A stretch of DNA of 36,137 nt. It comes from Candidatus Coproplasma stercoravium (GTDB lineage Bacteria; Bacillota; Clostridia; Christensenellales; Borkfalkiaceae). A program made the translations under genes and the position numbers. The notes under the pieces were generated by a model. It did not search any database, was not told where the DNA came from, and saw only the letters and a list, made by a program, of their open reading frames with translations. Where the stretch lies: contig DVFR01000023.1 in assembly GCA_018713165.1 (NCBI GenBank), forward strand, positions 1-36,137, written 5' to 3'. Positions 1 through 36,137 of this stretch are shown in pieces (the first letter of the stretch is position 1; every line of letters starts with the position of its first letter).

Positions 1-28
1 GAAGGGCGCGGCGTCCGCCGCGCCCTTC
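1..28. terminator. Perfect GC-rich hairpin, end of an upstream gene
   Basis: A 13-bp perfect inverted repeat with a 2-base loop (stems 1-13 and 16-28). No T-run follows directly, so it may be a weak terminator or the 3' end stem of a transcript that begins outside the window. Confidence 0.6.
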
Positions 29-57
29 CCGCCTTTAAAAAATTGCGGAGGCGCTTT

Positions 58-408
58 ATGCAGGACGTTTTGCAGGACACGATGTTGCTCGACAGGCGCA
101 CAAAAGAACTCATTCGGGAATACGTACCCGAAGGCGACGTTTTAAACGGCATAGTATGTTTTTTTTCGGTTTTTGCCGACGCCACGCGGGTGCGTATGCT
201 CTCCGCGCTGGCAATTTCCGAGATGTGCGTAACCGACCTCTCGCGGGTGCTCGGGATAAACCAGACGACGGTTTCGCACCAGCTCAGGCTGCTTAAAAAT
301 TTAGGCATAGTAAAGAGTGAAAGGCATGGTAAGATTATTTTTTACAGTCTTGTCAACGATACCGTAAACGATGTAATGCTCAAAGGCGTGGAGTTTTTGG
401 GCTGCTGA
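58..408 (+). CDS. ArsR-family winged-helix transcriptional regulator
   Basis: A 116-residue protein of ArsR/SmtB size. The central part carries the typical FADATRxRxL helix followed by the recognition helix (INQTTVSHQLRLLKNLGIV) and a beta-wing (RHGKIIFYSLVND). The ATG at 58 is chosen because GGAG lies at 47-50; an in-frame TTG at 43 would place that GGAG inside the coding region. The classic metal-binding helix motif ELCVCDL is only half present (EMCVTDL, one Cys), so thiol-based arsenic or cadmium sensing by that site is doubtful and the inducer is unknown. A further Cys is the last residue. The gene stands alone between two hairpins with no transporter beside it, so its target is not evident. 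Family call is firm; ligand is unknown. Confidence 0.9.
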   Translation: MQDVLQDTMLLDRRTKELIREYVPEGDVLNGIVCFFSVFADATRVRMLSALAISEMCVTDLSRVLGINQTTVSHQLRLLKNLGIVKSERHGKIIFYSLVNDTVNDVMLKGVEFLGC

Positions 409-411
409 ACT

Positions 412-444
412 AAAGCCGCGGAAGGCAACGCCTTCCGCGGCTTT
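412..444 (+). terminator. Hairpin terminator after the ArsR gene
   Basis: Perfect 15-bp stem (412-426 with 430-444) and a 3-base loop, starting 3 bases after the stop codon. The flanks are A-rich before and T-rich within the stem, as in an intrinsic terminator, although no long T-run follows. Confidence 0.7.
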
Positions 445-529
445 AATAAAGGAGAGAAACGGCGTTTAAAAACTCGTTTTTTGTTCGTTTTTGCCGCGCT
501 TAATATTGCAAACGTGCGCATATTTGTGC

Positions 530-914
530 TATACTGTAAGAGAATAAAACAAACCCGCCTTTAAATGCGCCTTTTGCATGCCTTAGCGTTCTTCCTCATT
601 GCAATACAGAGAGTATTGCTGCTTCGTCATCGCGCCAATTCACCGCAAAATGCGCTATTTAAAGGTGCATGGCAATTTAAAGCGGGCAGATTGCGGCAAA
701 ATCAAGGCAAAGCCCGCAGACAATACACCCTTTAGGGCTCCCGCAAAAAAAGTTTTTGCGGGAAGAGGAGATACTTGTGTTTAAGGCGCAACGGCGCATT
801 TATGCGGCGTTGCGCAAAAATGCGCAAAGTATCGACGAGGCAAGGGCTTTAACGCAGATAGTGCCGTGATATCCCCCGCTTTAAATCGGCTTCGTATTAA
901 TCCCTTACAGTATA
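530..914. mobile_element. MITE-like element, copy A
   Basis: The element begins TATACTGTAAG and ends CTTACAGTATA, with imperfect terminal inverted repeats of about 23 bp. A second copy lies at 27815-28097 with the interior in the opposite orientation. The flanking TA on both sides could be a target duplication, as for IS630/Tc1-mariner derived elements (inference). The interior is full of hairpins, for example around GCAATAC...GTATTGC at 601-619. Positions 720-840 are unique to this copy and hold three more hairpins. A 61-codon open frame at 599-784 lies inside the repeat and shows no protein character, so it is not called a gene. The region 409-944 holds nothing else recognisable. Confidence 0.75.
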
Positions 915-944
915 ATAACAAGAGAACTCGAATCGTAAAATTTT

Positions 945-2762
945 ATGGATATTATAAGGGAAAAACTCAAACTTCTGCCCGATAATCCGGGCGTGTATAT
1001 AATGCTCGATAAGTATTCCAACGTAATTTACGTCGGAAAGGCGCGCGTGCTCAAAAACCGCGTGCGGCAGTATTTTCATTCCTCGCCTAAGCCCGACAAG
1101 GTTATGCGCATGGTCGAGAATATTACCGACTTCAACTACATTATAACAAAGACCGAGCGCGACGCTCTCGCCCTCGAAAACAACCTTATTAAAAAGTATA
1201 AGCCCAAATATAATATCCTTTTAAAAGACGACAAAACCTATCCCTATATCAGGGTGGACTTGCGCGATAAATTCCCCGGCTTTTACGTTATGCGCAAGGT
1301 AAAAAAAGACGGCGCGCGCTACTACGGCCCCTATATGGGCGGCGTGAGCTATAAAGACATTCTCGAAGTTCTGCAGCTTGCGTTCAGGATAAGGCTCTGC
1401 CATACCGCCATCGGCGAAAAGCCCAAACGGGAGTGCCTCAACTATCACATAGGCCGCTGCCTTGCCCCGTGCGCGCACAGGTGCACGCGGGAGGAGTATG
1501 CCGCCTGCGTTAAAAAAGCGGTAAACTTCCTCGAGGGGAACTATAAGGACGCCGAGGCGCTGCTGAAAGAGAAGATGCTTTCAGCCGCCGCGGGCGAAAA
1601 TTTTGAACTTGCCTTAGACTACCGCAACAAGATTGAAATGCTCTCAAAGCTCGAGGCGAGGAGGATAACTTCGCTCTCCAACTTCCTCGACGCCGATATC
1701 ATCGCATATACGACAAACAATCTCTATTCCGCTGTAAACGTTTTAATAACGCGAAAGGGAATCATGCAGGGCGGAACGAGCTATGCGCTCGAGGACGCGC
1801 ACTCGTCAGATGCGGAGGCGCTCTCCCAGTTTATCACCCAGTATTATGCCGACAGGCTCCCGCCCTCGGAGATTATAACCGAGAGCAGCCTTGAAGGCGA
1901 GAGGGAGCTTCTGGAGAGCTTTTTTAAGGAAAAGTACGACAAATCTGTTAAAATCACGTTTGCAAAGCAGGGCGTAAAGGCACAGCTTCTCTCTATGGCG
2001 CAGGAGAATGCGCGCGAGTATCTCGAAAAATCTATCGATAAGATACGCCACAAAGACGATATGACGGTAAATGCGTGCAAAAGGCTGCAATCCGTCCTCG
2101 GGCTTGAAAAATATCCGCGCCGCATGGAGTGCTACGATATCTCAAACATAAGTGGCGTCGACAAGGTTGGTTCCATGGTCGTTTTCGTCGACGGCGAGGC
2201 CGACAGGAACAGTTACAGAAGATTCAGAATAAAAACGGTAGAGGGCGCGAACGACTTTGCGTCTTTGCAGGAAGTGCTCACGCGCAGGCTCTCCAAGCTC
2301 GGAACGGACGAGGAGGAGCGTTTCCCCAAGCCCGACCTCATAATAATCGACGGCGGCAAGGGACAGCTTTCAGCCGTAAAAAAGATTTTCGACGATATGA
2401 ATATCGGCGGAATCGAGCTCATATCGCTCGCAAAGCGCGAGGAGGAAGTTTTCACGCTCGACAAAGACGAGAGCGTAAAGATTGACCACCGCGACTTCGC
2501 CCTTAAAATGTTGCAGAGAATAAGGGACGAGGCGCACCGCTTTGCCATAACCTATTTCCGCAACCTTCACTCCAAACGAAACCTGGAGAGCGTTCTCTCG
2601 GAGATAGACGGCGTGGGCAAAAAGAAGAGGCTTGCGCTGATGGAAAAATTCGGCACCATCGATAAAATAATGCACGCGAGCGAAGAGGAACTTGCAAAAA
2701 CTGAGGGCATAGGGCCCGTGCTCGCAAAAACGATACGCGAATACTTTGAAGAAAAGGTATAG
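945..2762 (+). CDS. uvrC: UvrABC system protein C (excinuclease subunit)
   Basis: UvrC makes both incisions around bulky DNA lesions after UvrA2B loading. The 605 residues match the family length. The N-terminal GIY-YIG nuclease is visible (GVY 16-18, YVG 29-31). Cysteines at about 152, 164, 172, 176 and 180 lie where family members carry an Fe-S cluster. A UVR domain follows at roughly 200-235, then the RNase H-like nuclease region (ECYDISNISG, LIIIDGGKGQL), and tandem helix-hairpin-helix motifs end the protein (IDGVGKKKR, TEGIGPVLA). The start codon lies 31 bases after the MITE-like element and lacks a clear Shine-Dalgarno sequence. A TATAAT at 911-916 is formed across the element's edge. 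Identification is secure; the start is reasonable by homology. Confidence 0.98.
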   Translation: MDIIREKLKLLPDNPGVYIMLDKYSNVIYVGKARVLKNRVRQYFHSSPKPDKVMRMVENITDFNYIITKTERDALALENNLIKKYKPKYNILLKDDKTYPYIRVDLRDKFPGFYVMRKVKKDGARYYGPYMGGVSYKDILEVLQLAFRIRLCHTAIGEKPKRECLNYHIGRCLAPCAHRCTREEYAACVKKAVNFLEGNYKDAEALLKEKMLSAAAGENFELALDYRNKIEMLSKLEARRITSLSNFLDADIIAYTTNNLYSAVNVLITRKGIMQGGTSYALEDAHSSDAEALSQFITQYYADRLPPSEIITESSLEGERELLESFFKEKYDKSVKITFAKQGVKAQLLSMAQENAREYLEKSIDKIRHKDDMTVNACKRLQSVLGLEKYPRRMECYDISNISGVDKVGSMVVFVDGEADRNSYRRFRIKTVEGANDFASLQEVLTRRLSKLGTDEEERFPKPDLIIIDGGKGQLSAVKKIFDDMNIGGIELISLAKREEEVFTLDKDESVKIDHRDFALKMLQRIRDEAHRFAITYFRNLHSKRNLESVLSEIDGVGKKKRLALMEKFGTIDKIMHASEEELAKTEGIGPVLAKTIREYFEEKV

Positions 2763-2792
2763 TCTGTTACTCTTTCGGAGAAATTTTTGTTT

Positions 2793-3614
2793 ATGAAAAT
2801 AAAATGCGGACTCATCGTTTCCGATTTCGACGGAACGCTTATAACAACGAAACAGCAGGTGCCGGGGCGCGTCCGCTCGGCGATAGAAAGATATGTTGAA
2901 AGCGGCGGTATTTTTGCGGTATGTACGGGCAGAATGCTCGCCTCGATTCTGCCGCAGGTGCGCGCCCTCGGCTTAAAGGGGCTAGTCGCCGCATACCAGG
3001 GTACCGTTATAGCCGATATAGAGAGCGGCAAGCTTATAAGGTGCGGCGGATTTAAGGCGGATGAGTCGTGCGAAATCTGCCGTACTCTCGAAGAGCGCGG
3101 CGAGGCGATAAACGCCTATGCCGATAACCTTATGTATACCACGCTTCCCGCGGACGACAAGCTTTTGAATATCTACGAGAAAATTACCGGCGTGCGCGCG
3201 CACCACATATCGGGGAAAATGTCCGATTATATCAAGAACAATTCGCTCTTCTGCCAGAAGATTGTAAGCGTAGTTATGCCCGAAAACAAACTTCCGCTCT
3301 ATAACTATCTCTCCGCCGCGCTCGGCGATAAGTACGAAGTTACATACAGCGCGTCGGTGCTGGTGGAGGTTTCGCCGAAAGGCGACGACAAGGGCGAGGC
3401 GCTTAAATTTTTGGCAGAGCACTACAATATACCGATAGAAAATACTGTCGCCGTAGGCGACAATCTCAACGACCTCCCCATGATACTTGCGGCAGGGACG
3501 GGTGTGGCGGTGGAGAACGCCGTAGAAGAGTTCAAAAAGCATGCCGACGATATTTGCCCCTCGTGCGATGACGGCGGTGTTGCCGACGTTATCGAAAAAT
3601 ACGGACTTGAATAG
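2793..3614 (+). CDS. Cof-type HAD-superfamily phosphatase
   Basis: A HAD hydrolase of the Cof/type IIB group, which usually dephosphorylates sugar phosphates or cofactor precursors; the substrate cannot be read from sequence. The nucleophile motif is DFDGT near the N-terminus, a cap region occupies the middle, and the metal-binding motif GDNLNDLPMI is near the C-terminus. Length of 273 residues is normal. The ATG at 2793 is taken because the protein then begins directly before the first beta-strand; a TTG at 2787 is nearer the ideal distance from GGAG at 2777-2780 and remains possible. The gene follows uvrC by 30 bases and precedes the U32 gene by 4 bases, so the three are probably co-transcribed. 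Confidence 0.92.
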   Translation: MKIKCGLIVSDFDGTLITTKQQVPGRVRSAIERYVESGGIFAVCTGRMLASILPQVRALGLKGLVAAYQGTVIADIESGKLIRCGGFKADESCEICRTLEERGEAINAYADNLMYTTLPADDKLLNIYEKITGVRAHHISGKMSDYIKNNSLFCQKIVSVVMPENKLPLYNYLSAALGDKYEVTYSASVLVEVSPKGDDKGEALKFLAEHYNIPIENTVAVGDNLNDLPMILAAGTGVAVENAVEEFKKHADDICPSCDDGGVADVIEKYGLE

Positions 3615-3630
3615 TACTATGTGTGAAATA
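3612..3630 (+). repeat. Dispersed TAGTACTATG repeat, copy 1
   Basis: TAGTACTATGTGTGAAATA spans the HAD stop codon and the start codon of the U32 gene. It matches the first 19 bases of the copies at 11483 and 25638 with one or two differences. Confidence 0.6.
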
Positions 3631-5796
3631 CTTGCCCCTGCGGGCGATAAAAACAGCGCTTTGGCGGCGATAAACAGCGGCGCCGACGCAATATACCTCG
3701 GGTTGAAGCAATTTTCTGCGCGTTCTTCGGCAAACAACTTCGACCTTGCGGAGCTGAAAGAGATAATAAATTACGCCGCAATTTTCGGCGTGAGGGTGCA
3801 CGTTGCCATGAACACGCTCGTAAAGCAGGACGAGACGGAGGGATTTTTATCCGCAGTGAAAGAGGTGTGGAACGCGGGCGCCGACGCGATAATCATGCAG
3901 GATATATTTCTCGGCAGGGCGGTGCATGCCGCCTTTCCCGAAATCGTGCTTCACCTTTCAACCCAGGCGGGCGTCTGCAACGAATACGGCGCGCGCCTTG
4001 CCAAAGAATTCGGCTTTTCGCGCGTTATTCTGGCGAGGGAAACTGCGTTTGCAGATATCGGAAAAATAGCAAAAATAATCGAAACGGAGGTTTTCGTTCA
4101 GGGTGCGCTGTGCACGTGCTTTTCGGGGCAGTGCTATCTCTCCTCGTTCGCGGGCGGCAACAGCGGCAACCGCGGGCGTTGCAAACAGCCCTGCCGCAAA
4201 CTCTATTCAATCGACCGCAAGGGGTTCGAGGAGAGGGCGTACAGGCTGTCCCCCTCCGACCTGTGCGCGGGCGAAAATATCGTAAAACTTAAAGAGGCAG
4301 GCGTTTATTCCTTTAAGATTGAGGGCAGAATGCGCCGCCCCGAATATGTGGCGGCTGCGGTAATGTACTATAAAAGCATGCTTTCGGGCGGGGATGGCGA
4401 CCTCTCGGCATTGAAGCGCACGTACAACCGCGGCAACTATACGAAAGGGCTTGCCTTCGGGCAGGACAAAAATTTTCTTTCGTCCGCCGTGCAGGGGCAC
4501 ATCGGCGAATACGTCGGCACTGTAAAGGTTGTAAGCGGCAGATATCTGTGCGAGAGCAGGCAGCGCTTTGTGCGCGGCGACGGGTTTAAAATACTCCGCG
4601 ACGGAAGGGAACTTTGCGGCGGCTCCTACGACGGCGACGCGCGCGGCGGCTTTTATGTAAGCGCGCCCAAGCGCCTTAAAAACGGCGATAAGATTTTCGT
4701 CACCACGGATAGCGAACTGAATGCGCGCTTAACCTCTGGCAAAAGGACGGTAAGAGCCGATATATTTGCCCGCTTTGAGGAGGGCGGATATCCGCGGGTG
4801 AACATAAACGGCTTTGAATACACGGGGAGCGAACGGCTCGGCTCTGCGCAGACCAGACCGCTTACCGCCGAGGACGTGACGAACTGCTTCCGCAAGGTGG
4901 GAAATCTGCCGATAGACGTAACTTTCGGTGAAGTGGCGGTTGTGGGCAAACCATACCTCGGCATGGCTGCCCTCAACGCGTTCAGGCGCGAGGCGTACGA
5001 AGGCTTTATTTCAAAGCTCACTTTCAAGGAGCGTTTTCCCGCGCTCGGCGAAATCCCCGTTCCCGAACCTCTTTGCGGTCGGAACGGGAAAACTGCCGTT
5101 ATATGTTCCGACCTGCGCGGCGTCGCGGCGGATATAGGCATTTTAAAACCCGACAGCTATCTTTCCGACCTGTCGCCGTTAATCTCAGACTTTAAAGGCG
5201 AAAAATTCCTGTATCTGCCCGCATATCTCAGCGGTGACGATATTGCAGAAATCAAGCCCGCGTGCGCTCTGTTCGATGGAATTTATTGCGAGGGATATTA
5301 CGGAATCGAGCTCGCGCGCGAACTCGAAAAGCCATTATTTGCGGGCGTAGGGTTCAACGTTTCCAACACCGTATCCGCCGATTATTTAAAAAATAACGCA
5401 AAATATTTCTGCGTGTCGAAGGAGCTCTCTTTTAAGGAGAATAGTCCGCTCTGCGCCGCCAATGCGTTTTCGCTCGCGGCGGGCGGCATAAAGGTTATGG
5501 ACCTCATTTATTGCCCGTTCGGCAGAATGTGTTCCTCCTGCGATAAGCGCCGCGCGTACACGCTCACCGACGAGGCGGGCAGAAAGTTTGCGCTCAAAAG
5601 GTACGAAACTTCGTTGTGCCGCTTCGAGCTGTATAACTGCGCCAATATCTTTTCCGAAAGGGGCTCTTTCGGCGGGCTTTACGATTTTACGCTGCTTGAC
5701 GCCGAAGGACTTTCGCGCGATATTTCAAATTCCGCCGCGCTCAAATCAAAGCTGGGCGATATAACCCGCGGGCATTCAAATTCGCCCGTTCTCTGA
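3619..5796 (+). CDS. U32 family protein (RlhA/TrhP-like RNA hydroxylation factor)
   Basis: Although named peptidases, characterised U32 members (RlhA, TrhP/YrrO) act in prephenate-dependent hydroxylation of rRNA or tRNA and carry an Fe-S cluster. The N-terminal domain shows LAPAGD at 5-10 and the signature cysteine block at 165-192 (ALCTCFSGQCYLSS, NRGRCKQPCR). The C-terminal half resembles the DUF3656 extension, which ends in YCPFGRMCSSCDKRR. The ATG at 3619 gives 725 residues and begins exactly at the family start (MCEILAPAGD). The frame stays open upstream to 3541, but that stretch overlaps the HAD gene. There is no Shine-Dalgarno sequence, so translation may couple to the preceding stop codon 4 bases upstream. 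RNA target is not resolved. Confidence 0.93.
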   Translation: MCEILAPAGDKNSALAAINSGADAIYLGLKQFSARSSANNFDLAELKEIINYAAIFGVRVHVAMNTLVKQDETEGFLSAVKEVWNAGADAIIMQDIFLGRAVHAAFPEIVLHLSTQAGVCNEYGARLAKEFGFSRVILARETAFADIGKIAKIIETEVFVQGALCTCFSGQCYLSSFAGGNSGNRGRCKQPCRKLYSIDRKGFEERAYRLSPSDLCAGENIVKLKEAGVYSFKIEGRMRRPEYVAAAVMYYKSMLSGGDGDLSALKRTYNRGNYTKGLAFGQDKNFLSSAVQGHIGEYVGTVKVVSGRYLCESRQRFVRGDGFKILRDGRELCGGSYDGDARGGFYVSAPKRLKNGDKIFVTTDSELNARLTSGKRTVRADIFARFEEGGYPRVNINGFEYTGSERLGSAQTRPLTAEDVTNCFRKVGNLPIDVTFGEVAVVGKPYLGMAALNAFRREAYEGFISKLTFKERFPALGEIPVPEPLCGRNGKTAVICSDLRGVAADIGILKPDSYLSDLSPLISDFKGEKFLYLPAYLSGDDIAEIKPACALFDGIYCEGYYGIELARELEKPLFAGVGFNVSNTVSADYLKNNAKYFCVSKELSFKENSPLCAANAFSLAAGGIKVMDLIYCPFGRMCSSCDKRRAYTLTDEAGRKFALKRYETSLCRFELYNCANIFSERGSFGGLYDFTLLDAEGLSRDISNSAALKSKLGDITRGHSNSPVL

Positions 5797-5826
5797 TAAT
5801 TTTCAACGTGTTTATATTTATATAAG

Positions 5827-8202
5827 ATGGATTCGAAATTTTACGAAAAAATTGAACTCAATAAGGTGCTTGCGCAGTGCGCGCAGTATGCCGTGCTGGC
5901 TTCTTCAAAATCGCTCGTGTTAAACTGTGCGCCTTCATCCGATTTGAACGAAGTGCGCGAGCGGCTCTCGCGCACAGAGGAGGCAGACAGGCTGCTGTTC
6001 AAGGCGGGCGTGTCGGGCGTCGAGTTTTTCGACGACGTGTCAGACCTTCTGTCGCGCGCGGAAAAGGGCAGTACGCTCTCCTGCGCCGAGCTGATGCAGG
6101 TTAACGCGCTCAACCGTTCGGCGCGGGTGGCCTATAATTCGGTGACTTCGCTTGCCGACGAGAGCGTCGTTCTTTTAAAAGCCGACTGTGCGCGCCTCTA
6201 TTTCGACCGGAGGCTGGAGGACGACATAAATTTTGCCATACTTTCCGACGACGAACTCAACGACCATGCGAGCGAAAAGCTGTTCGATATCCGCACTAAG
6301 ATTAAATCGCTGAACGCGCGCATAAGGAGCAAACTTTCGGAGTATATAACCGGCCCCACGGCGGCATATTTGCAGGACGCCTCGGTTACGATGCGCAACG
6401 ACCGCTTCGTTATACCCGTAAAGGCGGAGTATAAAAACAGGGTGCGCGGTTTCGTGCACGACCGTTCGCAGACGGGAGCGACGTTTTTTATAGAGCCGGA
6501 ATACGTGCTCGAAATGAACAACGAACTGATTGCGCTTGCGCTCGACGAGCGCGAGGAAGTCGAGCGCATTTTAAGCTCTTTTTCAAAGCGTTTCGGCGCG
6601 CTTGCCGATAAACTCAGAACCGATTCTGAGGTGCTTGCCGAACTCGATTCGTGTTATGCCCGCGCGCAGTATGCCTATGCCTTAAAGGCGGTTAAACCGA
6701 ACGTCAACAGGCGCGGCTATATAAACATAGTAAAGGGCAGGCACCCGCTCATTGATAAAAATAAAATAGTACCCGTAAGCGTGGAGCTGGGTGGCGGCTA
6801 CAATTTTCTGCTTTTAAGCGGCGCAAATACGGGCGGTAAAACGGTTACGCTCAAAATGACGGGGCTTTTTTGCCTGATGGCGGCCTGCGGACTGTTTATT
6901 CCCGCAGCCGAGGGCAGCGCGGTAGGCGTGTTCGACAACGTGTTCTGCGACCTCGGCGACAGCCAGAGCATCGAAGAGAGCCTTTCAACCTTTTCCTCGC
7001 ACATAAAAACGGTGATTGAGATTGTAAACGGCGTAAATGCCGACAGTCTCGTTCTGATAGACGAGCTGGGCGGCGGCACTAATCCCGACGAGGGACAGGC
7101 GCTTGCGCGCGCCGTCGTGGAAAAACTCTTATCCACCGGCTGCAAGGGCATAGTAACGACGCATTTTACCGCCTTAAAGGAGTTTGCATACGGCGCAAGG
7201 GGCATCGAAAATGCGAGCATGGAATTCGACTCGGCTACGCTCAAACCGCTTTACAGCATAAAGATAGGTATGCCCGGTTCGAGCAACGCCCTCGCCATAT
7301 GCAGGCGCATGGGGCTTCCCGAAGACGTGCTCGATAAGGCGGTGTCGTATCTCTCCGAGGGCGGGCGTACGTTTGAAAATATCGTGCGCAGCGCGGAGGA
7401 CAGCAGGGTCAAAGCCGAGCAGATTGCCGCCGAAAACGAGGTTCTGCGCGCCGAACTCAAAGAAAAAATTGCTTTGGCGCAGTCCCGCGCCGACGCCCTC
7501 GAGCGCGAGCGTGCAAAGCTCTTTAACAACGCCAGGGCTGAGAGCCGCCGTATCATAAACGAGCGCTCCGCCGAGGCGGAGGAACTTCTCGCCGAAATTG
7601 AGGAAATTTTTAAAAAGGAAGAGATAACCGAAAGTGACCTAATAAAGGCGCGCACGCTTAAAAATAAGATTAAAGACGCGGCGTACAGGGCGGACGAGGC
7701 GCCCGAGAGGGAAACGCCGTATTCTCCCGCGACCAAAGATAACCTTAAATGCGGGAGCAGGGTGTTTGTAAAGCCCATGCAGACGGAGGGCGAGGTACTC
7801 TCGTTTTCGCCTGTCAAGGGCGAGGCAGAGGTACAGTGCGGAAACATGAAGATGCGCTGTAAGCTTGCCGACCTGCTCGTCATAGGCGCAAAACCCGTGC
7901 AGGGCGGTAAAAAACCTGCGGATAACGTGCGCATAGTGCGCAAAATACCCGTATCCACGCCCGTGCTCGAAATTAACGTAATAGGAATGACCGTGGAAGA
8001 AGCCCTGTACGAAGTCGATAACTTCATCGACAAGGCCGTCACCGACAATCTGGAGGAAATCAAAGTTATCCACGGCGTGGGAACGGGAAAGCTGCGCAAG
8101 GCAATTTCCGAACATCTCAAACGGCACAAAAACGTCGAAAGTTTCCGCCCCGGCAAATACGGCGAGGGCGAAACGGGCGTAACTTTCATAAAACTTAAAT
8201 AA
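5827..8202 (+). CDS. mutS2: MutS2 family ATPase with C-terminal Smr domain
   Basis: MutS2 proteins suppress recombination in some bacteria and in Bacillus split collided ribosomes. The 791 residues match the family. Walker A (GANTGGKT) lies at about 332-339 and Walker B (LVLIDELGGGTNPDEG) at about 407. A long charged coiled coil covers about 510-630, and an Smr domain occupies about 714-791. The Smr HGxGxGxLR motif is intact (HGVGTGKLR), but the usual LDLRG/LDLHG strand reads INVIG, replacing the Asp implicated in nuclease activity with Asn. The start follows the U32 stop by 30 bases with no clear ribosome-binding site. Downstream (8203-8344) there is only an imperfect hairpin and A/T tracts. 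Confidence 0.96.
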   Translation: MDSKFYEKIELNKVLAQCAQYAVLASSKSLVLNCAPSSDLNEVRERLSRTEEADRLLFKAGVSGVEFFDDVSDLLSRAEKGSTLSCAELMQVNALNRSARVAYNSVTSLADESVVLLKADCARLYFDRRLEDDINFAILSDDELNDHASEKLFDIRTKIKSLNARIRSKLSEYITGPTAAYLQDASVTMRNDRFVIPVKAEYKNRVRGFVHDRSQTGATFFIEPEYVLEMNNELIALALDEREEVERILSSFSKRFGALADKLRTDSEVLAELDSCYARAQYAYALKAVKPNVNRRGYINIVKGRHPLIDKNKIVPVSVELGGGYNFLLLSGANTGGKTVTLKMTGLFCLMAACGLFIPAAEGSAVGVFDNVFCDLGDSQSIEESLSTFSSHIKTVIEIVNGVNADSLVLIDELGGGTNPDEGQALARAVVEKLLSTGCKGIVTTHFTALKEFAYGARGIENASMEFDSATLKPLYSIKIGMPGSSNALAICRRMGLPEDVLDKAVSYLSEGGRTFENIVRSAEDSRVKAEQIAAENEVLRAELKEKIALAQSRADALERERAKLFNNARAESRRIINERSAEAEELLAEIEEIFKKEEITESDLIKARTLKNKIKDAAYRADEAPERETPYSPATKDNLKCGSRVFVKPMQTEGEVLSFSPVKGEAEVQCGNMKMRCKLADLLVIGAKPVQGGKKPADNVRIVRKIPVSTPVLEINVIGMTVEEALYEVDNFIDKAVTDNLEEIKVIHGVGTGKLRKAISEHLKRHKNVESFRPGKYGEGETGVTFIKLK

Positions 8203-8344
8203 TTTTATTTCAACAGGCGCCGCATATCGTGCGGTTGGCGCTCAGCCCGGCAAAAAAACAGACGAGCGACTGCTTTTTTAAATGCAAGATTGCGCCCCGA
8301 AGATAATATTATATAAATAGTATTTGTTTAATCGGGGTAAACTG

Positions 8345-9046
8345 TTGAAGAACAAAGTTATTATGGTTGTTACAAATCTTCTGCTCTGCGCCATAATCGT
8401 GGCGACGGCCGTGGTCGGCTTTTACGGCGGAAGTGCCGTTACCGTGTCGGATAACGACGGCAACGTGTATTACAGCTCGCAGTCGGAAGATTCGGTGTGC
8501 CTGATGTTCAACGTGTACCAGGGCACCGAAGAGGTTGCGGCGATTTTAGACGTGCTCGACAGCTATTCGGCAAAGGCTACGTTTTTTATAGGCGGGAGCT
8601 GGGCGGACGATAACGTCGACTGTGTGCGCGAGATATATTCGCGCGGACACGAGATAGCCAGCCACGGGTATTTCCATAAAGACCATTCCTCGCTTTCGTA
8701 CGATGAAAATTTAGAGGAAATCTCGCCGAGCGTGAAGCTTCTGAATATGATTTGCAACAGAAATATTTCGCTCTTTGCGCCGCCTTCCGGTGCTTTCAAC
8801 GACTATACGGTCAACGCGTGCCTCGAGCTCGGGCTTAAAGTAATTATGTGGAGCAAGGACACGATAGACTGGCGCGACAGCGACGTAAATCTGATTGTAT
8901 CCCGCGCGACAAACAGGTTGCAGGCGGGCGACTTTATACTCATGCACCCGACGGAGAGCACGGTAAAGGCTCTCCCTTCGATATTGAATTACATAGGAAA
9001 CAGCGGCCTGGCCGCCTGTACGGTTTCGTACAGTTTAGGAGAATAA
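8345..9046 (+). CDS. YlxY-like polysaccharide deacetylase, degenerate active site
   Basis: A NodB-fold protein with one N-terminal membrane anchor (about residues 6-25) and the catalytic domain outside the cell. Motif 2 is present as HGYFH, motif 4 as MWSKDTIDW, and motif 5 as FILMH. Motif 1, normally TFDDG, reads MFNVYQG, so both catalytic/metal Asp residues are missing. Motif 3 has APPSG in place of RPPYG. It probably binds rather than deacetylates peptidoglycan, or uses a modified mechanism. The TTG at 8345 is chosen because GGGG lies at 8334-8337 and the product then starts MKNK before the anchor; a TTG at 8324 in the same frame is less well placed. It is followed immediately by an M16 protease, the same order as Bacillus ylxY-mlpA. 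Confidence 0.85.
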   Translation: MKNKVIMVVTNLLLCAIIVATAVVGFYGGSAVTVSDNDGNVYYSSQSEDSVCLMFNVYQGTEEVAAILDVLDSYSAKATFFIGGSWADDNVDCVREIYSRGHEIASHGYFHKDHSSLSYDENLEEISPSVKLLNMICNRNISLFAPPSGAFNDYTVNACLELGLKVIMWSKDTIDWRDSDVNLIVSRATNRLQAGDFILMHPTESTVKALPSILNYIGNSGLAACTVSYSLGE

Positions 9047-10285
9047 ATGGTACATTACAAAACGCTTAAAAACGGCATCAGACTTGTAGTAAAACGCATG
9101 GAAGGGCTTATGTCCGTATCGATGGGCGTGCTCGTCGGTACGGGCGCGTATGTGGAGAGCGACGCGGAGGACGGAATTTCGCACTTTATCGAACACATGA
9201 TGTTTAAGGGCACCAAAACGCGTTCCGCCTTTGCCATATCCGACGAAATGGACAGAATAGGCGCGCAGATGAATGCGTTCACCGGCAAGGATTTAACCTG
9301 CTATTACGCAAAATCGACCACGGAAAACGCTGAAAAGGCATTTGAAATTCTTGCCGACCTGTTTTTGAACAGTACCTTCCCCGATGAGGAAATTTCGCGC
9401 GAGAGGGGCGTTATCCTTGAGGAGATAAATATGACCGAAGATACGCCCGACGACTTGTGCCTCGACCTTATCGGCGAGGCGTATTACGGCAGAGAGGGTT
9501 ACGGCAGGAATATTCTCGGCCCGCGAGGAAACGTGAGCAGGTTCGGCGGCGACGACATAAGGGCTTATATGTCGAAGAGATACACCGCCGACAATATTGT
9601 AATCTCCATGGCGGGCAATATCGACGTAAATCTTGCCGGGGAGCTTGCCGAAAAATATTTTTCCTCCGTCCCCGCGGCAAAGAAGGACGAGCGAAAAGTG
9701 GTGGTTGCGCCCAAACATAATTCGATAGTGAGATACAAGGATATCGAGCAGGTGCACCTTGCCATGGGTTTTCCCTCTGTAAAGCGCTACGACAGACTGT
9801 ACGACGCGACAATGGTGATGAATTCTGTGCTCGGCGGAAGTATGAGTTCGCGCCTTTTTCAGACCGTGCGCGAAAAACTCGGACTTGCCTACACGGTATA
9901 TTCCTACTGCACCTCGTATGCCGATACGGGCACGCTCGTCGTGTACGCCGGCGTAAATTCCGAAAATTATATGAAGTCGGTAGAGGCCATTAATAAATGC
10001 ATTGCGGACATCAAGCGCAAGGATATATCGAAGGAGGAGTTTCTGCGCGGCAAGGAACAGCTTAAAGCTTCTTCAATATTCGCGCAGGAGAGTACAAGCT
10101 CCCAGATGCTCCTGTACGGCAAGGAGGTTATGTATAGCGGAAAGCTCTACGACTTTGAAGATAGAATTGCAAAAGTCAACGCCGTTACCATGGACGACGT
10201 GAACGAAGCTATCGAAATCAACTTCGATAAATCGCGCATGGCGGCGGCTGTCGTCGGAAAAACAGACAAGCCGCTTGAAATATAA
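9047..10285 (+). CDS. M16 family zinc protease (MlpA/YmxG-like)
   Basis: A pitrilysin/insulinase-type peptidase of 412 residues, the usual size of the bacterial MPP-like single-chain members. The inverted zinc motif HFIEH occupies 46-50 and the third ligand Glu lies in LEEINMTED at about 126. The C-terminal half has the second, non-catalytic M16 fold (LGLAYTVYSYCTSYADTG). A GGAG sits just before the ATG, and the start is one base after the deacetylase stop, so the two genes are translationally coupled. Cytoplasmic location is expected as no signal peptide is seen. The Bacillus homologue lies in the same neighbourhood but its physiological substrate is not settled. Confidence 0.95.
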   Translation: MVHYKTLKNGIRLVVKRMEGLMSVSMGVLVGTGAYVESDAEDGISHFIEHMMFKGTKTRSAFAISDEMDRIGAQMNAFTGKDLTCYYAKSTTENAEKAFEILADLFLNSTFPDEEISRERGVILEEINMTEDTPDDLCLDLIGEAYYGREGYGRNILGPRGNVSRFGGDDIRAYMSKRYTADNIVISMAGNIDVNLAGELAEKYFSSVPAAKKDERKVVVAPKHNSIVRYKDIEQVHLAMGFPSVKRYDRLYDATMVMNSVLGGSMSSRLFQTVREKLGLAYTVYSYCTSYADTGTLVVYAGVNSENYMKSVEAINKCIADIKRKDISKEEFLRGKEQLKASSIFAQESTSSQMLLYGKEVMYSGKLYDFEDRIAKVNAVTMDDVNEAIEINFDKSRMAAAVVGKTDKPLEI

Positions 10286-10305
10286 AGTACTATGTCAGGT
10301 ATAAA
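10286..10305 (+). repeat. Dispersed TAGTACTATG repeat, diverged copy 2
   Basis: AGTACTATGTCAGGTATAAA covers the start codon of the glycosylase gene. It shares AGTACTATGT and a final ATAAA with the other copies (about 16 of 20 positions), so membership is less certain. Confidence 0.4.
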
Positions 10306-10786
10306 ATGCGGTTTTAAGCCTGTTTTTGATAAAAACAGCCGTGTTCTGATACTCGGAAGCTTTCCGTCGGTGAAGAGCCGCAAGGTCGAATTCTATTACG
10401 GAAACAGGCAGAACAGGTTCTGGAAAATACTCTGCGGCTTCTTCGGCGAAGCTGTTCCCGAAAGTACCGAGGAAAAAACAGCGCTGCTTTTAAGGCATAA
10501 CGTTGCCCTCTGGGACATAGTTACCGAGTGTGAGATTGAAGGTTCGAGCGACGCATCGATAAAAAACTATAAAGTTGCCGAACTTGATAAGGTTCTCTCG
10601 GTCAGCCCGATAAAACTGATAATTCTCAACGGCGGAAAGTCGTTCGAAATATTTAAAAAATTTTACGGCAAAATAGCCGTGCCGTACATAAAACTGCCCT
10701 CCACAAGTCCTGCGAATACGCGGTGTGACGAGGGCGAGTGGTGCAGGGCGCTTAATTCGGTTTTCGGCGGACAAGAGCAGGCATAA
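10292..10786 (+). CDS. DNA-deoxyinosine/uracil glycosylase (UDG superfamily, family 6 type)
   Basis: A 164-residue UDG-fold enzyme that excises deaminated bases. It shows the motif ILGSFPS at about 20-26, the helix NRFWKIL, the segment LWDIVTEC..GSSDASI, and the substrate-recognition loop LPSTSPAN near the C-terminus. These features match hypoxanthine-DNA glycosylases more than classical uracil glycosylases. The ATG at 10292 follows the M16 stop by 6 bases and has no Shine-Dalgarno sequence; it lies inside the AGTACTATG repeat. It is followed by an AlkD-like gene, giving two base-excision enzymes in tandem. Substrate preference (hypoxanthine versus uracil) is inferred from motif similarity only. 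Confidence 0.9.
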   Translation: MSGIKCGFKPVFDKNSRVLILGSFPSVKSRKVEFYYGNRQNRFWKILCGFFGEAVPESTEEKTALLLRHNVALWDIVTECEIEGSSDASIKNYKVAELDKVLSVSPIKLIILNGGKSFEIFKKFYGKIAVPYIKLPSTSPANTRCDEGEWCRALNSVFGGQEQA

Positions 10787-10901
10787 TGATTTTTCGCTGT
10801 ATCGCGGTGCGACGGGCTCATTTTGTTCGGTTTACTTATGATTTTTTAAATTATCGGGCTGTTTTATTAAGTTTTATACTCTGTTGAGCAAAGGGGTATT
10901 T

Positions 10902-11603
10902 ATGGTTACATACGAAGAACTGCTCGGGGAGCTTAAAGCTCTTTCGGAAAGCGATTTTGCCGTGTTTCAGCGGCGCATTATAAACGACGGTAAACTGAAA
11001 ATTTTAGGCGTCCGCACTCCGGCGATGCGCAAGCTTGCCAAAAAGTATAAGGGGCAGTACGAAACTTTTTCTCATTTCCCGAATGAGTACTACGAGGTGG
11101 CTTTCCTTAAACTTTCGCTTGCGGCGCTCTTGCCTTATGAGCAATTTACCGGGGCGTGCGACGACTGTGTGGAACTGCTCACCGACTGGGCGCTCTGCGA
11201 TTGCTTTTCGCCCGCGTGTATTTCAAAGCGCAGGGACGACTTCGTCCCCTTTATAAAAAAGTATTTAAAGGCGGGTGAGGGGTACTATAACGGCGGTGAG
11301 TTTGCGCGCAGGTTTTCCCTTACGACCTTACTTTCGTTCTATGTGGAGGAGAGGTATCTCCCGCTTATTTTTGAATGTATTGCAGAGTGCAATCCCGATA
11401 AGTATTACGTCGTTATGGGGGCGGCGTGGTTGCTTGCCGAGGTGCTTATAAAGCATTATGAGGCGGGTTTTGAATTTTTAAATAGTACTATGTGTGACAT
11501 AAATATTAAAAATAAAGCTATTTCTAAAGCTTGTGACAGCTTTCGCGTCAGCGATGAGCGGAAGGCCGAGCTCAGGGCGCTGCGGGTAAAGCCGAAATCC
11601 TGA
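10902..11603 (+). CDS. AlkD-like DNA alkylation repair protein
   Basis: A HEAT-repeat glycosylase of the AlkC/AlkD group that removes cationic alkylated purines. The protein is all helical, 233 residues long, and contains the group signature DWALCDCFSP (equivalent to DxWAxCD) and the N-terminal pattern ILGVRTPAMRKLAKK. The ATG at 10902 is chosen because AAGGGG lies at 10891-10896; an in-frame TTG at 10884 would swallow that site. The gene is about 115 bases from the preceding glycosylase. Near its 3' end the coding sequence includes a copy of the TAGTACTATG repeat, encoding the residues STMCDI, so the C-terminal part may be locally altered relative to homologues. Confidence 0.9.
   Translation: MVTYEELLGELKALSESDFAVFQRRIINDGKLKILGVRTPAMRKLAKKYKGQYETFSHFPNEYYEVAFLKLSLAALLPYEQFTGACDDCVELLTDWALCDCFSPACISKRRDDFVPFIKKYLKAGEGYYNGGEFARRFSLTTLLSFYVEERYLPLIFECIAECNPDKYYVVMGAAWLLAEVLIKHYEAGFEFLNSTMCDINIKNKAISKACDSFRVSDERKAELRALRVKPKS
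11483..11503 (+). repeat. Dispersed TAGTACTATG repeat, copy 3
   Basis: TAGTACTATGTGTGACATAA plus one A lies within the alkylation-repair gene. It matches the murB copy at 25638 in 20 of 21 positions and is read in the same frame (STMCDIK-like). Confidence 0.65.
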
Positions 11604-11667
11604 CGGCTTTTCGCCTGCGGGCTGTTTTATGCGATAAATTTCTGTATGCCAAAAATGGCAAAAAGTA

Positions 11668-11696
11668 TTGACTTAACGCGATTTTTTAATTAAAAT
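11668..11696 (+). promoter_or_regulatory. Promoter of tex
   Basis: TTGACT at 11668-11673, a 17-base spacer, and TAAAAT at 11691-11696. The leader that follows is about 110 bases and contains a 7-bp GC hairpin (GCGCGGC with GCCGCGC) and a later run of six Ts, so a weak attenuator is possible. Confidence 0.75.
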
Positions 11697-11812
11697 AGTC
11701 AAAGTAAAACTTTTTGCGGCGCGGCGAATATTTGGTTTTGTGCCGCGCAAAATTCCGCTTTTTTGTGTGTTTGGCGGCAATATGAAAAAAGTTTATACGG
11801 GAAAAATTTATT

Positions 11813-13969
11813 ATGGACATTATCAGTAAACTTACTACAGAATTCAATCTCAAACCCGAACATGCCCACAATATCGTTAACCTTCTCGACGAGGGCAATA
11901 CGATACCTTTCATTGCGCGCTACCGCAAAGAGATGACGGGCGCGATTGACGACCAGGTTTTAAGGCAGTTTGTCGACAGGTACGAGTACCTCAAAAACCT
12001 TGAAAAGCGCAAGGACGAGGTGCGCAAGTCGATAACCGAGCAGGGCAAGATGACAGAGGAGATAGAAAAGGCAATCGAGGAGTGCGCCACCCTCACCGAA
12101 ATAGAGGACGTTTACCGCCCCTACAAACAGAAGAAAAAGACGAGGGCTTCGGTTGCAATCGAGCGCGGGCTCCAGGGACTTGCAGATTTTATTCTCGCGC
12201 AGGAGGGCGACCCCTACGCCGAGGCGGACAAGTACATAGACGAAGAGAAGGGCGTGCCCGACAGGCAGTCCGCGATAAACGGCGCAAAAGATATAATTGC
12301 CGAAATCATCTCCGACAACGCCGAACTCAGAAAGAAGCTCCGCGAGCTCTTCGAAAACCACGGCGAACTTCAGTCGAAAATGGTAAACGACGACGGCAAG
12401 GGCACGTACGCAATGTATGCCGACTATGCCGAGATTGTTCCCGAAATAAAAAATCACCGCGTGCTTGCGGTTAACAGGGGCGAACGCGAGGGCTGCCTCA
12501 AAGTAAAACTCTATTTCAACCCCGACCTTGCAAAGCGTGTTTGCTCTGCAAAATACGTTCATTCAAACGGCGCGTGCGCCGACCTTATCAAAGAGGCGGC
12601 AGACGACGGCTACGACAGGCTGATTGAGCCTTCAATCGAGCGCGAAGTGCGCTCCGCCCTCACCGACAGGGCAGGCGAGCAGGCGATAAAGATGTTTGAA
12701 GTAAACCTTCGTCCGCTTCTTTTGCAGCCTCCAGTAAAAGGCAAAGTCGCGCTCGGGCTCGACCCGGGTTACAGAATGGGTTGCAAAGTCGCGGTGGTAG
12801 ACGAAACGGGAAAGGTGCTCGAAACTTCGGTAATTTACCCCGTTCCGCCCTTCAATAAGGTAGAAGAAGCCAAAAAGATAGTAAAGAATTTCATAAACAA
12901 ATACGGCGTCGACATAATTGCCATAGGCAACGGCACGGCGAGCAAGGAAACGGAGATTTTCGTTGCCGACCTTTTAAAGGAGGTCGACCGCGACGTAAGC
13001 TATATGGTGGTCAACGAGGCGGGCGCCAGCGTATATTCCGCAAGCCCCCTTGCGGCGGAGGAATTCCCCGATTACGACCTCAACGTGCGCTCGGCAATCT
13101 CCATTGCGCGCAGGCTCCAGGACCCGCTTGCCGAACTTATCAAGATAGACCCCAAATCGATAGGCGTAGGCCAGTATCAGCACGACGTCGACCAGAAGAG
13201 GCTGGATAACGCCCTCGGCGGCGTGGTCGAGGACTGCGTAAACAGCGTAGGCGTCGACCTCAACACGGCGAGTGTTTCTCTTTTAGAGCACGTTGCGGGG
13301 CTCAACGCGGGCATTGCGAAAAATATAGTGGCTTACCGCGAATCGAATGGAAAATTTACCAGCCGTTCCCAGCTTTTGAACGTAAAGAGGCTGGGTGAAA
13401 AGGCTTACGAGCAGTGCGCGGGCTTCCTGCGCATCCCGGGCGGCGACAATATTTTCGATAACACCGCCGTGCATCCAGAATCTTATAAAAAGGCTGAAAA
13501 GCTGTTAAAACTCTTCGGCTATACCGAAGAGGACGTAAAGGCGGGCGGTCTTGCCGAACTTCCTCAGAAAGTAAAGGCTTTCGGCGAGCAGAAGGCGGCG
13601 GAATATGCCGAACTCGACGTTGCGACCCTCCGCGATATCATAACCGAACTTCTCCGTCCCGGCAGGGACATAAGGGATTCGCTCCCCGCACCCAAGCTGC
13701 GCAAGGATATAATGGGTATCGAAGATTTGCAGGTCGGAATGGTGGTAGACGGCACCGTGCGCAATGTTATCGACTTCGGCGCGTTCGTCGATATCGGCGT
13801 TCACCAGGACGGGCTCGTGCATATCTCCGAAATTACCGACCGCTATATCAAGCACCCTTCCGACGTGCTCAAAGTGGGGCAGCAGGTAAAAGCGGTGGTA
13901 ATCAGTGTCGACGTTAAAAAGCAGCGCATAGGCCTGTCGCTCAAACAGGTAAAAAAATTAACTAATTGA
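11813..13969 (+). CDS. tex: Tex, RNA-binding transcription accessory protein
   Basis: Tex is an S1-domain nucleic-acid binding protein related to eukaryotic Spt6. The 718 residues hold, in order, an N-terminal helical region (IPFIARYRKEMTG), a YqgF/RNase H-like fold at about 311-445 (ALGLDPGYRMGCKVAVVD), a helix-hairpin-helix segment at about 482-523 (LNTASVSLLEHVAGL), and an S1 domain at about 640-712 (VGMVVDGTVRNVIDFGAFVDIG). Length and order match the family. It has its own promoter at 11668 and is followed within two bases by the acpP promoter. The exact cellular role in Firmicutes is not well defined; identification is secure. Confidence 0.97.
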   Translation: MDIISKLTTEFNLKPEHAHNIVNLLDEGNTIPFIARYRKEMTGAIDDQVLRQFVDRYEYLKNLEKRKDEVRKSITEQGKMTEEIEKAIEECATLTEIEDVYRPYKQKKKTRASVAIERGLQGLADFILAQEGDPYAEADKYIDEEKGVPDRQSAINGAKDIIAEIISDNAELRKKLRELFENHGELQSKMVNDDGKGTYAMYADYAEIVPEIKNHRVLAVNRGEREGCLKVKLYFNPDLAKRVCSAKYVHSNGACADLIKEAADDGYDRLIEPSIEREVRSALTDRAGEQAIKMFEVNLRPLLLQPPVKGKVALGLDPGYRMGCKVAVVDETGKVLETSVIYPVPPFNKVEEAKKIVKNFINKYGVDIIAIGNGTASKETEIFVADLLKEVDRDVSYMVVNEAGASVYSASPLAAEEFPDYDLNVRSAISIARRLQDPLAELIKIDPKSIGVGQYQHDVDQKRLDNALGGVVEDCVNSVGVDLNTASVSLLEHVAGLNAGIAKNIVAYRESNGKFTSRSQLLNVKRLGEKAYEQCAGFLRIPGGDNIFDNTAVHPESYKKAEKLLKLFGYTEEDVKAGGLAELPQKVKAFGEQKAAEYAELDVATLRDIITELLRPGRDIRDSLPAPKLRKDIMGIEDLQVGMVVDGTVRNVIDFGAFVDIGVHQDGLVHISEITDRYIKHPSDVLKVGQQVKAVVISVDVKKQRIGLSLKQVKKLTN

Positions 13970-13970
13970 C

Positions 13971-13999
13971 TTGACAATTATACAGTCATATTGTAAAAT
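13971..13999 (+). promoter_or_regulatory. Promoter of acpP
   Basis: A near-consensus pair: TTGACA at 13971-13976, 17-base spacer, TAAAAT at 13994-13999. It begins one base after the tex stop codon, consistent with strong independent expression of acyl carrier protein. Confidence 0.85.
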
Positions 14000-14035
14000 T
14001 TATTACGATAAATAAAACTCTCGGAGGACACGCTT

Positions 14036-14257
14036 ATGTTGGAAGAAATAGCGAAAATGCTCGGCGAACAGCTCGACGTCGACCCCGCTACCATAACAGC
14101 AGATACTGATATAATCAAGGACCTCGGCGCCGATTCGCTCGACGTTGTGGAACTTTTGATGGGACTTGAAGAAAAGACGGGCAAAACCATTCCCGAAGAC
14201 AAAGTTGCCGAAATCAAAACGGTTGGCGACATTGCAAAAGTCCTCGAAACTCTTTAA
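14036..14257 (+). CDS. acpP: Acyl carrier protein
   Basis: The 73-residue acidic protein carries growing fatty-acyl chains on a phosphopantetheine arm. The attachment site is Ser34 in GADSLDVVEL, and the four-helix pattern with TIPEDK in helix-loop III is typical. GGAGG at 14023-14027 gives an ideal ribosome-binding site. The gene is monocistronic here, bounded by its own promoter and a strong terminator, and is not next to fab genes. It could serve fatty-acid synthesis or another acyl pathway; the sequence is of the general FAS type. Confidence 0.96.
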   Translation: MLEEIAKMLGEQLDVDPATITADTDIIKDLGADSLDVVELLMGLEEKTGKTIPEDKVAEIKTVGDIAKVLETL

Positions 14258-14274
14258 TTTTTAACTTAAAATTC

Positions 14275-14305
14275 AAAAACGGCGGCATTTTGCCGCCGTT
14301 TTTTT
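14275..14305 (+). terminator. Intrinsic terminator of acpP
   Basis: A 13-bp stem (14275-14287 with 14291-14303), TTT loop, and a T-run of seven. A classic rho-independent terminator. Confidence 0.93.
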
Positions 14306-14344
14306 GTGTAAAGACACAAAGTCTCCCTTTTTAGGTGGACTCTT

Positions 14345-14444
14345 TGTCATTCCGACCGTAGCGGAGGAATCTCGCAGCCGCAAGGCTGCGGACAAAGAGA
14401 AATGAGGTTTCTCCGTTCCGCCTGCGGCTCCAGTCGAAATGACA
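14345..14444. repeat. Palindromic intergenic repeat (TGTCATTCCGAC family)
   Basis: About 100 bp begin TGTCATTCCGAC and end GTCGAAATGACA, an imperfect inverted repeat with arms of roughly 30 bases. A central hairpin GCAGCC-GCAA-GGCTGC has a GNRA-type loop. From memory, repeats of this type are common in intergenic DNA of gut bacteria and look like REP/MITE palindromes. The rest of 14306-14680 is AT-rich and shows no gene. Confidence 0.7.
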
Positions 14445-14680
14445 GTTGGGGTTGTTCGGACGAAAGGACAGTGCTGTTGCCCGTTTATAACAAAATTTGT
14501 AAAATTTTATGATTATTTTGTTTTTGATATTGCATTATCAAATAAACAATGTTATAATTCTTATACGGACTGCAAGTAAACTGTTGCCGTCGGATAATTT
14601 ACGATTTTTGCACGTGTCTTAAGCCGCACATTTGCAACTTTGGCGCGTGTGGAAAAATATATTTTCGGGAGGGCATTTTT

Positions 14681-16112
14681 ATGATGCTCAAAAATGTAAA
14701 AATGCCGATAACTGCGGGGGGGGGGTACTAGCTCTTCTTCTATAAAGTCGGCATTAAAGCGCGGCTTTACGATTATGGAGCTTGTAATCGTTATTGCGGT
14801 AATCGCCGTTTTGGCGGCTGTACTTATTCCCACGTTCGCGAACATAACCAACAGGGCGAACGAGAGTGCAAACGAACAAACCGTAACTAGTATGAATAGA
14901 ATTCTTATGGCTGAAAGCGTAGAGAATCCGCCTGAGGATTACGAGGAAGTTCGTGAGCTTATGAAAGCTAACGGATATACCAATTTGACTTCAAACATTG
15001 AAGGGCAATATTTCGGTTGGCTTAAAGAAAAAAATGCAATTGTACTCTATGAAATAGACGGAAACGATAGAATAGTTGTATATCCCGAAGAATATGCAAG
15101 CGAAACTCCCGTTGAGGCTGGCACGCTTTTTGCTCTGCGTGAAGCTGCGGCGACTCCTGAAGAATTTGTGCAGGCAGTCAATAGTGCAAGTGACGGAGAT
15201 ACAATAACTCTTGATTCGGATATGACGATAGAGGGTACTACATTACAAATTTATGATAAAGATTTAACTCTTGACCTTGGTGGCAATAATTTAACATTCG
15301 GTGACACCTATACAGCTCCAGATGGGGAGGGAGGAACCTATTCATCAGTACCCAAAATTTATATAACAAATTATTCCGATGGTAATTCTAATGAAACAAT
15401 AAATATTGTAAACGGCACTATTATTGACAATGCCGATGAAGGTGCGCGGAATGACACGTATCAGTCATTAATTACAATTGATTCTAATTCTTCAGATTCA
15501 ATAAGCTTAGATAATGTTACTGTTATTTCTAGAAGTGGAAATTATGCATTGTATATTAACAATAATATTTCTTCCTCTGTAACTCTTCACGAAGCAACGA
15601 TTCAAGGCATGTGCGTGTTTACTGATGTGTCGTTAACTACAATAGATAGTACTTGTACATTTATTGGTAACGAGGGAGACGATTTTATCATAACAACAAA
15701 CACTGCTCTTACAATAGAGGGGGGCACATTTACTACGGCGGAAAATCAGTATGCAATATTTGTAGGTGCCACGGGTTCCGATTATGCTTTAACGATTAAA
15801 GGTGGTACATTTACTGGTGGAAGAAATAACGAGATAGAAGATACAGATGAAGAATTAGAACTAATTGGTTTAAATTGTACTAGACCCAAAGATGACCCTA
15901 CGAATAGAACTCGTTCAAGTGATGCTTGTTTAGAAATTACAGATGATAATAATGCTGTATTTAACGGAAAGTCATACATAGGTAAAATTACAGGCGGGGC
16001 GAGTATAAAATATTCGAAAACATCTGCTACTGAGGGCTATAAATTTACCGGTATAGAAGGATTTAACGGGTTGGATTCAATTGTAGGATTGGAATATATC
16101 ACAACCGATTAA
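14681..16112 (+). CDS. Type IV pilin-like beta-helix surface protein, frameshifted at a G10 tract
   Basis: The C-terminal 445 codons from 14775 are open and begin inside the prepilin motif: preceding codons read KRGF-TI and continue MELVIVIAVIAVLAAVLIP, that is a PilD-type G|F cleavage site with Glu at +5 and a hydrophobic helix. A long exported domain of low-complexity beta-strand repeats follows (LDLGGNNLTF, IEGGTF, IKGGTF), suggestive of a right-handed beta-helix. The only good start is ATG 14681, with GGGAGGG at 14667-14673. From there the frame reaches ten Gs at 14716-14725 and stops at 14729 after 16 codons. With nine Gs the two parts join and give a leader of about 28 residues. The coding region is more AT-rich than its neighbours, hinting at transfer or fast evolution. 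No pilus assembly genes lie nearby. Confidence 0.75.
14716..14725 (+). repeat. Homopolymer tract of ten Gs, candidate slippage site
   Basis: Ten consecutive Gs followed by TACT lie between the start codon and the prepilin cleavage motif. Nine (or six, or twelve) Gs restore the frame; ten gives a 16-codon peptide. Confidence 0.9.
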
Positions 16113-16120
16113 TACAAAAC

Positions 16121-16155
16121 AAATAAAGCTCCCGTATTTTGCGGGAGCTTTATTT
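16121..16155. terminator. Bidirectional terminator between the pilin-like gene and leuS
   Basis: A 14-bp perfect stem (16121-16134 with 16142-16155) with A-rich and T-rich outer ends, so it can end transcription from both convergent genes. Confidence 0.88.
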
Positions 16156-16159
16156 TATA

Positions 16160-18568
16160 TTACACAATAATATTAATCAATCTCTTGGGTACGATGATAA
16201 ACTTCTTTATCTGCTTGCCTTCGATAAGGGGCGCAATGTCGGCATTTGCCTTAACGAGCACTTCAATCTCGGCGTTCGGCATGTCGACGGGAATGTTTAT
16301 CTTTGCCTTTATTTTGCTGTTTACCTGAACGGCGTATTCAAAGGTGTCCTCGCCGCACTTTGCTTCGTCGAATTCGGGCCACTTTTCGTAAGTTATAGTG
16401 TTTTCGTGCCCTAAAACCTCGTGCCATATCTCCTCGGTGATAAAGGGGATAACGGGGTTTATCAGCTTTATAAAGCCTTCGGCATACTCGCGGGGGAAGC
16501 TCTTTTTGTCGGCAACTTCCTTGTAAACGGCGTTTATGAACACCATCATCTGCGAAATGGCGGTGTTTACTTTGAGCGCCATATAGTCCTCGCCGACCTT
16601 TTTAACCGTCTGGTTATATATCTTTTCGAGGTTTTTGTTGGGCTCGTCGGAGATTGCGCCCGTTTCAAAGTAAAGCCTGTGTATGCGGTCGATGAACTTC
16701 TTCACGCCCTCTATGTTCGCCGTGTTCCAGGGTTTGGTGTCGGCAACGGGCCCCATGAACATTTCGTACATTCTTAAAACGTCGGCGCCGTAGTCGCGCA
16801 CGATGTCGTTGGGGTTTATGACGTTGCCCTTTGACTTAGACATTTTTTCGCCGTCCTCGCCCAGAATCATGCCCTGGTGGAAGAGCTTTTTAAAGGGCTC
16901 TTTATAGGGAACGTAGCCTTTGTCGTAGAGGAAGTTGTTCCAGAAACGGGAGTAGAGCAGGTGTCCTACAAGGTGCTCCTTGCCGCCGCAGTAAAAGTCC
17001 ACGGGCATCCAGTGTTTAAGGAGCTCGTAGTTGGCAAACTCCTTGTCGTTGTGGGGGTCGCAGTAGCGCAGGAAATACCACGAAGAACCTGCCGAGCCGG
17101 GCATGGTGGCGGTTTCGCGCTTGCCCTTAACGCCGTCTACGGTGACGTTTACCCAGTCGGTCGCATTGTCGAGCGGCGCTTTTCCGCCGCGCGCCTTGTA
17201 GTCCTTCATGAGCGGCAGGGTGAGGGGGAGTTCCTCGTCTTTGAGAGCAACGTCCTTTCCGTTTTCGAGGTGCACGACGGGCACGGGCTCGCCCCAGTAG
17301 CGCTGGCGCGCAAATATCCATTCGCGCAGCTTGTACGATACCGTTTTCTTTCCGCAGTTATGTTCAACCAGCCACTGCGCCATTTTGTCTATGGCGTCCT
17401 GCTTGTTCAGCCCGTCCAAAAAGCCTGAATTTATGTGCAGACCGTCGCCCGTGTATGCCTCTTTCGAAATATCGCCGCCTTCAAGCACCTGAATGATGGG
17501 AATATCGAACTTTTTGGCAAATTCGTAGTCGCGCGTGTCGTGCGCGGGTACAGCCATAATCGCGCCCGTGCCGTAGGAAGTGAGCACGTAGTCGCTTATA
17601 TAGATGGGCAGTTTTGCGCCGTTCACGGGATTTATCGCATAGGCGCCCGTAAACGCGCCCGTCTTTTCTTTGTTGAGTTCCGTTCTTTCAAGCTCCGACT
17701 TGCTCGCGCACGCCTTTTTGTAAGCTTCAATCTCTCCGCGTCTGTCGGCGGCGGTAATCTTGTCGACGAGGGCGTGTTCGGGTGCGAGCACGCAGTAGGT
17801 CGCGCCGAAGAGCGTATCGCAGCGGGTGGTGAAAACGGTAAATTTTTCGTCGGTGCCGTCAACTTTGAAATCGACGTTCGCGCCGACAGATTTGCCTATC
17901 CAGTTGCGCTGCGCCGTTTTTGAGGCCTCGGGCCAGTCAATCTCGTCGAGCCCTTCCAGAAGGCGCTCGGCGTACTTGTTTATGTCGATGACCCACTGCT
18001 TCATGTTTTTGCGCACGACGGGATAGCCGCCGCGCTCGCTCTTGCCGTCGATAATCTCGTCGTTTGCGAGCACCGTTCCCAGCTCTTCGCACCAGTTTAC
18101 GGGCGTGTCGGCATAGCGCGCGAGCCCCGCCTCGTAGAGCTGTTTGAATATCCACTGCGTCCACTTGTAGTATGAAGGGTCGCATGTGGAGACGGTCTGC
18201 GTATAGTCGTACGAAAGACCGAGCATTTTGAGCTGCGAGGTGAACGTTTCGATGTTCTTCTGGGTGAAGTCGGCGGGGTTGTTGCCCGTCTTTATGGCGT
18301 ACTGCTCGGCGGGCAGACCGAATGAGTCGAACCCGATGGGGTGCAGCACGTTATATCCCTGCATTCTCTTCATGCGGGCGATTACGTCGGTGGCGGTGTA
18401 ACCTTCGGGGTGACCTACGTGCAGGCCTGCGCCCGAGGGGTAGGGGAACATATCGAGTACGTAGTACTTGGGTTTGGAAAAATCTTTCAAATCGGTGTGA
18501 AAGGTTCCGTTCTCGTCCCAGTACTTAATCCATTTTTTTTCTACTTCGTTAAAATTTGTATATGCCAT
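16160..18568 (-). CDS. leuS: Leucyl-tRNA synthetase
   Basis: A class I synthetase charging tRNA-Leu, 802 residues as usual for bacteria. The HIGH signature reads HVGH at 50-53 after FPYPSGAG, and the KMSKS loop lies at about 575. The CP1 editing domain is in the middle ([19 protein letters not shown]), with its Thr-rich and Asp landmarks present. The minus-strand start has AGGGG about 10 bases upstream and a good promoter at 18601-18629. No T-box is seen in front of leuS, unlike thrS. It is the only housekeeping gene here on the minus strand and is convergent with the pilin-like gene. Confidence 0.98.
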
Positions 18569-18600
18569 AATATAATAGCCCCTGTGATGTACTGCGTATT

Positions 18601-18629
18601 ATTATACATAGTCCGTCGCTTTTTAGCAA
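18601..18629 (-). promoter_or_regulatory. Promoter of leuS
   Basis: On the minus strand TTGCTA (18624-18629), a 17-base spacer and TATAAT (18601-18606). The leader is only about 25-30 bases. Confidence 0.75.
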
Positions 18630-18661
18630 ATATTTTTGCCCGCAATAGCCCATTAAAGTTG

Positions 18662-18690
18662 TTGACAAACGCCGTAAAAAATTATAAGAT
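18662..18690 (+). promoter_or_regulatory. Promoter of the thrS T-box transcript
   Basis: TTGACA at 18662-18667, 17-base spacer, TAAGAT at 18685-18690, divergent from the leuS promoter. Confidence 0.8.
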
Positions 18691-18696
18691 AGAATT

Positions 18697-18912
18697 ACCG
18701 AACGGGAGAAGAGTACCGTCCGCGTGCCTTACAGAGAGCGGAACCATAGGCTGCAAGTTCCGCAGGCGGGCGCGGGTAGCGGGAAACCGCCTCCGGAGCG
18801 TTCGGCGACAATTTTAAAAGCGGTCTTAAAGACAATTAAGGTGGAACCGCGCGAAGAGAACTTTGCGCCCTTAAACTGTGCCGTGCGTGCGGCAGTTTAA
18901 GGGCGTTTTTTA
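18697..18912 (+). promoter_or_regulatory. T-box riboswitch controlling thrS
   Basis: The conserved T-box core AAGGTGGAACCGCG occupies 18838-18851, followed by a 13-bp terminator stem (18866-18878 with 18893-18905) and a T-run. Upstream, the AGAGAG and GGCTGCAAG elements of Stem I are visible near 18730-18760. On the 3' side of Stem I an ACC triplet at 18786-18788 is the likely threonine specifier (inference). Uncharged tRNA-Thr would pair with the specifier and the T-box bulge and prevent termination. The leader lies directly in front of thrS. Confidence 0.93.
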
Positions 18913-18938
18913 TTTATTTTGTTCAGGAGAAAGATTAT

Positions 18939-20846
18939 ATGAAGGTTATACTCAAAAACGGCGACGGGCTGTCGCTCGAAGAGGGCGCGAGGTGCTCCGA
19001 CGCCGCAAAGGCGATAAACGAATCTCTTGCGAGAAACGCAGTGGCGGCAAAGGTAAACGGCGTTTTATGCGACCTTTCGCACGAGCTCAAAGAGGGGGAC
19101 AAGCTCGAGCTTTTAACCCTCAAAGACCACGAGGGGCTCGAAGTTTACCGCCATACCTGCGCGCACGTGCTCGCGCAGGCAGTCAAAACGATATTCCCCA
19201 CCTGCAAACTCGCGATAGGGCCCGTGATTGAAAACGGCTTCTATTACGATTTCGACTTCAACACCCCCATAACGCAGGAGGACTTTGAAAAGATTGAAGC
19301 CGAAATGCAGAAGATTATAAAGGCGAACACGCCCATAGAGCGCTTCGAACTCTCCCGCAAAGAGGCGGTGGAGCTCATGTCGGGCTATAACGAAAAGTAT
19401 AAGGTCGAGCTTATCAACGACCTGCCCGACGACGCCGCGATTTCCTTCTATAAGCAGGGTTCCTTCACCGACCTCTGCCGCGGCCCCCATCTTCCCTCGA
19501 CGGGCAAGATTAAGGCGTTCAAGCTCACGTCGATTGCGGGCGCTTACTGGCGCGGCAACGAAAAGAACAAGATGCTCACGCGCATTTACGGCGTTGCGTT
19601 CGCCAAAAAGGACGAGATGCAGGCTTACTTCGACATGCTCGAAGAGGCAAAGAAGCGCGACCACATAAAGCTCGGCAAGGAGCTCAGACTTTTCGCCCTC
19701 TTAAACGAGGGAAAAGGTTTCCCGTTCTTCCTTCCCAACGGCATGGTGCTCAAAAATATCCTCGCCGACTACTGGCGCGACCTGCATCGCAAAGAGGGGT
19801 ACGTGGAGATTCAGACTCCCATAATATTAAACCGCACCCTTTGGGAGACCTCCGGTCACTGGGACCACTACAAAGACAATATGTACACGACCAAGATTGA
19901 CGGGGAGGACTGCGCGATAAAGCCCATGAACTGCCCCGGCGGCATGCTCGTGTATAAACTTCAGCCCCACAGCTATAAAGATTTGCCCATAAGAATGGGC
20001 GAGATGGGTCTCGTTCACCGCCACGAAAAGAGCGGTCAGCTCCACGGCCTGTTCCGCGTGCGCTGTTTCACGCAGGACGACGCGCACATCTTCATGCTTC
20101 CCGAACAGATAACCGACGAGATTAAGGGCGTCGTAAGGCTCACAGATAAAATTTATAAGCAGTTCGGTTTCAAATACAAAGTCGAGCTCTCCACCCGTCC
20201 CGAAAACAGCATGGGCACGGAAAAGGAGTGGAACATGGCGACCGACGCGCTGCGCGCCGCTCTGGACGAGCTCGGGTTCGAATATGAGATTAACGAGGGC
20301 GACGGCGCGTTCTACGGGCCCAAGATTGACTTCCATCTCCAGGACAGCATAGGCAGAACGTGGCAGTGCGGCACCATTCAGCTCGACTTCCAGATGCCCC
20401 AGCGCTTCGAGCTCGAATATACGGGCGAGGACGGCGAAAAGCACCGCCCCATAATGATTCACCGCGCAATTTTCGGCTCGATGGAGAGGTTCATCGGCAT
20501 ACTTATCGAGCATTACGCGGGTAAATTCCCCGTATGGCTCGCGCCCGTCCAGGTCAAGGTGCTCTCTATAACCGACAGGACGAAGGACTACGCAAATGCC
20601 GTATGCGAGAAGCTTAAAGCGCGCGGCATACGCGTCGAGCTCGACGGCAGGAACGAGAAGATAGGCTACAAGATAAGGGAGGCAAAGCTCGAAAAAGTGC
20701 CCTACGTTCTCGTTGTCGGCGACGCCGAGGAGCGCGACGGCACGGTAAACGTAAACAAGCGCGGCGTGGAGGAGAAGTCCACCGTCGGCGTGGAGGAGTT
20801 TATCGAAACGGTCGTTGCCGAAAACAGGGACAAGGTTGCATTTTAA
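18939..20846 (+). CDS. thrS: Threonyl-tRNA synthetase
   Basis: A class II synthetase charging tRNA-Thr, 635 residues. It has an N-terminal TGS domain (1-60), the editing/SAD domain (HTCAHVLAQAVK), the catalytic core and a C-terminal anticodon domain. Zinc ligands match the family: Cys in MNCPGG at about 332, His in HRHEKSG at about 383 and His near the motif IHRAIFGSMERF..LIEH at about 510. AGGAG lies before the ATG. Expression is controlled by the T-box immediately upstream. The order thrS-infC-rpmI-rplT is also known from other bacteria, although here infC has its own promoter. Confidence 0.98.
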   Translation: MKVILKNGDGLSLEEGARCSDAAKAINESLARNAVAAKVNGVLCDLSHELKEGDKLELLTLKDHEGLEVYRHTCAHVLAQAVKTIFPTCKLAIGPVIENGFYYDFDFNTPITQEDFEKIEAEMQKIIKANTPIERFELSRKEAVELMSGYNEKYKVELINDLPDDAAISFYKQGSFTDLCRGPHLPSTGKIKAFKLTSIAGAYWRGNEKNKMLTRIYGVAFAKKDEMQAYFDMLEEAKKRDHIKLGKELRLFALLNEGKGFPFFLPNGMVLKNILADYWRDLHRKEGYVEIQTPIILNRTLWETSGHWDHYKDNMYTTKIDGEDCAIKPMNCPGGMLVYKLQPHSYKDLPIRMGEMGLVHRHEKSGQLHGLFRVRCFTQDDAHIFMLPEQITDEIKGVVRLTDKIYKQFGFKYKVELSTRPENSMGTEKEWNMATDALRAALDELGFEYEINEGDGAFYGPKIDFHLQDSIGRTWQCGTIQLDFQMPQRFELEYTGEDGEKHRPIMIHRAIFGSMERFIGILIEHYAGKFPVWLAPVQVKVLSITDRTKDYANAVCEKLKARGIRVELDGRNEKIGYKIREAKLEKVPYVLVVGDAEERDGTVNVNKRGVEEKSTVGVEEFIETVVAENRDKVAF

Positions 20847-20860
20847 AAAGTTTTGGTTTT

Positions 20861-20890
20861 ATACCGCGGCAAAACATTTTGCCGCGGTAT
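20861..20890 (+). terminator. Hairpin after thrS
   Basis: A 14-bp perfect stem (20861-20874 with 20877-20890) with a 2-base loop. The expected T-run is displaced (five Ts from 20897), so termination may be partial. Confidence 0.7.
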
Positions 20891-20953
20891 AACGAATTTT
20901 TGCCGTTATTTTATAAATTAATAAAAACGGGCACAGATTTTACATAAAATCGT

Positions 20954-20982
20954 TTGACATTTTCCCTGCGGTATTGTATTAT
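20954..20982 (+). promoter_or_regulatory. Promoter of infC-rpmI-rplT
   Basis: TTGACA at 20954-20959, 17-base spacer and TATTAT at 20977-20982: a near-consensus vegetative promoter. Confidence 0.87.
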
Positions 20983-20988
20983 TTTAGG

Positions 20989-21123
20989 GTAAGCAAAGGC
21001 AAAACCTTTCGCCGTACGGAAAGTCTGTGTCGGCTCATAATGAACTTTTCTTGCAGAATCAAAAAAGATTCTCGCAGTATCACGTCATTATCGCGGTTTG
21101 CTTTTGCAGACCGCGTTTTTTTG
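20989..21123 (+). promoter_or_regulatory. L20-type leader with attenuator terminator
   Basis: The leader between promoter and infC ends in a 10-bp stem (21092-21101 with 21106-21115) with a TTTT loop and a T-run at 21116-21122, a strong terminator inside the 5' leader. A smaller hairpin (AGAATC with GATTCT) lies before it near 21060. In Firmicutes ribosomal protein L20 represses this operon through such a leader; the same is inferred here. Confidence 0.75.
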
Positions 21124-21151
21124 CGGCAAATAAAATGAGAGGTAAAAAGTT

Positions 21152-21664
21152 ATCAAAGATTCCTATTCTATCAACGAAGATATCCGCGACAGGGAAGTCA
21201 GGGTTATAGGTTCCGACGGACAGATGCTCGGCGTCATGCCCGCTGCGCAGGCGCAGAGGCTTGCTTATGAGCAGGAGCTCGACCTCGTGAAAATCTCCCC
21301 GACTGCGAATCCGCCCGTATGTAAAATTATGGACTATTCCAAGTTCAAATACGAGCAGGCGAAAAAGGATAAGGAAAACCGCAAGAACCAGACCATCGTC
21401 GAGCTTAAAGAGATAAGGCTTTCCATGACCATCGACGTCGGCGACATAGCCGTAAAAACCAAGCAGTGCCTCAAATTTTTAGAGGCGGGCAACAAGGTTA
21501 AGGTGTCTATCCGCATGAAGGGCAGGGAAAATTCCCGTTCCTATCAGGGCGTGAAAGTTATGGAAAACTTTTTCGAAGGTTTAGGCGGCAAGGCGGTTAT
21601 GGATAAAAAGCCTACGACCGAGGGCAGGAACATAATAATGATGCTCTCTCCCGCAAAGGCTTGA
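21152..21664 (+). CDS. infC: Translation initiation factor IF-3, AUC start codon
   Basis: IF-3 prevents premature subunit joining and proofreads start codons. The first ATG in frame (21224) would cut off the conserved N-terminus (SINEDIRDREVRVIG). In the longer frame, a stop at 21143 leaves no ATG, GTG or TTG before 21224. The best start is ATC at 21152, with AGAGG at 21138-21142 nine bases upstream, giving 170 residues, the normal length. Rare start codons are a hallmark of infC because IF-3 discriminates against them and so regulates its own synthesis. The C-terminal domain is intact (IRLSMTIDVGDIAVK, VSIRMKGRE). A GTT at 21149 is a less likely alternative start. Confidence 0.93.
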   Translation: MKDSYSINEDIRDREVRVIGSDGQMLGVMPAAQAQRLAYEQELDLVKISPTANPPVCKIMDYSKFKYEQAKKDKENRKNQTIVELKEIRLSMTIDVGDIAVKTKQCLKFLEAGNKVKVSIRMKGRENSRSYQGVKVMENFFEGLGGKAVMDKKPTTEGRNIIMMLSPAKA

Positions 21665-21709
21665 ACACGCTCATTTTAAATTAAAAAATTATCATCGGAG
21701 GTTATAAAT

Positions 21710-21910
21710 ATGCCCAAGCAGAAATCACACAGCGGCACGAAAAAGCGTTTCTGGCTCACTTCTACCGGCAAGGTAAAAAGGGCGCATGGCGGCAAAAACC
21801 ACAAGGCAGAAACCAAGAACAGGAAGAGAAAGAGAAATTTGCGTAAGAACACGTTAGTTTCCACCACGCAGGAATCCACCGTAAGGTCGATGATTCCCTA
21901 CAAGGATTAA
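21710..21910 (+). CDS. rpmI: 50S ribosomal protein bL35
   Basis: A very basic 66-residue protein beginning MPKQKSHSGTKKRF and containing HGGKNHKAETKNRKRKRNLR, the normal bL35 pattern. GGAGG lies before the ATG. It is between infC and rplT in the conserved operon order. Confidence 0.98.
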   Translation: MPKQKSHSGTKKRFWLTSTGKVKRAHGGKNHKAETKNRKRKRNLRKNTLVSTTQESTVRSMIPYKD

Positions 21911-21922
21911 GGAGGTACCAAA

Positions 21923-22273
21923 ATGCGTATTAAAAGAACAGTAAACGCGCTCAAAAAGCGCAGAAAGATATTCCGCCTCTCCAAGGGCTACTTCGGCAAC
22001 AAATCCAAGTCTTACAGGATTGCCCGCGAAGCCGTAATGAAGTCCCTCAACTACGCGTTCATCGGCAGAAAGCTCAGAAAGCGCGATATGCGCAGCCTCT
22101 GGATTGCCAGAATCAACGCCGCCGCAAGGGTAAACGGTCTCTCGTATTCCAAGTTCATGCACGGCCTTAAAGTTGCCGGCATCAACCTCAACAGAAAAGT
22201 TCTCGCAGACCTCGCTGTAAACGACGCGGCAGCATTCGCCGCTCTCGCCGAAAAGGCAAAGGCTGCGGTTTAA
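21923..22273 (+). CDS. rplT: 50S ribosomal protein bL20
   Basis: A 116-residue basic protein with the L20 signature ([19 protein letters not shown], followed by [15 protein letters not shown]). It binds 23S rRNA early in 50S assembly and, in Firmicutes, represses its own operon through the leader upstream of infC. AAGGAGG gives a strong ribosome-binding site 12 bases after rpmI. Confidence 0.98.
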
Positions 22274-22284
22274 GCGCACACAAT

Positions 22285-22316
22285 AATTAAGCCTTGAAAC
22301 ACAGGCTTAATTTTTT
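22285..22316 (+). terminator. Terminator of the infC operon
   Basis: A 10-bp stem (22285-22294 with 22303-22312), 8-base loop and a run of six Ts. It ends only 8 bases before the next start codon. Confidence 0.85.
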
Positions 22317-22323
22317 GCTTTTT

Positions 22324-23067
22324 ATGAAATTAGAATCAAAATCCAACCCGAAAGTGCGGGCAATGGCGGCGCTCAAAGAAAAAAAGTTCCGCAAAGAGCG
22401 CGGCGAGTATCTCGTCGAGGGCGTAAAAATGGTTTCGGAGTGCATTTCTGCGGGCTGTGAGATAACTTCTCTCATGTGCACGGAGGAGTATCTGCCGCGG
22501 TTTGCTTCCGCGACTGAGGTATCGCGCGCCGTATATGAATTTATCTCCGACGAAAAGTCGCCGCAGGGCGTAATTGCATCGGTAAAAATTCCCGTCATGC
22601 CCGTCGCCGCGCCGCAGGGAAGGTGCGTTCTTCTGGACGGGCTTCAGGACCCCGGCAACGTCGGCACGATAATAAGAACGGCAAATGCGGCGGGCTACGG
22701 AGATATTTATCTCGTCGGCTGTGCCGACCCGTTTTCGCCCAAAGCCGTGCGCGCGAGCATGAGCGGCGTGTTTTTCACGCGCATAATGCAGGGCTCCGCG
22801 CAGGAGGTTCTTTCGGCGCTCGGCGGCGTTCCGCTCGTCTGTGCCGATATGGACGGAGAGAGCGCATACGGTTTTGCCGCACCCGGAAAATTCTGCCTGT
22901 GCATAGGCAGCGAGGGTTCGGGACTTTCGGAGGAGGTCAGGCGCGCGGCGGCGCATACGGTAAAAATTCCCATGCGCCCGACCTGCGAAAGCCTCAATGC
23001 CGCGGTATCCGCGGGGATTTTGATGTATTTGCTTAAAGGCGCGGAAAACTTAGTTTCCAAAGAATAG
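22324..23067 (+). CDS. SpoU/TrmH-family RNA 2'-O-methyltransferase
   Basis: A SPOUT methyltransferase using S-adenosylmethionine to methylate ribose in rRNA or tRNA; the exact RNA site is not predictable. The N-terminal substrate-binding domain shows NPKVRAMAALKEKKFR, and the catalytic knot carries motif 1 (DPGNVGTIIRTA), motif 2 (IGSEGSGLS) and motif 3 (IPMRPTCESLNAAVSAGI). The ATG at 22324 gives 247 residues and begins at the usual family N-terminus; a TTG at 22294 in frame lies within the preceding terminator and is rejected. No clear Shine-Dalgarno sequence is present. It is close to YebC downstream, with an 18-base gap. Confidence 0.94.
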   Translation: MKLESKSNPKVRAMAALKEKKFRKERGEYLVEGVKMVSECISAGCEITSLMCTEEYLPRFASATEVSRAVYEFISDEKSPQGVIASVKIPVMPVAAPQGRCVLLDGLQDPGNVGTIIRTANAAGYGDIYLVGCADPFSPKAVRASMSGVFFTRIMQGSAQEVLSALGGVPLVCADMDGESAYGFAAPGKFCLCIGSEGSGLSEEVRRAAAHTVKIPMRPTCESLNAAVSAGILMYLLKGAENLVSKE

Positions 23068-23085
23068 AAAGGAGGGTTACGATAC

Positions 23086-23823
23086 ATGTCAGGTCATTCC
23101 AAATGGCACAATATACAGGCGAAGAAGGGCAAGACCGACGCCGCGCGCGGCGCGATTTTCACAAAGCTCGGCAGGGAGATTGCCGTTGCGGCTAAGGGCA
23201 ACCCCAATCCCGATACAAACAGCAAGCTTGCCGACGCCATCGCAAAGGCTAAGGCGGCAAACATGCCCAACGACACCATAAAGCGCTCCATTGCGCGCGC
23301 GGCGGGCGATATGGGCGACAAAGAATACAAGGAGCTCACCTACGAAGGCTACGGCGTCGGCGGCGCGGCGGTGATTATAAACACCCTCACCGACAACGTA
23401 AACAGGACGGCGGGCGACGTCCGTTCGACCATGTCGAAGTGCGGCGGTCAGATGGGCAACACGGGCTGTGTATCCTATATGTTCGACAAGAAGGGTTATC
23501 TTGCCGTAGAACGCACGCCTTCGCTCGACGAGGATACAATGATGGAGTACTGCCTCGACGCGGGCGCCGACGATTTTGTGGCGCAGGACGACGCTTACGA
23601 GGTATACTGTGCGCCCGAGAGCTTCTCCGCGGTGCGTTCGTATCTCGAAGAGAAGGGCGTAAATTTCTTTGAGGCGGCTGTGAAGATGATTCCGCAGAAC
23701 TATATCACGCTCGATGCCGATAAGCTCGAAACGTTTAAAAAGATGCTCGATAAGCTTGACGAGCTCGACGACGTTCAGGACGTTTACCACAACGTTGAGC
23801 TTCCCGACGAGGACGAAGAGTAA
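23086..23823 (+). CDS. YebC/PmpR-family protein (TACO1-like)
   Basis: The 245 residues begin with the family signature MSGHSKWHNIQAKKGKTDAA and continue with EGYGVGGAAVIINTLTDNVNRT. The family is annotated as transcription regulators, and recent work on relatives points to a translation role at difficult peptide motifs. AAGGAGGG precedes the ATG. It closes the translation-related run and is followed by a strong terminator. Function in this organism cannot be decided between DNA and ribosome roles from sequence. Confidence 0.97.
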   Translation: MSGHSKWHNIQAKKGKTDAARGAIFTKLGREIAVAAKGNPNPDTNSKLADAIAKAKAANMPNDTIKRSIARAAGDMGDKEYKELTYEGYGVGGAAVIINTLTDNVNRTAGDVRSTMSKCGGQMGNTGCVSYMFDKKGYLAVERTPSLDEDTMMEYCLDAGADDFVAQDDAYEVYCAPESFSAVRSYLEEKGVNFFEAAVKMIPQNYITLDADKLETFKKMLDKLDELDDVQDVYHNVELPDEDEE

Positions 23824-23846
23824 GAGCCGTTTTTATGACTGCGATT

Positions 23847-23876
23847 AAGACCCGCGCATGTGCGCGGGTCTTTTTT
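23847..23876 (+). terminator. Intrinsic terminator after the YebC gene
   Basis: A 12-bp perfect stem (23847-23858 with 23861-23872) with a 2-base loop and a T-run to 23876. Confidence 0.92.
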
Positions 23877-24081
23877 ATAAAATTATTGCATTCGCCGCGT
23901 ATAAACGAATCCGCTTTGCAAAAAATATTAGTACAAGCGGCGACGCTTTAATAATATAGTCTGTTTTAAAGCGTTTACGCTTTGAGCTTTAAAAAATTTC
24001 GCGTATTCTGCATTTACTTATTGTATGATTGCCCGATTTTATTTTGTAAGCTGATTGTTGTTTATGCTTTAAACGGGCGCG

Positions 24082-24113
24082 GGGAAGCGTTTTCTTTTAC
24101 GGAAACGCTTCCC
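24082..24113. other. Hairpin in an otherwise empty 270-base gap
   Basis: An 11-bp perfect stem (24082-24092 with 24103-24113) around a 10-base loop, with weak T-richness after it. The rest of 23877-24151 is AT-rich and shows no gene; the hairpin could terminate antisense or readthrough transcripts. Confidence 0.5.
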
Positions 24114-24151
24114 TATGTATTTTTAGGGCATTTTTCGGCATAGAATAAACT

Positions 24152-25069
24152 ATGCGCAAAATAGCACGTTTTATTTGCGCCTGTCTCTGCCTGTGCGCAC
24201 TCGCCGGCGGGGCGGTTGCAGCGTTTATAATCAACGAAAGCGGCGAGGGCGGGGCGGAAGAGCAATCGTTAACGGTGCTCACGCTGTGGCAGATAGACAG
24301 CTTCGAGGGCGGCAAGGGTTCGCGCGCCGACTATCTGCGCGGGCTCGCGGAGGAGTTTTCAAAAAATAATTCCGTATATATCGAAGTTACGTCGCTTTCG
24401 TCCGACGCCGCGCGGCAGAATATCGAAAACGGCACCGTGCCCGACATTATTTCGTACGGGGCGGGGTTTTACGGGCTCGAAAGGCTGATAACGGGCGGCC
24501 CGCCCGAGGCATGGTGCAGGGGCGGCTATTGCCTGCTGTCGCTTACAAGCTCCGATTTTTCGGGCGCGACGGCGCAGAATACCGTGATAAACGAGGGGCG
24601 CGACAATCTGACCGAAGCCGCCGCGCTGCTGGGCGGATTGGAAGGGGCGGATACGGCGGCGCCGACGAGCGCATACGTCCGGCTTATAAACGGGGAATAT
24701 CAGTTTCTGCTCGGCACCCAGCGCGACGTGCAGCGGCTTATAACGCGCGGCGAAAATTTTTTCGTAAAGCCGCTCAACGAATTCAACGATTTATATCAGT
24801 ACATAGCCGTATTGAGCAAAGACGCTAAAAAACTTGCGACGGCGGAAGAGTATATTTCGTACGTCGTTTCGCAGAGCGAAAAGCTGTCGTCGATAGGAAT
24901 GTTTGGCGAAGGACTCAGTTTATACGACGGCGCAATGCATGAGTTGGAGTCGGCGGAGTGCGAATACGGACTGCCTGCCGTCGTAAGCGGCGGAGCCGTT
25001 GAAAAAATTAAAGCGGCAGTTCAGGCGCAAGATATAAATCTCGTGAAAAGTTTACTCAAACCATTGTAA
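24152..25069 (+). CDS. Putative extracellular solute-binding-like protein
   Basis: A 305-residue exported protein: a basic start (MRKIAR), a hydrophobic segment at about 7-27 that acts as signal or anchor, then a mature region. The stretch VLTLWQIDSFEGGKGSRADY, the later LAEEFSKNN..IEVTSL and VPDIISYG resemble the N-lobe of family 1 sugar-binding proteins. It is shorter than the usual 400 or more residues and no ABC permease or ATPase is nearby. There is no proper lipobox, although the signal is cysteine-rich. No Shine-Dalgarno sequence is evident. It may be a sensor or a reduced binding protein; transport is not supported by context. Confidence 0.6.
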   Translation: MRKIARFICACLCLCALAGGAVAAFIINESGEGGAEEQSLTVLTLWQIDSFEGGKGSRADYLRGLAEEFSKNNSVYIEVTSLSSDAARQNIENGTVPDIISYGAGFYGLERLITGGPPEAWCRGGYCLLSLTSSDFSGATAQNTVINEGRDNLTEAAALLGGLEGADTAAPTSAYVRLINGEYQFLLGTQRDVQRLITRGENFFVKPLNEFNDLYQYIAVLSKDAKKLATAEEYISYVVSQSEKLSSIGMFGEGLSLYDGAMHELESAECEYGLPAVVSGGAVEKIKAAVQAQDINLVKSLLKPL

Positions 25070-25107
25070 AAACGCGAAAAAAATGTTATCATATAGGAGT
25101 AGATAAT

Positions 25108-26013
25108 TTGCGTGACGTAAGGTTTTCAAACGGCGCGTTTTGCGGTATTCCGCGAAAAGAGAATTTCAGCTTTGCCTCGGGAACGACGTACGGTTGCGGC
25201 GGCACGGCCCGCGCGGCTTTCTTTCCCCGCAGCGAGGAAGAGGGCACGGAGCTCTATTCCGCGCTTTTAAAAAGCGGCGAAAAGTTCTGCGTGCTCGGCT
25301 GCGGTTCCGACGTGCTTGCCCAGGACGGATTTTACGACGGATACGTTCTGTGCACAAAAAATATAAAGGGCATTTTCCCCTGCGGGGAATCAGGCGGCGA
25401 GGTTGCTTTAAACGTAGCCTGCGGCGTTACCGTCGGCGAACTTTTATTTTTTTGTAAAAGGGAAGGGCTTTCGGGTCTTGAATTTCTTGCAGGCATTCCC
25501 GCAACGGCAGGCGGACTTCTGTTTATGAACGGCGGCGCGGGCGGAAAATATATCGGACAGAGGGTTTCCTCTGTGCGCATATTTTCGGATAAACGGCAGG
25601 AACTGACGGCGGAAGAGTGTAATTTTACATATAAACATAGTACTATGCGTGACATAAAGTGCTTTATTTCGGGTGCAAAACTGCTTTTAAAGCGCGAAAA
25701 TACGCAGATTGTGCTAAAAAAAATACAAAATTATCTTTCGGCGCGAAAAAACCTCCCGCGCGGCAGGAGCTGCGGCTGCGTGTTCGAAAATTACTGCGGC
25801 GTGAGCGCTGGAAAGATTATCGAAAACGCGGGACTCAAAGGCGCGAGGGAAGGCCGCGCATACGTAAGCGGCAGGCACGCCAACTTTATTATTAACGAGG
25901 GCAGAAGTTCTTCCGACGTCTATTCCCTCATCTGCCGCGTAAAGAGCGAGGTCTACGAAAAGTTCGGGGTCACGCTCAAAGAAGAAGTTAATTACATCGG
26001 AGATTTTGAATGA
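25108..26013 (+). CDS. murB: UDP-N-acetylenolpyruvoylglucosamine reductase
   Basis: MurB reduces the enolpyruvyl group to make UDP-MurNAc, using FAD and NADPH. The FAD domain shows LGCGSDVL (about 63-70, where GxGSNxL is usual) and FLAGIPATAGGLLFMNGGA. The C-terminal domain has ENAGLKG and SGRHANFIIN, and ends with KEEVNYIG, which contains the expected catalytic Glu. The proton donor Ser of GSxF is Cys224 here (CGCVF). The start is TTG at 25108, with GGAG at 25096-25099 eight bases upstream; 301 residues. The coding sequence includes a TAGTACTATG repeat. Its stop overlaps the PHP gene by 4 bases, so they are coupled. Confidence 0.96.
   Translation: MRDVRFSNGAFCGIPRKENFSFASGTTYGCGGTARAAFFPRSEEEGTELYSALLKSGEKFCVLGCGSDVLAQDGFYDGYVLCTKNIKGIFPCGESGGEVALNVACGVTVGELLFFCKREGLSGLEFLAGIPATAGGLLFMNGGAGGKYIGQRVSSVRIFSDKRQELTAEECNFTYKHSTMRDIKCFISGAKLLLKRENTQIVLKKIQNYLSARKNLPRGRSCGCVFENYCGVSAGKIIENAGLKGAREGRAYVSGRHANFIINEGRSSSDVYSLICRVKSEVYEKFGVTLKEEVNYIGDFE
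25638..25658 (+). repeat. Dispersed TAGTACTATG repeat, copy 4
   Basis: Within murB. It begins TAGTACTATGCGTGACATAA and differs at one base of 21 from the copy at 11483. Its first part with upstream bases forms the palindrome CATAGTACTATG. Confidence 0.65.
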
Positions 26014-26786
26014 TTTTAACGGGAGATTACCACACCCATACGCCGTATTCCCACGGCAAGAACACCGTACTCGAAAATGCCGAGGCGGCAAAAAAACTCG
26101 GACTTAAAGCGGTCGGCATAACCGACCACGGTTTCAACCATATAATATTCGGACTGCGCCGCAGAAAACTTGCGGCTCTGCGCGCCGAGTGCACGGAGGC
26201 CGAAAAGCTGACGGGCGTTAAAGTGCTCATGGGAATGGAGAGCAATTTAACCTCGGTAAACGGCGATACCGATATGAAGGAGAGCGATTACAAATATTTC
26301 GACCTTTTTCTTTGCGGCATACACGAGGTGCTGTGGTTTAAAAGCCTGAAAGACTATTATTACCTTTCGGTAAAAAATTACTGCGCCCACAAGTTCGGCA
26401 AAAGGCCTTCGGATAAGCTCTATGAGGCGACTACAAAAGCGTATATAAACGCGGTAAAAAATAATCCAATCGACGCCGTAACGCACATTAATTTCAGATG
26501 TTCGTGCGATTTGGTCGAAGTGGCTAAATGCTGTGCCGACTACGGGACTTATATCGAGATAAACACTAAAAAGTATCACGTCACGCCGGAAGAACTCAAT
26601 GCAATGGCGGCGACGGGCGTGCGCTTTATAATCAATTCCGACGCGCATTCGGCCGACAGGGTCGGCGATACGAAGATTGCCGAAAGACTTTTATCCGAGG
26701 CGGACGTGCCTCTCGACAGGATTGACAACATCGACGGCAGGGAACCCAAATTCCGCTTTGCCGAATATAAAGAAAAACATTTATAA
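26010..26786 (+). CDS. PHP-domain metal-dependent phosphoesterase
   Basis: A histidinol-phosphatase-like PHP protein of 258 residues. Metal ligands are visible in DYHTHTPYSHG (5-15), GITDHG, CGIHE and the C-terminal INSDAHSADRVGD. Such proteins hydrolyse phosphoesters; the substrate is unknown. The ATG overlaps the murB stop (ATGA). In many Clostridia a PHP gene lies between murB and the rapZ-yvcK-whiA group; here whiA follows directly after 42 bases. Confidence 0.92.
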   Translation: MILTGDYHTHTPYSHGKNTVLENAEAAKKLGLKAVGITDHGFNHIIFGLRRRKLAALRAECTEAEKLTGVKVLMGMESNLTSVNGDTDMKESDYKYFDLFLCGIHEVLWFKSLKDYYYLSVKNYCAHKFGKRPSDKLYEATTKAYINAVKNNPIDAVTHINFRCSCDLVEVAKCCADYGTYIEINTKKYHVTPEELNAMAATGVRFIINSDAHSADRVGDTKIAERLLSEADVPLDRIDNIDGREPKFRFAEYKEKHL

Positions 26787-26828
26787 AAAACCAGCGTATT
26801 CCGGCGGCGGGCAAGCGCCGCACATACT

Positions 26829-27785
26829 ATGACGAATTTTACCGAAGAGATAAAAACTGAAATACTGCGCGGCTTTTCGGGTGGCAGAGAGCAGTGTCTC
26901 GCCGCCCTTTCGGCGTTTATACGAACGAGCGGCAGCCTGCTTAAATCGGGCTCCGATTACGGATTCGAGCTTTCCACCGAAAGCGAACTCACGGCGCATT
27001 TTTTCGCCGACGCTATAGAAAATGTTTTAGGCACGGAGATAAGCGGCTTTTCCTCGCGTTCTGATATTTCCAGCGGAAAGGACAAGCTTATTTTTTCGTG
27101 CGTGAACGGCGACAGCACCTCGCTTCTGCGCGAAATGGGGATACTCGGCGAGGACGGCGACGGGCTGTATGTCGACTTTACTCTGAAACCCGAAGTCGTT
27201 TCGGGCGAAGGCGCCGGGGCGGCGTACATAAAGGGAGCTTTCCTCGGCGGCGGCAGTTGTACTCTGCCCGACGCGAGCAGTTACAGCCGTACGGGATATC
27301 ATTTCGAGGTCGTTTTCCGCAACAAGATAACGGCGGGTGATTTTTGCGACCTTCTCTGTTCCTTCGATATCCTCGCAAAGCTCGTCATGCGCAAAGACAG
27401 CGCGGTGGTGTATTTAAAGAGCATAGAGGCAATCTCTTCAGTTCTCTCCGTCATGGGCGCGCAGTCGGCGCTCGAAAAACTCAAAGAAGTCGCCCGCGAG
27501 CGCGGCAATTCAAACAACGAAAACAGGGTGAACAACTGCTCCGTTTCAAATATCGATAAAACGGTGTCGGCTTCCGTAAAGCAGGTTCAGGCGATTGAGG
27601 TAATTCGTTCGACGATAGGGTTGCAGAGCCTTGACGAAAATCTGTTTTCGGTGGCGGAGGGCAGGCTTGCCGACAAAAATGCCTCCATGCAGGAGCTTGC
27701 CGACAGGCTTAAAATCTCCAAGAGTTGTTTAAACCACCGCTTCCGCAAGATTATGGACATGGCGAAACAGCTCGGAGAGGGCTGA
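26829..27785 (+). CDS. whiA: DNA-binding protein WhiA
   Basis: WhiA is a conserved Gram-positive protein with a LAGLIDADG-like N-terminal domain and a C-terminal helix-turn-helix; it affects sporulation in actinomycetes and growth and division in Firmicutes. The N-terminus reads MTNFTEEIKTEI, the central part has YIKGAFLGGGSCTLPD, and the HTH lies at about 286-312 (MQELADRLKISKSCLNHRFR). The 318 residues are normal. Unusually, rapZ and yvcK, its common partners, are not present between PHP and whiA. No clear Shine-Dalgarno sequence is seen. Confidence 0.96.
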   Translation: MTNFTEEIKTEILRGFSGGREQCLAALSAFIRTSGSLLKSGSDYGFELSTESELTAHFFADAIENVLGTEISGFSSRSDISSGKDKLIFSCVNGDSTSLLREMGILGEDGDGLYVDFTLKPEVVSGEGAGAAYIKGAFLGGGSCTLPDASSYSRTGYHFEVVFRNKITAGDFCDLLCSFDILAKLVMRKDSAVVYLKSIEAISSVLSVMGAQSALEKLKEVARERGNSNNENRVNNCSVSNIDKTVSASVKQVQAIEVIRSTIGLQSLDENLFSVAEGRLADKNASMQELADRLKISKSCLNHRFRKIMDMAKQLGEG

Positions 27786-27814
27786 TAACTTATCCCGCGC
27801 TGATGTTTTGCCAT

Positions 27815-28097
27815 ATACTGTAAGAGAATAAAACGAACCCGATTTAAAGCGGGGATATCGTAGCACTATCTGCGTTAAAGCCCTTGAACGTGCCACCGGG
27901 CACGCCCTGCGGGCTTTGCCTTGCTTTTGCCGCAATCTGCCCGCTTTAAATTGCATCGCACCTTTAAATAGCGCATTTTGCGGTGAATTGGCGTGATGAC
28001 GAAGCAGCAATACTCTTGCGGTATTGCAATGAGGAAGAACGCCAAGGCATGCAAAAGGCGCGTTTAAAGGCGGGTTCGTATTAATCCCTTACAGTAT
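27815..28097. mobile_element. MITE-like element, copy B
   Basis: The element starts ATACTGTAAGAGAATAAAAC and ends with TTAATCCCTTACAGTAT. Its interior aligns with the reverse complement of copy A (530-914) at high identity, except for a 20-base segment at 27887-27906 that replaces the 121-base segment 720-840 of copy A. The outer termini, however, have the same left-right order as in copy A. It fills most of the 27786-28120 gap and ends 23 bases before dnaE. The right-hand flank is TC and not TA, so a target duplication is not clear. An open frame at 27729-28010 on the minus strand crosses it and is rejected as a gene. Confidence 0.75.
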
Positions 28098-28120
28098 CGT
28101 ACAATTTTAAGAGGAAATAA

Positions 28121-31100
28121 ATGACTGATTTTGTTCATCTGCACCTGCATACCGAGTATTCGCTGCTCGACGGCGCGTGCAAAATTGACAACCTTATAGA
28201 ATACTGCAAGGAGAACGGCATCGATACCGTGTGCATGACCGACCACGGCAACATGTACGGCACCCTGCATTTTGCCGAAAAGGCGGCGGTTGCCGGCATA
28301 AAATACATAATCGGCTGTGAGTTTTACGTCACGAATGACATGCACGACAAATCGTCGAATACCGCCGAGCACCTCATTCTGCTTGCAAAAAACAAGGCGG
28401 GGTATAAAAACCTCGTCCAGCTCGACTCTATGGCGTTCGTCGACGGTTTTTACTATAAACCTAAGATAGACTATAAAGTTTTAAAGGAGCATTCCGAGGG
28501 GGTAATATGCCTTTCGGCGTGCGTCGCGGGCGGCATTCCGAGAAGGCTGCTTGCCGACGACTACGAGGGGGCGAAGGAACTTGCGCTCTATCTCAAAGAT
28601 ATCTTCGGCGAAGATTTTTATATCGAAATTCAGAACCACGGGCTTGACGAGGAAAAGCGCGTTCTGCCGCTGCTTGTAAAGCTCGCCGACGATATCGGCG
28701 CGGAGATTGTCGCCACAAACGACGTGCACTATATAAAGAAAGAGGACGCCGAAATGCAGGACGTCCTTATGTGCATACAGATGAAAAAACTGCTCGACGA
28801 CCCCAAGCGAATGAAGTTTGAAACGCAGGAGTTTTACTTCAAGACGGGCGACGAAATGGCGGAGCTGTTCCCCAATCTCCCGCGCGCAATCTCAAATACG
28901 CGCGTCATCGCCGATAAGGTCACGGAGCCCGCGTTCAACCTCGATAAAAAGGGCTATCCCATAAGGGATACATCGCTCATTCCCGGCTACGACCCTCCCG
29001 ACGGCAGCACGCCCGAACAGTATCTGCGCAAGCTGACCGACGAGGGACTGGTGCGCCGCTACGGCACGGTCACCGAGAGGGAGAGAAGCCGCGCCGACTA
29101 CGAACTCAACGTAATCTGTTCGATGGGTTACGCCGAATATTACCTCATAGTTTGGGATTTCATAAACTGGTCGCGCGAGCAGGGTATTCCCGTAGGCCCG
29201 GGCAGGGGCTCGGGCGTAAGTTCAATCGTCGCCTATTCCATAGGCATCACCGACGTGGAGCCGCTGCAATACGACCTGCTGTTTGAAAGATTTCTCAACC
29301 CCGACCGCGTATCCATGCCCGACTTCGATATCGACTTCTGCACCGACAGGCGTGAGGAGACGATAGAGTACGTCCGCAACAAATATCACCCCGAAAACGT
29401 CTGCCAGATTGTAACTTTCGGCACCATGGCCGCAAAGAACTCGATAAAGGACGTCGGCAGGGTTATGAACGTGCCGTTCTCCGAAACCGACAGGCTCACC
29501 AAAATAATGGACGGCAAAACTTCGATAAGCGACCTTCTCGGACTGAATATCGAAAAGACGAAAAAGAAAATGCTTGCCGAGCAGGACGAGGACAAGCGCG
29601 CCTCCATTGCCGACAAACTCAACGAATTGCAGCTTGCGCGCAACGCCGAGTTCTGCAACCTTTATGAAAACGACGCCACTCTCCATTCTGTAATCGACAT
29701 GGCTCTCAAAATAGAGGGTATGCCGAGGCAGACGGGCATGCACGCGGCGGGCGTCGTTATATGCCGCAAGAAAATTGCCGACAACGTTCCGCTCTCGCGT
29801 AACGGCGACGATATAACCACGCAGTTCGTCGCAAAGGAGATAGAGGCGCTGGGAATGCTCAAAATGGACTTCCTCGCCCTCGTCACGCTCACCGATATCA
29901 AAAAGTGCCTCGACTATATCAAAGAGGACTACGGCGTAGACGTCGATTTCACGAAGATAGGCTATACCGACGCGGGCGCTTACGAACTTATTTCCGAAGG
30001 CGATACCGACGGCGTGTTCCAGCTCGAAGCCGGCGGCATGAAAAAGTTCATGCGGCAGCTCAAGCCGGACACCCTCGAAGACCTCATAGCGGGCGTTTCG
30101 CTGTACCGTCCCGGCCCCATGAAATTCATCGATTCTTTCTGCAACAGAAAGCACGGCGCGGAGGAGATAACCTACGACTGCCCGCAGGAGGAGAAGATTT
30201 TAAAAGTCACATACGGCATACCCGTCTACCAGGAGCAGGTCATGCAGATATTCCAGTATCTTGCGGGCTTCTCCCTCGGCGAAGCCGACCTCGTGCGCCG
30301 CGCGATGGGCAAAAAGGATAAAAAGACGCTGCTTGCCCAGAAGGATAAATTCATTTATGGCGGTACGAGTGACGTAAACGGCTCGCATATCGACGGCTGT
30401 ATAAAAAACGGCATCTCGGCCGAAGTCGCCTCCAAGATATTTGCAGACATGGAGGGTTTCGCCTCCTATGCGTTCAACAAATCGCACGCGGCGGCATATG
30501 CGACCCTCGCCTACCAGACGGCGTGGCTTAAAAAATACTACATCAAAGAATTTATCTGCGCGCTCCTCAATAACCGTCTGAATAAGATAGAGGAGATAAC
30601 AAAATACGTCCTCTACCTCAAAGAAAAGGGGCTGAAGGTGTTCCCGCCCGACATCAACCGAAGCAAAACGGTGTTCTCGGTAGAAAACGACGGCGTCCGT
30701 TTCGGTCTCTCTGCTCTGAGGGGCACGGGTCAGGCGGTGATTGACCTCGTGATTGACGAGCGCAACAAGAACGGGCTCTTCGAGGACTTCGGCGACTTTA
30801 TGTCGCGCTGCGCGAGCCTCGTTAACAAGCGCGTGATAGAGGGACTCATCTATGCGGGCGCGTTCGATTCGTTCGGAGTTCACCGCTCTCAGCTCATTCT
30901 CGTGTACGACTCCGTTTACCAGCGCGCGGCGAGCATCGCAAAACAGAAGAACAGCGCGCAGATGAGCCTTTTCGGCGATATTATCGCCGAAGAAAAGCTG
31001 GAAGTGCGTTATCCCGACGTTCCCGAATACGAACTCAACGAAAAACTTGCAAAGGAAAAGGAAGTACTCGGCGTATATGTAAGCGGTCACCCGTTTGAAA

Positions 31101-31714
31101 AGTATATGAACAGCTTTTCCGACTGCAACTTCAACTGTTCCCTCCTCGACGACTACACCGAGGACGACGACGGCGAGCGCACGTACAACTCCGTCGAAAA
31201 CGGCATGCGCGTAACCATGGGCGGCATTATTACCGCATATAAAAAGACGACCACGAAGCGCACGGGAGCGCACATGGCGTTCGTAACCATGGAGGACGTC
31301 TACGGCAGCATAGAATGCCTTGCATTCCCCGCCATATACGAGAGGTGCAGAGGCCTTATCGTCAACGACAAGATTGTGCGCATAAGCGGCAAACTCGACC
31401 TTGAAAACGGCAAGGAGCCGACGATTATTCTCGACAATATCGCGGCGTTCGATTCTTCGTCCGCCGAGGGTGCGGCGGATGTGCCGAAGGCGGAGAAAAA
31501 GAAACGCGACGTGCTCTGGCTCAACGCGACGCGCCTATCCGACGACGACTTCGACGAGCTCGTCTCCATGCTCGGAAATTATGAGGGCGAAACCGACTGC
31601 GCCATCAAGCGCGGCGACAAGCGTTTCCGCCTCGACTGCGGCGTAAACTATTGCCGCGGACTGCTTGCCGAGCTCAGCACTTTTTTGGACGAAGCCGACG
31701 TAAAGCTTGTATAA
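28121..31714 (+). CDS. dnaE: DNA polymerase III subunit alpha, DnaE type
   Basis: A C-family DNA polymerase of 1197 residues. An N-terminal PHP domain (HLHLHTEYSLLDGAC) is followed by the polymerase palm with catalytic aspartates in MPDFDIDFC at about 400-404, fingers, the tandem HhH region and a C-terminal OB-fold (MRVTMGGIITAYKKTTTK..MAFVTMEDVYGSIE). No proofreading exonuclease insertion is seen, so this is not PolC; in Firmicutes DnaE usually extends primers on the lagging strand beside PolC. AAGAGG precedes the ATG. The promoter region is occupied by the MITE-like copy B. Confidence 0.97.
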   Translation: MTDFVHLHLHTEYSLLDGACKIDNLIEYCKENGIDTVCMTDHGNMYGTLHFAEKAAVAGIKYIIGCEFYVTNDMHDKSSNTAEHLILLAKNKAGYKNLVQLDSMAFVDGFYYKPKIDYKVLKEHSEGVICLSACVAGGIPRRLLADDYEGAKELALYLKDIFGEDFYIEIQNHGLDEEKRVLPLLVKLADDIGAEIVATNDVHYIKKEDAEMQDVLMCIQMKKLLDDPKRMKFETQEFYFKTGDEMAELFPNLPRAISNTRVIADKVTEPAFNLDKKGYPIRDTSLIPGYDPPDGSTPEQYLRKLTDEGLVRRYGTVTERERSRADYELNVICSMGYAEYYLIVWDFINWSREQGIPVGPGRGSGVSSIVAYSIGITDVEPLQYDLLFERFLNPDRVSMPDFDIDFCTDRREETIEYVRNKYHPENVCQIVTFGTMAAKNSIKDVGRVMNVPFSETDRLTKIMDGKTSISDLLGLNIEKTKKKMLAEQDEDKRASIADKLNELQLARNAEFCNLYENDATLHSVIDMALKIEGMPRQTGMHAAGVVICRKKIADNVPLSRNGDDITTQFVAKEIEALGMLKMDFLALVTLTDIKKCLDYIKEDYGVDVDFTKIGYTDAGAYELISEGDTDGVFQLEAGGMKKFMRQLKPDTLEDLIAGVSLYRPGPMKFIDSFCNRKHGAEEITYDCPQEEKILKVTYGIPVYQEQVMQIFQYLAGFSLGEADLVRRAMGKKDKKTLLAQKDKFIYGGTSDVNGSHIDGCIKNGISAEVASKIFADMEGFASYAFNKSHAAAYATLAYQTAWLKKYYIKEFICALLNNRLNKIEEITKYVLYLKEKGLKVFPPDINRSKTVFSVENDGVRFGLSALRGTGQAVIDLVIDERNKNGLFEDFGDFMSRCASLVNKRVIEGLIYAGAFDSFGVHRSQLILVYDSVYQRAASIAKQKNSAQMSLFGDIIAEEKLEVRYPDVPEYELNEKLAKEKEVLGVYVSGHPFEKYMNSFSDCNFNCSLLDDYTEDDDGERTYNSVENGMRVTMGGIITAYKKTTTKRTGAHMAFVTMEDVYGSIECLAFPAIYERCRGLIVNDKIVRISGKLDLENGKEPTIILDNIAAFDSSSAEGAADVPKAEKKKRDVLWLNATRLSDDDFDELVSMLGNYEGETDCAIKRGDKRFRLDCGVNYCRGLLAELSTFLDEADVKLV

Positions 31715-31769
31715 AGTTTTTTCTGCCTCATGTTTTGTGTAAACGGTTTACTGTAAAACTGCTTCAGGC

Positions 31770-31814
31770 GGGTGCAAAACGGCTTAAAATTTGCCGTTTT
31801 GCACCCATTTTTTT
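31770..31814 (+). terminator. Intrinsic terminator of dnaE
   Basis: A 14-bp perfect stem (31770-31783 with 31793-31806), 9-base loop and a run of seven Ts at 31808-31814. Confidence 0.92.
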
Positions 31815-31841
31815 ATTTTGCCTTTTTATTTGCAAAATCTA

Positions 31842-31870
31842 TTGAAATTTTTTAAAGCATTTGATATAAT
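31842..31870 (+). promoter_or_regulatory. Promoter of pfkA
   Basis: TTGAAA at 31842-31847, a 17-base spacer and TATAAT at 31865-31870. The leader is about 110 bases. Confidence 0.83.
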
Positions 31871-31989
31871 ATATAACTGGAAATGATGAGCAAAGTGCGC
31901 CTGTTTGATTTGTTAAGGGGGCTTGCGGCAAACTGCCGCACGGCGCGCTGTGAAAAAATAGAAACTTATTTTTTTCGGCGGAGGTTTTT

Positions 31990-32952
31990 ATGAAGAGAAT
32001 AGGCTTGCTTACGAGCGGCGGCGACGCCCCCGGCATGAACGCCTGCATAAGGGCGGTAGTCCGCAGCGCGCTCTACTTCGGAATGGAAGTTTACGGCATC
32101 GAGCGCGGCTATCAGGGACTTATCGACGACGAGATGATATCCATGGATATGCGTTCGGTCTCCGATATCGTCCAGCGCGGCGGCACCAAGCTCCGCACTG
32201 CGAGGTGCCTCGAAATGCTCACCAAAGAGGGGCAGAAAAAGGCTGTGCGCACGCTTGAAGCGCGCGGCATAGAGGGGCTCGTCGTAATCGGCGGCGACGG
32301 CTCGTTCAGGGGTGCAAAAACTCTTTCGGAGGAATACGGCATACCCACGATAGGTATCCCCGGCACGATAGACAACGACCTCGAATATACCGACTATACC
32401 CTCGGTTTCGATACCGCGGTCAATACCTGTATCGACGTAATAAACAAACTGCGCGACACCATGACCTCTCACGAGAGAATTTCCGTCGTCGAAGTAATGG
32501 GCAGGCGTTGCGGCGATATCGCGCTCTACGCGGGCATTGCCAGCGGCGCGGAGATTATAGTCGTTCCCGAAGTCGTATTCGACCTCGACGACATCGTCAT
32601 GAAGATTAACCGTTCGCGTGCAAACGGCAAGCACTCGAATATAGTCGTAGTTGCAGAGGGCGTGTGCACTGCGGAGGAGTTTGCAAAACAGCTTCAGTCG
32701 ATAACGACTTATTCCGTCCGTCCCACTACGATAGGACACATCCAGCGCGGCGGTTCGCCCTCCATGGCAGACCGCATGCTTGCCGCACAGTTCGGCAACA
32801 AGGCGGTGCGCCTTTTAAACGACGGGATAGGCAACAGGGTTGTCGGCATCCATAAAAACGAAATTATCGATATGGATATAATCGAAGCCGTAAACATGAA
32901 AAAGAAGTTCAATTACGAACTCTACGAAACTCTGCAAATGATTTCAATGTAA
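31990..32952 (+). CDS. pfkA: ATP-dependent 6-phosphofructokinase
   Basis: The committed glycolytic kinase making fructose 1,6-bisphosphate. The 320 residues are the standard short bacterial form. Motifs are GGDAPGMNA at 10-18, GGDGSFRGA at about 98-106 and PGTIDNDL. Gly at the second position after GGD and Gly in PGT indicate ATP rather than pyrophosphate use, because PPi enzymes carry Asp and Lys there. GGCGGAGG precedes the ATG. It has its own promoter after the dnaE terminator. The gene pair dnaE-pfkA is common in Firmicutes. Confidence 0.97.
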   Translation: MKRIGLLTSGGDAPGMNACIRAVVRSALYFGMEVYGIERGYQGLIDDEMISMDMRSVSDIVQRGGTKLRTARCLEMLTKEGQKKAVRTLEARGIEGLVVIGGDGSFRGAKTLSEEYGIPTIGIPGTIDNDLEYTDYTLGFDTAVNTCIDVINKLRDTMTSHERISVVEVMGRRCGDIALYAGIASGAEIIVVPEVVFDLDDIVMKINRSRANGKHSNIVVVAEGVCTAEEFAKQLQSITTYSVRPTTIGHIQRGGSPSMADRMLAAQFGNKAVRLLNDGIGNRVVGIHKNEIIDMDIIEAVNMKKKFNYELYETLQMISM

Positions 32953-33026
32953 CAAAAGCCGCAGCTTTTTGCGGAAGGGCAGTAAGTGAGTTTTTGTTGC
33001 GCGAAACCGCTCTGCCGGAGAGAGCA

Positions 33027-33953
33027 ATGATTTTAAGTATTTGTTTAAGCCCTTGCATAGACGTCAACATGGAAGTCGACAGTTTAAGCGTGGGCAAGTT
33101 GAATAAGATACTCAACAAGCGTATTTATTATACGGGAAAAGCGATAAACGCCGCGCGCGGGCTGAAAAGGCTGGGGGCGGAAGTTCAGGCGACGGGCTTT
33201 ATGTACGAAGACAACGGCAGGCTTTTCGAGCAGGAACTGCACTACGAGGGCGTGCCCTATAAATTCGTATGGTGCCCGGGCCGCGTGCGCGAAAACTATA
33301 AATTTGTCGACAACAAGTCTATGCTCACCGAAGTCGACGACATTAGCCCCGAGGTGAGCGAGGAGAAGAAGGCCGAACTCATCGAAAGGGTGCGCGAACT
33401 TTCCTCGAGGAGCGAGGCGGTAATTCTTTCAGGCGGACTTGCAAAAGGAATGTCGCCTTCGTACTACGGCGAAGTGCTTTCTGCCGTCCCCGCAGGCGTA
33501 AAAAAGATTGTCGACACGTATGGAGAGCGGCTGTTTGAATCTCTTAAATGCGGGGTGGAGCTGGTTAAGCCCAACCTGCAGGAATTGCAGAACACGCTCC
33601 GCATCACTATAAACAGCAAGGAAGAGGCGCTCTACGGCTGCCGCGAACTTTTAAAACGCGGGGCAAAATATGTTCTTCTTTCCCTCGGCAAAGAGGGCGC
33701 TATTTTAACCGACGGCAGCAAGAGCTACTATTGCAAGAGCATAAACGTCGCGATGAATTCGACGATAGGCGCGGGCGACGGCATGGTTGCCGCGGCTGCA
33801 TTTGCGCTTGTAAAGGGATATTCCATGCCCGATATTTTACGCTGCGGCGTTGCGGGAGGCACCGCTGCCGTAACCACGCCCGACAGCATAACTTTCAAAC
33901 GCGAAAAATACGAAGAAATTTTAAGCGGTCTTGAAGTTCACGAAATCGGTTGA
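33027..33953 (+). CDS. PfkB-family sugar kinase (1-phosphofructokinase/tagatose-6-P kinase type)
   Basis: A 308-residue ribokinase-fold kinase. The N-terminal LSICLSPCIDVNM and the substrate-side motif YYTGKAINAARGLKRLGA correspond to the FruK/LacC pattern TPNPAID..GGKGINVARxLxxLG, with deviations. The C-terminal catalytic motif is STIGAGDGMVAA, with Asp of GAGD as base. The ATG at 33027 is chosen because GGAG lies at 33017-33020; the in-frame codon at 32994 is a TTG without support. It follows pfkA by about 75 bases and there is no PTS gene nearby, so fructose-1-P, tagatose-6-P or another sugar phosphate are all possible. Confidence 0.87.
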   Translation: MILSICLSPCIDVNMEVDSLSVGKLNKILNKRIYYTGKAINAARGLKRLGAEVQATGFMYEDNGRLFEQELHYEGVPYKFVWCPGRVRENYKFVDNKSMLTEVDDISPEVSEEKKAELIERVRELSSRSEAVILSGGLAKGMSPSYYGEVLSAVPAGVKKIVDTYGERLFESLKCGVELVKPNLQELQNTLRITINSKEEALYGCRELLKRGAKYVLLSLGKEGAILTDGSKSYYCKSINVAMNSTIGAGDGMVAAAAFALVKGYSMPDILRCGVAGGTAAVTTPDSITFKREKYEEILSGLEVHEIG

Positions 33954-34042
33954 CGAATCATCTGATATATATTAAAGCAAACGGCATAAAAGTTTTTTGC
34001 CGGAAGGCGTACATTCGGCCCGCAAGGCGGGGGAGGTAATCT

Positions 34043-34753
34043 ATGCGCGACGAAACAAAACCCATGAAGCTTATAGGCGCTCTTTCGTACGATTCGTACT
34101 CATTGCAGCACATCATCGACGTGGATAAATATGTCGCGGGCGAGGAGCTCGGCTACGACGTGTGCGGAACATATGCGCCTTTCTGCAAGGCGTGTTCAAA
34201 ATCCGTGGCAAATCCCTGCGCCACGGCGTACCGCATAAACGAGCGCATGTCGTCCGTTTGTCCCATGCTCGATTCGACAGGCGCCGACGACGCACGCGTC
34301 GTTCAGGCTGTGACCGACGTAGACAAATACCTTGCGAGCGAGGGCTTCGGCCTTGACCTCTGCGGCAGGTACGCGCCTTTCTGCGCGGTTTGCGACAAAA
34401 CGCAGCCCATGCCCTGCGGACAGGCATATTTAAGGCTGAAAGCCGTCGAAAATTTCTCGACCAAGGCGCTCGCCGCACAGGAGGGAGGGCAGCTTGTTGT
34501 GAATATGCCCCGCTGGGACGACGCGCTCACACAGGCTCTCGAAGATGCCTCCGCGTCGGTTAACGATGTTGCCGGAGTGCCCGACGGTTCCGAAATCGTT
34601 GCCGCACCTTTGAGCGAGCTTGATTCCGTGCAGACTGTCGCGCTCGAGAGCGGCAGCGAAAGCACGGTAACCGTTACGGCTCCCCGCCGCGGTTTCCGCA
34701 TAGGCACGGCAAGGCGCCGCGTACCGGTTGAAAAGGCTGAAAACGTACAGTGA
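34043..34753 (+). CDS. Unrecognised protein with duplicated four-cysteine module
   Basis: A 236-residue soluble protein that I do not recognise. It contains two similar segments, about 26-64 and 92-130, offset by 66 residues. Each has VDKY, CG-YAPFC, and the same spacing C-x6-C-x2-C-x7-C (Cys 41, 48, 51, 59 and 107, 114, 117, 125), then AY. An additional Cys is at 73. Such regular sets suggest a metal site (zinc or Fe-S), which is inference. The C-terminal 90 residues lack Cys, are acidic and low in complexity, and end in a basic patch (APRRGFRIGTARRR). GGGGGAGG gives a strong ribosome-binding site. It has its own terminator and no functional partner is obvious among its neighbours. Confidence 0.85.
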   Translation: MRDETKPMKLIGALSYDSYSLQHIIDVDKYVAGEELGYDVCGTYAPFCKACSKSVANPCATAYRINERMSSVCPMLDSTGADDARVVQAVTDVDKYLASEGFGLDLCGRYAPFCAVCDKTQPMPCGQAYLRLKAVENFSTKALAAQEGGQLVVNMPRWDDALTQALEDASASVNDVAGVPDGSEIVAAPLSELDSVQTVALESGSESTVTVTAPRRGFRIGTARRRVPVEKAENVQ

Positions 34754-34770
34754 TAATCTGAAATAATTGT

Positions 34771-34800
34771 GCCGCACGGCGATTGCCGTGCGGCTTTTTT
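34771..34800. terminator. Terminator between the four-cysteine gene and the recombinase
   Basis: A 10-bp GC stem (34771-34780 with 34785-34794), GATT loop and six Ts on the plus strand. It may also serve the convergent recombinase gene, although that side has fewer Ts. Confidence 0.9.
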
Positions 34801-34807
34801 ATCTGTT

Positions 34808-35431
34808 TTATAATCTTGCGTGCAGCCGTTCCCTGTACAGTTTTGCGCACCTTGCGGCGTGGTAGTAAAAGTTTGATTGTTTCATTCCCGAACTTTTCAG
34901 CGCTTCTTTAAGACTAATTTCTTTGTTTCTGAACCTGATTAAAATGTTTATGAACTCGTCCGAGTACGGTTTTGCGGGCCTCCCGAATTTTACGCCGCGC
35001 GCTTTGGCAAGCGCTATTCCCTCGGCCTGCCTTGCGCGGATATTTCCGCGCTCGTTTTCGGCCACGAATGAGAGAACCTGCAAAACAATGTCGGAGATAA
35101 ATTTGCATATAAGAGTGCCGTCGGTCGTCCTCGTGTCGAGAACGGGCATGTCGAGCACAAGTATATCCGCGCCTGTTTTATTCACAATATTGTTCCATTC
35201 GTCGGTAATCATTCTGTAATTTCTGCCCAGCCTGTCGATTGATTTTATCACAAGCAGGTCGCCCTTTTTAAGTCTTTTCATAAGTTTCAGATACCCGTCG
35301 CGGGCAAAGTTTTTGCCGCTCTTTTTGTCACAGTAAATGTGTTTCTTTTCCACTCCGAACTCTTCGAATGCCTCGAGTTGGCGCGTAAGGTTCTGGTCGC
35401 GCGACGAAACGCGTGCATAAGCATAAATCAT
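34808..35431 (-). CDS. Serine recombinase (resolvase/invertase family)
   Basis: A small serine recombinase of 207 residues. The catalytic Ser is Ser9 in YARVSSRDQN, with the active-site arginines in SIDRLGRN (67, 70), the helix E motif AENERGNIRARQAEGI (about 124-139) and a C-terminal DNA-binding HTH at about 155-192. AGGAG lies 8 bases before the ATG on the minus strand. Proteins of this type resolve transposon cointegrates or invert DNA segments. No transposase is seen. It is transcribed divergently from a surface lipoprotein gene 246 bases away, so an inversion role is possible but unproven. It could also be a remnant of a mobile element. Confidence 0.92.
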   Translation of the reverse strand: MIYAYARVSSRDQNLTRQLEAFEEFGVEKKHIYCDKKSGKNFARDGYLKLMKRLKKGDLLVIKSIDRLGRNYRMITDEWNNIVNKTGADILVLDMPVLDTRTTDGTLICKFISDIVLQVLSFVAENERGNIRARQAEGIALAKARGVKFGRPAKPYSDEFINILIRFRNKEISLKEALKSSGMKQSNFYYHAARCAKLYRERLHARL

Positions 35432-35566
35432 TGGTAAAAATCTCCTTTTTCAAAGAGAATATCACTTCCTGTTGTAATTTTGTGATTTAATTAAGCCTTT
35501 AAACGCGATTGCCGCCGATAAAATAAAAAAACTGGTTTAAAATTATGCAATTTTTACAAGTCGGTA

Positions 35567-35595
35567 TTGCAATGCTAATATTTGTGTGTTATCAT
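35567..35595 (+). promoter_or_regulatory. Probable promoter of the collagen-like lipoprotein
   Basis: TTGCAA at 35567-35572, 17-base spacer and TATCAT at 35590-35595. A second GC-poor stretch further upstream gives no better pair. Confidence 0.6.
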
Positions 35596-35607
35596 TAATA
35601 CACAGAT

Positions 35608-35651
35608 GTCGGTTCAATTATCGGTTGGTCGGCCAGAAAATGTTAACCGAC
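35608..35651. repeat. GTCGGTT/AACCGAC inverted repeat in the lipoprotein leader
   Basis: GTCGGTT (35608-35614) is inverted as AACCGAC (35645-35651) with further half-sites ATCGGTT and GGTCGG between them. It is followed by A5T6, so the leader could form a weak attenuator, or the half-sites could be a regulator's operator. Confidence 0.45.
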
Positions 35652-35677
35652 TGAAAAATTTTTTATTGGAGGAAATA

Positions 35678-36137
35678 TGAAGAGGAAATTGTTAACGATT
35701 TTGTTGGCAACGGCAGCATGCGGCGCGCTTATAGGCGCTGTCGGCTGCACAGGCGAAAGTAGCTCGGGGGGGGGTACTGAATGGTTTACCGGTACGGCTT
35801 CTCCGAACGAACAGATTGAAGCCGATATAGGAGATTTTTATCTCGACGAAGACGACTTCGATATTTACAGGTATACTGCCGACGGCTGGGCTCTTATAGG
35901 AAATATTAAGGGTGAAGACGGAGCGACAGGCCCCACAGGCCCCGCAGGTGAAAATGGCGAGGATGGCAAAGACGGAGCCGACGGAGCGACAGGCCCCACA
36001 GGCCCCGCAGGTGAAAACGGCGAGGACGGTAAAGACGGAGCCGACGGCGAAACGCCCTACATAGGTGATAACGGAAACTGGTGGATAGGCACTACCGATA
36101 CCGGAGTAAAAGCTGAAGGACAGGACGGCGCCGACGG
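35678..36137 (+). CDS. Collagen-like surface lipoprotein, truncated by the window end
   Basis: Only the first 153 codons are present. The start has TTGGAGGAAAT as ribosome-binding site. A signal peptide (MKRKLLTILLATAACGALIG) ends in the lipobox AVGC at about residue 26, so the protein is expected to be lipid-anchored outside the membrane. A Ser-Gly linker encoded by a G9 tract follows, then an acidic region, then collagen-type Gly-X-Y triplets (GATGPTGPAGENGEDGKDG, twice) and the segment ETPYIGDNGNWWIG, often seen in clostridial surface proteins. The gene lies opposite a serine recombinase. Function is probably adhesion or surface display, not proven. Confidence 0.9.
35766..35774 (+). repeat. 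Homopolymer tract of nine Gs in the lipoprotein linker
   Basis: Nine Gs followed by TACT, directly after the lipobox region. The frame is open at this length; loss or gain of one G would end translation of the surface protein. Confidence 0.9.
35917..36042 (+). repeat. 63-bp tandem repeat encoding collagen-like triplets
   Basis: Two consecutive 63-bp units (35917-35979, 35980-36042) nearly identical, each encoding 21 residues of Gly-X-Y, with a few synonymous changes; a partial third unit follows. Copy number could vary by recombination. Confidence 0.85.

Follow-up and report, generated by a model that had tools for sequence, protein, structure and literature searches.

Organization of the locus

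The window, i.e. the whole stretch of DNA analysed here (36,137 nt of contig DVFR01000023.1 of Candidatus Coproplasma stercoravium), contains an ORF (34043-34753, + strand) encoding a 236-aa protein with two tandem four-cysteine modules, whose orthologues are found in related genomes. Inspection of its flanks revealed a ribosome-binding site (ggggagg; 34030-34036, +) ending 6 nt 5′ of the ATG codon and, downstream of the gene, a strong intrinsic terminator (+), comprised of a 10-pair stem (9 GC pairs; 34771-34794) and a T-tract extending to position 34801. The next gene upstream, separated by a gap of 89 nt, encodes a PfkB-family sugar kinase (32994-33953, +) and is syntenic in the genus; it is preceded by a gene for 6-phosphofructokinase (PFK, pfkA; 31990-32952, +). 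Both genes were recognized by Pfam matches. A promoter-like site (TTGAAA-17-TATAAT, with TG before the second hexamer; 31842-31870, +), identified by its match to the consensus only, lies 5′ of pfkA. Judging from this arrangement, it is likely that pfkA, pfkB and the module gene form one transcription unit.

Directly downstream, in convergent orientation, is a gene encoding a serine recombinase with a resolvase N-terminal domain (34808-35431, - strand). A homologue is found at the equivalent position in L069, L031 and L032, which are also members of the group. The window ends within a lipoprotein-like gene, whose 5′ part (35677-36137, +) contains collagen-like GPTGPAGENGEDGKDGADG repeats and which continues past the window end.

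Internal duplication and general features of the protein

Two C-x6-C-x2-C-x7-C units, beginning at C41 and C107 and therefore exactly 66 residues apart, are present in the translation, and both contain the strings CG-x-YAPFC and PC-x2-AY, as had been described in the original prediction. In 200,000 shuffles of the protein sequence at least one such pattern appeared in 40 cases and two patterns in none. The corresponding 59-residue segments share 24 identical residues, 20 of which are not cysteines, and their alignment yields a Smith-Waterman score of 139, compared with a shuffle maximum of 54. The two units are therefore a true internal duplication; a tree of the modules contains too few columns to tell one duplication origin from two.

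Module 1 spans residues 15-73 (34085-34261, +; C41, C48, C51 and C59) and module 2 residues 81-139 (34283-34459, +; C107, C114, C117 and C125). The original prediction was inaccurate in two respects: the protein contains nine cysteines, not eight, since an extra residue (C73), outside either motif, is located between the modules, and the conserved unit is about 55 rather than 39 residues long, because an upstream helix carrying conserved Q, D and K residues belongs to it. The modules are followed by a predicted helix (residues 158-174, the WDDALTQALEDA region; 34514-34564, +), conserved in the two-module subgroup, and by an acidic linker (residues 176-212; 34568-34678, +) that lacks cysteine and is predicted to be mostly disordered (pLDDT mostly <50). 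Near its C-terminus the protein carries a basic segment, APRRGFRIGTARRRVPV (residues 213-229; 34679-34729, +), of net charge +6. The cysteine-free acidic tail with a basic end foreseen earlier is thus present, and comparison of homologues, which a single sequence does not permit, identified the basic end as a conserved motif shared within the genus. Each module has a net charge of -2 and the pI of the whole protein is 4.7. Neither a signal peptide nor a membrane segment is apparent in its sequence.

Definition and distribution of the family

Searches of Pfam, NCBIfam, PHROGs and PDB sequence profiles yielded no match above threshold to the window protein or to the module in its relatives. The original prediction, which could not place the protein in a known family, therefore agrees with the profile searches that it had proposed. 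Short matches to eL42, PEX12 and PDI strings, obtained in the PDB profile search with E values of 0.2-1, were rejected.

The consensus of the module (about 55 aa) is Q-x3-D-x2-K-[YWF]-x3-S-x5-DLCG-x-YAPFC-x2-C-x-K-x5-PC-x2-A-Y, and both window modules conform to the membership pattern derived for the family, Q-x3-D-x2-K-[YWF]-x3-S-x5-DLCG-x-[YF]-(AP)FC-x2-C-x-[KR]-x5-PC. They match profile A2 with E values of 1.9e-26 and 5.2e-26, which are partly due to construction, as A2 was built from the window protein and its relatives. Support independent of A2 comes from a single-sequence search, which found matches in 75 of the 201 genomes of the same family, while a contig search yielded seven close relatives, among them named Candidatus Coproplasma genomes. 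The shortest relatives comprise 66-100 aa.

Of 396 genomes of the order, 103 contain the module according to profile A2. When 398 genomes sampled from the phylum were searched, the window's own genome alone gave a match. No credible module was found outside the order in the class sample, where two frames of 39-43 aa (in G1063 and G1230) without the full pattern were judged spurious. Within the genomes searched, all sampled in the same phylum, the family appears to be limited to a single clostridial order, which supplies the phylogenetic distribution that the original prediction had called for.

A mobile origin was also considered and rejected: no relative was found in plasmid and phage records, and viral contigs gave no match with P0001 and only one short frame (L112), judged spurious, with A1. 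In another family of the order, two closed genomes (G230 and G252) encode a small degenerate relative (L110 and L111; PCGYLDYCDYCD...YPCAKAKLRME), with four cysteines in nearly the same pattern and a different N-terminal helix, without the full Q/D/K helix.

Taken at the level of sequence, these data describe a real, conserved family without a prior name, not an orphan. As had been predicted, the gene appears to be genuine and expressed, judging from its orthologues, purifying selection, operon-like placement, ribosome-binding site and terminator.

Conservation of the module and selection

Across the 69 modules with coverage of the compared columns, taken from proteins with one module, two modules or a fusion, the four cysteines and the Q and K residues never vary, and the D, G, S, P and A residues are nearly invariant. 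In none of these 69 modules is a cysteine replaced by histidine or any other residue. The spacing after the first cysteine is x5 or x6, depending on the lineage. Module 2 is the more conserved copy; its substitution rates (dN 0.08-0.33, with dS mostly at least 1.5) point to strong purifying selection, whereas the acidic linker (dN 0.76-2.5) is nearly free to vary.

Predicted structure and comparison with known folds

The AF2 model of the window protein, based on an alignment of 26 sequences, is all-alpha, and both modules adopt the same arrangement: a helix, a cysteine loop with a short helix, and a second long helix (residues 18-36, 46-50 and 58-79 in module 1; 84-102, 112-116 and 124-145 in module 2), with block-mean pLDDT values of 91-96. 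In module 1, C41 is placed in the loop, C48 in the short helix and C51 just after it, while C59 starts the last helix. An equivalent arrangement (helices 8-29, 38-42 and 50-79) was predicted for a fused relative from another genus, and the mean pLDDT of the module is about 90 or more in both architectures modelled. Neither Foldseek (E >2) nor VIA-align (best Z 3.1) gave a usable match to the window model, a result that does not establish a new fold.

The module belongs to an ordinary general kind, that of small four-cysteine modules, within which it constitutes a new domain family. Like structural zinc modules (ribbons and knuckles), it has four invariant cysteines within about 20 residues, one CxxC pair and a small scaffold. 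However, zinc ribbons and rubredoxin-like proteins have two C-x2-C (CPxCG) knuckles on beta hairpins, whereas the module has one C-x2-C pair and two lone cysteines between two helices, and it gives no profile or fold match. With the YAPWCGHC site of thioredoxins and PDI it shares the local string YAPFC-x2-C, but it has four conserved cysteines, modules that are confidently modelled (pLDDT >90) without the central beta sheet, and no thioredoxin match in Pfam.

Architectures and basic C-termini

Homologues from the same genus typically consist of one module, a variable acidic linker and the C-terminal motif [IF]R[IV][AG]xA[RK][RK], while the subgroup of the window protein has two modules. Two other two-module proteins, L005 and L030, lack the exact motif, yet have a basic end. 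Nearly all homologues of the genus carry the motif at or near the C-terminus, and 489 other ORFs were devoid of it; in a few members of the genus it is followed by further acidic residues.

Two other architectures occur in the order, and the appendages behind the module are interchangeable. In other families, a free-standing module is followed by a Lys/Ala-rich tail of the histone H1 type, whose match to HC2 is weak and sub-threshold (E 0.0044). Bacterial histone H1-like proteins (HC2) resemble these relatives by virtue of the tail; the window protein differs from them in having a short Arg-rich motif in its place. The C-termini are basic in all architectures: the 16 terminal residues have a net charge of +3 or higher in 61 of 69 homologue entries (some loci being entered twice), compared with 23% of the other ORFs, a set that includes many spurious frames.

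In the third architecture, the module is fused to a domain of about 120 aa. This domain is also frequent without the module in the order, often located behind N-terminal membrane anchors and long acidic linkers. Structurally it is closest to YjbR/DUF419 (Z 8.6 and 8.0), DUF1801 YdhG frataxin (7.8-7.9) and the DNA-binding domain of T4 MotA (7.7), followed by CyaY (6.5); values near 8 fall in the range that the tool describes as common, at the edge of meaningful. It has been argued that YjbR-type domains bind DNA via a "double wing" motif (PMC7641849). The resemblance to these frataxin-like/double-wing proteins (MmcQ/YjbR, DUF1801/YdhG and the MotA C-terminal domain) concerns only the domain fused behind the module in relatives: the window protein contains no such alpha/beta domain, its model having no beta strands, and the sole match of profile A4, which represents the domain, in its own genome is on another contig (C38). 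The pattern KYNRSFIARIIQS...YYGQVKNALLAYKKVNS...GKTLCLYLALDP is present in L087-L106 and in this genomic copy (C38:41681-42034); in Pfam the domain has at most a sub-threshold match to DUF5655. In one family (L066, 1477-2604; L065, 547-1689), a gene for a free-standing module with a Lys/Ala-rich tail adjoins a gene for a module-domain fusion, at a distance of 9 nt.

Gene neighbourhoods

Within the genus the gene order PHP-whiA-dnaE-pfkA-pfkB-module gene is syntenic and codirectional, and the gap before the module gene is at most 89 nt in about ten members. The pfkA-pfkB pair is missing from the locus in L071, L031 and L037, where the module gene stays, and a completely different set of neighbours is found outside the genus. 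In other families, the neighbours include genes for rubrerythrin, a 4Fe-4S protein and Fe-ADH, for FeoB with a Crp-type regulator, and for NrdD-glutaredoxin with a pyridine nucleotide-disulphide oxidoreductase; RelA/SpoT-domain, 4Fe-4S and rubrerythrin genes are found near the module gene in one genus. The neighbourhoods outside the genus of the window are suggestive of iron or redox metabolism, each being found mainly in one lineage and considered without a background rate.

Four genomes of one genus (L080, L113, L114 and L115) have a RelA/SpoT-domain gene as the codirectional neighbour directly 5′ of the fused module gene. In three of them this gene is preceded by an additional conserved gene, of the 4Fe-4S type in L115.

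Possible function

It is probable, from the sequence pattern and the model, that the module binds a metal. The four thiolates of C-x6-C-x2-C-x7-C would hold one metal per module, with Zn(II) as the most probable occupant, ahead of an Fe-S cluster. Disulfides are unlikely, since no export signal or membrane segment is apparent. The metal would pin the first helix, with its conserved Q, D and K, to the last helix, thus forming a helical hairpin.

The reading that we tentatively prefer, with a probability of about 0.4, is that the protein is a cytosolic adaptor, composed of two metal-stabilised helical-hairpin modules and a basic tail that acts on a polyanionic partner. The disordered acidic linker would connect the two-module head to the C-terminal motif RRGFRIGTARRR, which may dock on the partner (nucleic acid or the ribosome being the likeliest candidates). 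A second macromolecule would be recognised by the Q/D/K face of the modules. This proposal is supported by the invariance of the cysteines and of Q and K, the slow evolution of module 2 compared with the free linker, and the equal fold predicted in two unrelated architectures. It is also supported by the basic C-termini of most homologue entries and by the nature of the appendages that follow the module across families, which are either basic (the Arg motif or the Lys/Ala-rich tail) or a double-wing-like domain. Several observations speak against it. The modules are neutral to acidic and the pI of the protein is low; the head is therefore no nucleic-acid binder of the classical type. A protein or a membrane would be an equally plausible docking site for the basic tail, a few members of the genus carry acidic residues after the motif, and the fused partner domain, with its common Z values of about 8, is absent from the window protein.

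A possible, though unlikely, alternative is that the protein functions in iron or redox metabolism. Its four thiolates would then hold an Fe-S cluster (or else a labile Fe/Zn site), and it would sense iron or redox state or help to move iron, its partner being the frataxin-like domain found in the fused relatives. The four invariant cysteines in the absence of histidine, the similarity of the fused domain to YdhG and CyaY, and the iron- and redox-related neighbours in other families are in line with this. However, those neighbourhoods may be due to chance, in the genus of the window the neighbours are glycolytic and replication genes, and the functional residues of CyaY are not conserved in YjbR-type relatives (PMC7641849).

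We consider it rather doubtful that the protein is an adaptor between proteins only, whose modules bind an enzyme (e.g. the co-operonic phosphofructokinases or DnaE) and whose basic tail contacts an acidic protein or a membrane. The acidic character of the modules and the compact syntenic gene cluster of the genus would suit such a role; nevertheless, the kinase link looks positional, because pfkA-pfkB is absent from the locus in some members and the neighbours differ outside the genus, and a functional link to phosphofructokinase was not accepted as established.

Finally, a reversible thiol/disulfide switch, in which YAPFCxxC would function as YAPWCGHC does in protein disulfide isomerases, is very improbable: the string YaPFCkvCdk resembles that site weakly and locally in a PDB profile (E 0.24), but the absence of beta strands from the model precludes a thioredoxin fold, invariance extends to all four cysteines and not just to two, and the protein appears to be cytosolic in a host presumed to be a gut anaerobe.

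The adaptor with a polyanionic partner may also be viewed more broadly, and this extension is again rather unlikely: the module could be an order-specific metal-sensing or metal-structured recognition head of a new kind, a plug-in unit that has spread within the order and is combined with interchangeable nucleic-acid-binding tails (the Arg motif, the H1-like tail or the double-wing-like domain). If this were true, the head and its tails would represent a lineage-specific class of regulators or of nucleoid or ribosome factors. With its invariant, metal-type cysteines, its absence from Pfam-A, NCBIfam and PHROGs, and its occurrence in one order of mostly uncultured clostridia, the family is a promising candidate for a regulator specific to this lineage, and the module profile together with the tail motif allows its direct annotation.
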